Part shown: positions 1 to 64,000 of the stretch, in pieces
How positions within the stretch are numbered: position 1 is the first letter of the stretch
Layout: every line of letters begins with the position of its first letter
Source of the DNA: Sphingomonas sp. So64.6b
GTDB taxonomy: Bacteria > Pseudomonadota > Alphaproteobacteria > Sphingomonadales > Sphingomonadaceae
Direction: 5' to 3'
DNA: 64,000 bases
Assembly (NCBI RefSeq): GCF_014171475.1
Contig: NZ_CP048817.1
Coordinates: 3,596,001-3,660,000, forward strand
The notes under the pieces: generated by a model
What the model was told of the DNA's origin: nothing
What the model saw: only the letters and a program-made list of their open reading frames with translations
The model's database searches: none
Program-made: the position numbers and the translations under genes

Positions 1-455
1 GCGTCAGGGCCGACCACTGTCATCGGGTTCCCCTTGTAGTACAGCGGCTGCTCATACCAGACCGGCGGGATGTCGAAAGCGCCTGCGGCCCGAAACCTAG
101 CCAAAGTCGCCTCGGGATCAGGCGTCGCGCGGGCGCGTAACTGCTGCGCGGCGGCGATCGCTTGCGAGACGTGCTTCTCGTAATTACCGCAGTCACGAAT
201 CTGGGTCGGCCGCATAAGCGGGGCCAGCAACGACGCTTCCCTGCTGTCAACCAACATGCCCGCAGGCGGCTCTGCGAGCCAGCTGGCGATACGCGCGAGG
301 CCGGCGCGACCCGCAGCGATGACGGCGAGCATGTCATCGAGTGGCACCCCGCCCCCGGCACGCGCCGCAGCGGCGATGTTGAGGATGTGCCCATCGCCGG
401 CAATGGCACCTGGCGTTGGCAGGCCGTTCGCGACGGTGAAAGTGACGAATTTCAT
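1..455 (-). CDS. Fumarylacetoacetate hydrolase (FAH) family protein, 5' part only
   Basis: The reading frame starts at the ATG whose complement is at 453-455 and runs off the left edge, so only about 151 N-terminal residues are visible. They begin MKFVTFTVANGLPTPGAIAG and include a stretch with PTQIRDCGNYEKH, which resembles the N-terminal region and the start of the catalytic barrel of FAH-fold proteins. This family hydrolyses or decarboxylates acylpyruvate-like ring-cleavage products. The metal-binding acidic residues are outside the window. The start overlaps the stop of the upstream monooxygenase by 4 bp (ATGA), so the two are probably translationally coupled. It is the last visible gene of the ring-cleavage operon and a second FAH-fold protein beside the one at 3217-4176. 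Confidence 0.75.
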   Translation of the reverse strand, partial: MKFVTFTVANGLPTPGAIAGDGHILNIAAAARAGGGVPLDDMLAVIAAGRAGLARIASWLAEPPAGMLVDSREASLLAPLMRPTQIRDCGNYEKHVSQAIAAAQQLRARATPDPEATLARFRAAGAFDIPPVWYEQPLYYKGNPMTVVGPD

Positions 456-2104
456 GCGTTATCCTCTCTGGCACCACGAATCCGATCGATCAGAGCTCCC
501 GGATCGCCCGGCAGCGCATCGCCGCGCCACGCGACATGCAGGTCCGGGCGCGAGAGCAGCAGAGCATGGCGATAGACTGCGGTGCGTTCATCAGGCGAGA
601 TGTCGAGTATTTTGAGCGGCACGCCGCACGCCGCCGCGGCGGCAGCCAGCGGCACCACGTCGATCGATCGATCGAAGCGTAGCAAGGTGTACCATGGCCC
701 GAAATCGTCATAGGCCGAACGACCGTTCGCACGCCAGAAATGCGGCGTCCGGCAGCCCGGCACCGAAGACGGCGTGAACTCGCTGATCGTAAAGCCAGGC
801 GCGGATTCGCCGTCATAGGCGATCAGCGGCGAACGATCGTAGAAATAGCCATAGTTCAACCCGCCACAGCAATATTGCTGGACGTTGAGGTCATAGACCG
901 ATCGTCCGAGTGTGTCGCGTGCGGCTTGCCCTGCTGGGCCAGCCGCCTCGACCGCAGCCGGCACTGCGCGGCGATGGGCAATCGCGCCCAGCGCGTGGTT
1001 CATCGCGAAATGCGAGACCTGCTCCGTGATCGGCAGGCGTTCCGCCTCGTAGGCGTCGAGGAGATGGTCCCCACCCCAACCGACAAGCCTGGCGGCGAGG
1101 AGCCATCCGAGGTTTATCGCATCGGCAATGCCGGCGTTCATACCATAGCCAGCATAGGGCACCCAGAGATGGGCGCTGTCGCCGCAGATGAAGATGCGTC
1201 GATCACGGAATTTATCGGCCACCAGCCGGCGACCGATCCAGTCCTCCTTGCTCAACACTTCATACTCGAAATCGTCGCCGACGCCGAGAATGGTGCGGAT
1301 AGACGCGTCCCGATCGACCGCGTCGAAATCTTCCTCATGCTCGTAAAGATAGGTGTGAATCAGCCAAGTCTCACGTCCGTCAATCGCAACCGTGTTGCCG
1401 GACCGTCTCGGGTTGAGCGAAAGATTCATCCATCCCGGCCGTCCCTGGATCATATCGAGAAGCTGCGGAGCGCGAATATAAGTCGACTGCACACGCTGTA
1501 CGACAGGATCGCCATGCAGCTTTGCGCCGATCAGTGTCCGGACAAGCGAGCGTCCGCCGTCGCAGCCAACCAGATAGGTGCATGAAACCTTGCGCGAGAG
1601 CCGGGTTCGAAGGTCGCAGATAGTGGCGACGACGCAAGTTTCGCTTTGCTCGGCCTCAACGAGCTCGCATTCGTTGATAATGGTGATCAGGGGTTGCTCG
1701 GCTGCGTGCGCGAAGATCAGCGGTTCCAGAAATATCTGATTGATCCTGTGCGGTGGTTCGGGCGTCGGCCACCAGGTGTCAGGGCCATCGAAGTCAGTCC
1801 AGCGTTCACCGCTGGCTGGAATTGGGATGCGCGTGATCTCGAGACCAGCAGTGACCGATGTGCGATATACGCAATCATTGGGATAGTCGGCCGGCAGGCC
1901 GGCCGCGCGGATCTTGGACGCAAGGCCCAACCGTCGAAACGCTTCCATAGTGCGCGAGGCAACGTGATTGCATTTCACACTCGGTGGTTCGCCAGCCTCG
2001 CGCCGTTCTACGACAATGCACGCGACGCCGCGACGAGCCAAATCGAGCGCAAGGGTGAGACCGACTGGGCCGGCACCGGAAATGAGGACTGTCGTTTCGA
2101 TCAT
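452..2104 (-). CDS. FAD-dependent aromatic monooxygenase (PheA/TfdB/MhpA-like hydroxylase)
   Basis: This 550-residue protein is a single-component flavoprotein hydroxylase of the type that adds one oxygen to a phenolic ring using NAD(P)H. The N-terminus has the FAD dinucleotide fold, GAGPVGLTLALDLARRG at residues 10-26, and the second FAD motif GDSAHLWVPYAGYGMNAG is near residues 307-325. The tail beyond about residue 400 fits the thioredoxin-like C-terminal domain of the PheA/TfdB/MhpA group, and the length fits too. It sits in a minus-strand operon 61 bp downstream of the LigB-type dioxygenase and overlaps the next gene by 4 bp. Hydroxylation of a ring for extradiol cleavage is the likely role. 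The substrate is unknown. Confidence 0.88.
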   Translation of the reverse strand: MIETTVLISGAGPVGLTLALDLARRGVACIVVERREAGEPPSVKCNHVASRTMEAFRRLGLASKIRAAGLPADYPNDCVYRTSVTAGLEITRIPIPASGERWTDFDGPDTWWPTPEPPHRINQIFLEPLIFAHAAEQPLITIINECELVEAEQSETCVVATICDLRTRLSRKVSCTYLVGCDGGRSLVRTLIGAKLHGDPVVQRVQSTYIRAPQLLDMIQGRPGWMNLSLNPRRSGNTVAIDGRETWLIHTYLYEHEEDFDAVDRDASIRTILGVGDDFEYEVLSKEDWIGRRLVADKFRDRRIFICGDSAHLWVPYAGYGMNAGIADAINLGWLLAARLVGWGGDHLLDAYEAERLPITEQVSHFAMNHALGAIAHRRAVPAAVEAAGPAGQAARDTLGRSVYDLNVQQYCCGGLNYGYFYDRSPLIAYDGESAPGFTISEFTPSSVPGCRTPHFWRANGRSAYDDFGPWYTLLRFDRSIDVVPLAAAAAACGVPLKILDISPDERTAVYRHALLLSRPDLHVAWRGDALPGDPGALIDRIRGAREDNA

Positions 2105-2165
2105 GAGAAAGGCCGCCGTCGAAGATGATTCAAGACAAAAGAGAGGCGTACGTCGGCGAGGGTCG

Positions 2166-3188
2166 CTACTTCCAGCTCACGAAGGCGCAGGAACTCCCGG
2201 TCCCGCCCTCCGTGCGATAGAGCGTTTGGTACCCGACGACGTCCATCGTCAGCCCGGCCCGAACCATCGCAGCCGCGGTGGCGATCCAGCTCTTGCACTC
2301 AGAGGTGCCCGCCATCAGTTCCTCCTGCGGAATGGCCGACAGGGTCTCCGCATCGCCGCGCTTCATCGCATCGAGGAACATCTCGTCCCATTCGCGATCG
2401 ACGACGAAGTGCGTAAGTCCACCGGTGGTGAGTATCGCCACCCGCGCGTCACTCTCCCAAGCCCCGATCGCGTCCGCGACCGCTCCGCCAAAATCAAAGC
2501 AGCGCCGCGCGGTCGGGGTATTGTCGAAATACCAGCAGTTCACATCGACCGGCACGGTCGGCTTTACTTCATCGCGCATCACATTTTTGAACAGAAAGCC
2601 ATAGGCGTGCGGCAAGCCGTAAAGCAGCGACTTGTCGTTACGCACCGTCGGCTTCTCGTGACACAATGCGATGTCGAAGCCGGCCTCTCGGACAAGATAG
2701 TGCGCCAGATGCAGACCCAAGGCCCTCTGACCAGGATAGGCGACTGCTTCATCCGGCAGATGGCCATGATCCGCGATCTCAATACCGATTGGCAATCGTG
2801 CATTCTGCTCCTCGGTTCGAGGTACGTTGGTAAGTTGGTCGGTCGCAATGATGGCGAACGCTGGCACGATTTCCGAAAAGATTTCGTGCTGATCATTTCC
2901 CAGGATGACCACGACGTCCGGATTGGCTTCGACGAAGATGTCGTGAAGCTTGTCGATCGCGGCGAAGCTTGCGTCGAGTGCGGCCTGACGCGTTGGCTGG
3001 TCGAGCTTCTCGACCAGCCGCTCGCCGGCCCGCTCCGCCTCAAGCTCCGCGTATTTCAGCTTGCGGCCCTTGAACCATAACGGGATGCCGTCGGCCCGAT
3101 CGCGATCGGCCCTAAGGTCCCAGTCCTTGGCGAGTGTATGAAGCTGCGGCGTATGTGCGCAACCGATTCCAAGTACGATTTGTGCCAC
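2166..3188 (-). CDS. Class III extradiol ring-cleavage dioxygenase, LigB-type subunit
   Basis: The 340-residue protein begins MAQIVLGIGCAHTPQL. Its His12 matches the position of the first iron ligand in LigB, the catalytic subunit of protocatechuate 4,5-dioxygenase. A second hallmark is VVILGNDQHEIF near residues 93-104, and GGLTHFVVDREWD lies near residue 235, followed by the helical tail usual for this family. These enzymes use non-haem Fe(II) and O2 to open catechol-type rings next to the hydroxyls. No LigA-type small subunit is seen nearby, which fits stand-alone members such as DesZ/LigZ-like enzymes. Its operon partners (Rieske oxygenase, FAD hydroxylase, two FAH proteins) support a meta-cleavage pathway. 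The exact catechol is not identifiable. Confidence 0.88.
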   Translation of the reverse strand: MAQIVLGIGCAHTPQLHTLAKDWDLRADRDRADGIPLWFKGRKLKYAELEAERAGERLVEKLDQPTRQAALDASFAAIDKLHDIFVEANPDVVVILGNDQHEIFSEIVPAFAIIATDQLTNVPRTEEQNARLPIGIEIADHGHLPDEAVAYPGQRALGLHLAHYLVREAGFDIALCHEKPTVRNDKSLLYGLPHAYGFLFKNVMRDEVKPTVPVDVNCWYFDNTPTARRCFDFGGAVADAIGAWESDARVAILTTGGLTHFVVDREWDEMFLDAMKRGDAETLSAIPQEELMAGTSECKSWIATAAAMVRAGLTMDVVGYQTLYRTEGGTGSSCAFVSWK

Positions 3189-3216
3189 TGCGTGCCTCGC
3201 CGACCGCTTTCGCGAC

Positions 3217-4176
3217 CTACAACAGGTTGATGGTATTGGTCAGCTTGCCGAGACCGTCGATCACGACGTCAGTCGTCTTGCCGCCATATTGGCCCAGATA
3301 GGTGCCAATATTGCCCTTGGGATGCTTCTCGGTGCCTTTGGACGCGGTGCCGGTGTGGATGCAATCGCCGGGTTCCATCGTAAACCATTTGGTCGCCTCC
3401 GACAGCACGCGTTCGACCGGGAAGAAATAGTTCGCTGTACTATCATCGGCGTAGCATTCGCCGTCGATATAGCCTTGAACATGCAGCGTGTTTGGGTTGG
3501 GAACCTCGTCCTTGGTGGTAAGCCACGGACCCATCGCAGCGAACGTGTCCGCGGCCTTCGACTTCGAATGATAGATGAACAGGAGATACGTGTCCTCGCC
3601 CTCGAACTTCGGACGCCACGCAGTGTGATGTGGCTTGATGATATCAGCCGTCTGTTTCAACGCGATCGAATCTTGACCAAACTTCACGCCGCTCGCCGTC
3701 ACGTCGTTGGTCAGGGTCCAGCCGAAAATATAGTCGAGGACATCTTCGGGGGCGATATTCTTTGCGCGTCTGCCGAACACAGCGACGGGCTCGGGCTCAG
3801 GGATCGACTGACCATGATCCGGCAGGATGTCGATCGTCTTAAGGTGACCGGTCAAGGCCGATCGCCCCTTTATGAAGAACATCGGTGCCGTCATCGGCTT
3901 AACCGCTTTCGAGTTCAGATTGTTGTTGTTGACGGCACAACCCAGGATCTTCGACGGGCGCGGATTAGGCGCCATCCAGTCGGCGTTCGCAAGGTCGATG
4001 ATGGCGACGCGACCCGCTCGCGCCTCGTCGATTGCGCGCGCTGCGGCATCGAGACCCGCATTGCCCGCCTCAATGAGATCCTCCATCCAGCGGTAGTCAA
4101 GCGCGACGGCGGAATTGTCGTCCACCCGCGCTATCACCGTCGGGCGACCCGCGTGCTGAATTGTACCAAGCTTCAT
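3217..4176 (-). CDS. Fumarylacetoacetate hydrolase family protein
   Basis: The 319-residue protein carries the FAH catalytic fold: KILGCAVNNNNLNSK near residue 80, FFIKGRSALTGH near 99-110, PEPEPVAVFGRRAKNI near 125-140 with paired Glu metal ligands, and YIFGWTLTNDVTAS near 149-162. The C-terminal GDCIHTGTASKG segment completes the active site. Such proteins cleave C-C bonds of acylpyruvates or act as hydratases/decarboxylases on 2-oxo acids formed by extradiol cleavage. The gene lies between the Rieske oxygenase (35 bp upstream) and the LigB-type dioxygenase (28 bp downstream) in the same operon. It probably processes the ring-opened product. Confidence 0.88.
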   Translation of the reverse strand: MKLGTIQHAGRPTVIARVDDNSAVALDYRWMEDLIEAGNAGLDAAARAIDEARAGRVAIIDLANADWMAPNPRPSKILGCAVNNNNLNSKAVKPMTAPMFFIKGRSALTGHLKTIDILPDHGQSIPEPEPVAVFGRRAKNIAPEDVLDYIFGWTLTNDVTASGVKFGQDSIALKQTADIIKPHHTAWRPKFEGEDTYLLFIYHSKSKAADTFAAMGPWLTTKDEVPNPNTLHVQGYIDGECYADDSTANYFFPVERVLSEATKWFTMEPGDCIHTGTASKGTEKHPKGNIGTYLGQYGGKTTDVVIDGLGKLTNTINLL

Positions 4177-4211
4177 GATATCCTGCTCCTGCTTGCTTGG
4201 CGGTTCGCGGC

Positions 4212-5495
4212 CTAGACCGGCTCCGCTGCGTCTTCCGGGATCATCCCCATCGCGATCTGATATTCGAGCTTCACCTGATCGGGCTGGCCGACCTGATGCT
4301 GATAATCGGGGCGGTTAAGGCGATACTGCAGCGTGTCGCCCAACCGCCGGCTTTCCTCTAGCGTCATCGAGCGCGTGAACATTTCCTTATGCTTGATCGG
4401 CAGTTCTACGCAGCGATTGCTCTCGGGATCTCTGATCAGCCCCTTGGGGTCGCGACCTTCCGCGACCGCCTTCATGTTGTCTTCAAAGCTGCGCCGAAGC
4501 ATTGTGATGCCTTTGTCGCTGCGGCCCAGATGCTCTTCGGTTCGGTTGGCGATGATCCCCTGCCCGACCCAGGCCACGATGTCCTGGTTCATCACGTGGC
4601 TGGTAATCCAATTGCCGTGCTGGTCTTTAACTGGACCCTTCCAGTAGGGGACGCGTGCCTGACTGTAAGGCTCACGGTCCGACGGGACGCGGTGGAACAT
4701 CCAAGTGATTGACAGCGTATTTTCGTCGTCGACGGGGACGCGCCACTCGATATGGTCGCCGAGGAAGAAGGCATTGGGCCACAACGCCGTCGCTCCGACC
4801 GTCCAGTGCGGATTGTCCTTGTCGGTGTCCTCGCGCACCCGCCGATAGATATGACCGAACTCGAATTCATCGAATTCGAGTTCTAGATGGGTCGGCCCGT
4901 AAGACCCGTGTCCCTTGAGGACCGACGACCAGTTGCGGTGCATCCACTCAAAATGAACCGGGTCGAGGCTGTTCTCCTGACACTGGAACCAGTTGCACGG
5001 CACATCGGCGAAGACGACTTGCTGGAACCCGTTATCCCAGGTGAACGGCTCCCAATTGGGCACGAGCGGTGCAGGCTGCGGCCCCATATAGGCCCATAAC
5101 ATACCGGCCTTGGCCTCTACGGGGTACGCCCTGATCGTGATCTTGTCCCGAAATCGGGCGGCCGGGTTAGCAATGTCCTCGAAAGGTTGGCTCAGGCACT
5201 TGCCGGAGGGCGCGAAACACCATCCATGATAGCTGCAGCGAAGACCATCATCCTCGATGATCCCGAACAGCAGGTCGGCGCGACGATGCGGGCACTGCCG
5301 GTCGACCAAGCCGTAGCTGCCGTCCTTCGTTTTAAATGCGACCAAGTTCTCGCCAAGTAGACGAACCGGCATGACGCCTCCCTCGTCGACCTGCGCGATT
5401 GCCGCGAACGGATGCCAATAGCGTCGCAGAAGTTCGCCCATGGGCGTGCCTGGCCCTACCCGCGTCAACCGTTCATTCTGCAGCGCACTCGCCAT
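4212..5495 (-). CDS. Rieske non-haem iron oxygenase, alpha subunit
   Basis: The 427-residue protein has a Rieske [2Fe-2S] site with CPHRRA near residue 68 and CSYHGW near residue 87, giving the CxH...CxxH pattern. A mononuclear iron site follows, DPVHFEWMH near 177-185, with the DxxHxxxxH arrangement. The size and single-subunit layout resemble the phthalate-dioxygenase/vanillate-demethylase class rather than alpha/beta toluene dioxygenases. No beta subunit lies next to it, and no ferredoxin or reductase is visible in the window, so electron donors must be encoded elsewhere. It is the first gene of the minus-strand ring-cleavage operon, so it likely performs the first hydroxylation or O-demethylation. 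LigXa-like demethylation is one possibility that cannot be proven here. Confidence 0.9.
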   Translation of the reverse strand: MASALQNERLTRVGPGTPMGELLRRYWHPFAAIAQVDEGGVMPVRLLGENLVAFKTKDGSYGLVDRQCPHRRADLLFGIIEDDGLRCSYHGWCFAPSGKCLSQPFEDIANPAARFRDKITIRAYPVEAKAGMLWAYMGPQPAPLVPNWEPFTWDNGFQQVVFADVPCNWFQCQENSLDPVHFEWMHRNWSSVLKGHGSYGPTHLELEFDEFEFGHIYRRVREDTDKDNPHWTVGATALWPNAFFLGDHIEWRVPVDDENTLSITWMFHRVPSDREPYSQARVPYWKGPVKDQHGNWITSHVMNQDIVAWVGQGIIANRTEEHLGRSDKGITMLRRSFEDNMKAVAEGRDPKGLIRDPESNRCVELPIKHKEMFTRSMTLEESRRLGDTLQYRLNRPDYQHQVGQPDQVKLEYQIAMGMIPEDAAEPV

Positions 5496-5570
5496 CTCGT
5501 TTCTCGCGTTCCCTCACTTGCATCTAAATAGATCATGTTGGATCGCATAGCGCAACACTGTCTCACAGTA

Positions 5571-5587
5571 GTTGCGGCAGGCGCAAC
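5571..5587. promoter_or_regulatory. Candidate operator palindrome between Rieske oxygenase and IclR genes
   Basis: The 110-bp divergent intergenic region contains GTTGCG-GCAGG-CGCAAC, a perfect 6-bp inverted repeat with a 5-bp spacer. It lies about 18 bp upstream of the IclR start codon. IclR regulators bind short palindromes in such divergent spacers and often repress their own gene. A partial match to the half site, CGCAAC, recurs at 5550-5555. The assignment is by position and symmetry only. Confidence 0.35.
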
Positions 5588-5605
5588 ACCCGCTATAAGT
5601 CGGGC

Positions 5606-6424
5606 ATGAACGATCGTGATCCCCGCAGACAGGCACCGTCGACCGCCGCGCCGACCATAGAAGTCGTCGCAACCACCTCGGCGATCATCGATTTTCTGGC
5701 GGAAAGCGCCGCGCCGGTCGGCGTGCAGCAGGTCGCGACCGTCCTGGGACTGACCAAGTCGCGCGCATCGCGCCATCTTGCCAATCTCGAGCGGCTTGGC
5801 ATCGTGACACGGAGCAATCGAGGTCGCCGATTTCAGCTCGGTTGGCGCGTTATTCGCTGGGGCCATCTTGCCTCCGCCTTGCCAGACTTGCCGGAGGCAT
5901 TGGGGGAACCGCTTGCGGCCTTGAGGGACAAACTCGGGCTGACGGTATTGATCTGCACGGCGGCTGGCGGCGACGCAGTGGTGCGGCGGTGTTTCGCGGC
6001 ACGATCGGCGATCCGGATCGAAGTCGAGACGGGTTTGATGCTGAGCTTACCGCATTCGCCCAGTGCGCGTGTCGCGTTTGCGTTTCAGTCGCGCGAGCGC
6101 CGGCGCGAGTTGCTCGCGCATCTGAAGTCGCGCGAAGCGAGTTTCCGGGTCGAAGATGCGGACAACTTTACCGAGCAGGTTGCCGCCATCCAGCGGGACT
6201 ATTACAGCTGGACGCTCGACAAGTTCGATCTCGGTCACGGCGCGGCGGCCGCCCCGGTGTTCGATTTCGAAGAAGCGCTGGCCTGCGTCGTCACGATCAT
6301 GCTGACAAGTGACGCGCTGACGGACCGCGCGCCTCCCCGACACGTCATTGAAGCTCTTTTGGATTGCTGCGAGCAGTGCTCGCGCTTGCTGCGCTCGCGC
6401 ATCCGCTTTCCAGTGCCGCAATAG
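5606..6424 (+). CDS. IclR family transcriptional regulator
   Basis: The 272-residue protein has an N-terminal winged helix-turn-helix, with VQQVATVLGLTKSRASRHLA near residues 38-57 as the recognition region. A C-terminal ligand-binding domain contains LPHSPSARVAFAF, equivalent to the conserved signature of IclR effector domains. It is transcribed away from the Rieske oxygenase operon across a 110-bp spacer, the usual layout for an aromatic pathway-specific regulator. The likely effector is the pathway substrate or an intermediate. The start follows a purine-poor leader, so the exact start is the least certain part. Confidence 0.9.
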   Translation: MNDRDPRRQAPSTAAPTIEVVATTSAIIDFLAESAAPVGVQQVATVLGLTKSRASRHLANLERLGIVTRSNRGRRFQLGWRVIRWGHLASALPDLPEALGEPLAALRDKLGLTVLICTAAGGDAVVRRCFAARSAIRIEVETGLMLSLPHSPSARVAFAFQSRERRRELLAHLKSREASFRVEDADNFTEQVAAIQRDYYSWTLDKFDLGHGAAAAPVFDFEEALACVVTIMLTSDALTDRAPPRHVIEALLDCCEQCSRLLRSRIRFPVPQ

Positions 6425-6462
6425 TCGCAGCCGCGCACAAATTCGCGGCCCAACCGCTCATA

Positions 6463-7602
6463 TCATTCGCTGAGCCGCAGCCTGTCAGGCACGAGCGCAT
6501 TGGCACAGACGCCCGCTGCGGCGAGTTGCTCCGGAAGGGCGTCGCCATTGACCAGCGCTGCGACCAGTTGGGCTACGGCGGGCGCCGTCTGGATCCCAAA
6601 GCCGCCTTGGCCCGCCAACCAAAAAAAGGCCGGCTGTGCAGGATCGCGTCCGCACACCAGATTACGATCCGGTGCAAAGCTACGTAGCCCAGCCCAGCGC
6701 GAATGCAGTCGTCGTGGCACCATCGTCGTCGCCTGTTCGAGGCGATTGATGAGTTCGGCCAGATGCAGCTCCTCCGGCTGGACATCCCCCGCCACCGCTG
6801 GTTGCTCGTCGGAGAGAGATGCCAGCACCCGGCCCGAATCGGGTTTAAAATAGTAGGTATGATCGGCCGCCATCACCATCGGCCAATCGCCCGAATCAAC
6901 CTCGGCGGCGGGATCGAATGTGGCAACAGTGCGAGCGAGCGGGGAGATTCCGACGGGCGCCACGCCTGCCAACTCTGCCACGTTGTCCGCCCATGCACCC
7001 GCCGCGTTCACGATCATGAGAGCGGAAAAGTGGCGGTCGCCGCAGGCAATCTGCCAGACGCCGCCCGATCGATCGAGCGAGGCTACCCTCGCCCCGCAGA
7101 GAAGCTGTGTGCCGCGCCGTCGAGCTCCGCGAAGGAATCCGGCATGGAGCGCGGCGACGTCTATGTCGGCAGCGGCCGGCTCATACAGTGCAGCCGCGAG
7201 GCACTCGGGACGCAAAACGGGTACCAGGGACAACGCACTTGCCGCGTTGAGGTGGCGCACTGAAACGCCAACCGCGTCCGCTCGCGCGGCAAGGTCGTCC
7301 AACCGATGGCCGTCGTCGGGGCCTGCGGCAAATAATAAGCCGCGCGGCGTCAGCAGCGGGTTTTCGGCGAACCCGTTTGGCGGCGCAGCAAGAAAAGACT
7401 GGCTGGCTGCAGTCAGAGCGCGAACCTGATCGGAACCATACGTCCGACTGAGGATAGCGACCGACCTCCCGGTCGAGTGATAGCCGGGCTGATCTTCCGC
7501 CTCGAGGAGCAGGACGCGGTGGCGTCCTGCGAGTGCCCACGCTGCCGCAGCGCCTGCGATGCCGGCCCCGATGACGGCAATGTCGAATACAGAATCTTCC
7601 AT
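6463..7602 (-). CDS. FAD-dependent oxidoreductase of the D-amino acid/glycine oxidase (DAO) family
   Basis: The start is placed at the ATG giving MEDSVFDIAVIGAGIAGAAA, because a longer frame upstream has no homology and would run over the divergent gene's leader. The product is 379 residues. The Rossmann motif GAGIAG is at residues 11-16, the second FAD strand VLLLEAE is near 30, and a substrate domain follows. The C-terminus has GLRSFAPDRNLVCGRDP and AGQGGFGIQTAPA, typical of DadA, ThiO and sarcosine oxidase relatives. These enzymes oxidise amines to imines. The divergent neighbour is a RidA protein, which would hydrolyse such imines, so the pair is biochemically coherent. The substrate is unknown. 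Confidence 0.85.
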   Translation of the reverse strand: MEDSVFDIAVIGAGIAGAAAAWALAGRHRVLLLEAEDQPGYHSTGRSVAILSRTYGSDQVRALTAASQSFLAAPPNGFAENPLLTPRGLLFAAGPDDGHRLDDLAARADAVGVSVRHLNAASALSLVPVLRPECLAAALYEPAAADIDVAALHAGFLRGARRRGTQLLCGARVASLDRSGGVWQIACGDRHFSALMIVNAAGAWADNVAELAGVAPVGISPLARTVATFDPAAEVDSGDWPMVMAADHTYYFKPDSGRVLASLSDEQPAVAGDVQPEELHLAELINRLEQATTMVPRRLHSRWAGLRSFAPDRNLVCGRDPAQPAFFWLAGQGGFGIQTAPAVAQLVAALVNGDALPEQLAAAGVCANALVPDRLRLSE

Positions 7603-7682
7603 AAGGCGTATTGTATAACGTGACGACGGCTCGCTATACAATACCCAAGGTTTTTTTGATCGCAGGAATAGGGAACCCAGAG

Positions 7683-8147
7683 ATGCCGCAGATTTCAGCG
7701 TTGGTGGAAGCCAGGGGACACCGCCTGCCACAGGTCAAGCAGGGAGCGACAAGCTTCCTTCTGTACCGCATGGTCGGGTCCGTGCTGCATATCTCGGGGC
7801 AAATTGCGCAGTGGGAAGGTAGTCGGCCCCATCTCGGCCGTCTCGGCGCAGAGATCGCGACGCCCGATGGCATCAAAGCGGCCGAGCTCTGCGCGCTGAA
7901 CATCCTCGCATGGCTCTCCCAGGCAACCAAGGATGACGCTGACCGTGTAGACTGCTGCCTAAGGCTTGGAGGATTTGTCGCCAGCACGCCGGAGTTCACC
8001 GAGCAGAGCCAAGTGATCAGTGGCGCGTCAAATCTTATCGTCGACGTGTTCGGTGAGCGTGGCCGGCACACACGAACGGCCGTTGGCGTGGCATCCCTCC
8101 CCTTCGGCGTCGCGGTGGAGATCGACGCACAATTCGTGCTGCGCTGA
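7683..8147 (+). CDS. RidA (YjgF/UK114) family enamine/imine deaminase
   Basis: The start at 7683 is preferred because the preceding codons are non-conserved and GGAATAGGGAA lies just upstream of the ATG. The 154-residue product starts MPQISALVEARGHRLP and contains LHISGQIAQWEG near residue 38, the usual RidA strand. A later segment RTAVGVASLPFGVAVEIDAQ matches the conserved RxxVGVxxLPxxxxVEIE region of the YjgF fold. RidA proteins form trimers and speed hydrolysis of reactive imines to ketones and ammonia. The classical catalytic Arg in the xxxR(T/S)xVGV stretch is present. Its stop abuts the next gene's start with no gap, so the two genes form an operon. Confidence 0.85.
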   Translation: MPQISALVEARGHRLPQVKQGATSFLLYRMVGSVLHISGQIAQWEGSRPHLGRLGAEIATPDGIKAAELCALNILAWLSQATKDDADRVDCCLRLGGFVASTPEFTEQSQVISGASNLIVDVFGERGRHTRTAVGVASLPFGVAVEIDAQFVLR

Positions 8148-9614
8148 GTGCGCGTCTTTACTGCGTCGCTGGGCACCGAGACCAATAGCTTTTCGCCGCT
8201 GCCAACCGGCATCCAAGCTTTCCGCGACATGTTTTTGTGGCACGCAGGCGAACATCCCGACGATGGCCCGCAGATCACCACTGCGCCATTGTGGGTGGCG
8301 CGGCAACGCGCTCGATCCCATGGTTGGCAGGTCAGCGAAGGGCTTTGTGCTTACGCGACGCCGGCCGGGCCGGTGACGCGGCCTGTTTATGAGGCGCTGC
8401 GCGACGAATTGCTCGACGATCTGAAGCGGGCGCTTCCAGTCGACGCGGTTCTGCTCGGCCTTCATGGCGCGATGATCGCGGAAGGGTACGAGGATGCCGA
8501 GGCTGATCTCCTCAAGCGCTTGCGCGCCATCACCGGGCCAACGGTGGTTGTCGGCGCGGCAATCGACCTCCATGCCAATCTGAGCGAGGCGATGGTTGCG
8601 CTGACCGACGTCATCATCGCTTATAAGGAGTATCCACACGTCGACTTCGTCGCGCGCGCAGAGGAGCTTGCCGATATCGTAGCGGCAACCGTCGCGGGCC
8701 GGATACGTCCGGTCCAAGCGCTCGCCGACTGCGCGATGATTACGCCGTTGTTCACGACTCAGCCAGAGGTCGCGGCATTCGTCGAGCGCCTACGCGCAGT
8801 GGAGCGCTCTCCTGCAGTCCTGTCCGTATCGTTCAATCACGGCTTTCCCTTTTCGGATAGCCCCGACATGGGCGCGAGGATGCTAGTCGTTACCGATGGC
8901 GATGCCGCGCTGGCGCAGCGCCTCGCTGATGCGCTGGCGCTTGAGGCCTTTGCGTTGCGCGGAAGCGCCAGCCGACAACGCTCGACGATCGCCGAGGCGC
9001 TGGCGGCCTTGCCGCCTGGCGGCTACAAGCCGGTGATCTGGGCCGATATCGCCGACAATAGCGGCGCCGGCGCGCCCAACGATTCAACATTCATTCTCCG
9101 CGCACTGCTCGATGCGAAGGTTGCCGATGTTGCGCTCGGTCCGATCTGGGATCCTGTTGCTGCCGCAATCGCATTTGACGCCGGGCTTGGTGCGCGACTG
9201 AACCTCAGGGTCGGCGGCAAGATCGGCCCGGTGTCGGGCGATCCGCTCGACTTGACCGTCGAGGTCGTCGCGCTTCATCGGTCGATGACTCAGCATTATG
9301 GCCAGTCGGTCGTCCCCCTGGGGGACTGCGCGGCTATCCGCGCGAACGGCATCGACATCGTGCTGTCGTCGACGCGCATCCAAGCCTATCATCCCGAACT
9401 CTTCACGCAGTTGAACGTTGATCTCGCGAGCAAGCGGTTGATCGTCGTAAAGTCCGGGCAACATTTCCACGCCGCCTTCGCACCGCTAGCAAGTACCATC
9501 GTCTATGTCAGCGCGCCCGGTACTTTGGTGCCGGTCCAGAGCTTACCATTCATGCGTGCCGCACGGCCGAAATGGCCGTTCGATCCACCCGAGGTTTGCC
9601 GTCCCGTAGGCTGA
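8148..9614 (+). CDS. M81 family metallopeptidase (microcystinase MlrC-like)
   Basis: The 488-residue protein begins with GTG directly after the RidA stop codon. Family features include SLGTETNSFSPLPTG near residue 8, LLGLHGAMIAEGYEDAEADL near residues 103-122, AIDLHANLSEAM near 140-151 and FPFSDSPDMGARM near 235. ADIADNSGAGAPNDSTFILR follows near residue 300, joining the MlrC N- and C-terminal domains. Microcystinase C, the type member, cleaves linear tetrapeptide microcystin products with zinc, but most M81 proteins have unknown peptide or amide substrates. No other mlr gene is present, so a microcystin role is not supported. Coupling to a RidA and an amine oxidase suggests amide or amino-compound breakdown. 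Confidence 0.85.
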   Translation: MRVFTASLGTETNSFSPLPTGIQAFRDMFLWHAGEHPDDGPQITTAPLWVARQRARSHGWQVSEGLCAYATPAGPVTRPVYEALRDELLDDLKRALPVDAVLLGLHGAMIAEGYEDAEADLLKRLRAITGPTVVVGAAIDLHANLSEAMVALTDVIIAYKEYPHVDFVARAEELADIVAATVAGRIRPVQALADCAMITPLFTTQPEVAAFVERLRAVERSPAVLSVSFNHGFPFSDSPDMGARMLVVTDGDAALAQRLADALALEAFALRGSASRQRSTIAEALAALPPGGYKPVIWADIADNSGAGAPNDSTFILRALLDAKVADVALGPIWDPVAAAIAFDAGLGARLNLRVGGKIGPVSGDPLDLTVEVVALHRSMTQHYGQSVVPLGDCAAIRANGIDIVLSSTRIQAYHPELFTQLNVDLASKRLIVVKSGQHFHAAFAPLASTIVYVSAPGTLVPVQSLPFMRAARPKWPFDPPEVCRPVG

Positions 9615-9624
9615 AGGCTGCTTC

Positions 9625-10472
9625 TTTCTGAATGATGCTTTCGCGTAGCGCAACGAGCGCCAAATTCATCATACAGTGCGGACCGAATAGCTCGTCGAAA
9701 TGGTGAAGTGATTATACCCGGCGGCCCATGCAGCGTCGATGGGCGCGATGGGCTGTTACAAATCCCCGTGGTGCGTTTCTGATTGATATCTGGGCCGCCC
9801 AACTCAACGCCGCCAAATCCGGTCGCAATCGGCGGACGCTCGGCGGAAGACGTAGCATCGGCCCGAACGATCCGGCTGTTTTCTTGTCGAGCTAGCCTGG
9901 CGTTGACGGACGGGAGGCGAATGCGCTTTGAGGTTAAACAGACCGCTGATCGCGACGACGCCGCTGATTCCTTCCTCGAGGCTGAAGCTGACCGACAAGT
10001 GAACCGGTTGAAATGGCAGGTCACAAACAGACCTCGATCGACCCGCCGAGCGATGTCGTCGATGACTTAATCGAGCGAACCGCCAGCCGCGCATCGGCGA
10101 TGACCTGGGCGAAGGTCACAAGGGCGACAGCTAATGTGTGACGATCGCGACGTTGAATCCCTTGGAGGGCGATCGCTCCCCGACGTAGCGATAATGCTCC
10201 TTCGTCGATGTTTGCCAATAACCACGGCTTCAGAAGATCAGTGTTGGGGCGGTCGCCAACGACGTCGCGGTTCTGAAATCGTGCAGCCGATGGCAGGGAC
10301 CATCGCGATAATGGGCATCGGGCGTTGCGTTGACCTTTTGTGGCAGAGCCTCGGCCAGGGCCATGCGCTCGTCGCAAACCGCAAGAATTCGATCCGACTC
10401 GACGCCCCGATCATTCTCCTAACCAGCGTTAACCGCTCGCGCGCTCATCGCGGCATAATCGAGACCCATCAT
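9625..10472 (-). pseudogene. Decayed alpha/beta hydrolase of the kynurenine formamidase/BD-FAE type
   Basis: No intact gene occupies this stretch, but the minus strand holds scattered pieces of one alpha/beta hydrolase in order. From an ATG at 10472 come MMGLDYAAMSARAVNAG then an in-frame stop, FRTATSLATAPTLIF then a stop, and GYWQTSTKEHYRYVGE and KGFNVAIV, matching the HGGYW region. Then ADARLAVRSIKS and SLGG appear in another frame. SLEEGISGVVAISGLFNLKA follows the lost nucleophile region. Near the end come YNHFT and FDELFGPHCMMNLALVALRE, matching the conserved NHF catalytic-His region and tail. At least two stops and several frameshifts make it non-functional. The intact ancestor probably acted with the M81 and amine oxidase genes. 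Confidence 0.75.
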
Positions 10473-10549
10473 GCAATCCTTTTTTCTCTACAACGCGCCG
10501 CTCGATGAGCGGGAAGGCGCGATCGCGAGGCGCTAGGTCGGTGTCCTGA

Positions 10550-10850
10550 GCACTACTGAAAAGTGGCACCGTCGCGCCGAGCACGCCATCCCGGCGGATG
10601 AGGTGATGGTAGCTTGCTGCCTGACCCGTCAGAAGGGCCAGAATCGAATAAGCGAGGAGCGGCGTGTCAGCATTAAATTGGGCCAGAGCCGGTCATCCTT
10701 GGCCAGAAGACTACGGAACGCGAAGAGTCCAAACACCGCTTACTTGGACCCAAATAGAAGGGCATGAACCGGCCGGCTCAGTGGAACGGCGAACAAAAGC
10801 ACGTAGAAAAAGCGGTGGACGGATTTCAGCAACGTGTGGTGCCGTTATCC
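10550..10850 (-). pseudogene. Cytochrome b561 remnant
   Basis: Directly downstream of copB, the minus strand encodes pieces of a cytochrome b561: VHRFFYVLLFAVPLS, then HALLFGSK with an in-frame stop, AVFGLFAFRSLLAKDDRLW, and in a shifted frame LLAYSILALLTGQAASYHH followed by LIRRDGVLGATVP. The last part matches the family's C-terminal helix with its haem-ligating His and the HHxxxRDGVLRRM ending. The N-terminal transmembrane helices are missing. Cytochrome b561 genes often accompany copper genes or periplasmic oxidoreductases, so this was probably the third gene of the cop operon. Confidence 0.7.
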
Positions 10851-10930
10851 AGGCCTCGTGGCAGCGGCCGACGCTTGTCGTCAGCGTCCACGCGCGCGGC
10901 TTAAGCGATCAGGGTTGGCGCGCCAAGGCT

Positions 10931-11773
10931 CTAGAAATAAGTGCGAATGCCGAGCACTAGGCTGGTTTTGCTCGCATCTCGACCCGCGGCACGAACAAGT
11001 GCCACACTGCTGCCGACCGATGCTTCATGCGAAATGCCAATATATGGCGCGAATTCGCGCCGGAGCTCGTAGCGCAGCCGCAGGCCCAGTTCAACGTCAC
11101 TCAACCCAGGACCCATCTCAGCAAACCGGACCATTTGAGCGGAGAGCTCCGCCTCGACGCGCGGCTGCAGGACAAGGCGTTGGGTCAGGCGCATGTCGTG
11201 GGAAAGTTTCACCCGGCTGAGCAACTCGCCGCGATTCGACAGGAAGAGGTGCGCTTCAACGTCGATCCAATAAGGAGCCACGCCCTGGACGCCCAGGACG
11301 GCGTAAGCTCGACCCGGTCGCGGGCGCAGATCGTAGCGAATACCCGTCTGCACGCTGAAATAGGGATCAACCGCGCGCGACCATAGTGCCTGAACTTCCG
11401 CATGATCTGTGACGCTCTTTGTCGACCCGGCCCCCTCGCTTTTAACAAAGAGCCGATCGCGATCCCCGCCATACCAGAACTGCCCGTCCCAGCCGTAAGC
11501 GCCAGCCTCCTTGTTCACGGAGATCTCGGCAATGTCGATCAACAACATCGAGTAGGTTGCTCCCCCATGTTCGCGGCGCAGACCATCCCGAGCCAGCGCC
11601 ATCACGTCAGCGGGGTAATAGGCGTCGGCGGCGGCAGCGGCCGGCGCGGTGGGCCCCGGCGCTTCCGGGCCGGCTGGGCTTGCCGTCGGAGAAGCCGAAG
11701 GTGCGGGGATTGTTTGGGCTTGAAGCGCCGACGCGCCGCCCAGGAACGCGGCTGCGGCGAAAAAACACTTCAT
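10931..11773 (-). CDS. copB: Copper resistance protein B (CopB), outer membrane
   Basis: The start MKCFFAAAAFLGGASALQAQ is chosen because it gives a clean signal peptide and overlaps the copA stop by 4 bp (ATGA). The 280-residue product has a Pro/Ala-rich linker near residues 22-50. A beta-barrel domain then begins around YSMLLIDIAEISVNKEAG and ends in Phe (GIRTYF), as outer-membrane barrels do. Typical CopB strands such as FWYGGDRDRLFVKSEG and LRYELRREFAPYIGISHE are present. CopB binds copper and is required for full resistance in Pseudomonas-type cop systems. The Met/His-rich N-terminal repeats of some homologues are absent here. Confidence 0.9.
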   Translation of the reverse strand: MKCFFAAAAFLGGASALQAQTIPAPSASPTASPAGPEAPGPTAPAAAAADAYYPADVMALARDGLRREHGGATYSMLLIDIAEISVNKEAGAYGWDGQFWYGGDRDRLFVKSEGAGSTKSVTDHAEVQALWSRAVDPYFSVQTGIRYDLRPRPGRAYAVLGVQGVAPYWIDVEAHLFLSNRGELLSRVKLSHDMRLTQRLVLQPRVEAELSAQMVRFAEMGPGLSDVELGLRLRYELRREFAPYIGISHEASVGSSVALVRAAGRDASKTSLVLGIRTYF

Positions 11774-13479
11774 GCTCCCTGCTCCAGCGGGCGCACGGAG
11801 ACGACGCGGAACATGCCAGCGTGCATGTGGAATTGCATATGGCAGTGAAACGCCCAATCTCCTGGCGCATCCATCGTCGCGTCGAACACGACCTTGCCAC
11901 CTGGTTGTACATTGACCGTATGTTTGCGCGGTGCGTGGCCGCCTTTGCCTGTCACAAGCTCGAAAAAATGACCATGCAGGTGAATCGGGTGCGACATCAT
12001 CGTGTCGTTGATCAGCGTCACCCGAACACGCTCGTCCTTCTTGAACGCGAGTGGTGGCGCTCGGTCACTGAACTTTACTCCGTCGAACGCCCAGACATAA
12101 CTTTCCATGTTACCGGTCAAGTGGACTGTTATTTTGCGTTCCGGCGGTCGCGGATCGGGATTCGGGGTCAGAGCGACGAGATCTCCATAGTTGAGGACGC
12201 GGTGACCTACGTCGGCCAGCCCGACGCCGGGCTCCCTAGTCCGGTTGGTCGCCATCGGCGCCAAGGTCGCGACACCAGGATTGAGTATTACGCCGGGGGC
12301 GTTGACTGGATTGCGCATCGACATGTCCATTGCTGCACCGTCCGACGTGCCCATGTCCATGCCCATGTCAATCATGCCGAGGATAGGCCGTTTGCGTAGC
12401 GTTGGGACAACCGGCGTCATGCCGATGCGGGGCGAAAGCATTCCCCAGACCATGCCCGATCGATCGACCGCCTCGGCTACAACCGCATAGGCGCGATCCC
12501 CTGCGGGCTCCACGATCACGTCATAGGTTTCCGCAACGGCGATCTGTAACTCGTCGACCTTGACCGGTCGGACATTCTGTCCGTCGCTTTGGACCACGGT
12601 CATGGCGAGGCCGGCCAGACGAAAGTTGAAATTAGTCATCGAGGAGGCATTGATTACGCGCAACCGCACCCGCTCGGCGGCGGTGAACAGGCCGGTCCAA
12701 CCCTGCGCGGAAACCTGGCCGTTCAACAGATAGCTGTAGGTTGCACCGGTGACGTCGGAGATATCGGTGGGCTCCATCCGCATGCGGCCCCAGTCGAGCC
12801 GGTCCCTCAATTTCTGATCTCGGGCCGCGATCAACCCCGTTATGGTCTGGCGCTGATAGTTGAAATATTCCGTGTCTTGCTTGAGCTTTCGCATCAGCGC
12901 ATGGCCATGCAGCGAACTCCAGTCCGAGAGCACGATGACATGTTCGCGATCGCTGGCGACCGGGTCGTTGCCGGCGGGGTCGATGACGATCGCTCCATAC
13001 GTTCCCTCCTGCTCCTGCATCCCGGAATGGCTGTGGTACCAATAAGTGCCCGCCTGCTTCGGGGTGAAATCATAGGTGAAGGTCTCGCCCGGGCGGATGC
13101 CGGGGAAACTGACGCCTGGCACGCCGTCGAACTGGAATGGCACGAGCAGACCATGCCAATGGATGGAAGTATCCTCCTGTAGCCCGTTCGAGACGACTAG
13201 GCGCACCGGCCTGCCCTCACGCAGGCGAATAAGCGGCCCGGGAAGAGACCCATTGATCAGCACGCCATGACCTCGACGGCCGCCGATCGTCAGCGGTCGA
13301 TGTGCGATCGACAACCGGATTTCATCGCCTGAAAGGACGTCCGATGACGAGGGAGTGGCAGACCAGCCGGAGGATGGCCTGAACGCAACGACGGCACCAA
13401 TTCCGAGCGCAGACCTGAGGAGCGTACGGCGAGCAAGAATTAGCGGGCGAGGTACCGACGCTGTATCGAAATTGGCCAT
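11770..13479 (-). CDS. copA: Multicopper oxidase, copper resistance protein A (CopA)
   Basis: The 569-residue protein has an N-terminal twin-arginine-like export signal (ARRTLLRSALGIGAVVAF near residues 16-33). Four copper-binding motifs follow: HWHGLL near 109, YWYHSHSG near 148, HPIHLHGHF near 500 and HCHMQFHMHAGM near 546. Together these supply the type 1 and trinuclear sites. A Met-rich insert near residue 373 (MIDMGMDMGTSDGAAMDMSM) is like the Met-rich copper-binding segments of CopA and PcoA. The protein would act in the periplasm, oxidising Cu(I) and sequestering copper. It is the first gene of the copA-copB operon and is divergent from a CopC-like gene. Confidence 0.93.
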   Translation of the reverse strand: MANFDTASVPRPLILARRTLLRSALGIGAVVAFRPSSGWSATPSSSDVLSGDEIRLSIAHRPLTIGGRRGHGVLINGSLPGPLIRLREGRPVRLVVSNGLQEDTSIHWHGLLVPFQFDGVPGVSFPGIRPGETFTYDFTPKQAGTYWYHSHSGMQEQEGTYGAIVIDPAGNDPVASDREHVIVLSDWSSLHGHALMRKLKQDTEYFNYQRQTITGLIAARDQKLRDRLDWGRMRMEPTDISDVTGATYSYLLNGQVSAQGWTGLFTAAERVRLRVINASSMTNFNFRLAGLAMTVVQSDGQNVRPVKVDELQIAVAETYDVIVEPAGDRAYAVVAEAVDRSGMVWGMLSPRIGMTPVVPTLRKRPILGMIDMGMDMGTSDGAAMDMSMRNPVNAPGVILNPGVATLAPMATNRTREPGVGLADVGHRVLNYGDLVALTPNPDPRPPERKITVHLTGNMESYVWAFDGVKFSDRAPPLAFKKDERVRVTLINDTMMSHPIHLHGHFFELVTGKGGHAPRKHTVNVQPGGKVVFDATMDAPGDWAFHCHMQFHMHAGMFRVVSVRPLEQGA

Positions 13480-13618
13480 ATCCCACTCCCCTTCCGCCCA
13501 TCAATCAACGCTTGATGTATCGCAATATGAGACGTAGTATCTCTTCGTGCAACAGAAAACCGCTCGTGAATTCGTCCGCCCAATGTTCAGGTGCTGCGGA
13601 TCACGCTCTTGAAGGGAC

Positions 13619-14023
13619 ATGCCAGTGCGATTGAACGCTCTTATCCTTGCCATCGCCGTCAGTGCGCCAGCCGCCGCACAACAGGTTACGTCCACTGTGG
13701 GTCCTGGGATGTCAGTGCGGTCAACGCCGCAACCATGGATCAAGACGTCGTCACCGCGCGATGGCGCGATGCTGCAGTCGCCGCCTTCTCAGTTCGAGGT
13801 CACATTCAACCAGCCAATGGCGCTCAAGCGCATAGCCTTGACCGACGATACGGATAGCGAAGTCGCCGTGACCGCCACGCCGGCGCAGCCGGATGCGAGC
13901 TCCGCCACCGTCCTGTTACCTCAGCTCGATCCCGGGACCTACAAGCTGCATTGGGTCGGCTCGGATGCAAACGGCAACGAGCTGGCAGGTGACCTGTCGT
14001 TCATGGTGCATCATTCCCGATGA
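13619..14023 (+). CDS. CopC-domain periplasmic copper-binding protein
   Basis: The 134-residue protein starts with a signal peptide, MPVRLNALILAIAVSAPAAA. A CopC-like beta-sandwich follows: SSPRDGAMLQSPPSQFEVTF near residues 44-63, then NQPMALKRIALTD, and a C-terminal strand YKLHWVGSDANGNELAGDLS. The SxPxxGxxL...F motif is standard for CopC. The usual His directly after the signal peptide, a copper ligand in CopC, is not visible, so copper affinity may be reduced. The gene is divergent from copA, 139 bp apart, which suggests shared copper-responsive control. Confidence 0.82.
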   Translation: MPVRLNALILAIAVSAPAAAQQVTSTVGPGMSVRSTPQPWIKTSSPRDGAMLQSPPSQFEVTFNQPMALKRIALTDDTDSEVAVTATPAQPDASSATVLLPQLDPGTYKLHWVGSDANGNELAGDLSFMVHHSR

Positions 14024-14159
14024 TTCACTTGGTGGCCGCGCACCTAGGATCGGACGCACTAAGCCTGTTCTGTCAACATAGTTCGACGGTCGAGGCCTCG
14101 GTTAACCCTCAAGATCACGAGCCTGCGCGCACGCTGGTCTCACTGACAAAGGAAAGAAT

Positions 14160-15005
14160 ATGTCGGTTGTTGATTCTCCGGTGATGGTTGAAGTCAATCG
14201 TCGCCTGCTAGGAAAAATGCTTGCCGGTGGCATGCTCGGCGGAAGTTTGTTGGGCCCCTCGGCTCTCGCTCTGGCCCAGGAACCGAAACCAACTCATGTC
14301 CATCCCAAACCGCCGGCCAATGCGCCGACCATATCAATCCTTGTCTACTCAGGCATGGTGTTACTCGACCTTGCCGGCCCGCTGTCAGTTTTCACGATCA
14401 TGGGGTCGTTGATTCAGCTGATTGGGAAGAATTTACAGCCAGTCACCACCGATTGTGGGATATCGGTATCGCCGACCCATGATCTGACGACGGCGCGCAA
14501 GGCCGCTGATGTTTTCCTGATCCCGGGCGGAACGATAGGGACCATCGAGTGCATGAATGATCCGGCCATCCTCGATTTCGTACGGGCGCAGGGCGATGCT
14601 GCTAAATATGTCACGAGCGTTTGCACCGGGAGCTTGGTTCTCGCAGCTGCCGGCCTATTGCGCGGCTATCGCGCGACGTCGCTTTGGGCTGTGGCCGACC
14701 TACTCCCGCTGATGGGCGCTCAACATGTAGATGAGCGGGTCGTCGTCGACAGGAACCGTATCACGGCGGGGGGCGTGACGGCCGGCATCGATTTTGGCTT
14801 GATGCTCGCGGCCAAGCTGACGGACGAACGAACTGCCAAGCGGGTCCAGCTTACATTAGAATATGCCCCCCAGCCCCCCTTCCATGCTGGCACACCGCAA
14901 GATGCCGGCCCGGAACTCCTTGCTTACACCCGCGGGCGACGCAAAGGGATGGACGCTGCAGCAGCAAATGCCGCGAGGGTTGCTGGAAAACGCCTGAGGG
15001 TCTGA
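14160..15005 (+). CDS. DJ-1/PfpI family protein with export signal (isonitrile hydratase-like)
   Basis: The 281-residue protein has a hydrophobic N-terminus (MLAGGMLGGSLLGPSALALA, residues 20-39) ending in an Ala-rich cleavage-like site. Most family members are cytoplasmic, so this is unusual. The DJ-1 fold follows: ILVYSGMVLLDLAGPLSVF near residues 60-78, FLIPGGTIGT near 119, and the nucleophile elbow TSVCTGSLVLAAAGLL near 153-168 with Cys156. ITAGGVTAGIDFGL near 201 completes the family pattern seen in InhA-type hydratases. It follows the CopC-like gene on the same strand by 136 bp. The function is unproven. Periplasmic copper or oxidative stress is possible from context. Confidence 0.8.
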   Translation: MSVVDSPVMVEVNRRLLGKMLAGGMLGGSLLGPSALALAQEPKPTHVHPKPPANAPTISILVYSGMVLLDLAGPLSVFTIMGSLIQLIGKNLQPVTTDCGISVSPTHDLTTARKAADVFLIPGGTIGTIECMNDPAILDFVRAQGDAAKYVTSVCTGSLVLAAAGLLRGYRATSLWAVADLLPLMGAQHVDERVVVDRNRITAGGVTAGIDFGLMLAAKLTDERTAKRVQLTLEYAPQPPFHAGTPQDAGPELLAYTRGRRKGMDAAAANAARVAGKRLRV

Positions 15006-15320
15006 CATCGCCACCCTGACGGGACACATACTGAGTGCTGTTGCGCGATGATGCCGGCGCGTCAATGATACGCCGTTTATGAAACTTCATGCGTCTCCTA
15101 GGTATTTAGGCGGTCAGAGGACCTCAAGCATAGGGCGTGGGAGCAAAGGCAATTCAGCGGTACGCGACTTGGCTACGGCCGACCGCGTCCCGTGTTCGCT
15201 TTTCTGAGGGCGAGGGAGTCCTTCGCCTTGCTCAACCACGGGACCTAGTCCAGGCTATCCAAAACACTCGATGTTGCGTATTGCGAGACAAAGGTCCCAC
15301 CAAATGGATTGTTACGAAAG

Positions 15321-16076
15321 ATGATGATGGAGGAAAGCGACAAGCAGAAGGCGGATCGTCCTGCCGCGGGGGTCAAGAGCGTCGAGGTAACGGTGCAAAT
15401 CCTGGAAGCGCTGACCGAGTCCACTGGCGTCGTTCGGGTCACCGATCTAGCCCGCCGCCTCGATATGACAAAGGCGCGCGTTTCGCGCCACCTTCAGACG
15501 TTGACCGCGCTCGGCTTGGTCGATCGCGCGGCCGAAGGTGAGGGTTATGTCTTCGGCCGCAAGCTCTTGAAGTTCGGGCGCGCCGCCGTGTACCGCAGCA
15601 ATATCGTTCAGATCGCGCAACCGTATCTTGCCGAGCTACGCAACCAGTCCGGCCACACTGCTTTCCTGACGGTGCCGACCAAGGATGGAGCGATGGTGGT
15701 CGCAGCCGCGCATAATCAATTCGAGCCTGGCGTTATGATCCATCCAGGCACCGTCCTGACCTTGCCGAGTTCGCCCGCCGCCCGCCTGATTCACTTCTTC
15801 GAGGGGCAAACGCCCAAGCCAGCCCATGTCCAGGACCGGCTGCGCCGCTTCGGTGTCGACTTTGAGGCTAACACGCGAGGCAACGGCCTGGGTGGCATTG
15901 CCGCGCCGATCTTCGAACCGGAAGGGCCCATCTCATCCGCAATTGGCATCATCCTCTCATCTTCACTGCTTCTACCTGAGCCCCGGGCCGATCTGGTTGC
16001 GCAAGTGAAGGAAGCAGCGAACCGCATCCAGAACATTTACGCTGAAGGCGCGGTCTCGCCGCTCATGCCCGTCTAA
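15321..16076 (+). CDS. IclR family transcriptional regulator
   Basis: Three consecutive ATG codons at 15321-15329 are likely starts, with GAAAG just upstream. The frame is also open from a TTG at 15309. The product is about 251 residues. The winged helix-turn-helix contains VTDLARRLDMTKARVSRHLQ near residues 39-58, and the effector domain has LPSSPAARLIHFF near 146. Its helix resembles that of the IclR protein at 5606-6424. It is convergent with the TonB receptor at 16186-18465, so its target could be that receptor or other island genes. Nothing in the sequence fixes the effector. Confidence 0.88.
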   Translation: MMMEESDKQKADRPAAGVKSVEVTVQILEALTESTGVVRVTDLARRLDMTKARVSRHLQTLTALGLVDRAAEGEGYVFGRKLLKFGRAAVYRSNIVQIAQPYLAELRNQSGHTAFLTVPTKDGAMVVAAAHNQFEPGVMIHPGTVLTLPSSPAARLIHFFEGQTPKPAHVQDRLRRFGVDFEANTRGNGLGGIAAPIFEPEGPISSAIGIILSSSLLLPEPRADLVAQVKEAANRIQNIYAEGAVSPLMPV

Positions 16077-16150
16077 CGGTTCGCGCGCCAAAAGCCGGGC
16101 TTGGGCACTCCGACGGAACGTGGTCCACAAGCTTGGATAATAAGATCCGA

Positions 16151-16168
16151 CCGGGCCTCGTGGCCCGG
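16151..16168 (-). terminator. Rho-independent-type terminator after TonB receptor
   Basis: CCGGGCC-TCGT-GGCCCGG forms a perfect 7-bp G/C stem 17 bp beyond the stop of the minus-strand TonB receptor gene. On that strand it is followed by a T-rich but broken stretch (TCTTATTAT). It may also stop transcription from the convergent IclR gene. Confidence 0.55.
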
Positions 16169-16185
16169 CCGGAACAGGCTGGCCG

Positions 16186-18465
16186 TTAGAAATTGAAGCG
16201 AACGTTAGCGGCGACCTCGCGCGGACGGCCCACGTCCCATTGGCTCAAACCGATGATGTGTTCCTTGATCCCAAAGTCGACACCGCCGATGTAGTAGAGT
16301 TTGTTCGTCAGGTTGGTTGCGAGAACGGCGATGCTCCATTTTTTGTTCGGTGCTCGATACTCCAAGCGGGCGTTTAGCAGGCCGTAAGCCGGCACCACCA
16401 AGCTATTCGTGTCCGAGGAAGCCGTACTCTGGCTCGATCGATAGCTATAGGAGATATTGCCGAGGACGGAGCCGCTGCCCACCGGCGCGTCATAAGTGGC
16501 TCCGATGTTGTAGTTCCACTTAGGCGAGCGCAGCACGAGGCTGTTCGTGTTGACGCCGGTCGCGGAGCCGACATTATCATATTTGGCGTCGAGATATCCG
16601 AGGTTGCCGTTGAGCGTCAGGCCGTCGAACGGCTTGATGATAGTCTCGAGCTCGACACCCCCGCGATGCGCCTTGCCGACGTTCTGGATATAGACCAGGT
16701 TTACGGTGTCATCGCGCGCGGTGAGCTGCTGGTTCGAGTATTTCATGTAAAAACCGGTCAGGTTGAACCGGACATGATGGTCGAACAGGTCGGCGCGTAA
16801 CCCGCCTTCATAATTCCAGACGACTTCGGGCTCGTAGGTTTGGCACGAATAGTTGAAGGCGTCAGGACATCGGGCGACTAGGCCCGGACTGGTTCGCGAG
16901 ATGGGCGAGGTCAGGATATTGATACCACCGCTGCGGAAGCCCTTTGTAACCGATGCATAGGTCATGAAGGTCGGCGACCATTGATACTGGATCGCCAACC
17001 GCGGCGAGAAATTGTCCCAGCTGCCCTTGCCGGAGCCGAAATAGCCGGTAACGGGCTTTGCGCCTGCGTCCGTGCGGGTGGAGTTCGCCGATTTGTTGTC
17101 GCGGCTGTAGCGGATGCCGGCGGTCAGCGACAGCTTCTCGGTCGCCTTCAACGTGAACTGCCCGAAGGCCGCATAGCTGTTCACCGTCTGCCCCTGCGTC
17201 GTCAGGCGCGGCGCGGGATACTCGACGTCGGTAGCTGCATAATTGTAGGCGTTGTCATACGGTGACTCGGTAAGATAGTAGAGCCCCGTCGCGAAATCGA
17301 GACGGTCGTCCCATAGCTTTCCCGTGAGCTGCAGTTCTTCCGAGAATTGGTTTGTCGTCCGATAAAGTCCCGTATCAAACAGCTTCGGCAAGCCACCATC
17401 CCAGCTGCTGATATTGGTGATATTCGCCGCCGAGTAGGCGGTGATCGATTTCAAATTAAAGTGATCGCCCACCTCAAGATTGATGACACCAGAGACGGAA
17501 AAATTGGCGTCCCGATAGTGCTGGTCGTCGCCGCCGTATCGATTGTACGGGCTCGTGCTCTGATACCGACTGTCGAACGGCTGACCCGTCTTTGCCAGAT
17601 AGGCCCTCGGATAACTGGAATTCGGATCGATATAGAACACCGTATAGGCACGGCCATTATTCTCCGACACCATGTAATCAGCGGTCAGATCCACGGTTAG
17701 CCGATCAGAGAGCAGCGCCCGGAACTGCAAGCGCCCCATTCGAATGTCTTGGTTGCCGTCCTTCCTGTCACCCATGATATGAGAGACGTAGCCATCTTCT
17801 TTGATTATGCCGAACGTTGCCTTGACGAAGAACGTGTCGCTCAAGGGGACGTTGATGCTTGCCTTGATGCCGAGCCGGTTGAAGTTTCCGGCTGTCACAT
17901 CGACATAGCCACCGAGCCGGCTCGACGGCTGGCGGCTTATATAGCGGATCGCTCCGCCGATGGTGTTCTTCCCGAACAAGGTGCCTTGGGGACCACGCAA
18001 AATTTCGATGCGGTCAACATCGAGCAGCGAGAGGAAGCTGCTGTCGCTGCGGCTAACAAAAACGTCGTCAACATAAACACCGACACCTTGGTCAAAGGTG
18101 ATGCCGGATCGATCCTGGCCGATTCCGCGGACAAAGAAGCCACCACTTTGGGTGCCGCCGGTGGACTGGCTGCCGGCGAGAACGTTGGGGGCCAGCGCAC
18201 CAATATCGAGAAGCGATTCGACATTTTTCGTCCGCAGATCTTCCGACGACACGGCAGTGATCGCGAGCGGGGTCTGCTGTATGTTAGTCTTTCGCTTTTC
18301 AGCGGTTACCACGATATCGGGAAGTCCTCCCGAAGCATCGCTCGCCTGCGATGGATCCATTGCCTGGGCCTCGCACCCTGAACTGGCCGCCATCGATATC
18401 GCGACGGCGATCGCGGTCACCGACACGCGGTGCATGCCCGTTATCTTGTTGCGCGTGATGTTCAT
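16186..18465 (-). CDS. TonB-dependent outer membrane receptor
   Basis: The 759-residue protein has a signal peptide (residues 10-35, VSVTAIAVAISMAASS). A TonB-box-like segment follows, DIVVTAEKRKTNIQQTPLAI at 50-69, then the plug domain (ILRGPQGTLFGKNTIGGAI near 153-171). A 22-stranded barrel ends with VAANVRFNF. The plug motif GPQGTLFGKN is characteristic of the sphingomonad receptors linked to uptake of organic substrates rather than classical siderophore receptors, although a siderophore cannot be ruled out. It is one of three receptors in the window. A terminator-like hairpin follows the stop. No TonB, ExbB or ExbD gene is nearby. Confidence 0.92.
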   Translation of the reverse strand: MNITRNKITGMHRVSVTAIAVAISMAASSGCEAQAMDPSQASDASGGLPDIVVTAEKRKTNIQQTPLAITAVSSEDLRTKNVESLLDIGALAPNVLAGSQSTGGTQSGGFFVRGIGQDRSGITFDQGVGVYVDDVFVSRSDSSFLSLLDVDRIEILRGPQGTLFGKNTIGGAIRYISRQPSSRLGGYVDVTAGNFNRLGIKASINVPLSDTFFVKATFGIIKEDGYVSHIMGDRKDGNQDIRMGRLQFRALLSDRLTVDLTADYMVSENNGRAYTVFYIDPNSSYPRAYLAKTGQPFDSRYQSTSPYNRYGGDDQHYRDANFSVSGVINLEVGDHFNLKSITAYSAANITNISSWDGGLPKLFDTGLYRTTNQFSEELQLTGKLWDDRLDFATGLYYLTESPYDNAYNYAATDVEYPAPRLTTQGQTVNSYAAFGQFTLKATEKLSLTAGIRYSRDNKSANSTRTDAGAKPVTGYFGSGKGSWDNFSPRLAIQYQWSPTFMTYASVTKGFRSGGINILTSPISRTSPGLVARCPDAFNYSCQTYEPEVVWNYEGGLRADLFDHHVRFNLTGFYMKYSNQQLTARDDTVNLVYIQNVGKAHRGGVELETIIKPFDGLTLNGNLGYLDAKYDNVGSATGVNTNSLVLRSPKWNYNIGATYDAPVGSGSVLGNISYSYRSSQSTASSDTNSLVVPAYGLLNARLEYRAPNKKWSIAVLATNLTNKLYYIGGVDFGIKEHIIGLSQWDVGRPREVAANVRFNF

Positions 18466-18982
18466 TAACGTTTCCTTTTACGTTCGGAACCCTGTCTTCC
18501 CTTGGACATATTCTGGAGATGTCTCTCTCCATTCACTTGTTGACTCACTGAATTTGCAATGCTGCGCCGCGGTCTTCGGGGCTCTGCCTGCATTAAGCGG
18601 ACGTCCACTCGCCATGAGAAGGCTGCGAAGCAGTTCGACACGAGCCGAAGTGGCAGCTTCGGCGACGGCTTGCGACGACACCGAGCGGAGCGACTTGTGG
18701 AGCAAAGGACGAAAGTCGTATTCGGGTTGGCTGACCCCTCAATTGTCATGCTATGCGTGACGATAGATCGTGTAGCGTAACATGCAACAATTTTTTAGCA
18801 TGTTAGATTCGTAGCCCTTGGGCCGTCCGAAACAGCGTGAAATTGCTGGCTTCTGCGTCGCTAGGCCGCTTGTTAGGTCTATTGCCGGGCAGTGTGACAA
18901 AACGGACGCCTCACCAAGGCTGCGAAGGGCGCGGTCTACACGACGGGCCGCGCCCGTCTCGCAGCAAAGTCGATCAAATGGA
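18466..18982 (-). other. Intergenic region between two TonB receptor genes
   Basis: About 520 bp without a recognisable gene. It holds the promoter region of the receptor ending at 16186. A short open frame at 18478-18705 on the minus strand (beginning MLHKSLRSVSSQAVAEA) has no family resemblance I can name and ends near the receptor start. It could be leader sequence or chance. Confidence 0.4.
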
Positions 18983-21900
18983 TCAGTAAGCCAAGCGAAC
19001 GCCGGTGCGAAAATAGCGCCCGATACGATCATATTGTCCGGCGATGGCGGTCACCGGAAACGGCGCACTCGCGTCGATTACGTTATTGGCAACAATGTAG
19101 AATTGCATCTTTCGCCGGCCTTGGTTCAGGACGTCGAATTGCAGCGACAAATCAAGGTAGGCGCGCGCGCCAACGCGATTGCTGGCGATCGAGATTGGCG
19201 ATGCCGGATCGTAATATTTGTCGCCCGGGCCGACCAGCGTGGGATCGATCTTGCCCCCGCCGATATAGCGGCCCTGGATGTTGAACGTCACAGGCCCTTG
19301 ACTGATGGTTGCAGACCCGGTCGCCGTCCAGTGCGGCACGTCGGTCGCGCTGGTCTGCTGTCCGTTGGTGAAGCCCCCAACGGCGCCGGCCCGGTTTATC
19401 TTGCCCCCGAGCGTCTGGATCACACCCGCAGCATTAAAGGTCGGCGCGACCCCCGTACCATCATCGACCACCAGGTCGGGCACATAGGTGGCGATACCGC
19501 GCAAACTCACCTGCGCGTTTTTGATCGGGAAGCGATAGGATGCCTCGAAGTCTAATCCGCGCTCATGGATCGATGCGATGTTGAGCAATTGTACCGCGAC
19601 GCTGTTGACGACCGTCGTGCTGCCGGTTCCTGAGCGATTCACAAAAGTGCAAAAGAAGGGCGTCGCGCCGCCATTGGTCTCCGCAAAGCAATTGTCGAGA
19701 ATGGTCTGAGGAGCGTAGCTGGAGATCGCTCCCTTAAGATTGATGTCGTAATAGTCAATCGACAGCGAAAACCGGGGGATGAAGCGCGGCGTCAGGACCG
19801 CACCTGCGGTCCAAGTATCGGCGCGTTCAGGCTGCAATGACGGACTCGGTTGGTTGAACTGGCTGATCTGACCGGTCACGCCACTGAACGGGTTGCGCAA
19901 TTGGGCGATGGTGCTTGTCGTCGCGAAAAGCTCCGAATTGTTCGGCGCGCGAATATCACGCGAACGCGTGGCGCGAAATCGAATGTCTCGGACAGGCGCG
20001 TAGATCAATCCGGCCTTCCAGGTCGTAACGCCACCACTCGTGCTATAGTCCGTATATCGGACGGCGCCGTTTAGCTCGAGTGTCTTGGCGAAAGGAGCGT
20101 CCCGAAGGATCGGCGCCACGATCTCACCAAAGCCTTCCTTGACGGCGTAATTGCCAATGTAGGACTTGGGATTGGAATAGTTGAAGCCGCTTGCTTGCGA
20201 GATGGCATCCGCCACCGCATTAGCCTTTTCCTGGCGGTACTCGCCACCGACCGCCACCGACACCGGGCCGCCAGGAAGACGGAACAGGTCGCCCTGCAAG
20301 GTAAGGGAGCCAACCTGCTGCTCGGTGAGGACCTGATAATTTATTGTACCGGTGACGTAGTTGATCGCGGACGGCGTCGGCGATCCAGCGCCGAACAGGT
20401 TAATTGGCACGCAGCCGCTCGCCGCGGCGTTGAAGCGATGGAGAATCTCGCCATTAGCGGCGACAGTGCCGTTGGGCTGCGCCGCAGCGCATACGACCTG
20501 GCCACCGACGGTAACCGCATCGACCGCATAACGGAAATTCTGTTCGATTCGTAGGCGCGAGACCTGCGCGGTTAGCGTGTTGCGGCCATATTCGTAATAC
20601 CCTTTCAAATTCCAGCCACCCCCAAGGCCGGCACTGAAGCCACCAACGAAACGGTAGGTCTCGTTCTTGTTGTTGGTCGCCACGGTACCAAAATCATTGT
20701 CGGCGCGACCGAGCGTGAAGGAACTGATGTTATTGGCAACCATGATCTGGCGAATTGAGGCTGGCAGATAGGCATTGTTCTGCAAGATCGTTGTCGCGCT
20801 GGCGCCGATTGTCGCTGTATCGCGCACCGGGGGTGATGCGCTGTTCGCTCCGCTTTTTCCGTAACTACCCTCAAGGAACATCGATATCGTGTCGGTGATA
20901 TTGTAGTCGATATGACCGAATGCGACCTGGCGCGTGACGGGTGTGACAATCGGGAAGCCGTCTTGCGGGAACAGGCCGCCGTTCCCGCCGGTCAGGCCAC
21001 TCGCGAGCGTGCTCGCCGTGCCGTAAGTAGCGAAATTGCCGTAATTGAAGGTTGATGGCGCTCCACCCGCCCCAAACTGGATGCCGCGCAGCACATCGGC
21101 GCCGTTGGCTACGTTGAGGTCCGCGTTGGCGCCGGTGATCAGGCCCCCATAAGCCATGTTGATGAACGATACGCCGCTGAGATAAGCGCGCGACGGTAAG
21201 CCGGCGGCCCGGGTGCCGGTATAGGAGACCAGTCCTGGCTGCAGCGCGAAGGCATCGCGTGCGCGGGTGGCGAGGATACCGTCCGACGTCACATAGTCGC
21301 CGCCGAGCATGATATGACCGCGGTCGCCCGCGAAGCCAGTGCCAAACGCAAGCGACAACCGCTGTTCGCGATCGTCTCCGCGGCTTGAAATTCCGATTGA
21401 ACCATCGGCCTTGAAGCCTTCGAGCTTCTTATCGAGAATAATGTTGACGACGCCCGAGACCGCGTCCGAGCCATAGGCGGCGGAAGCACCGCCGGTGACG
21501 ACATCGACGCGATTGATCAGAATCTGCGGCACAAGATTGAGATCGACCTGGCCGGTGGCCGCTGAGGGAACGAAGCGCCGGCCGTCGACCAGAGTCAGTG
21601 TGCGGATGACGCCGAGGCCTCGGAGGTCGGGCGAAAATTGGCCGGTACCAAGGGTCGTGCTGGTCGAGGTCTGGGGACCCTGACTGTTACGGAAGGACGG
21701 GATTTCGCCGAGGAACTCGCCAATGCTCGTCGACCCTCGAGCGTTGATCGCATCGATGGTGAGAATCTTGGTAGGGGTCGGCGCCTCCATTCCGGCACGC
21801 GAAATGCGGCTGCCGGTCACGATGATGTCGGGGCCTGGCTCTTCCGCTAGAGTCGATCCAGTGGGAGCTTCTTGTGCCCAACTGGCTGCCGGCAGCGCGA

Positions 21901-21994
21901 TCCACGCGGCAGAGGCCAACCATCCACAAAGCCTAATACGCTGGCGCGTCCCCAGCGCCGTTTCACCGTCTTGCGAAATCCTGTCGCGCGCCAT
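18983..21994 (-). CDS. Large TonB-dependent outer membrane receptor
   Basis: The start is placed at 21994 because GGGAGAGGG lies 6 bp upstream. A GTG two codons earlier overlaps that ribosome binding site. The product is about 1003 residues. A signal peptide (IRLCGWLASAAWIALPAASW) is followed by a TonB-box-like DIIVTGSRISRAGMEAPTP. The plug contains TGGASAAYGSDAVSGVVNII near residues 163-182, and a long barrel ends FRTGVRLAY. The GSRI and YGSDAVSGVVNI signatures mark the large oar/BtuB-like receptor group common in sphingomonads and often tied to complex organic substrates. It is transcribed in the same direction as the receptor at 16186, across a 517-bp gap. Confidence 0.92.
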   Translation of the reverse strand: MARDRISQDGETALGTRQRIRLCGWLASAAWIALPAASWAQEAPTGSTLAEEPGPDIIVTGSRISRAGMEAPTPTKILTIDAINARGSTSIGEFLGEIPSFRNSQGPQTSTSTTLGTGQFSPDLRGLGVIRTLTLVDGRRFVPSAATGQVDLNLVPQILINRVDVVTGGASAAYGSDAVSGVVNIILDKKLEGFKADGSIGISSRGDDREQRLSLAFGTGFAGDRGHIMLGGDYVTSDGILATRARDAFALQPGLVSYTGTRAAGLPSRAYLSGVSFINMAYGGLITGANADLNVANGADVLRGIQFGAGGAPSTFNYGNFATYGTASTLASGLTGGNGGLFPQDGFPIVTPVTRQVAFGHIDYNITDTISMFLEGSYGKSGANSASPPVRDTATIGASATTILQNNAYLPASIRQIMVANNISSFTLGRADNDFGTVATNNKNETYRFVGGFSAGLGGGWNLKGYYEYGRNTLTAQVSRLRIEQNFRYAVDAVTVGGQVVCAAAQPNGTVAANGEILHRFNAAASGCVPINLFGAGSPTPSAINYVTGTINYQVLTEQQVGSLTLQGDLFRLPGGPVSVAVGGEYRQEKANAVADAISQASGFNYSNPKSYIGNYAVKEGFGEIVAPILRDAPFAKTLELNGAVRYTDYSTSGGVTTWKAGLIYAPVRDIRFRATRSRDIRAPNNSELFATTSTIAQLRNPFSGVTGQISQFNQPSPSLQPERADTWTAGAVLTPRFIPRFSLSIDYYDINLKGAISSYAPQTILDNCFAETNGGATPFFCTFVNRSGTGSTTVVNSVAVQLLNIASIHERGLDFEASYRFPIKNAQVSLRGIATYVPDLVVDDGTGVAPTFNAAGVIQTLGGKINRAGAVGGFTNGQQTSATDVPHWTATGSATISQGPVTFNIQGRYIGGGKIDPTLVGPGDKYYDPASPISIASNRVGARAYLDLSLQFDVLNQGRRKMQFYIVANNVIDASAPFPVTAIAGQYDRIGRYFRTGVRLAY

Positions 21995-22500
21995 CGTCAC
22001 CCTCTCCCTTGATCCTCGGCCGCTTTCGGCTCTGGGGCGATCCTATTTCTGCTAAACTGATAAGTCAATACGCGTGACATCGTCTCGCCCCTCGCGACAT
22101 CGCCGAAGCTGGCCCCTGCGCAATCGTCCCGGCATTAGTCGAAAAAAGCAGCGCCAATCCGTCGACGATGCCGCTAATCGTCGCGGTAATCGGTCCCGAT
22201 CGCAGAGGGCGCAGCGCGCGCATCATGGCTTGGATCGATGACAGCGATCGCCGGCCAAAGAGGCGATCTGGGGGATCTACCGCGCGCCAGCTGCGTCGCG
22301 ACATTTGTCTCAGCGGACGCGTGTGTCGGGATAGTATTGGACAAAAACGGTGTCGGTCGCCGCATGCGTCTGGTGGAAGTTGTAATAAGCAGCTGCGGGA
22401 GCGATGAGCTCCCCGGGCTGGCCCTTCTTGACAATGAAAATATACTTAGTCCGGCCCAAGGTTTGCCTGATCTTTGATATTCTTCGGGCCGCACTCTAGC
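21995..22500. other. Gene-poor stretch with an unassigned coding relic
   Basis: No intact gene was recognised. On the minus strand, around 22310-22445, one frame reads YIFIVKKGQPGELIAPAAAY and then YNFHQTHAATDTVFVQYYPD before a stop, which looks protein-like in composition. It has no start and no family I can name. It lies beside the SDR relic at 22520-22690, so this whole segment may be the debris of a small catabolic operon. Confidence 0.35.
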
Positions 22501-22519
22501 TCCAAATGGCGGAAAAAGG

Positions 22520-22690
22520 GGGTCACGTCACTTGCCCACCTCCTCGTTGACGACGCCGTAAGATTGATACCGATGGACTGGCCCTGAAGTTCGCAGTTGA
22601 GTTTCGCCCCAGGGCGTCGCCATCGTTGTCGAACAGGAGTGACACCGGTCCCAGCGCGCGTTCCACGATTTCCGCCGTCATCCGCGCCAT
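22520..22690 (-). pseudogene. Short-chain dehydrogenase relic, third paralogue in the island
   Basis: The minus strand from 22690 reads AEIVERALGPVSLLFDNDG, almost the same as AEVVERTLGPVSLLFNNAG in the intact SDR at 28845-29666. After a frameshift it continues AKLNCELQGQSIGINL, matching AKLTYDLWDWSIGINL. After a second shift it reads YGVVN, matching YGVIN. The match also holds at the nucleotide level (GCGGAA-TCGTGGAACGC). Only the central third of the gene survives, without the cofactor-binding start or the YxxxK active site. This points to an earlier duplication or recombination of SDR genes in the island. Confidence 0.72.
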
Positions 22691-23072
22691 AACGTGAAAT
22701 AGTCTGTTCGAGCGTTAGGGCTCAGCTTCCTCTGCGTGAAATGTAAAGCCGGGACAAGCAATGCCTTCGCGGAATGACCGGAAAGCCGGTATTCTTCCGT
22801 GACCGGTAGCAGGCCATGCAGCGCGCACGCCACCATCGTGTATTGTGAGAAAACGCGCACGGCGCTGTGTATACTTCGCGTCTTTTTTCTCACAGCCCGT
22901 TGCGCTGCAAGGGTCCCGCAGCGCGTGAATTCGTCAACGGAGTTTGCGCGGCGACGCAAACGCCGCGATTTGCGACTCTTCCTATACATCGGCGATGAAT
23001 TCACAGTTTCGCAACGGAAGGCGACGACTTACCCACTGGTCAGTGGCAGTCATGCATAGTAGGAATGGCTAC
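22691..23072. other. Intergenic region upstream of the LysR gene
   Basis: About 380 bp with no recognisable gene. It is less G/C-rich in places than the catabolic genes around it and contains several short A/T-rich tracts that could serve as a promoter, but no site is convincing enough to name. Confidence 0.3.
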
Positions 23073-23987
23073 ATGACTGACCGACGCTTACTGTACGTTG
23101 TCTCCACCGCACGTTACGGCTCCTTTACCGCCGCTGCGGATCGGGTGGGAGTGACTCAGTCGGCGATCACCAAAAGTGTGGCGGATTTGGAGCGGGAGCT
23201 CGGCTATTCACTCTTCAATCGAACCGCCCGTGGAGTTTTCCTGACGGAAGAAGGGCGCGCGTTTGTGGAGCGCGCGACGCGCATCCTTGATGACATGGAG
23301 GATTTGTTTCGCGGAGCGCTTACCGGATCGGATCCCTATACTGGCATGCTCCGGATCGGCGTGTGCCCGGCGTCCCTCGAGTGGGTGCTGGAGGAACCAT
23401 TATCCACATTGGTGGCGCGACACCCAGGCATACGGCTGAATATCGTTGGCGGCAGTTTCGACAGAGTTGTACAAATGTTACGCGCCGGCGCAATCGACGT
23501 CGCCCTAGGGTACGAAGTGGCATTTGGAGATCAACCAGACTTTCGGCGTGAACTGCTACCACCTCTTCGAACCACTCTTTTTGTCAGGCTAGAACACCCC
23601 ATTCTCAAGTGCAGCGAGGTTACGACAGCAGATATTGCAAAGTATGACCTTATCTCGCCTTCAGGTACTTCACCCAATGATTTTTACTGGCGTAAGATAT
23701 ACGAAGATGCGGGTGTCGATGCACATGATAGAATACACCTTATCGATTATTTTCCCATCGTAGCAAGGCTAGTGCGCAATACCGATGCTGTCAGCGTGGT
23801 CTCGCTCCACTACACGCATACCCACATCTTCAAAAGCCGGTTTGCTTGCGTGCCTTTTTTTGATTCGCTTCCGGCGTCATCGCTTTGTTGTGCAACACGT
23901 CTCCGGTTGAGCCCGCGCCCAGCGGTTCGCGCGTTCATCAAGGCTTGCCGCGAGCGGCTACAGTTCGAGGAGGCTCAACATTCGTAA
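23073..23987 (+). CDS. LysR family transcriptional regulator
   Basis: The start at 23073 has AGGA 8-11 bp upstream and gives MTDRRLLYVVSTARYGSFTA, the normal LysR N-terminus. The frame is open further upstream but without similarity. The 304-residue product has the helix-turn-helix near residues 18-45 (AAADRVGVTQSAITKSVADL) and ELGYSLFNRTARGVFLTEEG, the conserved wing. A periplasmic-binding-protein-like effector domain follows. The second half is clearly less G/C-rich than neighbouring genes, a hint of recent transfer. It stands alone between relic DNA and an IS21 element, so its target genes are uncertain. The CoA ligase and SDR genes beyond the IS are candidates. Confidence 0.88.
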   Translation: MTDRRLLYVVSTARYGSFTAAADRVGVTQSAITKSVADLERELGYSLFNRTARGVFLTEEGRAFVERATRILDDMEDLFRGALTGSDPYTGMLRIGVCPASLEWVLEEPLSTLVARHPGIRLNIVGGSFDRVVQMLRAGAIDVALGYEVAFGDQPDFRRELLPPLRTTLFVRLEHPILKCSEVTTADIAKYDLISPSGTSPNDFYWRKIYEDAGVDAHDRIHLIDYFPIVARLVRNTDAVSVVSLHYTHTHIFKSRFACVPFFDSLPASSLCCATRLRLSPRPAVRAFIKACRERLQFEEAQHS

Positions 23988-24341
23988 GATCGAATATTTT
24001 TATCGGCCTACGCCGACATATCGATAGCTTTTTTGCCACGGGCTCCCCAAATTTGAATAATAGTGCGGCGAAGGAGCGTCACCCGCCGCATTCAGGAACC
24101 GCGGCGCGCCGTTGTCACGCGGGTACTGCGACAGGCTAGACTAGCTCGCGAGCGACGGACACGGGTTACTACCACGCCGCGGTCAATGCAGAGGGACGCT
24201 GCGGGGCGCTTCCATCCCGATTCTCGAGCGCGGGGACCTTATCCTTGATAGCTCCTGCCAATTGCGAACAGCCGCGGCACGGGATGGGAAGTAGGAATAC
24301 ACCGAGGACCGCGGCGAAGTTGGATCAGGTGGCGAGAGCGA
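23988..24341. other. Intergenic region upstream of IS21
   Basis: About 350 bp with no recognisable coding sequence, RNA or strong repeat. It ends at the 8-bp target duplication of the IS21 element. Confidence 0.3.
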
Positions 24342-24349
24342 CTTTAGCG
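24342..24349. repeat. Left target-site duplication of IS21 element
   Basis: CTTTAGCG here is repeated exactly at 26859-26866, directly outside both ends of the element. The 8-bp length is within the range known for IS21-family insertions. Confidence 0.8.
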
Positions 24350-24463
24350 TGTGTTTCGGCGTGAGATTGGGGACCACCTGACCCGGTAATCGGCACCTAA
24401 ACGGGGACCACCTTCCGGGTCATCTATGTTCGCCTGCTGTGTTGGCTGGCGACGAGGTGGAGG

Positions 24464-25978
24464 ATGACGACGGTGGAGACGATAGGACGGATCAGGCGCG
24501 CGCATTTCGTGCAGAAGTTGTCGGTGCGGGAGATCGCGCGTCGACTGCATGTGTCGCGCAAGACGGTGCGCAAGGCGATCGAGGCGGAGGAGCCCGTGTT
24601 CACGTACACGCGGGTTGCGGAGCCCAAGCCGAAGCTGGGTGGCCACGCGGCCGCGCTGGAGCAGATGTTGGCCGAGAACGAACGCAAGCCACGCCGCGAA
24701 CGTCTGACGCTGATCAGGTTATATGAGGTGCTGCGCGGGCTTGGATTTGAGGGCGGCTACGATGCTGTTCGCCGCCATGCCCGTCGCTGGCAACGCGAGG
24801 AAGCGGGGCGGACGGCGACCGCGTTCGTGCCACTGAGCTTCGATCCTGGCGAAGCGTACCAGTTCGACTGGAGCCACGAAGTGATCGTGATGGCGGGCGT
24901 GACGACGACGGTGAAGGTCGCGCACGTCAGGCTTTCCCACAGCCGGATGTTCTTCGTGGCGGCCTATCCGCGCGAGACGCAGGAGATGGTGTTCGATGCG
25001 CATGCACGAGCGTTCGCCTTCTTTGGCGGTGTCTGCACGCGCGGCATCTACGATAATATGTCGACGGCGGTGGACGTGGTGTTCCTCGGCAAGGAACGCC
25101 GGTTCAACCGGCGGTTCCTGCAGATGTGCAGCCATTATCTGGTCGAGCCGACCGCCTGCACGCCGGCAGCTGGCTGGGAGAAGGGACAGGTCGAGAACCA
25201 GGTTGGCCTCGTGCGCGAGCGCTTCTTCACCCCGCGGCTGCGCTTTGCGAGCTACGAGGAGCTGAACACCTGGCTGCTCGATCGCTGCATCGAACATGCC
25301 AGCGCCCATCGTCATCCCGAGTTGCGCGAGCGGACCGTCGCCGATGTGTTCGACGACGAGAAGGCGGCGCTGATGCGGCTGCCGACGACGGCGTTCAATG
25401 GCTTCCATGCGGTGACCGCGACCGTCTCCAAAACACTGCTCGTGCGGTTCGATTACAACAAGTACTCGGTCGCGGCCCGCGCACTGGGCCGCCCGGCGGA
25501 GGTCCACGCCTATGCCGACCGGATCGTTATCCGGCAGGGTGATGATATCGTTGCAGAGCATGCGCGGCGCTACGGTCGCGATCAGACGATCTACGATCCG
25601 TGGCATTACGTACCGGTGCTGGCAAAGAAGCCGGGTGCGCTGAGGAACGGCGCGCCGTTCAAGCAACTCGCATTGCCGTCAGGACTGGAGCGTCTGCGCA
25701 CCCGTTTGAAGGAGAGCAGCGATGGCGACCGCCAGATGGTCAAGATCCTCACCGCCATTACCGTCGATGGTCTTGACGCCGTGGAGAACGCCGCTGCCGA
25801 AGCACTCGCGAACGGGGTGGCCAGCGCCGATGTGGTGCTCAACATCCTGGCCCGGTCCCGATCGGCGCCGGTGGAGCCCACCATTGCAACACCCGACCAT
25901 CTGCGGCTTGAGATCGAGCCGATCGCCGATGCAGGCCGCTACGATCGCCTGCTGACCCCGCTTCGTGAGGCGGCGTGA
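24464..25978 (+). CDS. istA: IS21-family transposase IstA
   Basis: The 504-residue protein has an N-terminal helix-turn-helix ([20 protein letters not shown] near residues 20-39). An RNase H-like DDE catalytic core contains [14 protein letters not shown] near residue 132, [12 protein letters not shown] near 193 and [10 protein letters not shown] near 239. A GAGG motif sits just before the ATG. The frame is intact, and the stop overlaps istB, as is usual for IS21. The enzyme carries out strand transfer together with IstB. Confidence 0.95.
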
Positions 25979-26709
25979 TGATGGAGCGCCACCAGATCCT
26001 GGAGTTGATGGGCGACCTCAAGCTCGCCGGTATGCGCCAGGCCTATGACGAGGTGATCGCCGATGCGATCAAGCGCCAGTATCCCGTTCAGCATGTCGTC
26101 GGCGATCTGTTGCGGGCGGAGATCGCCGACAAGCATGCCCGCTCGATCAAGTATCAGATGACGATCGCCAAGCTGCCGCTTGCAAAGGAGGTCGCCGAGT
26201 TCGAGTTCGCCGGCACGCCGATCAACGAAGCGCTGGTTCGCGATCTCGCCACCGGGGCGTTCCTCGCCAACCAGCGCAATGTCGTGCTGGTGGGCGGTAC
26301 GGGCTCGGGCAAGACGCATCTGAGTATCGCCATCGCGCGCAGTTGCATCCGCACCGGTGCCCGCGTTCGCTTCCACAATACCACCGATCTGGTGAACCGG
26401 CTCGAGATGGAGGTCCTTCAGGGCCGCACCGGCAAGCTTGCCGAGCATCTGTCGCGGCTGGACCTCCTGATCCTCGACGAACTTGGCTATCTGCCGTTCG
26501 CACGCGCTGGCGGGCAGCTGCTGTTCCACCTCATCAGCCGACTTTACGAACACACCTCGGTCATCGTCACCACCAACCTGGCGTTCGGCGAATGGCCGAC
26601 CGTGTTCGGCGATGCGAAAATGACGACCGCGCTGCTCGATCGACTTACCCATCACTGCGACATCGTCGAGACAGGCAACGAGAGCTGGCGGTTCAAGAAC
26701 CGAAGCTGA
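25978..26709 (+). CDS. istB: IS21-family helper ATPase IstB
   Basis: The start overlaps the istA stop (TGATG). The roughly 243-residue protein is a DnaA/DnaC-like AAA+ ATPase. Walker A is [15 protein letters not shown] near residues 104-118, and Walker B is [12 protein letters not shown] near residues 162-173. It acts as the target-selection and regulatory partner of IstA. No frameshift is seen. Confidence 0.95.
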
Positions 26710-26738
26710 GCGCCGTCGCTGCCGCTGCCAAAGAGGAT

Positions 26739-26797
26739 GTCGTTCTGGGGGATGTCGGCTCCGGGCTACGCCCTACGCCGACATCCCCCAGAACGAC
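26739..26797 (+). repeat. Perfect 21-bp inverted repeat downstream of istB
   Basis: Arms 26739-26759 and 26777-26797 are exact reverse complements (GTCGTTCTGGGGG... and ...CCCCCAGAACGAC) around a 17-nt loop. It lies inside the IS21 element, 29 bp after istB. There is no T-tract, so a simple terminator is not certain. It may stop transcription or block read-through into host genes. Confidence 0.75.
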
Positions 26798-26858
26798 GGC
26801 ACGTGAGTGGTCTCCTTTTACATGCCGATCCCGGTCCCCGTTGCCGCGCCGATTGACA

Positions 26859-26866
26859 CTTTAGCG
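26859..26866. repeat. Right target-site duplication of IS21 element
   Basis: CTTTAGCG repeats the 8 bp found directly left of the element at 24342-24349. Confidence 0.8.
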
Positions 26867-26970
26867 ACCCGTAAGTTCCATGGAAGCAACTCGTCGGGGC
26901 GGCGCCGGTGCCGAAATGCGACCGCTGGCCCTGCGCCAATCACGCCGTGAGTTGAGTCTCAGCGTGCAGA

Positions 26971-28479
26971 TTATGAGGGATCGGGCGTCCGTTCCTCGCG
27001 CAATTGCGATCGGCGCGCCTTGCCAGCGTCGTCGCGCAGGCTCTCGTCGGTAAACTCGAAGGTTCGCGGGATCTTATATCGCACCAACCTTTTTGACAGA
27101 AAGGTGCGCAAGGCATCCGCGTCGTTGCGCTGGCGAACGGCCTCCGCCATCTGCACTATGGCATGCACGCGCTGGCCCAGGTCAGCGTCGGGCAGGCCGA
27201 TCACGATTGAGGACTCGATATCGGGATGCTGTTCGAGGGCGGCTTCGATCTCGGCTGGAAAGATATTGGCGCCGCCCGATACGATCATGTCCGTTCGCCG
27301 GTCCGCTATATAGAGGTATCCTTCGTCATCTACATGGCCGAGGTCGCCATAGGTCTCCCAATCATTCACCGCCTTAGCTTGCGCCCCAATATATTCGTAA
27401 GTCGAATTCCTGCCCATGTCTGGCAGGAAATAGATCTCGCCGACCTCACCCGGCGCGCATTCCTTGCCCTGCTCGTCCAGCACGCGCATTTGCGATCCCG
27501 GCTGTATCTTGCCAACGGAACCTTTGTGCGTGAGCCACTCGCTCCCGGTGATAACCGTCACGCCCGTAAGCTCGGTCCCGCCATACATTTCAAATATTCG
27601 ATCCGGTCCAAGCCAGTCAATCCAAGCTTGCTTCAACCACTGAGGGCATACGGAAGCCATGTGCCACACCATCCGGAGGCTCGACAGATTAAAGGTATTC
27701 CGTTGATCGTCAGGCAACCGCCAAATCCGATGCATCATCGTCGGCACGAAATTCACCCAGTTGACCTGATAGCGCTCGATTAAATCAAGCGCGCGCAACG
27801 GGTCGAACCGCCCCATTTCGACAACATGGCCTCCAGAGAAGAGGCAGTGGCACGAGATCGCGAACGGGGCGTTGTGATACATCGGGCCCGGGTTCAGCAT
27901 CGTGTCGCCAAGCATCTGACCCATGGGGGCTTGGCTCGGATCATACATTCCAGGTTTGTTGTCCACGATCAGCTTCGGCTGTCCGGTCGATCCGCCACTC
28001 GTCTGAATCTTCCAACGCGGAGAGACCTTCGTCGGAAGCGGGCTGATGGATAGGTCTTGGCGCGGGTTGGAACCGATCGACAAGAAATCCCAGCCCCCAA
28101 CGCGCGCATTCTCCTCTCCGATGATCAGCTTCGGCTTGGCGAGTTCGACGATCGCCTGCAACTCCAGCGGGGGCAGTTTCGAAGACACATTGTTCGGGGT
28201 GGCGCCCAGCTTCCAAACTGCGAAGACTGTTTCATAGAATTCGAGACAGTTCGATATTGCGAGTGTCACGACATCACCCCCGGCAACGCCCACATCGGCA
28301 AGTTGGCGCGCCTTGCGGTTGGCGCGCGCGTCAAGCTCGGCGTAGTCGACCGTTACGCCATTGTATGTCACCGCCGGACGGCCCGGAGCTTTGTTGGCAT
28401 GATAAGCGAGCAGATCGCCGATTGGCATCGGCGAGGAGCCCGCGCTCATCATATTCAAACTGTCGTTCTCCAATGCCAC
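26971..28479 (-). CDS. AMP-dependent acyl-CoA synthetase/ligase (ANL superfamily)
   Basis: The start is taken at the GTG at 28479 because GGAGAGGAG lies just upstream. ATG codons at 28452 and 28449 lack such a site. The product is about 502 residues. ANL core motifs are present: IQTSGGSTGQPKLIV (phosphate-binding loop), FEMYGGTELTGV near the middle, YGDLGHVDDEGYLYIADR (adenylate Asp) and MIVSGGANIFPAEIEAAL (hinge). The C-terminal catalytic Lys would lie in DDAGKARRSQL. It activates a carboxylic acid to an acyl-CoA through an acyl-AMP. It is divergent from the SDR at 28845, and its downstream side faces IS21. Confidence 0.9.
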   Translation of the reverse strand: MALENDSLNMMSAGSSPMPIGDLLAYHANKAPGRPAVTYNGVTVDYAELDARANRKARQLADVGVAGGDVVTLAISNCLEFYETVFAVWKLGATPNNVSSKLPPLELQAIVELAKPKLIIGEENARVGGWDFLSIGSNPRQDLSISPLPTKVSPRWKIQTSGGSTGQPKLIVDNKPGMYDPSQAPMGQMLGDTMLNPGPMYHNAPFAISCHCLFSGGHVVEMGRFDPLRALDLIERYQVNWVNFVPTMMHRIWRLPDDQRNTFNLSSLRMVWHMASVCPQWLKQAWIDWLGPDRIFEMYGGTELTGVTVITGSEWLTHKGSVGKIQPGSQMRVLDEQGKECAPGEVGEIYFLPDMGRNSTYEYIGAQAKAVNDWETYGDLGHVDDEGYLYIADRRTDMIVSGGANIFPAEIEAALEQHPDIESSIVIGLPDADLGQRVHAIVQMAEAVRQRNDADALRTFLSKRLVRYKIPRTFEFTDESLRDDAGKARRSQLREERTPDPS

Positions 28480-28844
28480 GCTCCTCTCCGGTTGTGCAAA
28501 TATTCTCCGAGGCGGCTGACAGTCGCCTTTTGCTTTGTCATTGAGGACTATACAGAGGGAAGGGTCGTTGAGGCTGGATAAATCTGCGCCGGCCATGCCC
28601 GCCGCGCATGACCGAGTGTCAGCGTTTGATCGCGGAAGGCGCTGGCTTCTTCGGTCATTCCGCCAAGGCATTGTTTGGCCCGGCTTTGCATTTCGCGGAG
28701 AGGAAGCCGTGTCCTAACCGTCAAATAGACTATTTCACACTATACCGCTGGTGGCGCGGAACGTCAGCTGCACGGTGAAGCGACGCTATGCCACTGGGCG
28801 ATTTCGGCGGCTTTGTAATTACACAAGAGCTTAGGAGAGGCTAC

Positions 28845-29666
28845 ATGACGGACGTGCAAGGTCGCACCGCATTCATCACGGGCGGTGGCAACGGCATCGG
28901 ATTGGGCATCGCCCGAAGTCTAGCCCGTGCCGGCGCCAAGCTGGCCCTGGCCGACGTGGATGCCGCCGCCCTCGCCCGCGCCAAGGCAGAGCTGCAGGAC
29001 ATTACGTCGATCGAAACATTCCAGCTCGATGTCCGTGATCGCGATGCCTATGCGACGACGGCGGAAGTCGTGGAACGCACACTGGGGCCGGTCTCGCTTC
29101 TGTTCAACAACGCGGGAGTCGCTGGCGCTGCCCCTGCAGCGAAACTCACATACGATCTTTGGGACTGGTCAATCGGCATCAATCTCTACGGCGTCATCAA
29201 CGGCGTACAGACATTTTTGTCTAGGATGGTCAAACATGGCAAGGGTGGCCATATCGTGAATACGGCCTCGGGCGCAGGCCTTGCGGGGACAATTTCCGGG
29301 GTTCTCTACTGTACGGCCAAGTTCGGCGTAGTGGGAATGTCGGAGGCCCTTAATGCCGAGCTATCGTCCGCTGGCATTGGCGTCAGCGTGCTGTGCCCTG
29401 GCCCCGTCGCGACCGACATCGTCCAACGGTCGGCGGAAGCTGCCCCCAAAGCCGAGTTCTTGATATCTGAAGAACAGGAACGGCAGGGTGCAGAGCGGAG
29501 GTTCCAAATGAGTCAGTGGCTTCAGCAAGGTACCAGCATCGACGACGTCGGCGAAATGGTTCTCAACGCGGTGCAAAAAAACAGCCTATACATCCATACA
29601 GATCGTATAATGGAAGAGTCGATCAAGGCCCGGACCAGGGCACTTCTCGATGCCATGCCGAGCTAG
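28845..29666 (+). CDS. Short-chain dehydrogenase/reductase (SDR), paralogue 1
   Basis: The start follows AGGAGAGG by 6 bp. The 273-residue protein has TGGGNGIGLG near residues 13-22 (dinucleotide motif), NNAG near 88, the catalytic Ser in NTASGAG near 141 and YCTAK near 156 (YxxxK). It is a classical NAD(P)-dependent oxidoreductase acting on a hydroxyl or keto group. The SDR at 35880-36704 is clearly related through the whole length (shared VLCPGPVATDI-type loop and ending RALLDAMP), and a broken third copy is at 22520-22690. It is followed by an M20 amidohydrolase on the same strand. Confidence 0.93.
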   Translation: MTDVQGRTAFITGGGNGIGLGIARSLARAGAKLALADVDAAALARAKAELQDITSIETFQLDVRDRDAYATTAEVVERTLGPVSLLFNNAGVAGAAPAAKLTYDLWDWSIGINLYGVINGVQTFLSRMVKHGKGGHIVNTASGAGLAGTISGVLYCTAKFGVVGMSEALNAELSSAGIGVSVLCPGPVATDIVQRSAEAAPKAEFLISEEQERQGAERRFQMSQWLQQGTSIDDVGEMVLNAVQKNSLYIHTDRIMEESIKARTRALLDAMPS

Positions 29667-29816
29667 CGAAGCATGAGGGCCTGGTAGCCGGCCAACTCGA
29701 TTATCACACCGGCCTCCCAGCAAAGCGACGTTGGCTTTTAATCTATCGAGTGTCGCAACGTCATGCGACGTCAAAGCCGATATCCCGCTGCCAATTTCTC
29801 AAGTCAGGACAGTTCC

Positions 29817-31034
29817 ATGGCCGATACAGCGACCGCGTCTTCCGAGTTCGTCCGCGCCGCGATGGCGTTGCAGCCGGAGACCATCGCGCTCAGGCGCGCG
29901 ATCCATCAAGAGCCTGAAATCGGGCTAAATACGTCGAAGACGCTGGCGAAGGTGAAGGCCGCATTGAAGGGTTTTCCATTGACCCTGAGGGAGGCGCGGT
30001 CCTGCGCCGGCATGATCGCTGTCCTGGAGGGCGCGAAACCAGGAAGAACCGTGCTGCTGCGCGGCGATATGGATGCATTACCGATGCCGGAAGAGGCGCC
30101 GGTCGACTTCCGCTCCAAAGTACAAGGTGCGATGCATGCGTGCGGGCACGATGCACATACCGCAATGCTGGTGAGCGCGGCTAAACTGCTGTGCGCTCGG
30201 CGCGATCAGATCGCAGGGCGTGTGTTGTTCATGTTCCAGCCGGGTGAGGAAGGCTATCATGGTGCGCGCTTCATGCTGGATGAGGGTCTGCTGGACGATC
30301 CCAAGCCCGATGCGGCGTTCGCGATCCACATTACGCCCAATATGCCCATGGGTTCGTTTAGCACGCGGGCTGGGCCGCTGCTGGCGTCTGCCCACGAATT
30401 CGAGATAGTGGTCCGGGGCAAGGGCGGGCACGCCTCGATGCCGCATCAGGCGATCGATCCGACGCCGGTAGCGTGTGAGATCGCATTGGCGCTGCACGCC
30501 TTCACCACGCGGCGCGTCAATGTGTTCGATCCCGCCGTAGTCACTGTGTCGTCGATCATTGGAGGAACGACCGGCAACGTGATCCCGGAAACCGTGCGGA
30601 TGCTCGGAACGCTACGCACCTTTTCGGAAGCGACCAGTGAGATCGTGCATGACGGTGTTCGACGCGTCGCGGAGAACGTGGCGCGTGCCCATGATTGCGT
30701 CGGCGAGGTGGAGATTAGGCCGGGCTTTCCTGTAACCGTCAACGATCCGCGCGCGGCCGCGCTGATTGAAGCGACGGTGCGTGCTGAATTTGGCCAGGCG
30801 GCCTATTTCCCGATGCCGAGCCCCGCTATGGGTTCGGAAGATTTCTCCTACGTGCTTCAGCGCACTCCAGGGGCAATGTATTTCTTGGGCGTGTGTCCGG
30901 AGGGGCAGGATTTCATGGTGGCTTGCCCGTGCCATTCCACCAAAATGGAATTGAATGAAGCGGCCATGGCCCACGGGGTTGCTTTGCATTGCGCCGTAGC
31001 TGAGCGGTTCCTTAAAGAGGGCTTCGCCAGCTGA
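29817..31034 (+). CDS. M20-family amidohydrolase (hippurate hydrolase/N-acyl-amino-acid hydrolase type)
   Basis: The start at 29817 has AGGA upstream and gives MADTATASSEFVRAAMALQP; codons before it look non-coding. The 405-residue protein shows the peptidase M20D metal site: LLRGDMDALPMPEE near residues 82-95, MHACGHDAHTAML near 106-118, and FQPGEEGYHGARFML near 141-155. The dimerisation insert then begins near GKGGHASMPH. The C-terminal metal His is in CPCHSTKMELNEAA. Such enzymes remove an acyl or aroyl group from an amino acid. The gene lies 150 bp after the SDR and before a TonB receptor, so it may release the acid that the CoA ligases then activate. Confidence 0.92.
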   Translation: MADTATASSEFVRAAMALQPETIALRRAIHQEPEIGLNTSKTLAKVKAALKGFPLTLREARSCAGMIAVLEGAKPGRTVLLRGDMDALPMPEEAPVDFRSKVQGAMHACGHDAHTAMLVSAAKLLCARRDQIAGRVLFMFQPGEEGYHGARFMLDEGLLDDPKPDAAFAIHITPNMPMGSFSTRAGPLLASAHEFEIVVRGKGGHASMPHQAIDPTPVACEIALALHAFTTRRVNVFDPAVVTVSSIIGGTTGNVIPETVRMLGTLRTFSEATSEIVHDGVRRVAENVARAHDCVGEVEIRPGFPVTVNDPRAAALIEATVRAEFGQAAYFPMPSPAMGSEDFSYVLQRTPGAMYFLGVCPEGQDFMVACPCHSTKMELNEAAMAHGVALHCAVAERFLKEGFAS

Positions 31035-31526
31035 ATCCACCCAACGCGAAAGCCTTGAGGATAGACCCTTCGACGGATTCCCGGTCGAGATAATCTTAAC
31101 CTGCGTGCGCCGATCGAAAGAGGCGGCGCCTTCGCTCGCCACTCCCATACCCAGACGGGCTTGCGGCTCCCATAGGCGGGACGGGCTTAGCCGCGCTCCG
31201 CAAGAAAATGATCGTGCCGCGGCCGTCCTTGGCACCAATTGGCAACTCAAGGTGCGTACGCACTAGGCCAGATCTTATATCGATTGGCGAGTGTTCTCGC
31301 CATGCCGCGCACGCGTTACCTATACTCCGCATGAGGACGCGTAGGCCGTCTCAGATCGTCAAACGAGGGCAACCATTCTACCATGCCTCCGCATCATGGC
31401 AGTGATCAAGAATGAATTGGTCGTTCGCAAGAAAGTTGCCACTTTTCGGACAACGAGCACGGTGGCCTCGCTCGGGTCGGTTATTGACCCAAACATGCTG
31501 CCTCATAATCACAAAGATGGGGGGAT
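31035..31526. other. Intergenic region upstream of TonB receptor
   Basis: About 490 bp with no recognisable gene or RNA. The last part (31400-31526) is less G/C-rich and probably holds the receptor promoter. GGGGGGAT precedes the receptor ATG. Confidence 0.35.
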
Positions 31527-33656
31527 ATGATGAAGTACGCTAGGGTTACCAGCGTCGGTTTGTTGGCCGCGGCACTTTCTATGTCCGGACATGCCGCGGC
31601 TCAAAATACGACCACGGCCAAAGAGGCAGATGAGACCCAGGAAATCGTCGTCACCGCGCTGAAACAAGGCCCGCAATCCCTGACCGACACCCCGGCCGCC
31701 GTGTCAGTTATCACTGGGGCAACCATGGAAGACGCCGGCGCGCGCAGCCTTGTCGACGTTGTCCAGTCGACGCCCGGTGTTTCGATTTCGAACACCACCG
31801 TAGCTGGCAGTACCTCAATCGCGATCCGCGGCGTCAACTCCACCTTTGGCTCTGCTACCGTTGGTTTCTACCTTGATGATCTGCCATTCTCGCTCATCAA
31901 TGTAAACTTTCTGCCTGATCCCTCACCCTACGACCTTGATCGTGTCGAGATTCTACGCGGACCTCAAGGTTCGCTGTACGGCGCGGGCGCTTCGGGCGGG
32001 GTTGTTCTCGTGCGGACAATGGATCCTTCGCTGGACAGTTTCGAGGCGAAAACGGAAGGTCGCATTTCCGGCACGACAGGCGCAGGTGAGAATTATATGG
32101 TCAGCGGCGCCGTCAACATACCCATCGCAAGTGACCGCGCGGCATTGCGCATCGCCGGCAGCTATAACGACGATTCCGGTTGGATCGACGCCCCCAGTCG
32201 GAGACTATCGGATTATAATTTCGAACGGCGGCTTAACTTGCGGGGCAAGTTTCGCTTCGTTCCGTTCGATCGGATGACCGTTCAACTCCAAGCGGCGATC
32301 AGCCGTATTGACGCCGGCGGCTCCAACAGCGCCGACGACGACGACAACTGGTACGGCGTGCCCGATGCCCGCACGAGCACGAACTACGATCAGTACGGCG
32401 GCGTCGTAAATTATGATTTCGGCAACGCAATTCTGACCAGCACCACAAGCTTTCTCAATTGGTCAACGACCTTTGACGGAGGTTTCGTCGTGCCGATCCC
32501 TTCGACGCTCGATGCCGACATCTTCTCGCAGGAACTGCGCCTGTCCTCCTCCGGCAAGCGCGATTTCTCGTGGGTGATCGGTGCTTTCTACAAGGACGCT
32601 CGCGCCAGCGCTTTCAACGACCTGTCAGCGGCCGGCTCTCCTATAAACCTGGACGAGACAACTCGTTCAAAGCAGGGCACGGTTTACGGCCAGGGCACAC
32701 TATCGACATTCGATCACACGCTGGATCTCACCGTTGGAGCAAGCTACTTCCATGATCGAACGAGCAATCAAAGCGTCTCGGTTCCAGTGAGCAACCGCGC
32801 CAGTACCGACCGATTCAGTCCCAAGGCGAGCATCGGCTATCACCCCGTGCCGAATGCCACGCTCTACGCGAGCTATACTCGTGGCTTCCGCCCCGCGACC
32901 GTCGATTATGCATTCTCCACCTTCTTTGCGCGTCTGGTGGCGCCCAGCATTACGGGCCTTGTCGGCACGGAGGATCTGACCGCGTACGAACTCGGTGCCA
33001 AGGCCGACATTCTTGACGGGAAAATTCATCTCGAAGTCGCGCTCTTCCGCAACGACATTAAGGATATTCAGCAATCGGCTGCTGTGATCGTTCCCGGTGC
33101 GAGCGTCTCCGCGAACACCGTTCTGAATGCAGGCGACGCACGGACCTCGGGATTTGAATGGGTGATCGCGACAAGACCTACGCGCGCGCTCTCAGTCAAT
33201 TTTTCCGGCTCCTACACCAAGACCGAGATAAGGAACGATTTTTTTGCGCCGGGCGCCGATCCGGCGACCGCGACGCCGCTCTTCTCCAAGGGATCGCCAC
33301 TCAACCTGGTGCCAAAGTGGCAGGTCGCCTTCACAGTAGCGCATAAGCATAACCTAGGCTCTCTTGAGGGCAAAGTGAGCGCGGGCCTACAACTCGCATC
33401 AAAGCGCTCGCTCACTGTGCTGTCGGCACCATCGATATATGGCGACGACAATCTGCGCCTAGATGCTCGCTACGAGATTGGCCGCGGCACTTGGAAGGTC
33501 TTCGTCTTCGGCGAAAACTTGACCAATGATCATGGCGCTATCGCACCGTCCGCGTATACTCCCTTCTTCAACTTACTGGGATTTCCTCAAAAGGGGATAA
33601 CCGCTTCGCGCTTCCGGCCGCGTACAATCGGCATCGGCGCCCGTCTAAATTTCTGA
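31527..33656 (+). CDS. TonB-dependent outer membrane receptor
   Basis: The 709-residue protein has a signal peptide (YARVTSVGLLAAALSMSG, ending AAAQ). A TonB-box-like EIVVTALKQGPQSLTDTPAA is near residues 35-54, and a plug has VEILRGPQGSLYGAGASGGV near residues 142-161. The barrel ends IGIGARLNF. It belongs to the same GPQGSLYG-type group as the receptor at 16186-18465, associated in sphingomonads with organic substrate import. The neighbouring hydrolases (M20 at 29817, alpha/beta hydrolase at 33814) fit uptake followed by hydrolysis. Confidence 0.92.
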   Translation: MMKYARVTSVGLLAAALSMSGHAAAQNTTTAKEADETQEIVVTALKQGPQSLTDTPAAVSVITGATMEDAGARSLVDVVQSTPGVSISNTTVAGSTSIAIRGVNSTFGSATVGFYLDDLPFSLINVNFLPDPSPYDLDRVEILRGPQGSLYGAGASGGVVLVRTMDPSLDSFEAKTEGRISGTTGAGENYMVSGAVNIPIASDRAALRIAGSYNDDSGWIDAPSRRLSDYNFERRLNLRGKFRFVPFDRMTVQLQAAISRIDAGGSNSADDDDNWYGVPDARTSTNYDQYGGVVNYDFGNAILTSTTSFLNWSTTFDGGFVVPIPSTLDADIFSQELRLSSSGKRDFSWVIGAFYKDARASAFNDLSAAGSPINLDETTRSKQGTVYGQGTLSTFDHTLDLTVGASYFHDRTSNQSVSVPVSNRASTDRFSPKASIGYHPVPNATLYASYTRGFRPATVDYAFSTFFARLVAPSITGLVGTEDLTAYELGAKADILDGKIHLEVALFRNDIKDIQQSAAVIVPGASVSANTVLNAGDARTSGFEWVIATRPTRALSVNFSGSYTKTEIRNDFFAPGADPATATPLFSKGSPLNLVPKWQVAFTVAHKHNLGSLEGKVSAGLQLASKRSLTVLSAPSIYGDDNLRLDARYEIGRGTWKVFVFGENLTNDHGAIAPSAYTPFFNLLGFPQKGITASRFRPRTIGIGARLNF

Positions 33657-33813
33657 TTTGCGCTGGTGAGGCCGGGGTTTCGACTCCTTGGCCTTCGGCG
33701 CTGGATTGGGTGACTGGTATCCTGGACTTGTCGTGAGCGCACATCGCGCGATTCACGGCGTGGACTGGGCATCTCCTGATTATCGCTTTCGATATTCGGC
33801 AAGGAGCGTGACG

Positions 33814-34659
33814 ATGCGAGTATTTGTAAACGGAATACGTCTCTACTTCGACGTGGAGGGCGCGGAGCTTGTGCCGGACGGGCCAATCATGCGAGAGCGC
33901 CCGACCGTTGTGCTGATCCACGGCGGCCCCGGCGCAGATCACACGACATTCAAGCCCTTCATGTCGGATTTCGCCCAGCATGGGCAGTTAATCTATTTCG
34001 ATCATCGCGGCATGGGGCGCAGCGACGAGGGCACGCCGGACGAGTGGATGCTTTCGCAATGGGCCGACGATCTGGCCGGATTGCTCGACGTGCTCGAGAT
34101 CCACATGCCATATTTGGTAGGCGCTTCGTTCGGCGGTTTCGTAGCGCAAGCCTTTGCCACGCGTTACCCCGAGCGCTTGTCCAAGCTGGCGCTGGTATCT
34201 ACTGCCCCACGGAGCGATCCGAAGCTCTCCGCGCAGGTGTTTGCCCGGCTTGGCGGCCCAAAGGCAGGCGAAATCGCCGAACGCTTCCTTTCTGGCGATG
34301 TCGATGCTGCAGCCGAATATATGCATCGATGTGCGCCGCACTATAATGTTGGCGACATGGATATGAACATGGTGTCGCGTGCGATCCAGCGTCCTGGAAC
34401 GCTAAATCATTTCTTTGGCCCTGGCGGTGAGTGGCACTCAATCGATTTTCGGCAAGGCCTGGCGCGTATCCAGTGCCCGACGCTGGTGTTGCACGGGGAG
34501 CTTGATCCCATCTTCCCGCTTCCATTGGCGCAGGAAATGTTCGCTGCGATCCCCGACAAGTTCTCGCGGCTGGAAGTCGTTGAGGATGCCGGCCACGGCT
34601 GGGTCGACAAGCCCGAGGAGTGGCGCTCGGCACTTAAGACATTTTTATTCGAATGTTAA
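33814..34659 (+). CDS. Alpha/beta hydrolase (proline iminopeptidase-like)
   Basis: The ATG at 33814 is 7 bp after AAGGAG. The product has 281 residues. The oxyanion region is IHGGPGADH near residues 33-41, the nucleophile elbow GASFGGF near 103-109 (Ser105), the acid LHGELDPIFP near 227-236, and the catalytic His in DAGHGWVDKP near 256-265. The HGGPG motif is usual in the prolyl iminopeptidase/S33 branch, but this branch also includes esterases and lactonases. It lies 157 bp downstream of the TonB receptor on the same strand and may be co-expressed with it. Confidence 0.9.
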   Translation: MRVFVNGIRLYFDVEGAELVPDGPIMRERPTVVLIHGGPGADHTTFKPFMSDFAQHGQLIYFDHRGMGRSDEGTPDEWMLSQWADDLAGLLDVLEIHMPYLVGASFGGFVAQAFATRYPERLSKLALVSTAPRSDPKLSAQVFARLGGPKAGEIAERFLSGDVDAAAEYMHRCAPHYNVGDMDMNMVSRAIQRPGTLNHFFGPGGEWHSIDFRQGLARIQCPTLVLHGELDPIFPLPLAQEMFAAIPDKFSRLEVVEDAGHGWVDKPEEWRSALKTFLFEC

Positions 34660-34802
34660 CGCGGGTCGGATGGGATGCGCGCGTACGGCATAGAGCCAGC
34701 GGTCAGGCCGCTTGTGCCCCGTGCAAGCTTAAGTTGAGCGCGTTCCATTAGTGCGACGGTGCTTGGCCACGACAAACGGAAGCCCGGTGAGCCGCCAGCC
34801 CA

Positions 34803-35789
34803 TCACCTGGAGGCATTCGCGCTCAGCGCACGTCGAAGTGCATCGTAACTGTCGCTGTATGCGCGCTGGGTAGATCTGGCGTCCGCCACGAAGTGAAAGC
34901 CGTGATAGGCGCCTGGATATACGTGCAGTTCGGTTGGAACGCCGGCGCGGATTAGCCGCTGCGCATAGTTGATATCCTCGTCAACGAACAGATCGAGTGC
35001 GCCGGTATTGATGAATGTCGGGGGGAGTCCGCGCAGGTTCGTCACGCGCGCAGCCGCCGCATAGGGGGAGACATCAGGCCCACCGGGTTCGGACCCAAGC
35101 AGGCATCTCCACCCGAAGCTGTTGCTCTGAGGGGTCCAGACAAACTCGCCAGCATAAGGATGAGGTTCCTCGGCTACGCAGGTGCGATCGTCGATCATCG
35201 GGTAGATGAGGTGCTGGAAAGCGAGTTCGTACTCGCCCCGGTCGCGCGTGAGCAGCGCCAAGGCCGCCGCCAAACCACCGCCAGCGCTTTCCCCCATGAG
35301 CCCGATCCGCGATCGGTCGACGCCGAGCGCCACTGCCTCGCCAACGAGCCAGGCGAGTGCCGCGTAGCAGTCTTCCACCGCGCCGGGGAAGCGCGTCTCC
35401 GGGGCCAGGCGATAGTCGACGGAGACGATGGCGCAGTCGAGTTCCATTGCCAGCTTGCGATAAGCGGGAATGAGAACATGGGCGTTCCCCGTGACGTAGC
35501 CGCCCCCGTGCATGTGCAATATCGCGCCGCGAATGACACCAGCCTTTCGCGGGACGTACAGCACGATCCCTGTCTCCGGATCTCCGATCCTGCCCGGGAC
35601 CGTCCGACGCACGGCCTCGACTTCCTCGATAGCCTGAGGACATTCTTGAAGCTGAAGCGTCGCGCCGAAATTCTCCCGCAGCAGGGGAAGGATGTCCTCA
35701 TTCAGGGTCAGTGGCGGCATCTGATCGATGAAACCGAGAAGGTCCTGCTCCACAAGGTGACGGGAGTCGATCTGCGCGTTATTTGCCAT
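34803..35789 (-). CDS. Alpha/beta hydrolase, hormone-sensitive-lipase (family IV) esterase
   Basis: The 328-residue protein has the HSL oxyanion motif LHMHGGGYVTGN near residues 90-101, the nucleophile motif GESAGGG near 166-172, GALDLFVDED (acid) near 268 and GAYHGFHF (His) near 298. The length and motifs fit family IV carboxylesterases that hydrolyse short-chain or aryl esters. It is convergent with the alpha/beta hydrolase ending at 34659 and lies upstream of nothing on its own strand before the SDR at 35880, so both could be in one minus-strand operon starting near 37.7 kb. Confidence 0.92.
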   Translation of the reverse strand: MANNAQIDSRHLVEQDLLGFIDQMPPLTLNEDILPLLRENFGATLQLQECPQAIEEVEAVRRTVPGRIGDPETGIVLYVPRKAGVIRGAILHMHGGGYVTGNAHVLIPAYRKLAMELDCAIVSVDYRLAPETRFPGAVEDCYAALAWLVGEAVALGVDRSRIGLMGESAGGGLAAALALLTRDRGEYELAFQHLIYPMIDDRTCVAEEPHPYAGEFVWTPQSNSFGWRCLLGSEPGGPDVSPYAAAARVTNLRGLPPTFINTGALDLFVDEDINYAQRLIRAGVPTELHVYPGAYHGFHFVADARSTQRAYSDSYDALRRALSANASR

Positions 35790-35879
35790 TCAATGTCACT
35801 CCTTGAGCATAACGGCCCGATCGGAATATGTATCAGGTGCTGACAAGTCGGGGGCTGCCGCCTGCCGATGCACTTCAAC

Positions 35880-36704
35880 TCACGCAACCGGCATCGCATC
35901 GAGTAGAGCCTTGCCGCGCTCCTCGATCCTACTGATCGACGAACGGTCGGTATGAACGTAAAAGAGATTGTCGCGGATTGCGGTAAGGGTCATCTCGCCC
36001 ACCGCGTCTGGCGGAACGCCTTTCGCGAGGTAGTTTTTCATCTCATCGTTCTTGGCGAACACCTCGCTCCGCTGTTCCGCAGACATCGGCTTTGTCACCT
36101 TTGGCTGAACGGCGCGTGTCCGGTTGATGATGTCCGTTGCCACTGGGCCGGGACACAATAGGGTCACGCCGATTCCGTGATGTTCAAGTTCGGCGCCGAG
36201 CGCCTCGCTCATCCCGACTACGGCGAACTTGGCGGTGCAATAAAGTGCGTTCCCGGCACTTGTGTATAGCCCTGCGCCGGAAGCCGTATTGACAATGTGA
36301 CCGCCGGCGCCGCGCTCGATCATCCGGGGAAGGAAGGTCTGGACCCCGTTAATCACACCGTCCAGATTGATTCCCATACTCCAGCCCCACACCTCGTAGG
36401 TGAGTCTGTCGGCAGGGGCGCCGCCCGCCACCCCGGCATTGTTCACCAGGAGCGATACCGGCCCGAGCTTCGCCTCCACTTCGGCTGCTACGCTCGCGTA
36501 GGCGGAGCGGTTGCGGACGTCCAGAACGGCTGTGAAGACTTGGGTCATGTTACCCAGCTCGGCCTTCGTCCTTTCGAGAGCGTCTGCGTCTAGGTCAACA
36601 AGGGCAATGTTCGCCCCGGCTCCCGCCAATGACTTCGCGATGCTGCGGCCGATTCCATTGGCGCCTCCAGTGATGAAGGCCGTACGGTTGACAATATCAG
36701 TCAT
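35880..36704 (-). CDS. Short-chain dehydrogenase/reductase (SDR), paralogue 2
   Basis: The start at 36704 (MTDIVNRTAFITGGANGIG) is used because it aligns with paralogue 1. The longer open frame would overlap the upstream hydratase gene. The 274-residue product has TGGANGIGRS, LVNNAGVAGG, NTASGAG and the YCTAK active site. It is closely similar to the SDR at 28845-29666 across the full length, including ALLDAMP at the end. It lies 52 bp after the enoyl-CoA hydratase gene, in one operon, and may oxidise the hydroxyl formed there or reduce a ring ketone. Confidence 0.92.
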   Translation of the reverse strand: MTDIVNRTAFITGGANGIGRSIAKSLAGAGANIALVDLDADALERTKAELGNMTQVFTAVLDVRNRSAYASVAAEVEAKLGPVSLLVNNAGVAGGAPADRLTYEVWGWSMGINLDGVINGVQTFLPRMIERGAGGHIVNTASGAGLYTSAGNALYCTAKFAVVGMSEALGAELEHHGIGVTLLCPGPVATDIINRTRAVQPKVTKPMSAEQRSEVFAKNDEMKNYLAKGVPPDAVGEMTLTAIRDNLFYVHTDRSSISRIEERGKALLDAMPVA

Positions 36705-36756
36705 GTGTTTTCCAACCGAGGAGCTTTTCGACGCTGGTGTGCGCTTGCAGGCGGCC

Positions 36757-37653
36757 CTAGCCCGCAGTCGCCAGCTTACGCGTGGCGACCAGCTTGTCGA
36801 CATTTGCGCGGACGAGCGGCGGCAGACTGTCGAGGTCGATCGGGAAACCGTTGACGATCAGCGCCTGCATGTGGCCGATCTGGTGAAGGTGGAAGGCGTG
36901 GTCCATGGACGCCTTTCGTCCCATTTGATCCTGCGCGAAGTTCACCGACTGTTTGACCAGCTTCATGGTGAAAGGATTATTGGCGGCGATGGTTTTGGCC
37001 AGTTCGAGCGTTCGCTCGGTCAAATGCTCCCGCGAAACCACATGGTTGACCATGCCTCGCCGCTCCGCTTCATGCGCGGTCATCCAACCGCCAGTCATCA
37101 GCCATTCTTTCGCTTGGCGGACGCTCATCTCATAAGGATGCTGGAAGAATTCCACGCCGGGGATACCCATCTCGGCCGCCGTGGCGTCGCGGAACCGTGC
37201 ATCGTCCGAGCAGACAATGAGGTCACACATCCATGTGAGCATCATTCCGCCCGAAATCACGGACCCCTGAACTTCGGCGATCGTCGGCTTTGGCGCGTTG
37301 CGCCAACGCTCGGTGATCTCCAGATAGATTTCCTTCTCGCGGGCGTACGAACCGCTCCAACCTTTCCCTTCATAACCTCCGCCCCACAGGCCGGCCACCT
37401 TGTCCGATAGAGGGTTCTGCGGGCCCTCGCCGCTGAGGTCGTGCCCGGCATTGAAGTGATCGCCCGCGGCGGCAAAGATGATCACATTGATCTCGTCGTC
37501 GTGGCAGGCGCGCTTGAACGCGTCGTCGAGCTCATAGGTCATGGTTATGCCCTGCGCATTGCGTCGGTTGGGCCGGTTCATAACAATCCGTGCGACCTTG
37601 GAAGCGGGCTCCTCATAGGTTAGCTGCTCGTATTCGCGACCCTCAGAGGCCAT
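36757..37653 (-). CDS. Enoyl-CoA hydratase/isomerase family protein
   Basis: The 298-residue protein is a crotonase: VARIVMNRPNRRNAQGITMT near residues 20-39, AGDHFNAGHDLSGEGPQNPL near 62-81 (first oxyanion strand with an extended loop) and VQGSVISGGMMLTWMCDLIV near 123-142 (second oxyanion strand). The loop after HDLSG is longer than in short-chain hydratases, as in variants acting on bulky or aromatic acyl-CoAs. It is the only intact classical crotonase among three in the window. Its upstream neighbour at 37802-38589 is a broken relative. Confidence 0.88.
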   Translation of the reverse strand: MASEGREYEQLTYEEPASKVARIVMNRPNRRNAQGITMTYELDDAFKRACHDDEINVIIFAAAGDHFNAGHDLSGEGPQNPLSDKVAGLWGGGYEGKGWSGSYAREKEIYLEITERWRNAPKPTIAEVQGSVISGGMMLTWMCDLIVCSDDARFRDATAAEMGIPGVEFFQHPYEMSVRQAKEWLMTGGWMTAHEAERRGMVNHVVSREHLTERTLELAKTIAANNPFTMKLVKQSVNFAQDQMGRKASMDHAFHLHQIGHMQALIVNGFPIDLDSLPPLVRANVDKLVATRKLATAG

Positions 37654-37801
37654 GCCTGTATCTCCTGTTTCACACTCGGGCGGCGGTTATCGAAGACGCT
37701 TGTTTCGAGTGAGTCCAAATCTTTCCCTCGCTTTGCCGCAGCGTCCAATTCCAACTCGGTGCAAGGTATGAACCGATGGAATGCGCCCAGCCTTCGGCCT
37801 G

Positions 37802-38589
37802 TCAAGCGCGGCGAGCCTTTCCGAACTCGGCGGCCATTCGGCCGAAGGAGCCAGCTTGCATACACGCTATCTGGGCGTGCTCCTCCAACCGGATGACCGC
37901 CGCTAGATCTCCAACCATTGCTGCTTGCGCGAGTATCTCCCTGGTCTTTCGCAGCCGCAAAGGCGATGTAGCGAGCAGGTCCTCGACCAAGGTGCGCGCG
38001 GCGCACTCGAGTTGATCGTCATCGACTACTTCCGGCACGAGGCCGATGGCGACTGCCCGGTCAGCCTGAACGAAGCGGCCTGTCATCATCAGCTCGGCCG
38101 CAACGGATGTGCCGAGCATTCGCGGGAGGAAGTAGCTCGTGCCCAGCTCGCAGCCTGAAAGGCCGAGACTTACGAAGGTCACGTTCATCTTGGCGCTGGA
38201 TCCGGCGATGCGGAGATCTGCGGCGAGCGCCAAATTGAAGCCTCCTCCGCATACGGCGCCGTGGATCGCCGCCACTATGGCCTAGGGACATGAGCGCATC
38301 TTGAGGATGATGTCGCTCCGCGACGGTCCCGGGCCTGCGTCGGTCGATCCTGCCGGAATGATCGCGCCGGGTTCGTTCAGCCAGGTAAGATTAAGCCCCG
38401 CACAAATCCTTTCCCCGCGCCGCGCATGACAACGACGCGGCGGGAGTAGTCGGCCTGGAGTCCGTTGAAATAAGGCCACAACTCGCGCACCATCGTCGCG
38501 TCAATAGCATTGAGGCGCTCCGGCCGGTTAAGGGTCAACCAATCAACCTCCCCTTCCCGGGTAATGCTGATCGCGGTGCAATCGTTCAT
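37802..38589 (-). pseudogene. Broken enoyl-CoA hydratase/isomerase
   Basis: Starting MNDCTAISITREGEVDWLTL, the frame proceeds normally to GAGKGF near 38400. A missing base then shifts it: the conserved FCAGL reads as FVRGL. The correct continuation, AGLNLTWLNEPGAIIPAG, is in the next frame, and ends at a TAG (38281-38283) placed inside what should be the strand before AAIHGAVCGGGFNLALAADL. The remaining 157 codons to 37802 are intact. One frameshift plus one nonsense change therefore inactivate an otherwise full-length gene, which suggests recent loss. A sequencing error cannot explain both lesions easily. Confidence 0.85.
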
Positions 38590-38774
38590 CGTCCACCTTC
38601 TGTCATTTCGGCGAGCATGGGATACGTCGAGACTGTCGAAGGCCGATGAATAGCTTGCCCCTAAAGCGGATCATCCGTCGTCGAGAATCCACCATTACCT
38701 AGGCTCAGGACCTATTAAATTGGTTGCGTGAGGGGTGATTGGTTGATTCAATGGCGGCGCAAGGAGGCGCGGTC

Positions 38775-39535
38775 ATGACTGATTTGATTTGGCTATCGGA
38801 GGCGCAGATGCGGCGGATAGAGCCGCCTTTCCCGCTGTCGCACGGCGTGCCGCGTGTCGATGATCGGCGGATCATCAGTGGGATTATCTTCGTGATCAGG
38901 AAGGGTCTGCGGTGGCGCGATGCACCCGCCGACTATGGTCCGCCCAAGACGATCTACAACCGCTTCGTCCGCTGGAGCCGGTTGGGTGTGTTCAACAAGA
39001 TCTTCGCAGGCCTCGCAGCAAAGGGCGGCAGGCCGGATCGGTTGATGATCGATGCGACCCACCTGAAGGCGCACCGCACGGCGGCCAGCCTCCTCAAAAG
39101 GGGGATGTTCCCCGACGTATCGGACGCACCAAAGGCGGCCTGAACTCGAAGCTCCATGCTGTGTGCGATGGCCAGGGTCGGCCGCTGATCATGCTGCTGA
39201 GCGAGGGGCAGATGAGCGACTATAAGGGTGCCGCTCTCATGCTCGATACCTTGCCCAAAGCCAAGGTCCTGCTCGGCGACAGAGGCTATGACGCCGACTG
39301 GTTCCGGGCTGCCCTGGCCGAGCGCAAGATCACCGCCTGCATCCCGTCAAAGGTAAACCGAAAGGTCCCGATCCTCCACGACACCGCGCTCTACCGCCAG
39401 CGCCATAAAATCGAGATCATGTTCGGCAGGCTCAAGGACTGGCGCCGCATCCACACCCGCTACGATCGCTGCGCCCATACCTTCATGTCCGTCATCTGCA
39501 TCGCCGCAACCGTCATCTTCTGGCTCAATCAATGA
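38775..39535 (+). CDS. IS5-family transposase made by -1 frameshift
   Basis: The first frame, from MTDLIWLSEAQMRRIEPPFP, ends at 39143. The second frame carries GRTKGGLNSKLHAVCD through GDRGYDADWF and ends FWLNQ at 39535. The frames are offset by -1 and meet at AAAAGGGGG around 39099-39107, the slippery run expected for programmed frameshifting in this IS group. The first part holds the N-terminal Tnp domain and the first catalytic Asp (MIDATHLKAH). The second part holds the other Asp (GDRGYDA) and the Glu helix (KIEIMFGRLKDWRR). The fused product would be about 253 residues and could be functional. Confidence 0.85.
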
Positions 39536-39536
39536 G
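39518..39536 (+). repeat. Internal copy of the IS5 right-end sequence
   Basis: TTCTGGCTCAATCAATGAG includes the last transposase codons and the stop. The sequence repeats, with one mismatch, at 40159-40177 beyond the passenger gene. Confidence 0.75.
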
Positions 39537-40122
39537 CCTGGTTTTCGGCGATGCGGGTCTGGAGTTGACGGATGATCATTCCGATCTGGCCCGATGCGAG
39601 GAGGCCTGGTCCGAGAGGGCCCGATCGATTCTCCCCGACCGGTGGAAAGGAACGCAGTGCAGAGCGCACGTCTGACGTCATGTGTTGCAATTGCCACCTG
39701 ATTTCGTTCTCGGCGGCTTCCGCTTGATCTGATGCGGCGAGACTGGCGGCTTTTACGGCATATCCTGCTGCTCCCAGCGCATGTGCACCCATATGGCAGA
39801 TCGCTGAGGCTTGGCCGGCGGCTTTGGCTGCTGCTGCAGCCGCGGGCGAAATCCCATGGGTTGCATTGCCTCCGCCAAAGCGTCGACGTATTTCCTCAGC
39901 AGTGTTCGCCTGTCCTCGAGCAAAAGCTCGCGTCCGGGCAATGGCGGCACGAGGGCGATCATCGTGGGGGTTTTCAGCCTCAAACAACCACAGGACTCGG
40001 TCTGCACAATCGGCAGCCCATCCAGCAACCGAACGCCTGTCGGATTCGCTTAACGTCTGCACAGACTTCGCCAATTCTACAATTCCATCGCGCTTCGATT
40101 GAAAGTTTTGTGAGCTTGGCAT
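39529..40122 (-). CDS. Imm5-like immunity protein carried in the IS element
   Basis: The ATG at 40122 (MPSSQNFQSKRDGIVELA) is the most natural start, as the open frame extends only to a TTG near the IS end. The 197-residue product contains VAGWAADCADRVLWLFEAEN near residues 32-51, DDRPRAAIARTRAFARG near 54-70 and GQASAICHMGAHALGAAGYA near 101-120. This matches the all-helical putative immunity protein family (Imm5) paired in other bacteria with polymorphic toxins. I recognise the family by these motifs, not by a search. The stop codon overlaps the transposase stop region by 7 bp in the opposite direction. No toxin gene is nearby, so its partner is unknown. Confidence 0.7.
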   Translation of the reverse strand: MPSSQNFQSKRDGIVELAKSVQTLSESDRRSVAGWAADCADRVLWLFEAENPHDDRPRAAIARTRAFARGQANTAEEIRRRFGGGNATHGISPAAAAAAKAAGQASAICHMGAHALGAAGYAVKAASLAASDQAEAAENEIRWQLQHMTSDVRSALRSFPPVGENRSGPLGPGLLASGQIGMIIRQLQTRIAENQAH

Positions 40123-40158
40123 GTTGCAGGATCTCGCCGCCAAATCCAAACGAGCCGA

Positions 40159-40177
40159 TTCTGGCTCGATCAATGAG
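40159..40177 (+). repeat. Distal copy of the IS5 right-end sequence
   Basis: TTCTGGCTCGATCAATGAG is followed by TCCTGAGCC, which completes the inverted repeat with the left end at 38702. It is a near-exact copy of 39518-39536. Confidence 0.75.
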
Positions 40178-40186
40178 TCCTGAGCC

Positions 40187-40707
40187 TAAAACATGCATAT
40201 CGGCAGTCGATGCCGCCAATGCGAACGTCATCCTAATCATGACCCAGAAAAATGGGGCGGCGCAGCCTCCATGCAGAAAACAGCAAATGACGCAGTGGGG
40301 GCGCCCCCCGGCCTATTGCGATTTGCGTGCCATAAATTCCGCAGGTCGCGGAGCGACGGCAACAGCCATTCTTTCGAGGAACATCGCGAGTATGGAGCAG
40401 TTCTGTTGGACGGTGCAAGCAGCCACCAAATCGCACCCCCTGTGCGGGCCGTCGAACGGAGCTCAAGCAGGCCTCAGGGTGGTCGCCACGATGTTCCCGC
40501 TGAAGACATTCAGAAAATCAATCCTCGTCGGCATAAGGGAACGGAAGACATCCAGCGGTGCACGATCTTAGAAGGACGCCGATGGTTTTCGAAATCCCCG
40601 CAGCGAGAGGGCAGCGCAAGTCCTGACAACGGCCCTCGCCTTAGGGCATTTCTATTCTGCCGGAAAAATCTGTTCGAAGATTAAGCTGCGGACTCAGCCG
40701 CGGACGG
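40187..40707. other. Region between the IS5 element and the SDR gene
   Basis: About 520 bp without a gene I can support. Several short frames exist on both strands, but none shows family motifs. It may be decayed catabolic DNA like other gaps in the island. Confidence 0.35.
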
Positions 40708-41535
40708 TCACAGACTCAGGCCACCGCTCACCGATATGACTTGGCCGCTGATGTAGTCGCTTTCCGGCGCGCAGAAGAGATAGATGGCGTTCGCGGCCTC
40801 CTCCGGCTTGCCGGCGCGTCCGAGCGGGATCATATGGGCAAGAGAATGCAGCGTGGTACCTGGCACCCCAGCTTGGATTTCCTTGCCTTCGATGACGATG
40901 CGGGATTCAGCATCTTCCATCGCCCTGGTTAGCCGCGTCTCGATAAAACCGAAGCTCACGCAATTGACGCACGTTTTGTAGCGGCCCCATTCCTTCGAGA
41001 GCGTCTTTGTCATGCCTATCATCGCGGCCTTTGCCGACGAATAGTTCACTTGGCCAGCATTGCCGTGGGTGCCGGCCATAGACGAGACGTTGACGACCTT
41101 GCGGATCACTTCGCGACCTTCAGCAGCCTCCTGCTTGGCGAAGGTACGGATCGCATCGGCCGCCGCTCGCAAGATGCGGAATGGCGCTACGGTGTGAACG
41201 TCCAGCATCTTCTGGAATTGCACATCGGTCTGCTTTTGGATGACCCCATCGAGCGTATAGCCGGCATTGTTGACGATGATGTCCAAGCCATTGAATTCGT
41301 TGAGCGCAGCCTGCACGAAGCGCTCCCCGAAATCGGCATCCGTTACGTTGCCGACGCACGTCGCGGCCTTGCCGCCAGCCTCGCGAATGTCTCGAACCAC
41401 CTCAGCGGCGGGGCCTTCGTCAAGGTCGTTGATGACAACACTTGCGCCCTCCGAGGCAAGCTTCAGGGCAAGCGCGCGACCGATCCCGCGACCAGAACCG
41501 GAAATCAGAGCAACTTTTCCCGCAAGTTTGGACAT
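40708..41535 (-). CDS. Short-chain dehydrogenase/reductase (FabG/3-hydroxyacyl-CoA dehydrogenase type)
   Basis: The 275-residue protein has SGSGRGIGRALAL near residues 12-24 (NADP-type dinucleotide motif), IVNNAG near 86, the catalytic Ser in VNVSSMAG and the YSSAK active site near 169. It ends SGQVISVSGGLSL, as FabG-like enzymes do. It contains an internal stretch FGFIETRLTRAMEDAESRIV seen in acyl-CoA-linked SDRs of steroid or fatty-acid clusters. It faces away from the CoA ligase operon at 42381 across 845 bp and may provide the 3-hydroxyacyl-CoA dehydrogenase step. Confidence 0.9.
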   Translation of the reverse strand: MSKLAGKVALISGSGRGIGRALALKLASEGASVVINDLDEGPAAEVVRDIREAGGKAATCVGNVTDADFGERFVQAALNEFNGLDIIVNNAGYTLDGVIQKQTDVQFQKMLDVHTVAPFRILRAAADAIRTFAKQEAAEGREVIRKVVNVSSMAGTHGNAGQVNYSSAKAAMIGMTKTLSKEWGRYKTCVNCVSFGFIETRLTRAMEDAESRIVIEGKEIQAGVPGTTLHSLAHMIPLGRAGKPEEAANAIYLFCAPESDYISGQVISVSGGLSL

Positions 41536-42380
41536 GTAGCCTCCACTGAATGAAAGATGAATGTTTAATACTCAGATCAAATGACGGCAGATGCGTGCTC
41601 GCTTGGGACCGACGGCGTGAATGTGGATATCCGGAGTTCGGCAATCCAGCCTTCTTGACATCGGCGCCCCCCTTAAGTCAGGCACTCGCCCGCTTGTGTT
41701 CAATAACCTCCCTACTAGAACATCGTTTTATCTGTAGTATGGGCGCGGCTTCTCTTCTCTATCGTCCAATGCGTCCTCGCTTTCTCCTGAGAAGGGCAGT
41801 CGAAGAATGAGCCGCAGGAATGTGCCAGCTTCTCTCATGTGACAGCGCAAGGTACGCTGTTCCTTTGCGAAAGAGGCCAGGGGCGCCGGTCGCCCATGCA
41901 GGCATTATAACGTGGCAGCGCAGCTCACCACAAAGTCTCTGCGCCTTCCGGTTGTACTTAACGCTCCCAAGGCCGCTCGAGCCGATGTGCTGATGGTGAG
42001 TTTCGCGAGGCCACGTTGCCGTATCGCGATGCATGCCGCCGCTGATTAATTCGCATCCGAAAAATGAGGTCGACCGCCGGACCGGAGATCGTCGCCCAAT
42101 GTTTGGTCCAAAGCCTCGACCACCTAGTTCGACACCTTTCAACGTTGCCGGCGCGCCTCAGGAGCGCACCCCGGTATCGCAAAGGTAACTTCTCGATTTT
42201 CCAATACGCCGCTGATCATTCTGGGCAGGAATACCTAAGCACCATAAGTAATTCGACATCTGAACCGCCTTTATAGACCTTATCTACTACCAGAAACCGA
42301 GAAGAGTGAGTGGTTCGACAGCCTGCGCGCTCGGCGCTTCAAAAATCCGGCTACGCAATTAGGGCTACGGGGAGAAGGAG
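41536..42380. other. Long divergent intergenic region
   Basis: About 845 bp between the divergent SDR and CoA ligase genes, with no recognisable gene. An open frame of 127 codons at 41759-42142 (minus) has no start signal or known motif. The A/T-richer segments at 41550-41740 and 42180-42300 are likely promoter regions. Confidence 0.35.
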
Positions 42381-43943
42381 GTGGCTAACGAGCGGCCAAG
42401 CTATGTCAGTGCGATCCGCGCCGCGGTTGAAACCATACCCGATGCGCCCGCCTCGATCTTCGAAGGGCGCTCGCGCAGTTGGGCGGACGTGCTTGGTCGC
42501 GCCGCGCGGATCGCCGGTGGGCTTGGGGCGCTGGGCATTAAGGCGGGTGACCGTGTCAGTGTGCTTTCACACAATAGCGACGATTACTTGACGCTCTATC
42601 TCGCGGTGCCGTGGGCAGGGGCAGTGCTGGTGCCCCTTAACTGCCGTTGGAGTGAAGCCGAGAACCGCATGGCAATCGCGGATTGCGAGCCCAGTCTGAT
42701 TTTCGTCAGCGACGACATGGCGGTTGCGAATGAGGGGTTGTTCAGCCCGGACGAGCATCCATGGTTAGTCTCTCTCGGGCAGGAGCGGCCGGGCTGGCGA
42801 ACGCTGGACGAATTGCTTGCCAGTGAGCCCGTCGACGACGCCGGCCGTGGCGGAGACGATTTGCTGGCAATCTTTTACACGGGCGGGACGACTGGGCGCT
42901 CCAAAGGCGCGATGCTGAGTCATGCCGGCTTTATCGCGAATTGTCGGGCCATGCGCGAGTCGGACGTATTTCCCGAGGGGTGTCGCGCGCTGATCGTACC
43001 GCCGCTGTTCCACCTCGCTGCCGTTGCCATGATGACCATGGCGATGCTCGCGGGTGGTGTAGCGGTGATCGCCAAGAGTTTCGACCCGATTGGCGCGCTC
43101 GACCTGATCGCCGCTGAGGGCGTGACCGATGCGCTGCTGGTTCCGACGATGATCCAGATGATTCTCGACGCGCCGGGTTTCGACTCCGCCAAGCTCAGCC
43201 GTGTGAACACGATCCTGTATGGCGCTTCTCCAATGCAGGAAGCCACGCTCGATCGCATTATTGAAGCAGCACCGCAGGTCGATTTCGTTCAGCTCTACGG
43301 GATGACCGAAGTTTCCTGCACCGCGGCATTGCTGCCCCCCGAGTATCATAGGGGTGCGCATCGCGAGGCGGGGCACCACCGGGGCGCAGGCAAGCCGATC
43401 CGGAACACCGAGATCATCGTTGCGGACGAAGCGGGCAATAAACTGCCGATCGGCGACGTCGGCGAAGTTCTGGTACGGGGCCCTGGTGTGATGCTCGGTT
43501 ATTGGAACCAGCCGGAGCTAACCGCAGAGACGCTTCGGGACGGCTGGATGCACACCGGAGACGGCGGCCGGCTCGATGAGCACGGCATTCTCTATGTCGT
43601 TGATCGGCTGAAGGACATGATCGTCTCAGGCGGCGAAAACATCTATTCAGCCGAAGTCGAAAGCGTGCTGGCTCTCCACCCGGGAGTCGTGCAAGCTGCG
43701 GTGATCGGCGTTCCGGACGATCGCTGGGGCGAGCGAGTCCACGCCGTCATCCTGCCACGCCCCGGCAGCGACGTCAGCGAAGCGGCTCTGTTCGCGCATT
43801 GCCGCGAGCGTATCGCTGGTTACAAATGCCCGCGATCGATCGAGTTCCGGAGCGAATCCTTGCCGCTTTCGCCCGCCGGCAAAGTGCTTAAGACCGAGTT
43901 GCGCAAGTCATATTGGAAAGGGCGTGCGCGCAATGTCGCCTGA
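42381..43943 (+). CDS. AMP-dependent acyl-CoA synthetase (long/medium-chain acyl-CoA ligase)
   Basis: The GTG start lies directly after GGAGAAGGAG. The 520-residue protein has FYTGGTTGRSKGAML near residue 168 (phosphate loop), VQLYGMTEVSC near 308, HTGDGGRLDEHGILYVVDR near 392 and MIVSGGENIYSAEVESVL near 413. The C-terminal catalytic Lys is in LPLSPAGKVLKTEL. It is a full-length ANL ligase that makes acyl-CoA. It heads a compact operon of five genes (ligase, acyl-CoA dehydrogenase, thiolase, two MaoC proteins) with overlapping ends, so it probably activates the acid degraded by this set. Confidence 0.93.
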   Translation: MANERPSYVSAIRAAVETIPDAPASIFEGRSRSWADVLGRAARIAGGLGALGIKAGDRVSVLSHNSDDYLTLYLAVPWAGAVLVPLNCRWSEAENRMAIADCEPSLIFVSDDMAVANEGLFSPDEHPWLVSLGQERPGWRTLDELLASEPVDDAGRGGDDLLAIFYTGGTTGRSKGAMLSHAGFIANCRAMRESDVFPEGCRALIVPPLFHLAAVAMMTMAMLAGGVAVIAKSFDPIGALDLIAAEGVTDALLVPTMIQMILDAPGFDSAKLSRVNTILYGASPMQEATLDRIIEAAPQVDFVQLYGMTEVSCTAALLPPEYHRGAHREAGHHRGAGKPIRNTEIIVADEAGNKLPIGDVGEVLVRGPGVMLGYWNQPELTAETLRDGWMHTGDGGRLDEHGILYVVDRLKDMIVSGGENIYSAEVESVLALHPGVVQAAVIGVPDDRWGERVHAVILPRPGSDVSEAALFAHCRERIAGYKCPRSIEFRSESLPLSPAGKVLKTELRKSYWKGRARNVA

Positions 43944-45087
43944 GCGCTCTCCATGGATCGACGATGAACTCGCCATGCTCGACGAGCAGGCGACTCGCTT
44001 CATCGAGGCGGAGCTCGTGCCCCAACGCGAACGCTGGGACCGCGACGGCCAAGTCGACCGCGCCGCCTGGAGCAAGGCAGCCGAGGCTGGCATCCTCTGC
44101 GCCAGCATTCCCGCGGAATATGGCGGCGGAGGGGGCACGCTCGCGCACGAAGCAGTGATCCACCAAGCGCTGTCGCGCGCGGGATTAGGAGGCAGCTTCG
44201 GCACCGGCAATACGATCCATTCGGCGATCGTCGCGCATTATATCCTCGCTTACGGCACGGAGGAGCAGAAGCAACGCTGGCTGCCCGGGATGGCGAGCGG
44301 CGAGCGCATCGGCGCGATCGCGATGACCGAGCCGGGTGTGGGATCGGACCTGCAGAACGTCAGCACCCGCGCCACTGCGGCGCGGGGCGGCTGGCTGCTG
44401 AGCGGCGCAAAAACCTTTATTTCCAACGGCCAGACCGCGGACTTGATCGTCGTCGCCGCGCGCACCGGTGCCAAAGCCGGGGGAAAGGATGTCTCGCTCT
44501 TAGTGTTCGAGGCCGAACATGCCGAAGGATTCCGCCGCGGCCGTAATCTCGAGAAGATCGGAATGCACGGACAGGACACGTCGGAATTGTTCTTCGACGA
44601 TGTGTTCGTGGCCGCCGACAATCTGCTCGGCGGCGAAGGCGGCGGGTTCGCGCAGCTGATGCATCAGCTCGCATGGGAGCGGACGATCATCGCGCTGGAC
44701 GCGGTGGTCAACATGGAGCGGGCAGTCGCGCTGACCACCAATTATGTCCGCGAGCGCAAGGCGTTCGGCAAGGCGCTGTTCGAGTTACAGAACACCCAGT
44801 TCGTCCTCGCCGATTGCGCGACTCAGGCGAGCGTCGGGCGCGCCTTCGTCGACAGCCTGATGGTGAAATTGCTCGCCGGCCAGCTCGACGCCGTAACCGC
44901 CGCCAAGGCCAAATTGTGGTGCACCGAGGCGCAGTGCAAGGTGATCGACGCCTGCCAGCAACTGTTCGGCGGCTATGGCTATATGGCCGAATACCCCATC
45001 GCGCGGATGTTCGCCGATGCCCGCGTCAGCCGCGTCTATGGCGGCGCCAGCGAGATCATGAAGCTGATCATCGCCCGCGCGCTGTGA
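43933..45087 (+). CDS. Acyl-CoA dehydrogenase
   Basis: The ATG at 43933 overlaps the ligase end by 11 bp. A GTG three codons earlier is also open. The 384-residue flavoprotein has AMTEPGVGSDLQNV near residues 126-139 (FAD/acyl site), FISNGQTADLIVVAA near 158-172 and a C-terminal GGYGYMAEYPIARMF. The usual catalytic Glu position in the last helix is Gly (VYGGASEIM). A Glu in LAWERTIIA is at the position used as the base in isovaleryl- and long-chain acyl-CoA dehydrogenases. It would introduce the alpha,beta double bond. Confidence 0.93.
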   Translation: MSPERSPWIDDELAMLDEQATRFIEAELVPQRERWDRDGQVDRAAWSKAAEAGILCASIPAEYGGGGGTLAHEAVIHQALSRAGLGGSFGTGNTIHSAIVAHYILAYGTEEQKQRWLPGMASGERIGAIAMTEPGVGSDLQNVSTRATAARGGWLLSGAKTFISNGQTADLIVVAARTGAKAGGKDVSLLVFEAEHAEGFRRGRNLEKIGMHGQDTSELFFDDVFVAADNLLGGEGGGFAQLMHQLAWERTIIALDAVVNMERAVALTTNYVRERKAFGKALFELQNTQFVLADCATQASVGRAFVDSLMVKLLAGQLDAVTAAKAKLWCTEAQCKVIDACQQLFGGYGYMAEYPIARMFADARVSRVYGGASEIMKLIIARAL

Positions 45088-45111
45088 CGCGCGGGCATAA
45101 GGAGTAATCCA

Positions 45112-46296
45112 ATGAACAAGGTACGCGTCGCCGGCGTCGGCATGATCCCCTTCACCAAGCCGGGCCAAAGCGAGGACTGGGACGTGATGGCCGAAAAGGC
45201 GATCCGGCTTTCCCTCGCCGATGCCGGGGTGAGCTATGACCAGATCCAGCAGGCCTATGCCGGCTATGTCTATGGCGATTCCACCGCGGGTCAGTCGGCG
45301 CTGTACCGCGTTGGGGTGACTGGCATCCCGATTGTCAACGTCAACAACAACTGTTCGACCGGATCGACCGCGCTCTATCTGGCGCGGCAGATGGTCGAGG
45401 CGGGTGTGGTGGAGTGCGTGCTCGCGGTCGGCTTCGAGCAGATGCTGCCGGGCGCACTCGGCATGATGTTCAACGACCGCAAGCGCACGCTCGACATGGC
45501 GCTAAAGCGGCAGGATCAGTTACAGGCGAAGAATGATCATTCGCCTTTTGCCGCGCAGCAATTCGGCGGTGCGGGTCTTAACCATCAGGCACGCTACGGC
45601 ACTAGCGACGAGGCGTTCGGGCTGGTCAGCGTCAAGGCCCGCCGCCACGCCGCGAACAACCCGATGGCGCTGTTCCGCGACCCAATCACCCTGGAGGAGG
45701 TGATGGCATCGAAGCATCTCTACGGCCCGATCACGCGTTTCCAGGCGTGTCCACCGACCTGCGGTGCAGCGGCGGCAGTGCTAGTCTCGCCCGCTTTTGC
45801 GGCAAAACACAATCTCGACGCCTCGGTCGAGATCGTCGCGCAGGCGCTCACCACCGACATGCCCGGCACATTCGAAGATCGCGGCATGATGAGCGTCGTC
45901 GGCTACGACATGGCCAAGGAAGCCGCTCGGCAGGTTTACGAGACGGCGGGCGTCGGCCCGGACGATATTCAGGCCGTCGAACTGCACGATTGCTTCACAC
46001 CGAACGAACTGATCTCGTACGAAGCGCTTGGGCTCACCGCCGAAGGCACGGCCGAGCAATATATCCGCGACGGCCAGAACAGCTATGGCGGCAAGCATGT
46101 CATCAATCCCTCGGGCGGGCTGCTGTCCAAGGGTCACCCGCTCGGCGCGACCGGCCTCGCCCAATGCTTTGAGTTGACCCACCAGTTGCGCGGCACGGCG
46201 AACAAGCGGCAGGTCGAGAATATGCAGTTCGCCCTTCAGCACAATGTCGGGCTGGGTGGGGCATGTGTGGTGACGCTTTACGGTAAGGCGGCCTGA
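45112..46296 (+). CDS. SCP-x-type thiolase / lipid-transfer-protein acyltransferase
   Basis: The 394-residue protein has the thiolase fold with the reactive Cys in VNNNCSTGSTALYLARQ near residues 79-95. HDCFTPNELISYEALG near 292-307 and SGGLLSKGHPLGATG near 331-345 give the His and C-terminal motifs of the SCP2-thiolase branch. This branch covers 3-ketoacyl-CoA thiolases acting on branched or sterol side chains and related aldolases (Ltp2-type). Its 3' end overlaps the MaoC gene (TGATG), and it lies 24 bp after the acyl-CoA dehydrogenase. C-C cleavage of the CoA-activated side chain is the likely role. Confidence 0.92.
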   Translation: MNKVRVAGVGMIPFTKPGQSEDWDVMAEKAIRLSLADAGVSYDQIQQAYAGYVYGDSTAGQSALYRVGVTGIPIVNVNNNCSTGSTALYLARQMVEAGVVECVLAVGFEQMLPGALGMMFNDRKRTLDMALKRQDQLQAKNDHSPFAAQQFGGAGLNHQARYGTSDEAFGLVSVKARRHAANNPMALFRDPITLEEVMASKHLYGPITRFQACPPTCGAAAAVLVSPAFAAKHNLDASVEIVAQALTTDMPGTFEDRGMMSVVGYDMAKEAARQVYETAGVGPDDIQAVELHDCFTPNELISYEALGLTAEGTAEQYIRDGQNSYGGKHVINPSGGLLSKGHPLGATGLAQCFELTHQLRGTANKRQVENMQFALQHNVGLGGACVVTLYGKAA

Positions 46297-46754
46297 TGCT
46301 CGATCGCAATGCCCATGTCGGCGTGGTCTCCGAACCGCGCACGATCCAAGTAGAAAAGGGCTTTCTCACATTCTTTGCCAAGGCGACTGGCGAGACCGAT
46401 CCGGTCTATTTCGACGAGGATGTCGCCCGAGGGGCGGGCCAACCTGCGATACCTGCACCGCCGACTTATCTCTTTTCGTTGGCGATGTCCGCCCCGGCCA
46501 AACGCGGCGGCCTGTTCGACAAGCAGAATGGGCTCGGCGTCGACATGGCCCGAATCCTCCACGGCGAGCAGAGTTTCGCTTACTACAAGCCAATCCACGC
46601 GGGCGACGTACTGACGCTGACTACCACCACCAGCGACATCTACGCCAAGAAGGGAGGGGCGCTCGAATTCATCGTTCAGGATACAAAGGCTGTGGATGCC
46701 AGCGGGAAACTGTGCGCTGAGATGCGGAGCGTGACGGTGGTGCGCAATGACTGA
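46296..46754 (+). CDS. MaoC-like dehydratase N-terminal-domain protein
   Basis: The start overlaps the thiolase stop by 1 bp. The 152-residue protein is a single hot-dog domain: VEKGFLTFFAKATGETDPVY near residues 19-38, APPTYLFSLAMSA near 55-67, and LHGEQSFAYYKPIHAGDVLT near 88-107. It matches the FAS1-like MaoC N-terminal family, which lacks the full catalytic His/Asp pair. It is paired with the catalytic MaoC protein in the next gene, as in heteromeric enoyl-CoA hydratases of steroid side-chain degradation. Confidence 0.88.
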   Translation: MLDRNAHVGVVSEPRTIQVEKGFLTFFAKATGETDPVYFDEDVARGAGQPAIPAPPTYLFSLAMSAPAKRGGLFDKQNGLGVDMARILHGEQSFAYYKPIHAGDVLTLTTTTSDIYAKKGGALEFIVQDTKAVDASGKLCAEMRSVTVVRND

Positions 46755-47142
46755 CGGCGACACCCTTCCCGAGCTGGTGCGCGGACCGATTACGCGCGGC
46801 ACGCTGGCCTTGTTCGCGGGCGCCAGCCACGACCACGTCCTCCTGCACATCGACAGCGATTTCGCGAAGGCGGCCGGAATGAACGACGTGTTCGCCCATG
46901 GCATGCTCTCGATGGCGTACCTCGCTCAAGCGCTTCGCGATTGGGCGCCGGGCGCGCGTATCCGTCATTGGAACGTGCGGTTTACCGCAATTACGCCGCT
47001 GCACTCCACGGTCCATTGCTTCGGCGAAGTGGTCGAAACTTTCCAGGAGGATAGCGGACGCAGCGCTCGTCTAAAGGTCGGCGCGCGGACCGACCAAGGC
47101 ATTCGGACGCTCGATGGCGAAGCAATCATCGCAATTGATTGA
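46747..47142 (+). CDS. MaoC-family enoyl-CoA hydratase subunit
   Basis: It overlaps the previous gene by 8 bp. The 131-residue hot-dog protein has FAGASHDHVLLHIDSDFAKA near residues 24-43, with Asp and His of the hydratase-2 motif retained but the usual Asn-Pro changed to Val-Leu. GMNDVFAHGMLSMAYLAQAL follows. It would supply the catalytic half of a two-subunit hydratase with the upstream MaoC protein. Since both classical crotonases near this operon are broken, this pair may carry out the hydration step. Confidence 0.88.
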   Translation: MTDGDTLPELVRGPITRGTLALFAGASHDHVLLHIDSDFAKAAGMNDVFAHGMLSMAYLAQALRDWAPGARIRHWNVRFTAITPLHSTVHCFGEVVETFQEDSGRSARLKVGARTDQGIRTLDGEAIIAID

Positions 47143-47441
47143 GGAGAATTCATAATAAAATTTGTCATCGTCAAAATAGTCGCGGTTCATGCGACGGCGG
47201 CCGGCGCGCCGATAGCTTCTGAAAGCGGGCATGGGCCTTGGACCGTTGGCGCGCCGGCTATCGGTCATGGAAGCTTCCGCGCAAGCGGTGCTGGACTCGT
47301 ATTGCCGGCTTAAAGGCGCAACCGGTACGGTCCTGATTGGCACGGCGCTTGACGAGTCGAACTGACCGGTGGCCTCGTCGCGAGAGTCGCGGTCGACGGT
47401 ATGGCGCCAGCCATCAACGTCGAGCGCTGCTGAGAGGCGTG
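47143..47441. other. Spacer between MaoC and broken hydratase
   Basis: About 300 bp. A frame near 47268-47364 on the plus strand reads MEASAQAVLDSYCRLKGATG then VLIGTALDESN before a stop. It has no family I can name. Otherwise nothing is recognised. Confidence 0.3.
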
Positions 47442-48200
47442 ATGCATTCCCCAATCCGCTACGCCGTCGCGGACGGCATTGCGACGATCACGCTCGCACG
47501 CCCGCAGGCGTGCAATGCACGTTCATGGATACGTTCCACGAGATAGGCTCGGCAATCGCCGGCGATACGGAAATCCGCGCGATCCTTATTGAAGGTGAAG
47601 GTCGAATTCTGCGTCGGCTGCGACTTGCGCGACTTCAGCGGCGAGGATGCTGACAGCCCCTGGCCGGACGGCTGCACGAAACGCGCAAGCTGCTTGCGGC
47701 GACGCCAGTGCCGACTGTGGTCGCGGTGCAAGGCGCGGCAGCGGGCGCTGGGCTCAGCCTCGTCGCCTTCGTTGACATGGCGGTTGCGGCGCGCTCGGCA
47801 AGCTTCGTAATGGCCTATGCGAGGATCGGGCTTACCGCCGATGGCGGAGCGACATGGCTGCTGCCGCGCGTGATCGGGTTCAGGCGCACACAGGAAATGG
47901 CGCTTATCGGCCGCCGCCTGAACCCCCGAGGAGGCCGAGCGCTACAGGCTAGTGACGCGGGTCGTCGAGGATGCCGCGCTGGCGGACGATGCGCGTGCGA
48001 CCGCCGTCAAGATCGCAGCCGGGCCGACCACGGCCTTAGGCGCAATCAAGCACTTGTTGGCTGCACAGGGCGGCGTCTCCTTTGCTAACCAACTCGACGC
48101 CGAGTTGAACGAGATCACGATCGCACGCGCGAGCGCCGACGCGCACGAGGGGATAGCAGTGTTCCTCAAGCGTCGTGCGCCGAACTTTACTGGGGCGTAG
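47442..48200 (+). pseudogene. Heavily decayed enoyl-CoA hydratase/isomerase
   Basis: An ATG with GAGAGG upstream begins MHSPIRYAVADGIATITLAR, the normal crotonase start. The gene then needs a frame change to read FMDTFHEIGSAIAGDTEIRA, another for CVGCDLRDFSGEDADS, and another for LLAATPVPTVVAVQGAAAGA. A further one is needed before PEEAERYRLVTRVVEDAALA, and it runs on to a stop at 48200. At least four small insertions or deletions are spread along an otherwise complete gene. The product cannot be active. It sits at the end of the MaoC operon, on the same strand. Confidence 0.85.
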
Positions 48201-48310
48201 CACTGCTTTGCGGCGAATTCGGATGGCTGCGAACTTAGAAACACGGACGGCAGCTAGCTAATCGATGCAATCATTCTATCCAAGCTGCTCAAAGAGTCGT
48301 TCGGAGCCTC

Positions 48311-48748
48311 CTATCGCGTCAGAGCCGCCATCATATTATGCACGATGTGGTTGCTCGGCCCCGCCGACGGCATGTGGCGGATAATTTCCAACTTGCCGTT
48401 GGCGACCGCCTCCATCGCCAGCGCCTGAAACGCGCTATCGTTCGTGCCAATCAGGAACCGCGCGAGCGGGAGCAGCGCCGCATAATCTGCTCGGATCTTT
48501 GTATAGGCCTCGTCGTCGGGGCATTCCACAAGGTCCAGGCTGCAGGACTTGCCTTCGACGCGTCGCGTCCACGCGAGCATACCGTCGGAGGCGAGATGCG
48601 CCGGGACGTCGTGACAGACCTCGCACGTCACTCCTTGCGCCACCATCCCGAGTCGGCACGCGGCAATCGAGACCTTCTGGTAGATATCGAACCATTCGGG
48701 ACTTGCGAATTCGACGAAGAAATCGGCGGGGCTGAGGATAGTATCCAT
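48311..48748 (-). CDS. SCP2-like sterol-carrier-domain protein
   Basis: The 145-residue protein has no catalytic motif. Its pattern, with DGMLAWTRRVEGKSCSLDLV near residues 54-73, a charged middle segment, and a C-terminal VANGKLEIIRHMPSAGP near 114-130, resembles SCP2 domains that bind lipid acyl-CoAs. I judge this by the overall layout, with moderate confidence. It is 43 bp downstream of an acyl-CoA dehydrogenase on the same strand and is likely co-transcribed. It may present a hydrophobic substrate to the enzymes. Confidence 0.6.
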   Translation of the reverse strand: MDTILSPADFFVEFASPEWFDIYQKVSIAACRLGMVAQGVTCEVCHDVPAHLASDGMLAWTRRVEGKSCSLDLVECPDDEAYTKIRADYAALLPLARFLIGTNDSAFQALAMEAVANGKLEIIRHMPSAGPSNHIVHNMMAALTR

Positions 48749-48791
48749 GTCTCGTTCCTTTTGCAGCGGGTCTAATGCTCGCCATTAAAGG

Positions 48792-50024
48792 TCACACGCC
48801 TCTCGGAATGTCCTTGAATGCGACGTCGCGGTCGATGCGAATGTCGAGCGGGAGTCCCAGCACCCGCTCGGCGATGATGTTCTTAAGAATCTCGTCGGTG
48901 CCACCTGCGATGCGCAGTGCTGTGCCCCAGAACCAATTGTGCTGGAACGCCGATATGAGATGTCGCTCGTGTTCGTCTCCGACGATGCCATATTGGTCAA
49001 GCCGGTTCATCGCCTCTTCGCCGATCTCCTGCATCTGACGCGCGGAGACGATCTTGCCGATCGCCGATTCGGGGCCGGGGGTGTCGCCTCGACTGAGCGC
49101 CGTCATCGCCCGGTAGCGGGTAAGGCGGAGTCCTTCAGCCGAAACATACCAGTCGGCCAGCCGCTCGCGGAAGCCGCCGTCCTCCGCTGCCGAGCTACCG
49201 CCGACCCCTGGGATTCCCTGCGCCAGCGCGAGCAATTCGCTCCAGTTCGGTCCCATGCCGCCGCCGACCGCCAGCCGCTCATTCATCAGCGTTACCAAAG
49301 CGACGTTCCAGCCCTTGCCCACCTCGCCCAGCCGTTGGCTGTCGCGTACGCGCACGTCGGTGAAATAGACCTCGTTGAAGTCGCTCTCCCCGGAAGCCTG
49401 ATGGATAGGGCGGATGTCGACGCCGGGCGATTTCATGTCGACCCAGAACATTGTTAAACCGCTGTGCTTGGGCACGTCGGGATCGGTCCGCACCAATACG
49501 ATGCCAAAGTCCGAATAATGTGCGCCCGATGTCCACACCTTCTGGCCGTCAAGGATCCAATCGCCCGATCCGTCGCCGGCGCGCATTGCCCTGGTGCGGC
49601 TGGCGGCGGCGTCCGATCCAGCTGAGGGTTCCGAGAATAGCTGGCACCAGATCTCCTCGCCGCGCACCGCAGCAGGTACGAAGCGTTGCTTAGTCGCGTT
49701 GTCGGCGAACGCCATCACCGTCGGCACGCACATACCCAGCCCGATTGCGAAGAAGCCATAGCCGCGACCGTGCTTCGCCTCCTCCTCGTTGAAGATCACC
49801 TGTTCCATCGGCGTGCCCCCGCCGCCGCCCCATTCCTTCGGCCAAGTGATGCAGGCATAACCGACCTCGGCTTTTTTTGCCTGCCACACCTTGCCCTCGC
49901 CCAAGAGCGAGGTGTCGTCCACGCGGGGTGCTTTCCGCTCCTTATCGCGCCCGGCGTTCACGTCCAGCCAAGCGCGCGCGTTAGTGCGGAATTCGGCTTC
50001 GGCGGGGCTGTCGTTGAAGTCCAT
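48792..50024 (-). CDS. Acyl-CoA dehydrogenase, larger subunit-type
   Basis: The 410-residue flavoprotein has ITWPKEWGGGGGTPMEQVIF near residues 60-79, FSEPSAGSDAAASRTRAM near 134-151, and ILDGQKVWTSGAHYSDFG near 161-178. The C-terminus is GGTDEILKNIIAERVLGLP. Together with the smaller dehydrogenase 14 bp upstream it matches the paired FadE-type (alpha2beta2) acyl-CoA dehydrogenases known from steroid side-chain and bile acid degradation, where one subunit carries the base and the other completes the FAD site. This protein carries the usual FAD motifs. A heteromer is inferred from the gene pair. Confidence 0.92.
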   Translation of the reverse strand: MDFNDSPAEAEFRTNARAWLDVNAGRDKERKAPRVDDTSLLGEGKVWQAKKAEVGYACITWPKEWGGGGGTPMEQVIFNEEEAKHGRGYGFFAIGLGMCVPTVMAFADNATKQRFVPAAVRGEEIWCQLFSEPSAGSDAAASRTRAMRAGDGSGDWILDGQKVWTSGAHYSDFGIVLVRTDPDVPKHSGLTMFWVDMKSPGVDIRPIHQASGESDFNEVYFTDVRVRDSQRLGEVGKGWNVALVTLMNERLAVGGGMGPNWSELLALAQGIPGVGGSSAAEDGGFRERLADWYVSAEGLRLTRYRAMTALSRGDTPGPESAIGKIVSARQMQEIGEEAMNRLDQYGIVGDEHERHLISAFQHNWFWGTALRIAGGTDEILKNIIAERVLGLPLDIRIDRDVAFKDIPRGV

Positions 50025-50038
50025 CGGATGACCCTCTA

Positions 50039-51154
50039 TTAGGCGGCGTTGCAGCGTTCGATGCGGCGTACCAGCCGCTCGCGCCAGACCGGCAGGCCAC
50101 CCAGCGCCAGCGACAACTGACGCGCGCGGCGCAAATGGAGGTGACAGTCAATTTCCCAAGTGAAGCCCATTCCACCATGCGTCTGAAGATTCTCCTTGGC
50201 TGCGAAATCATAGGCCGCGCTGCCGGCGATCCGCGCGGCGGCGGCCGCCTCCGGCAGCTCGGCGGCGTCGGTTGCGAGCGCCCAGGCACCGTAATAGGCG
50301 CTCGACCGAGCGAGCTCGGCCTTGACGTATATGTCGGCAAGCTTGTGCTTGATAGCCTGGTAGCTGCCGATTACGCGGCCGAATGCATAGCGCTCCAGCG
50401 CATAGTTCTTAGCCATTTCGAGGCAGCGATCGGCGCCCCCGACCTGCTCAAATGCGAACAGCACCGCCGCGCGATCCAGGATTGCCGAGAGCAAGGCCGC
50501 CCCCTCTCCTTCGGTACCGAGCGGCTCGCAGATCGTATCGCAGAAGGTCAGCTGCGCCACGTTGCGGGTCGGATCGAGCGTCTTCAACGTCCTCTGCGTC
50601 ACACCGTCGGCGGCCAGATCGACAAGAAACAGGCCCGGCCCGGTATCGGCGCCGGCGAGAACGATGGCGTGGGTCGCGATTGCACCATCGGTTACCGGCA
50701 CCTTGATGCCGCTCAGCCGGCCATCCTTGACCGTCGCGGTTGTCGTGTCAGCGTCGACCAGGCCAGGACCATCTGAGGTTGCCAGGCAGCCAATTACCTC
50801 GCCCGCTGCGATACCGGGCAGCAGCGAACTTTTCTGCTTGTCGTTCCCCGCCTTCATAATGCCTTCCGCAAAAACATAGACGGTGGAGGCGAACGGGATC
50901 GGAGCCACAACCCGGCCGAGCTCCTCGGCGATGGCGCACAGCTCGACGTGACCCATGCCCGAGCCGCCATGCTCCGAAGGAATCGCGGCGCCAATCCAGC
51001 CCAACTCTACCACTTCCCGCCACAGCACCGGGTCGAACAGTTGTGAGTCGTCGTCGAGGATCGCTCGGGTCGTGGCGGAGGTACAGCGCGCGGAAAGAAA
51101 CTTGCGTACTTCCTGTTTCAGAAACTTCTGATCGTCGGAATAATCGAAATTCAC
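50039..51154 (-). CDS. Acyl-CoA dehydrogenase, smaller subunit-type
   Basis: The 371-residue protein begins MNFDYSDDQKFLKQEVRKFL, has GWIGAAIPSEHGGSGMGHVE near residues 52-71, and ends in THGGMGFTWEIDCHLHLRRA near 332-351. The last motif is typical of the second subunit in paired acyl-CoA dehydrogenases. The FAD/acyl loop (TSDGPGLVDADTTTATVKDG) is divergent compared with the standard TEPxxGSD motif, so it may be non-catalytic on its own. It is the first gene of the minus-strand set 48311-51154. Confidence 0.9.
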   Translation of the reverse strand: MNFDYSDDQKFLKQEVRKFLSARCTSATTRAILDDDSQLFDPVLWREVVELGWIGAAIPSEHGGSGMGHVELCAIAEELGRVVAPIPFASTVYVFAEGIMKAGNDKQKSSLLPGIAAGEVIGCLATSDGPGLVDADTTTATVKDGRLSGIKVPVTDGAIATHAIVLAGADTGPGLFLVDLAADGVTQRTLKTLDPTRNVAQLTFCDTICEPLGTEGEGAALLSAILDRAAVLFAFEQVGGADRCLEMAKNYALERYAFGRVIGSYQAIKHKLADIYVKAELARSSAYYGAWALATDAAELPEAAAAARIAGSAAYDFAAKENLQTHGGMGFTWEIDCHLHLRRARQLSLALGGLPVWRERLVRRIERCNAA

Positions 51155-51832
51155 ATTCGGCTCCTGATCCGTTCCAATCCACTCTCCGCCCGGCTGCGGT
51201 CAGTGTGCTCAATCTTTCCGGGGACGGCGCTGCGCACAAATGCCTTCTCTCCGCAGCACATGCCTCTCAGGCATATCCTTCGACGCGCGCATCGACGCGA
51301 CAGACGAGATTTCGAACATCACTCTCGAGGCTGCGGATGGAATCTGCCGAATGGATAGCAGCCCCTAGTGACCTATTCCGAGCGACCTGCTGCCACGGGG
51401 TTTGAAACGACTCCCAGCATTGGGGATTTGCGCTCCCCGGGCTCGTTGGTTCGGCCGATTTGTGCAGATCAGCGTTTCGCTAAGAAATGGCGGCATGGGA
51501 CGCAAGCAGGTGTATCCGTCGACGCAGCACCGAGGAAAAACTCTGATGATCGCGAAACCGATACGTCGCCGGGGGATTTTTTGTTCGGCTCGGCAACAAC
51601 CGTCTGGTATTGCCGGTTCGACATCAGCGTAACGGAAACAGAGCGTTACCTGCGCCAGCCTAAGACTGCGAGAAAGACCCGGCTTCCTTTAGCTCAAATC
51701 GGAGGGCCGGACGTGCCTCCTCTTAACAAGGAATGCACCTCTTCATGTCACCGTCCCTTGGCAAATAGGTTGGCGCGGGACAATTCGATAGCCAGGAAAT
51801 GCTGCCGCCAGCTGTGACACAAGGAGACTTCG
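51155..51832. other. Intergenic region upstream of acyl-CoA dehydrogenase and SnoaL-like genes
   Basis: About 680 bp of divergent intergenic DNA. Open frames in it (for example 51402-51632 plus) show no family motif. It probably holds the promoters of the 48311-51154 operon and of the SnoaL-like gene. Confidence 0.35.
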
Positions 51833-52183
51833 TTGATTTTCCCGGATAAATGGGCAGCCAGCTGGATAGAAGCCTGGAATCGCCGAGACTTGGACGATCT
51901 GATTGGCCTCTACGGTGACGGCATTCACCTCCGCTCGCCATTTGCGAAAGTCTATGCGGAGGACGGCGTGATAAAGGGCAAGGAAGCACTTCGCAGTTAC
52001 TGGGGAGAAGTAATGCGCAGGATACCGGAATTGAAGCTTGAGTTGGTCGCCGTTTATACTGGCCATTTGGCGTTGTCATTTCACTACCGTGACAACAATG
52101 GACGAAACTGCCTGGAGACCATCCTTTTCGACGAGCGCGACAAAGCGATTTTCGAAACCGCATGTCTCGACCGCCTTCGCTAG
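51833..52183 (+). CDS. SnoaL/NTF2-like protein
   Basis: The start is TTG at 51833, chosen because AAGGAG lies 7 bp upstream and no ATG gives a full domain. The 116-residue protein fits the NTF2-like fold: WIEAWNRRDLDDLIGLYGDG near residues 11-30, then an Ile-Lys-Gly-Lys loop (GVIKGKEALRSYWGEVMRRI near 45-64), followed by the strands VAVYTGHLALSFHYRDNNG. This family includes ketosteroid isomerases, cyclases and uncharacterised polyketide or lipid enzymes. A function in the same lipid or steroid-like pathway is plausible but unproven. Confidence 0.7.
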   Translation: MIFPDKWAASWIEAWNRRDLDDLIGLYGDGIHLRSPFAKVYAEDGVIKGKEALRSYWGEVMRRIPELKLELVAVYTGHLALSFHYRDNNGRNCLETILFDERDKAIFETACLDRLR

Positions 52184-52470
52184 CTAGTCGCCATATGACG
52201 GTCCTTCGCGGATCGAGAGGTTCCAAGCGGAGCGTTGCCCGACGCGGCGCAACGCTTTCACGTTTCATCTGTCCCTGTGGCAAGTCGATCATCGCGACCG
52301 CACTGCCTGCAGAGGCGCTGCTTTGCTGTCGCGTGCTCGGCGCGGGCGAGAAGCAGATTCAAAAAATCACTGTGAGCGATTTCACGCTCCTTCCCGCGAG
52401 CTCGATGCCTTGAGGGTACGGGCCGAATTGGCTGGTGCCGCCCATCGAACCGACGATGCCGGTCGGCGCT
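52184..52470. other. DNA between the SnoaL-like gene and the IS4 element
   Basis: About 290 bp. Read across the excised IS4, the minus strand has a short frame containing APTGIVGSMGGTSQFGPYPQ. No family is recognised. The last nine bases (GTCGGCGCT) are the IS4 target duplication. Confidence 0.35.
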
Positions 52471-53799
52471 CACTACTGTCCGGTTAATCGTCGAACAAAT
52501 TCAATTGGTTATTATTGTGGCGGTGAGGGAATGTTGTTGCTGTCAAGCCAAGTAGCTGATCGATGGGCATTTTCTCGAACGCAGTGACGCTTACCAGTTG
52601 TAGGATTGTGTAGAGGCTGGTGTCGAGGGTGAGGCGTTTCTTGACGATGGCGATGAGCACGTAGACGCACACAGCGATCCAGATTTGGGTTTTCACCGCG
52701 TTCTCGCTGGTGCCGAAGAAGCTCTTGATGCGCAGGTGCTGCTTGATCCACTTGAAGAGGAGTTCGATCTGCCATCGGCACCGATAGAGGTCGGCGATGG
52801 TTTTGGGCGGCAGGTCGAAATTGTTGGTGAGGAAGACGAGCGACTTGCCGCTTTCGGGGTCGCGATAGCGCACGCGGCGCAGGCGAGCGGGTAGCGCTTG
52901 AGGCTCAGGCGCAGCTCGAAGGCCACGACCTGATCGCAAATGACGCCGGTTGCCCGATCGACCGGGCGGGAGTTGATGCGGCGCAGGCGCGCTAGTTGCT
53001 TTTGCCGCGGATCACGAAGAAGGCGCCGGCGGTGCTGAGCCGGCAGAGGCGGATCAGATCCATGAACCCGCCATCCATGACGTAGATGGCGCCAGGCTCC
53101 GGGGTGATCACATCGAGCGGGTCGGTGTCGCAGGACTTGCCGTCATCGATATGGATAACCACGGGAATATTGCCCCGCAGATCGATCATGCTGTGCAGCT
53201 TCACTGCACCTTTGTTGTGGTGGAACCTGGCCCAAGGGAACAATGACAGGCACAGGTCATGGTGGTGGTGTCGAGCGCATAGGCGGCGGCCTCCAGATCG
53301 GCGCCGAAGGTGTCGCGTGCATAAAGCCGCCGAGCCTGACCGATCAGGATCTCGGCAAAGGCCGCATAGAGGTGCCAGTCGCGGCGCTTGTTGGCGTCGG
53401 CAAGCGTGCTGCGCCTGACCCGGCCGCGGATACCCGTGTGATAGAGCTTGGCCGTTTGCGCGTTCAGGCAGGTGACCGTGTCCCGTAGACTGTCACGGTA
53501 GGTCAGTTGGGCAAACGCCATGCAGCGGAAGTGGTCCTGGCAGCTGAAGCTCTTCACCGATCGGTCGCCGCCAAAGCGTTCAACGCATCGGCGAAAGCTG
53601 TGCTGGGGCAGGTGATCTATCAACTGCGCGAACACGATCTTGCCTTCGTACATCGTCTCACTCCCGCTCCCCGATCAGGGAACGGATGCTCAGCCGACGC
53701 CGCCGCGTGTTCAAGTCGGCGACAGGCCACAAACCGACCTTCATTATGCTAAATCAGTAGCTTATCGCGATCCCGCTCACCGCTTTCCGGACAGTAGTG
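52471..53799 (-). mobile_element. IS4-family insertion sequence with inactive transposase
   Basis: The unit is 1329 bp. The left end is CACTACTGTCCGGTTAA, and the right end, read inward, is CACTACTGTCCGGAAAG, sharing 13 identical terminal bases. GTCGGCGCT is duplicated directly outside both ends (52462-52470 and 53800-53808), a 9-bp duplication in the range of IS4-family insertions. The intact duplication suggests a fairly recent insertion. The transposase is broken by frameshifts, so the copy could only move with help in trans. Confidence 0.82.
52484..53653 (-). pseudogene. Frameshifted IS4-family transposase
   Basis: Three frames in order carry one protein: MYEGKIVFAQLIDHLPQHSF with an N-terminal DUF4372-like region down to about 53240; FPWARFHHNKGAVKLH to YVMDGGFMDLIRL (catalytic Asp region) down to about 53000; and VRYRDPESGKSLVFLTNNFD to LYRCRWQIELLFKWIKQHLR (the Glu region, YREW-type) down to the stop. 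At least three single-base changes separate them (near 53245, 53000 and 52900). The full-length product would be about 390 residues. Confidence 0.82.
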
Positions 53800-53973
53800 G
53801 TCGGCGCTACCTGATTGGTTGCGTCGGCAGCTCGCGCTCCAACTCCTCGTCCCACTCGCGCTATCCACGACTAAGATATAAGACGGCCCTGCCGCTATGA
53901 CGTTCCCGAGGTCTCCGCCGAAACGACAACGATGGCGCATACTTCGAGCGGCTCGGCGCGCGGATCTGTTCTT

Positions 53974-54237
53974 TTAGCGACTGCACCGCCCGCGCGACGG
54001 GTGTTGCCGCGAGCCGCCGCAGGCCGGTCCCACGGCGATCTGATGCCCAACTTCGCATGTATTCTGAGCCAAAATATCTCGCAGGGCGCCATGCCGGGCA
54101 CTAAAGCCCAGAGCTGCCCGGTGCTTGGTCCGGCCGCGGCCCGGATCGAGCACCGGTGCGGTGGTCTCGTCGGTAAACAGCTTGTGGCCGCGCTTCAGGT
54201 TGGCGAGCAGGTGATCGCGCAGCGGCGTGACGCTTAG
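53974..54237 (-). pseudogene. IS66-family TnpC fragment
   Basis: The minus strand reads VTPLRDHLLANLKRGHKLFT followed by DETTAPVLDPGRGRTK. This matches the catalytic region of IS66 transposases (LxADETxxPVLDPGRGRTK). The stretch after that soon loses similarity, and a stop or frame change cuts it. Only a small part of TnpC remains, joined at about 54240 to IS3 remains. Confidence 0.72.
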
Positions 54238-54259
54238 ACCGCGCGTCGGTATCCTCCGA

Positions 54260-54772
54260 TTACTCGAAGGTCTCGGCGAACACGCGCGTAATCTCCGGCT
54301 TGAGGGCCAAATCCTGCTGCGTGCGCCGACAGGCGTGTAGGATCCTGTCGCTGCGCGACATGCTCGTGGTAGGTGGAGGGGCGATCGGCAGGACGCGACA
54401 GATCGGCTCGACCCCGTATGACGCACGGTTATCATCGATAACCTTGATCATCGCTTGAACGGGCGGTCGAGCTCCGCCGGAGCAAACATGCCGTTGCGTT
54501 GCGCAGAATCTCATTCGCCTGCCGCAGCTCAGAGACCTCGCGTTCCAGCGCTTTGAGCTTGTCCGCCACCTCGGTTGGGACATCGGTGCGCTTGCCGCTA
54601 TTGACCTACGCCTTCCTTCCTCACTCAAACAACATCTGGGGTACACAGCCGATCTCCTCCGCGACCGATACCACCGCCGCCCATCGCGATGGGTGATCCC
54701 GCTCGTGGTCGAAACCATCCGTACCGCGCGATCGCGAATTTTCGGCGCAAACGTCTTCGTCGTCTCGCTCAT
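54260..54772 (-). pseudogene. IS3-family orfA and start of orfB, decayed
   Basis: From an ATG near 54772 the minus strand reads MSETTKTFAPKIRDRAVRMV and, in another frame, HERDHPSRWAAVVSVAEEIG then VADKLKALEREVSELRQANE, which is the standard IS3 orfA with its leucine zipper. A later piece, MIKVIDDNRASYGVEPICRV, is the start of orfB. It breaks off after RTQQDLALKPEITRVFAETF at about 54260. Stops and frame changes show it is inactive. Confidence 0.75.
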
Positions 54773-54863
54773 ACGGGGCCGCCTCTCAGGAATTGGAGCC
54801 TCCGGCAAACCCGGGGCGGTTCACTTAAGCGCCCAACAGGTTTCCTCTTCTGGGCAGCCCGGA

Positions 54864-56204
54864 TCATGCCGCTCGTCGCCATCTAGGGAAGCGGAAGTCC
54901 GCTCCGACCGGGTCGGGCAAGCGCCGTCGTGAATGCTCGCCGACAGGCTTCGACGGCCGCTCGATGAGGACAGTCGGGTCGGGCAAACCATCGCTCAGCA
55001 TTTCGGCCCAGATCGTCGCCAGTTCGCGACGCCGGGGCATGTAGGCCGCACGATTATAGACGCCCTCGACCTTCGCCGTCGGGACATGCGCCAGCATGAG
55101 GTCGATGACCTGCCGGTCATGCTCCTTGCCCTCCCGCTCGGCCCATTCGTTCATGATGGTAGAGAAGGCCGCGCGAAAGCCATGAGGCACATGATGACCA
55201 TGATAGCCGGCGCGATTGAGCAGGTAGCCGATCGCGTTCTCGCTCATTGTTCGATGGGAATGCCGGTTACCTGGGAAGAGCAGTTCGCCCTCTCCGGTGA
55301 GCGGCCAGAGTGCCCGAAGCACGGCCAGGCATGGCTGAGTGATCGGCACGAGATGATCGCCGTTCAGCTCGCCCTTGCGATTAAGGTCGCCTTTCATGCG
55401 GGAAGCAGGAATGCGCCAGAGCGGCAACCTGCCGTTCAAATCCTCTAACTCATCCCAGCGCGCGCCGCGCAGTTCGCTTGGGCGGACCGCAGTGAGCGAA
55501 AGCAAGCGCATCGCAAGCCGGGTGGTCGGTCGGGCATAGTCCTCTTCGGCTGCGATGATCATTTTCCGCAGAGGGACGAGATCGGTGATCGCCGGCTGGC
55601 GGCCCTTGCGAAGCGGCTTCAGGACCTTGCCAAGCTTCTCGGCGGGGTCCGACTGCACGATGCCTTGCGCGATGCCGTAGATGAAGACGGCTGATATCCG
55701 TTGTCGGATGCGCTTGGCTGTCTCGATCGACCCACGAGCCTCGATCTCGCGCAGAACGCCAAGCACGAGCGGCGGGGTCAGCTGCGCGATCGGCAGCGCA
55801 CCGATCGTCGGAAAGACGTCACGCTCAAGGCTGCGGATGATGTCAGCCGCATGGATCCTGGCCCATTGCGCCTTGGCGTTCTCATGCCATTCGCGCGCGA
55901 CGCGCTCGAACGTCTGCCGCCCTGCCTCGATGTTCTCCTCAATCCTGAGCTTCTTGGCCACGTTGGGATCGCGGCCTTCGCAGAGAACCGTATAGGCCTC
56001 GTCGCGCTTGCTGCGCGCATCGGCCAGCGAAACGAACGGATAGGCACCGAAGGCCATGCTCCTCTGCTTGCCGTCGTAATCGTAATTCCAGCGCCAGAGT
56101 TTGCCGCCGCTGGGCGTGACAAGCAGGTAGAGGCGGTTGGCGTCGGTGAGTTTATAGGGTTTGGGGCGCGCTTTGGCAGCGCGAATTTTCGCATCGGTCA
56201 GCAA
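54864..56204 (-). CDS. Tyrosine-type site-specific integrase (P4-like)
   Basis: The TTG at 56204 is preferred as start because a perfect AGGAGG (56211-56216) lies 6 bp upstream and the protein then begins LTDAKIRAAKARPKPYKLTD as P4 integrases do. A longer frame from a GTG lacks this site. The 446-residue product has the DUF4102-like arm domain, a core-binding domain, and the catalytic domain with RLLSLTAVRPSELRGARWDE (first Arg), HGFRAAFSTIMNE (His-x-x-Arg) and AYMPRRRELATIWAE (Tyr region). Its gene lies 183 bp from the tRNA-Ser 3' end, the typical attachment arrangement for a genomic island. Confidence 0.93.
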   Translation of the reverse strand: MLTDAKIRAAKARPKPYKLTDANRLYLLVTPSGGKLWRWNYDYDGKQRSMAFGAYPFVSLADARSKRDEAYTVLCEGRDPNVAKKLRIEENIEAGRQTFERVAREWHENAKAQWARIHAADIIRSLERDVFPTIGALPIAQLTPPLVLGVLREIEARGSIETAKRIRQRISAVFIYGIAQGIVQSDPAEKLGKVLKPLRKGRQPAITDLVPLRKMIIAAEEDYARPTTRLAMRLLSLTAVRPSELRGARWDELEDLNGRLPLWRIPASRMKGDLNRKGELNGDHLVPITQPCLAVLRALWPLTGEGELLFPGNRHSHRTMSENAIGYLLNRAGYHGHHVPHGFRAAFSTIMNEWAEREGKEHDRQVIDLMLAHVPTAKVEGVYNRAAYMPRRRELATIWAEMLSDGLPDPTVLIERPSKPVGEHSRRRLPDPVGADFRFPRWRRAA

Positions 56205-56350
56205 TGTCAGCCTCCTGAAAGTACCACGTTTTTCGACCGTGCGTGCCACGTTTTAGTACCTCCGGTTCGCCGGATGGGTACGAACGGGTACGGACGGCCG
56301 AGGCCGAGCCGGTCTGCTAAGTATCAGATTTCAGGAGGGAAAAGTCGATA

Positions 56351-56375
56351 CCGGTGGTCCAATACGGACCACCGG
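56351..56375 (-). terminator. Terminator hairpin after tRNA-Ser
   Basis: CCGGTGGTCC-AATAC-GGACCACCGG forms a perfect 10-bp stem 11 bp beyond the tRNA-Ser 3' CCA end on the minus strand, followed after the stem by ATCGACTTTT. It would end the tRNA transcript and shield it from integrase-region transcription. Confidence 0.65.
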
Positions 56376-56386
56376 GAACAGGTCCG

Positions 56387-56477
56387 TGGCGGAGCGGGAG
56401 GGATTCGAACCCTCGATACGCTTTTGGCGTATACTCACTTTCCAGGCGAGCGCCTTCGACCACTCGGCCACCGCTCC
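56387..56477 (-). tRNA. tRNA-Ser (GGA anticodon)
   Basis: The minus strand reads GGAGCGG...CCGCTCC acceptor arms, TGGCCGAGTGGTCGAAGGC (D-arm), CTCGC-CTGGAAA-GTGAG (anticodon arm with GGA), a long variable arm TATACGC/GCGTAT and GGGTTCGAATCCC (T-arm). CCA is encoded at 56387-56389. The long variable arm fits Ser. It is the probable integration site of the island whose integrase lies next to it. Confidence 0.95.
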
Positions 56478-56578
56478 GCATATCCCGGACAGGAAGCGGT
56501 TGCCCTAGGGCTTGATGCGGGCCTGTGCAAGCGGCGAGCGATTGCGCCGATGCGTCCGCTCGTGCCACACTTGCCGCC

Positions 56579-57460
56579 ATGCTGATCCCACTGCTCTCGC
56601 TGCTCGCGTTCGCCCAGGCGACACCCCCCACCCCTGCTGCCCCCGCCGCAACGCCACCGGCGCCGTTGCCCTCCGATGTGGCCGAGCAAGACTGGCGGGC
56701 GATCCCCGATAACGAATTGCTGGTGATGACACTGACCGGCAACCGGACCGTGGTGATCCGCCTCGCCGCACGCTTTGCACCCGAACATGTGGCCAATGTC
56801 CGCACGCTCGCCAAAGCGGGCTGGTGGGACGCCTCGAGCGTCTATCGCGTGCAGGAAAATTGGGTCGCACAATGGGGCGATGCGACCGAGAAGAAGCCGC
56901 TAGCGCCGGGCGTGGTCAAGATCCCGGCGGCGGAATATGAGTTCGCCGGTTTCACCGTCGCACAACGGCTGAGCAAAGCGGATTCGCATTCGACCGCGTC
57001 GGGCTTCACCGCGGACGGCTGGCCGATCGCGACTGACGGCAAAATGGCATGGCTGACGCATTGCTACGGCACGGTCGGCGTGGCGCGCGACAGTGCGCCC
57101 GACACCGGCAGCGGATCCGAACTGTTCACGCCGATTGGCCAATCGGCGCGGCGACTCGACCGCAACTACACCGTGGTCGGCCGCATCATCGAGGGCATGA
57201 AATATCTCTCGGCGCTGCCGCGCAGCGACGCGGCGATGGGCGTCTATGCGACCGAAGCCGAGCGCTCCGGCATCGTCTCGGTACGGCTGGCCAGCGACAT
57301 GCCGGTCGCTGAGCGACCGAAGTTCGAATATCGATCAACCGATAACGAGCGCTTCGCCGCCTATATCAAGCTGCGCGAAAATCCTGCGGCGCCGATGATC
57401 GGATCCGGCCTCGAAGTGTGCGAAATGCCGCTGGCCACGCGCCGGGTGCCGGTAAAGTAG
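56579..57460 (+). CDS. Peptidyl-prolyl cis-trans isomerase, cyclophilin type (exported)
   Basis: The start at 56579 gives a signal peptide (MLIPLLSLLAFAQA) and a Pro/Ala-rich linker. The 293-residue protein then shows the cyclophilin fold: TVVIRLAARFAPEHVANVRT near residues 57-76, WWDASSVYRVQENWVAQWGD near 82-101 (the FHRVxxxFxxQGGD equivalent), and a C-terminal VGRIIEGMKYLSALP near 201-215. The core catalytic pattern is altered (Arg of FHR present; QGGD reads QWGD), which is seen in divergent periplasmic members. It is the first gene right of the island. Confidence 0.85.
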   Translation: MLIPLLSLLAFAQATPPTPAAPAATPPAPLPSDVAEQDWRAIPDNELLVMTLTGNRTVVIRLAARFAPEHVANVRTLAKAGWWDASSVYRVQENWVAQWGDATEKKPLAPGVVKIPAAEYEFAGFTVAQRLSKADSHSTASGFTADGWPIATDGKMAWLTHCYGTVGVARDSAPDTGSGSELFTPIGQSARRLDRNYTVVGRIIEGMKYLSALPRSDAAMGVYATEAERSGIVSVRLASDMPVAERPKFEYRSTDNERFAAYIKLRENPAAPMIGSGLEVCEMPLATRRVPVK

Positions 57461-57487
57461 CCCGGCAATGGCGTTGTTTTCCGCCTG

Positions 57488-58096
57488 CTAGCGTCCGACC
57501 CAGTCCGCAACCTCGCCGGCGACCTGATTGGCCGCCTGGTTAAGGCCGATGCCGACTGCGCCGGCCTCGACCGCCGTCACCGGCACTCGCGCTTCGAAGC
57601 GGCGCTTCTCGACCACGCTGGCCGAGCCACGGATCAGCGCCGCGTCATAGGTCACGACCGCCTCATTGGTCGTCGCATCAACGCCGAAATTGCGCAATTC
57701 ACCCGACAGACGCGCACCGGGATCGGCATAGGATTGCGCATTGCTCAGCACCACACGCCCAGTCTTCGCGCCGACCGTATCGGATAGCAGCCGTGCGAAC
57801 AGGCGGGCGGGCTGTTCGACCCATTGCGCCTTGGCGACATAGGCGATCGCGGTGTCGCTCGCCTGCACTGGCACGCGGTTGGTCGCCAGCGCCTGCGACA
57901 CTGCCGGCACGAGGATGGTGATCGTCGCGCTGTTGGCCGAATTCTGCACCTGGCCGACCGGTATGGTCGCAGCCGAACTGATCGTCAGCAGCACAGGCGG
58001 CGGCTTGGCGCCGAAGCTGATACAGGCCGACAGCGGCAGCAAAGCGGCCGCCAGGGCGATTTTGCGGGCGACCCGTTGGGGGAGCGGTTGGTTCAT
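57488..58096 (-). CDS. ABC-type transport auxiliary lipoprotein (Mla system)
   Basis: The ATG at 58096 is chosen because GAGG sits 8 bp upstream. A GTG at 58108 overlapping the MlaD stop is the alternative. The 202-residue product has a lipoprotein signal with lipobox LSAC near residue 22-25. It then carries the ABC_trans_aux fold: strands such as ITILVPAVSQALATNRVPVQ and AKAQWVEQPARLFARLLSDT, and DYxGxxxR-like REASV...VEKRRFEARVPV segments. It would help lipid transfer between the inner membrane complex and the outer membrane and is last in the mlaE-F-D-lipoprotein operon. Confidence 0.82.
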   Translation of the reverse strand: MNQPLPQRVARKIALAAALLPLSACISFGAKPPPVLLTISSAATIPVGQVQNSANSATITILVPAVSQALATNRVPVQASDTAIAYVAKAQWVEQPARLFARLLSDTVGAKTGRVVLSNAQSYADPGARLSGELRNFGVDATTNEAVVTYDAALIRGSASVVEKRRFEARVPVTAVEAGAVGIGLNQAANQVAGEVADWVGR

Positions 58097-58104
58097 CGGG
58101 CGCC

Positions 58105-59073
58105 TCACTTGTTGGGCTTATAGTCGGGAAGCTTGGGCGAACCGACCAGCGCGCCGGCACCGCCCTGATCGATCTTTTCGGCGACCGAGGTCAGCGCAAG
58201 CGACATCTGGCGCAGATCGCGGACCAGCAGCCCGACCTCGGGAATGGTCTGTTTCGAGAAGGCCTGAACCCCGGGCCGGGCGTCGCCGATCACCGCATCC
58301 AGCGATTCCATGCTGTGTTGCGCAGCGGCCACCGCCTTGCTCAGATTCTGCGTCGCCGGGCGAACATCCTCATTGATCATCGCATTGGTCGAACCCGCCA
58401 ATTGGCCGATCTGCTGCGCGGCATCGCCCGCCTGCTTGATCGCAAGCCGCGTCTCGGCAAGCGTCGCGGCAATCTCCGGCCCGCGGTCGGCGAGCGCGCC
58501 GGTCAGCCGGTTGGTGTTGGCAAGAATGCCCTCGATCGATTTCTGGTTCTTGTCCGACAGCATCTCGGTCAGACGCTCGGTCAGAGTCGAGAAGCGTTCG
58601 AGCAATTGCGGCGCGGAACTGAGGATCGCGCCAAGGCCACCCTGTTTGGGCGGAATCACCGGTACACCGTAAGGGCAGGATTTTTCCGGCTGGACTTGCG
58701 GGCAGCCGATCGGCGGCGCGCCCTTGACCGCGCCGTCGAGCTGAATCTGACTGACGCCGGTAAAACCGACGCCCTGGATCGTCGCAGTAGTCCCCTCGAG
58801 CACCGGCGTGTCATCGTTGACGGAAATGCGCACGCGCACGAACTGGGGATCTGGCCGCCACAGCGCAATCTCCTTCACCTGTCCCGCCGGCACACCCGAA
58901 AAGGCCACGGCCGACCCCTTGTTCAAGCCATCGACAGACTGTTTGAAGAAGATGTCGTACTCCTTCTCGGCCGAACCGTTGAGGCGTGCGATCCACACCG
59001 TGAACAGCGCAAGCACGGCGAGCAGGATCAGCACCACGGCACCGACCAGGACATGGTTCGAACGGGTTTCCAT
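58105..59073 (-). CDS. mlaD: MlaD-family MCE protein
   Basis: The 322-residue protein starts with one transmembrane helix (HVLVGAVVLILLAVLALFTV near residues 7-26) and then the MCE domain: YDIFFKQSVDGLNKGSAVAF near 39-58, FSGVPAGQVKEIAL, and a segment containing PVLEGTTATIQGVGFTGVSQ. A long coiled-coil tail follows. MCE proteins form hexameric rings that pass lipids across the periplasm. The start overlaps the ATPase stop by 1 bp. Confidence 0.9.
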   Translation of the reverse strand: METRSNHVLVGAVVLILLAVLALFTVWIARLNGSAEKEYDIFFKQSVDGLNKGSAVAFSGVPAGQVKEIALWRPDPQFVRVRISVNDDTPVLEGTTATIQGVGFTGVSQIQLDGAVKGAPPIGCPQVQPEKSCPYGVPVIPPKQGGLGAILSSAPQLLERFSTLTERLTEMLSDKNQKSIEGILANTNRLTGALADRGPEIAATLAETRLAIKQAGDAAQQIGQLAGSTNAMINEDVRPATQNLSKAVAAAQHSMESLDAVIGDARPGVQAFSKQTIPEVGLLVRDLRQMSLALTSVAEKIDQGGAGALVGSPKLPDYKPNK

Positions 59074-59897
59074 CAGCGCGTAGCCCCTGCTTGTTCACTC
59101 AATTCCCGCGCGCGTTCGACCGAAGCGGTCGCGTTGCGGCCGCGCGGGCCGTTGAAATATTCCTGGATCCATGGATGGTCCAACGCGAGAAGTTCCGGAA
59201 TCGTGCCGACCGCGATCACCTTCTTGTCGGCGATCACCGCGATCCGGTCACAGATCGCATAGAGCGTATCGAGATCATGGGTGATCAGGAACACCGTCAG
59301 CCCAAGCGTTTTTTGCAGGCCCTTGGTCAGTTCGTCGAACGCCGCCGCACCGATCGGGTCGAGCCCGGCGGTCGGTTCATCGAGGAACAGCAACTCGGGA
59401 TCCATCGCCAGTGCGCGCGCCAGCCCGGCGCGCTTGCGCATGCCGCCCGACAATTCGGCGGGATATTTGGGCCCGGCGTCGGCGGACAGGCCGCTCATCA
59501 CCACCTTATACGCCGCGATCTCGTCGAGCAGCGACGGATCGAGCTTCGGATAGAATTCGCGCAAGGGGACCTGGATGTTCTCCGCGACCGTCAGCGTCGA
59601 AAACAACGCGCCGCCCTGGAACAGCACGCCCCAGCGCTTGCGGATATCGACCGCCTCGGTCTCCTCGCGGTCGATCGTCGGCTCGCCGAACACGGTGATT
59701 TCGCCCGCATCCGGGGTCTGCAGCCCAATGATCGAGCGCATCAGCACTGACTTGCCGGTGCCCGATCCGCCGACCACGCCGAAAATCTCGCCGCGTCGTA
59801 CCTCCAGATCCAGCCCTTCATGGACCACCTGATCCCCGAAGCTGTTCTTCAGCCCGTGCACGGTGATGATCTTTTCGGATTGATCGCGCCCGCTCAT
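59073..59897 (-). CDS. mlaF: Mla-type ABC transporter ATP-binding protein
   Basis: The start MSGRDQSEKIITVHGLKNSF is set at 59897, where it overlaps the permease stop (ATGA); a longer frame to 60164 has no domain. The 274-residue ATPase has Walker A GGSGTGKSVLM near residues 43-53, signature LSGGMRKRAGLARAL near 144, and Walker B LLFLDEPTAGLDPIGAAAFD near 165. It belongs to the MlaF/Ttg2A group that powers phospholipid transport. Confidence 0.92.
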   Translation of the reverse strand: MSGRDQSEKIITVHGLKNSFGDQVVHEGLDLEVRRGEIFGVVGGSGTGKSVLMRSIIGLQTPDAGEITVFGEPTIDREETEAVDIRKRWGVLFQGGALFSTLTVAENIQVPLREFYPKLDPSLLDEIAAYKVVMSGLSADAGPKYPAELSGGMRKRAGLARALAMDPELLFLDEPTAGLDPIGAAAFDELTKGLQKTLGLTVFLITHDLDTLYAICDRIAVIADKKVIAVGTIPELLALDHPWIQEYFNGPRGRNATASVERARELSEQAGATR

Positions 59898-61003
59898 GTC
59901 CAGCCGACCCAGGTGAAGAACACCGCGAAAAAGGCGTCGAGCACGATCACCAGGAAAATCGCCTGAACCACGGCAGAGGTGGTACGCAGGCCGACCTGCT
60001 CGGCATCGGCCTCGACCATCATGCCCTGGAAACAACCCGCGATGGCGATGATCGCGCCGAACACCGGCGCCTTGACCAGACCGACATACAGATCGGTGAT
60101 CGGTACCACTTCGCGAATGCGTTGGATGAAAGTGACCGGCGGGATACCGAGCGAAACCCAGCACAACAGGCCACCACCGATGATCGCGACCAGCGAGGCG
60201 TAGAAGCCGAGCAACGGCATCATCAGCACCACCGCGAGCGTACGCGGCAGCACCAGCGCTTCCATCGGCGAAACGCCGATCGTACGCATCGCATCGACCT
60301 CTTCGGTCAGTTTCATCGTCCCGATCTGCGCCGCGAAAGCGGAACCGGAACGCCCCGCGACCATGATCGCGGTCATCAACACGCCGAGTTCGCGCAAGGT
60401 CAGCCGCCCGACCAGGTTGATCGTGAACACTTCCGCGCCGAACTGACGCAGCTGCACCGCACCCTGCTGCGCGATGACGATGCCGATCAGGAAACTCATC
60501 AGCCCGATAATGCCGAGCGCCGACACGCCGACCACCTCGAACCGCTGCACCGTGGCGTTGAAACGGAAACGGCTCGGGTGCCGAATGACGCTGCCCAGCG
60601 CGATCACCGTCGCGCCCATGAAACCGAGCAGCCCGACCGTCGTCTTCATCGCGATCATCGTCGCTTCGCCAACTTCGCCGAGCACGCGCGAGAAGCTGCC
60701 GACATGTTCGGGGCGCATCTTGACCGCCTGGTCGGCGGCCTTGACCTGCGCGAGCAGATGCTCGGCATCGGCGTCGAGCCCCTCAATCTTCGCGTCATGT
60801 TCGGCAGCGAAACGCTGCACCACCCAGGCGCCGACCGTATCGATGCGGTCGATCCCGCTCAGGTCAAGCCGGTCGACCGGGCCATCATAGGCACGCAGCC
60901 GTTCGGGCAGGTCGCCGATCCGCGACAGCGACAAATTGCCCGAAAAGCGCAGGACATCACCGTCGGCGGCGCGTTCGTGCGAGAAGGCGGCGACATCGTT
61001 CAT
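59894..61003 (-). CDS. mlaE: MlaE-family permease with N-terminal STAS domain
   Basis: The start is ATG 61003; a GTG at 61012 is also open. The 369-residue protein has an N-terminal STAS-like domain (LRFSGNLSLSRIGDLPERLR near 18-37, LDLSGIDRIDTVGAWVVQRF near 47-66). The MlaE permease fold follows with several transmembrane helices, GLMSFLIGIVIAQQGAVQLR near 172-191 and the conserved GRSGSAFAAQIGTMKLTEEV near 221-240. In Escherichia coli the STAS part is a separate protein (MlaB). Here it is fused. Confidence 0.9.
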   Translation of the reverse strand: MNDVAAFSHERAADGDVLRFSGNLSLSRIGDLPERLRAYDGPVDRLDLSGIDRIDTVGAWVVQRFAAEHDAKIEGLDADAEHLLAQVKAADQAVKMRPEHVGSFSRVLGEVGEATMIAMKTTVGLLGFMGATVIALGSVIRHPSRFRFNATVQRFEVVGVSALGIIGLMSFLIGIVIAQQGAVQLRQFGAEVFTINLVGRLTLRELGVLMTAIMVAGRSGSAFAAQIGTMKLTEEVDAMRTIGVSPMEALVLPRTLAVVLMMPLLGFYASLVAIIGGGLLCWVSLGIPPVTFIQRIREVVPITDLYVGLVKAPVFGAIIAIAGCFQGMMVEADAEQVGLRTTSAVVQAIFLVIVLDAFFAVFFTWVGWT

Positions 61004-61065
61004 CGCGCCCACCCTTGATGCAATCGCGCTGGATCGGCAAGCCGAATGCCGCGTAAGACCAACTG

Positions 61066-61749
61066 ATGACTGAAGAAGCCGCCCACCGACTTGCGATCTA
61101 CGATATGGACAAGACGATCACCGTCGCGCCAACCTGGACGCGCTTCCTGATCGGCGCGACACGCGCGCATGCGCCGTGGCGGCTGGCGCTGCTGCCGCTC
61201 GCCGGGCTTGCGATCGGTGGCTATGGGTTGCGGCTGATCAACCGCGCACGTTTGAAACAGGTGACGCAGCGGCTGCTGCTCGGCGGATCGATCGCGCGCC
61301 GGGATGCGGATATCCTTGCTGTCCGTTTCGCCGATCGGGTGGTCGCCGATGGTTTGTTCGCCGGCGCGCGAGCGCGGATCGAAGCCGATCGCGCGGCGGG
61401 CTACCGCCTGGTCATGGCGACCGCCTCCTATGATTTCTATGTCACCGCGATCGCGCAGCGACTCAGCTTCGATGCGGTGATCGCGACAGGATCGCGCCTG
61501 ACCGAAGACGGGCGCGTCCGCGCGGTGATCGACGGCGAGAATTGCTATGGCCCGGCCAAGTTGCGCATGATCCAGTCCTGGCTCGCTGTCCAGGGTATCG
61601 ACCGGTCGGAAACCCAAATCCGTTTTTATTCCGACCATGTGTCTGACGCGCCGACGCTCGACTGGGCCGACGAGCCATTCGCCGTACATCCGAGCCCTGC
61701 GCTGCGTGCGCTCGCCATCATCAGGGGCTGGCCGATCCTCGACTGGTAG
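61066..61749 (+). CDS. HAD-superfamily IB phosphatase
   Basis: The 227-residue protein has the HAD motif I IYDMDKTITV near residues 11-20 (nucleophile Asp13), motif II MATASYDFYV near 108, a Lys in YGPAKLRMIQ near 163, and motif IV FYSDHVSDAPTL near 186. The layout matches SerB/HAD-IB enzymes acting on phospholipid or sugar phosphates. A hydrophobic cap stretch (WRLALLPLAGLAIGGYGL near 38-55) is notable. It is divergent from the mla operon across 62 bp. Confidence 0.85.
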   Translation: MTEEAAHRLAIYDMDKTITVAPTWTRFLIGATRAHAPWRLALLPLAGLAIGGYGLRLINRARLKQVTQRLLLGGSIARRDADILAVRFADRVVADGLFAGARARIEADRAAGYRLVMATASYDFYVTAIAQRLSFDAVIATGSRLTEDGRVRAVIDGENCYGPAKLRMIQSWLAVQGIDRSETQIRFYSDHVSDAPTLDWADEPFAVHPSPALRALAIIRGWPILDW

Positions 61750-61760
61750 ATCGCGCGATC

Positions 61761-63038
61761 TCAAAGCAGCATATCCACCGCGTGGATGATCAGCCCGACC
61801 AACCCGCCGACCAGCGTGCCGTTGACGCGGATATATTGCAGATCGCGCCCGACGGCATTCTCCAGCCGCTGCGTGATCGTGCGCGCGTCCCAACCGCGTA
61901 CCGTTTCCGACACGAGCCGGACGATGCCGTCGCCATAATCTGCCGCCATGCCCACCGCTGCCCGACGCGTGAAACGGTTGATGGTTGCACGAAGCCCGGA
62001 ATCTTCCTGCAAGGTCGTGCCCAATTGGCGTAACATATCGCCCAATTTGCCGCTCATCGCAGCATTGGGGTCGCGTGCGACCTTGAGCAGGCTGGCGCGA
62101 GCGCTTTCCCACATGCCGTCGAGCCAAAGCTGCATCGCGGGATTATCGATCAGGTCGGCCTTGAGCGCCTCGACCTTGGCGCGCATCTTCGGGTCGTATT
62201 GCAGGTCATAGGCAAGCACCTCGAGCCCTTCCTCCGCCTTGGCGCGCAATGGATGATCGGGATCGTCGGCCATGTCGTTGACCAGCCCGTCGAGCCCGGA
62301 AATGATCTTATCGGCGAGCGTCTCGTCGAGACCGGTCCAGCGCAGGACCGACCCGGCGCGTTCATGCACCATCGCACGCACCAGATGTTCGTTCGAGCTG
62401 AGCACCTGCGCCGCCCAGCGGATAATCCCGTCGAGCAGCGGCAAATGACGTTTCTCGGCAATCGCCGCGGTCAGCGCCTGGCCAAGCAACGGCGAAACCT
62501 CGAGCGTGCGCAACCGCTGACCGATCGCCCCTTTGACCATGCCACCGAGACGCTGCGGGTCGAACGCCTCAAGCATGTTCGCGACCAGTCCGGAGGCGCC
62601 ACGCCGCAACCGCCCCTCGCTGCCGGCCGGTGCGGAAAGCCAGCGCCCCGCCGCCGAGGCGACATCGAGCTGCCGCATGCGCCGCGCGACCACGCCGGGA
62701 ATGAGGAAATTGTCACGCAGGAACTGCGCCAGCGTATCGCCGATGCGGTCCTTGTTGCGCGGGATGATCGCGGTGTGCGGAATAGGCAGGCCGAGTGGGT
62801 GGCGGAACAGCGCGGTCACCGCGAACCAGTCGGCCAGCCCGCCGACCATCGCCGCTTCGGCAAAGGCGCGAATAAAACCGATCGCCGGATGCCCCCCCAT
62901 TGATGAAGCATCGAGCGCGCGGGTCGCGAGGAACACTGCCGCCATCGCAACGAGCAGGCCGGTGGCAACGATTCGCATCCGACGCAGCCCCGCAGGCACG
63001 GCTTCTGCGTTGCGGGATGCGCGGGCGAGCAGCTTCAT
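61761..63038 (-). CDS. DUF445 domain membrane protein
   Basis: The 425-residue protein starts with one transmembrane helix (IVATGLLVAMAAVFLATRAL near 24-43). DUF445 features follow: AMVGGLADWFAVTALFRHPL near 67-86 and PIPHTAIIPRNKDRIGDTLA near 90-109. The C-terminal VNGTLVGGLVGLIIHAVDML forms a second helix. The function of DUF445 is not known. It is convergent with the HAD gene, 11 bp apart. Confidence 0.88.
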   Translation of the reverse strand: MKLLARASRNAEAVPAGLRRMRIVATGLLVAMAAVFLATRALDASSMGGHPAIGFIRAFAEAAMVGGLADWFAVTALFRHPLGLPIPHTAIIPRNKDRIGDTLAQFLRDNFLIPGVVARRMRQLDVASAAGRWLSAPAGSEGRLRRGASGLVANMLEAFDPQRLGGMVKGAIGQRLRTLEVSPLLGQALTAAIAEKRHLPLLDGIIRWAAQVLSSNEHLVRAMVHERAGSVLRWTGLDETLADKIISGLDGLVNDMADDPDHPLRAKAEEGLEVLAYDLQYDPKMRAKVEALKADLIDNPAMQLWLDGMWESARASLLKVARDPNAAMSGKLGDMLRQLGTTLQEDSGLRATINRFTRRAAVGMAADYGDGIVRLVSETVRGWDARTITQRLENAVGRDLQYIRVNGTLVGGLVGLIIHAVDMLL

Positions 63039-63044
63039 GGGTGA

Positions 63045-63070
63045 AACAATCCCCGAAACCGGGGATTGTT
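63045..63070 (-). terminator. Terminator hairpin after RND transporter gene
   Basis: AACAATCCCCG-AAAC-CGGGGATTGTT is a perfect 11-bp stem with a 4-nt loop lying 25 bp downstream of the minus-strand RND gene stop and 6 bp before the DUF445 start on the same strand. It would separate the two genes' transcripts. Confidence 0.7.
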
Positions 63071-63094
63071 CAAGTGCGAAGGCCTTTTAACACG

Positions 63095-64000
63095 TCACTC
63101 TGCGGGATGCGGGAGGTCATCACCGGACTTTGGCCCGCCGATCCGTGTCGGTGCGGACGGCAAATGCGGCCGCGGATCATGGTCGATCACCGGCATGCCG
63201 TCGTCGCCCGGCTTATAGGTCAACAGGCCGCGACGCAGCTTCGGTCCGATCCATTTCTCGACCCCGACCGCGAGGCTGAAGCTGGCCGGCACGATCAGCA
63301 AGGTGAGGATCGTCGACAGGGTCAAGCCGCCGATCACCGTGATGCCCATCGGCGCGCGCCAGGAGCCATCGCCGCCCAGCGACAAGGCGGTCGGGACCAT
63401 GCCGGCGACCATCGCGACCGTGGTCATGACGATCGGCTGAGCACGCTTGTGCCCGGCATCGATGATCGCGGTTGAAACATCGACGCCCTTCTCGATCTCC
63501 TCGAGCGCGAAGTCGATCAGCAGGATCGAATTCTTGGCGACGATGCCGAGCAGCATGAGCAGACCGATGAACACCGGCATCGACAACGGATTGCCCGTCA
63601 CGAGCAGCGCGATCAGTCCACCGAGCGGCGCCAGCAGCAACGAGCCCATGTTGACCAAAGGCGGCAAAACGCGGCGATAAAGCAGCACCAGCACCGCGAA
63701 CACCAGGCCGACGCCGGCAATCACCGCCGTAATGAAGTTGCTGACCATCTCCGCCTGCCATTTGGTCTGGCCGAGCGTCAGTTCGCCGACGCCGATCGGC
63801 AGGTTCTTCATGGTTGGCAACGCGTGGATCTTGGTTTGCGCCGTACCGCTGACTACGCCCGGGGCAAGGTCGGTGCCGACGGTGATCTGACGCTGCTGCG
63901 CGACGCGTTCGATTTTGGTCGGTCCGGCGCCGAAGCCGATATCCGCAATCACATTAAGCGGAACAGAACCACCCGTAGCGGTGGCGACCGGTAGATTCTG
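63095..64000 (-). CDS. RND efflux transporter, C-terminal part (gene continues beyond the window)
   Basis: The frame enters at the right edge without a break (QNLPVATATGGSVPLNVIAD) and ends at 63095, so about 301 C-terminal residues are visible. They include AVLVLLYRRVLPPLVNMGSL, LLMLLGIVAKNSILLIDFAL (the conserved transmembrane helix with GIVAKN and D), RAQPIVMTTVAMVAGMVPTA and GGLTLSTILTLLIVPASFSL. All are typical of AcrB/MdtB-type RND inner membrane pumps. The substrate cannot be inferred. Confidence 0.93.
   Translation of the reverse strand, partial: QNLPVATATGGSVPLNVIADIGFGAGPTKIERVAQQRQITVGTDLAPGVVSGTAQTKIHALPTMKNLPIGVGELTLGQTKWQAEMVSNFITAVIAGVGLVFAVLVLLYRRVLPPLVNMGSLLLAPLGGLIALLVTGNPLSMPVFIGLLMLLGIVAKNSILLIDFALEEIEKGVDVSTAIIDAGHKRAQPIVMTTVAMVAGMVPTALSLGGDGSWRAPMGITVIGGLTLSTILTLLIVPASFSLAVGVEKWIGPKLRRGLLTYKPGDDGMPVIDHDPRPHLPSAPTRIGGPKSGDDLPHPAE

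Follow-up and report, generated by a model that had tools for sequence, protein, structure and literature searches.

Composite transposons carry a gene between directly repeated copies of an insertion sequence (IS), and members of the IS427-like group duplicate a TA target and encode a transposase split over two overlapping reading frames. Insertion sequences with passenger genes are designated tIS, and ISDsp3 of the IS6 family is a single-copy example according to the excerpted text of PMC7986276. In the 64-kb stretch of Sphingomonas DNA analysed here (the window), a gene unrelated to transposition sits between the two ends of an IS5-family element, which is one feature of a tIS; the other is movement as a single unit, for which neither a second copy nor an empty site was found. 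Like ISDsp3, as far as that excerpt describes it, the window element combines an IS with an unrelated gene in a single copy, whereas it belongs to the IS5 and not the IS6 family, carries a cargo of a named immunity-like family and shows a visible tail duplication. As in composite transposons, the gene is enclosed by two right ends that derive from an IS and are oriented alike; the second copy, however, comprises just 28 bp. The element fits the anatomy of the IS5 family and of tIS, both known categories, and its cargo is unusual: a search of the open-licence literature (titles and abstract openings) found no IS5 element with an immunity passenger. We favour reading the 1485-bp stretch as one IS5-family element whose right end was pushed outwards by a captured gene, and consider the chances of this to be about even. 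Its features are as follows.

38700..38701, no strand: TA, candidate target duplication beside the left end (TA also here in most relatives shown)
38702..38711, plus strand: left terminal inverted repeat GGCTCAGGAC (exact 10-mer, paired ends)
38775..39143, plus strand: first transposase reading frame, 122 aa (DUF4096, NF033580)
39086..39535, plus strand: second transposase reading frame with stop, 149 aa scanned (NF033580, signature)
39096..39104, plus strand: AAAAGGGGG run within the frame overlap, candidate slippery site joining the transposase frames
39518..39536, plus strand: IS tail copy 1, 19 bp (repeat search, comparison with relatives)
39529..40122, minus strand: Imm5_like gene, 197 aa from ATG (PF21805 profile match)
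39537..40158, no strand: passenger segment, 622 bp (missing from the short relatives read)
40075..40152, minus strand: stretch upstream of the passenger gene (partial alignment to homologue locus L003)
40159..40177, plus strand: IS tail copy 2, 19 bp, one mismatch (repeat search)
40177..40186, plus strand: right terminal inverted repeat GTCCTGAGCC (exact 10-mer, paired ends)
40187..40188, no strand: TA adjoining the right end (read from the sequence)

The oriented 10-mers GGCTCAGGAC and GTCCTGAGCC each occurred once in the window and form perfect 10-bp inverted repeats at the element termini, with similar ends found in relatives. Inverted arms of 17 nt, taking in the 10-bp ends and the adjoining TA on both sides, were 88% complementary, and positions 38702 and 40186 are the only matched pair of element ends. 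The initial annotation had located the partner of the left repeat about 650 bp past the transposase; indeed, the right end lies 651 bp from the stop codon (39533-39535). TA flanks both ends and is also found beside most relatives shown; no empty site was found.

The assignment to the IS5 family, made earlier from the sequence, was borne out by the second transposase frame, which matched NF033580 (IS5 family) at 6.3e-45 with 153.7 bits against a cut-off of 110 and contained the signature Y..R...E......K, which we take to be that of IS5-type transposases. The first frame matched Pfam DUF4096 (1.4e-21) and also NF033580 (2.4e-28), its 99.4 bits being the score of a half protein, below the whole-protein cut-off of 110. 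Both frames are open and overlap each other, and a frame change at the AAAAGGGGG run would join them. The TA target and the two-frame transposase would place the element in the IS427-like group.

The short form proved to be the usual one. The search for the right-end tail, allowing up to two mismatches in 295 genus genomes (own genome included), gave 26 sites in 15 genomes, and the IS body abutted the tail at all 25 sites outside the window, nine of which were at contig edges with just about 60-100 bp of body visible before the tail. The left-end search gave 56 sites, 30 of which were available as loci and were read. A right end was within reach at 17 of them, 15 times at a distance of 834-863 bp, once at 422 bp in a shortened IS copy, and at 1485 bp in the window. 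The other 13 loci had no right end: six were cut by contig ends, one (L137) carried an inserted IS110-type element, and six showed no recognisable end in the 1.5 kb read. Among plasmids, 668 records contained a relative of the IS, none of which covered 80% of the 1485 bp. The relative on the Sphingobium sp. TomTYG72 plasmid AP027337 (L051), 84.5% identical over query positions 1-839, shares the ends, the TA neighbours, the two transposase frames and the tail sequence with the window element; it is, however, about 0.84 kb long, with the tail right after the transposase and without a passenger. As the tail TTCTGGCTC.ATCAATGAGTCCTGAGCC follows immediately after the transposase in relatives, the displacement of the right end in the window element is real. 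The window form is derived, and it is unique in everything searched. Passenger-free copies, for which the initial annotation had suggested a search, were found elsewhere with the tail directly after the transposase. It had also counted a short form ending properly at the transposase against its own proposal; this was true of the complete copies read, but it speaks for derivation and not about mobility.

The sequence at the transposase end was said to recur at the right end with one mismatch, and the comparison of 39518-39536 with 40159-40177 agreed with this (18/19 identical). When the bases of the element body were shuffled 500 times, the 19-bp tail was matched at 15/19 positions at best, so that such a repeat is unlikely to have arisen by chance. 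The second tail copy, 641 bp beyond the first, has a complete end, namely the 28-bp right end of the IS with TA. The first copy reads TTCTGGCTCAATCAATGAG and then CCTG, where relatives continue TCCTGAGCC, and so is no longer a complete IS end. Its damage could reflect the loss of one T together with everything past CCTG, or a 7-bp loss between GAG repeats, both of which fit.

Two intact ends, open transposase frames, a duplicated tail with an incomplete inner copy and an intact PF21805 gene together led us to the captured-gene reading, in which the gene would have been acquired through a second directly oriented IS copy or through break repair that copied the tail twice. The two tails are also what a decayed composite transposon might leave, if the gene once lay between two IS5 copies of the same orientation, of which the first suffered damage at its inner right end (a 1-bp deletion then CCTG, or a 7-bp deletion) and the second was deleted to its last 28 bp, still a complete right end with TA; such a relic need not be mobile. 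Directly repeated IS copies around a gene are a standard structure. An IS6 case appears in the excerpted text of PMC7986276. This history, however, requires two separate deletions. Apart from a 43-bp match, no further IS copy was found in the own genome, and the left end is intact, as are the two transposase frames; we regard this history as rather doubtful.

We also considered that a gene fragment entered the tail of a resident IS by staggered-break repair that duplicated 19 bp, and that the unit has never moved since. A 19-bp direct duplication of target sequence does border the 622-bp insert, and the tails of relatives do take other insertions, of IS110 type in L055 and L083. A donor is nevertheless lacking, with identities of at most 44% in the own genome and at most 45% in congeners, and the mismatch between the tail copies requires a later mutation. 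As no close family gene exists in the genome or the congeners, foreign DNA would be needed for an insertion in place anyway, and this origin appears unlikely, more so than the decayed transposon.

The passenger lies on the strand opposite to the transposase. The open reading frame at 39529-40122 and the motifs quoted for it in the initial annotation were both found, and the suggested Imm5 profile search returned PF21805 Imm5_like at 5e-29 with 101.2 bits against a cut-off of 25. The Pfam profile search gave no match to any other immunity model; likewise, the protein matched no NCBIfam family, no defence-system family and no solved structure by sequence, and the phage families yielded just two weak matches (E 0.07). 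The lengths and starts of family members suggest TTG at 40074 (181 aa), rather than ATG at 40122 (197 aa), as the start of the gene. In comparison with 120 homologues, query included, the protein retained 84 of the 86 columns conserved at 95% or more. Against four of five homologues, dN was 0.16-0.19 and dS 0.93-1.69; against the fifth, L077, dN was 0.23 and dS was not computable. The retained columns and the low dN relative to dS mark the passenger as a gene that has been maintained and not as debris.

The stop codon of the passenger sits within the first tail copy, which places the capture breakpoint at or near the native end of the gene; the closest homologue (81%) stops one residue past the shared RIAE, whereas the window protein continues for four residues. 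At the other side, 58 bp (40094-40151) aligned to the region preceding the gene in L003, starting 8 bp from the second tail copy, with a score matched by two of 300 shuffles. The same proportion of shuffles was obtained for L007, but there the best local alignment extends across the IS tail, and no significant alignment was found to L012, L076 or L077, whose scores were reached by 78, 203 and 293 of 300 shuffles, respectively. The cargo may comprise little beyond the gene itself and a portion of its control region, and the capture would have taken in a nearly minimal gene and some upstream DNA. The passenger would then be expressed from its own upstream stretch, reading towards the transposase. 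Scanning of 38600-40400 found no sigma-70-like promoter and three terminator-like hairpins, two of them at the passenger junctions, compared with 1.3 (sd 1.3) in shuffles.

A possible immunity role is suggested by the name of the family and by a weak fold match; in this role the product would be an all-helical protein able to bind a deaminase-type toxin and block it. Immunity proteins diverge fast, and the conservation of the passenger is unlike this. Moreover, 6020 of 8000 scored candidates matched the protein at E 0.001 or better, and the 119 homologues listed besides the query were 63-81% identical, with Pseudonocardia and Mesorhizobium entries among them. Ten proteins near six homologue loci, picked from the ORFs of 11 such loci, included none of a toxin family (they were glyoxalase-like, YchF, DnaX, sigma factor, trypsin-like, dienelactone hydrolase and PadR proteins), and two DUF416 chains also matched the structure model of the passenger protein. 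It is therefore a serious possibility, a little short of even, that the immunity label is wrong and that a widespread, strongly conserved helical protein with another role is carried by chance. Against this stand the family name PF21805 Imm5_like itself and the best fold match of the model, albeit weak and at 9% identity, in PDB entry 7JTU, described in the excerpted text of PMC7901873 as a deaminase toxin with an all-helical immunity protein; a 2012 survey ties Imm5 to DYW deaminases. Chain B of 7JTU is probably SsdAI, the immunity protein of the DYW-like DNA deaminase toxin SsdA, which like the passenger model is all-helical and is of similar size. SsdAI has a known toxin partner, whereas none is known for the passenger protein. 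Polymorphic-toxin immunity genes are encoded beside a toxin gene. The neighbours scanned in the window (transposase, short-chain dehydrogenase, two enoyl-CoA hydratases and an AMP-binding enzyme) included no toxin family. In the own genome, long open frames of 4135, 1375 and 4469 aa with RHS repeats were seen in G000:C1 near 437 kb, 1.83 Mb and 5.02 Mb, and may be polymorphic toxins. The polymorphic toxin that the initial annotation advised looking for has these candidates in the genome, none of which lies near a PF21805 gene. The Imm5_like subfamily was also seen to be very common in metagenome proteins, with many of the listed homologues on contigs shorter than 4 kb.

Under the captured-gene reading, the transposase would use the left and right ends (38702 and 40186) as a pair and move the gene along as a tIS, and it is plausible that the gene travels with the element. 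The initial annotation had proposed that the gene could travel by simple transposition. No second 1485-bp unit was found in the own genome, where other sequence of the IS amounted to just the 43-bp match, or in 294 congeners (two candidates scored per genome), and the absence of further copies is an outcome that the initial annotation had named as a refutation. No passenger-bearing unit was found among the 668 matching plasmid records, by a protein scan of genome contigs that detects close relatives only, or in viral contigs searched with the passenger protein and the right-end pattern; phages gave no match to 39480-40200. The plasmid protein search with the passenger returned just a 57-residue piece from Sinorhizobium meliloti pB. 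Of the proposed capture by end duplication and travel, the tail duplication, the displaced end and the Imm5-type cargo stood, but travel is so far unsupported. The element flanks were poorly conserved in 60 relatives, searches with each flank separately gave nothing usable as an empty site, and the right flank (40187-40720) had no plasmid relative.

Two further PF21805 genes were present in the own genome, each 44% identical to the passenger over the matched part. Their location in copies of the same IS was rejected, the transposase not being found around them; five proteins nearby were PurH-like, polysaccharide-synthesis, NAD-binding and HxlR proteins and one without a family. No passenger homologue above 45% identity was found in the 294 other genus genomes (at most 11 candidates scored per genome). 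Homologues at 66-74% occurred in two species of other genera among 396 genomes of the order, and scanning contigs across the GTDB species set yielded 10 loci (65-75%), none with the same transposase in up to 4 kb of flank. The IS and the gene both look foreign to the lineage, and for this reason their joint arrival fits; a larger transferred segment fits equally. A mobile unit would be a vehicle of very small size by which an orphan immunity gene could spread, and would clearly show a simple IS in the course of becoming a transposon, its end pushed beyond an adjacent gene. An immobile one is still a well-preserved passenger capture with a visible capture scar. The strongest version, in which a self-mobile minimal IS5 unit disseminates immunity to DYW-like deaminase toxins as a standalone gene and resistance to a rival's toxin can hop between replicons without the toxin gene, strikes us as quite improbable.

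To the left of the IS, an enoyl-CoA-hydratase-like gene (window 37802-38592, minus strand) is split over two frames and looks broken. Among the relatives, the 83%-identical IS5 copy L052/L061 (Mesorhizobium japonicum pMLb, NC_002682) breaks off after the same ...CAATGAG position of the tail, with no right end in the stretch read beyond it. IS110-type elements lie within the last bases of the right tail in the close relatives L055 (G370:C2:46000-55000), L060 (G508:C28) and L083 (Sphingobium sp. RC1 plasmid AP027307), as if the IS5 right tail were a target site for such elements. The insert of L083 is annotated as IS110, that of L055 was called IS110-type by eye from its translation, and L060 has the junction of L055. 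In L055, the IS5 ends bound a unit of 2183 bp; displaced right ends were considered as further captured genes, and this was rejected, as the displaced stretch of L055 is an IS110-type transposase, that is, an insertion.
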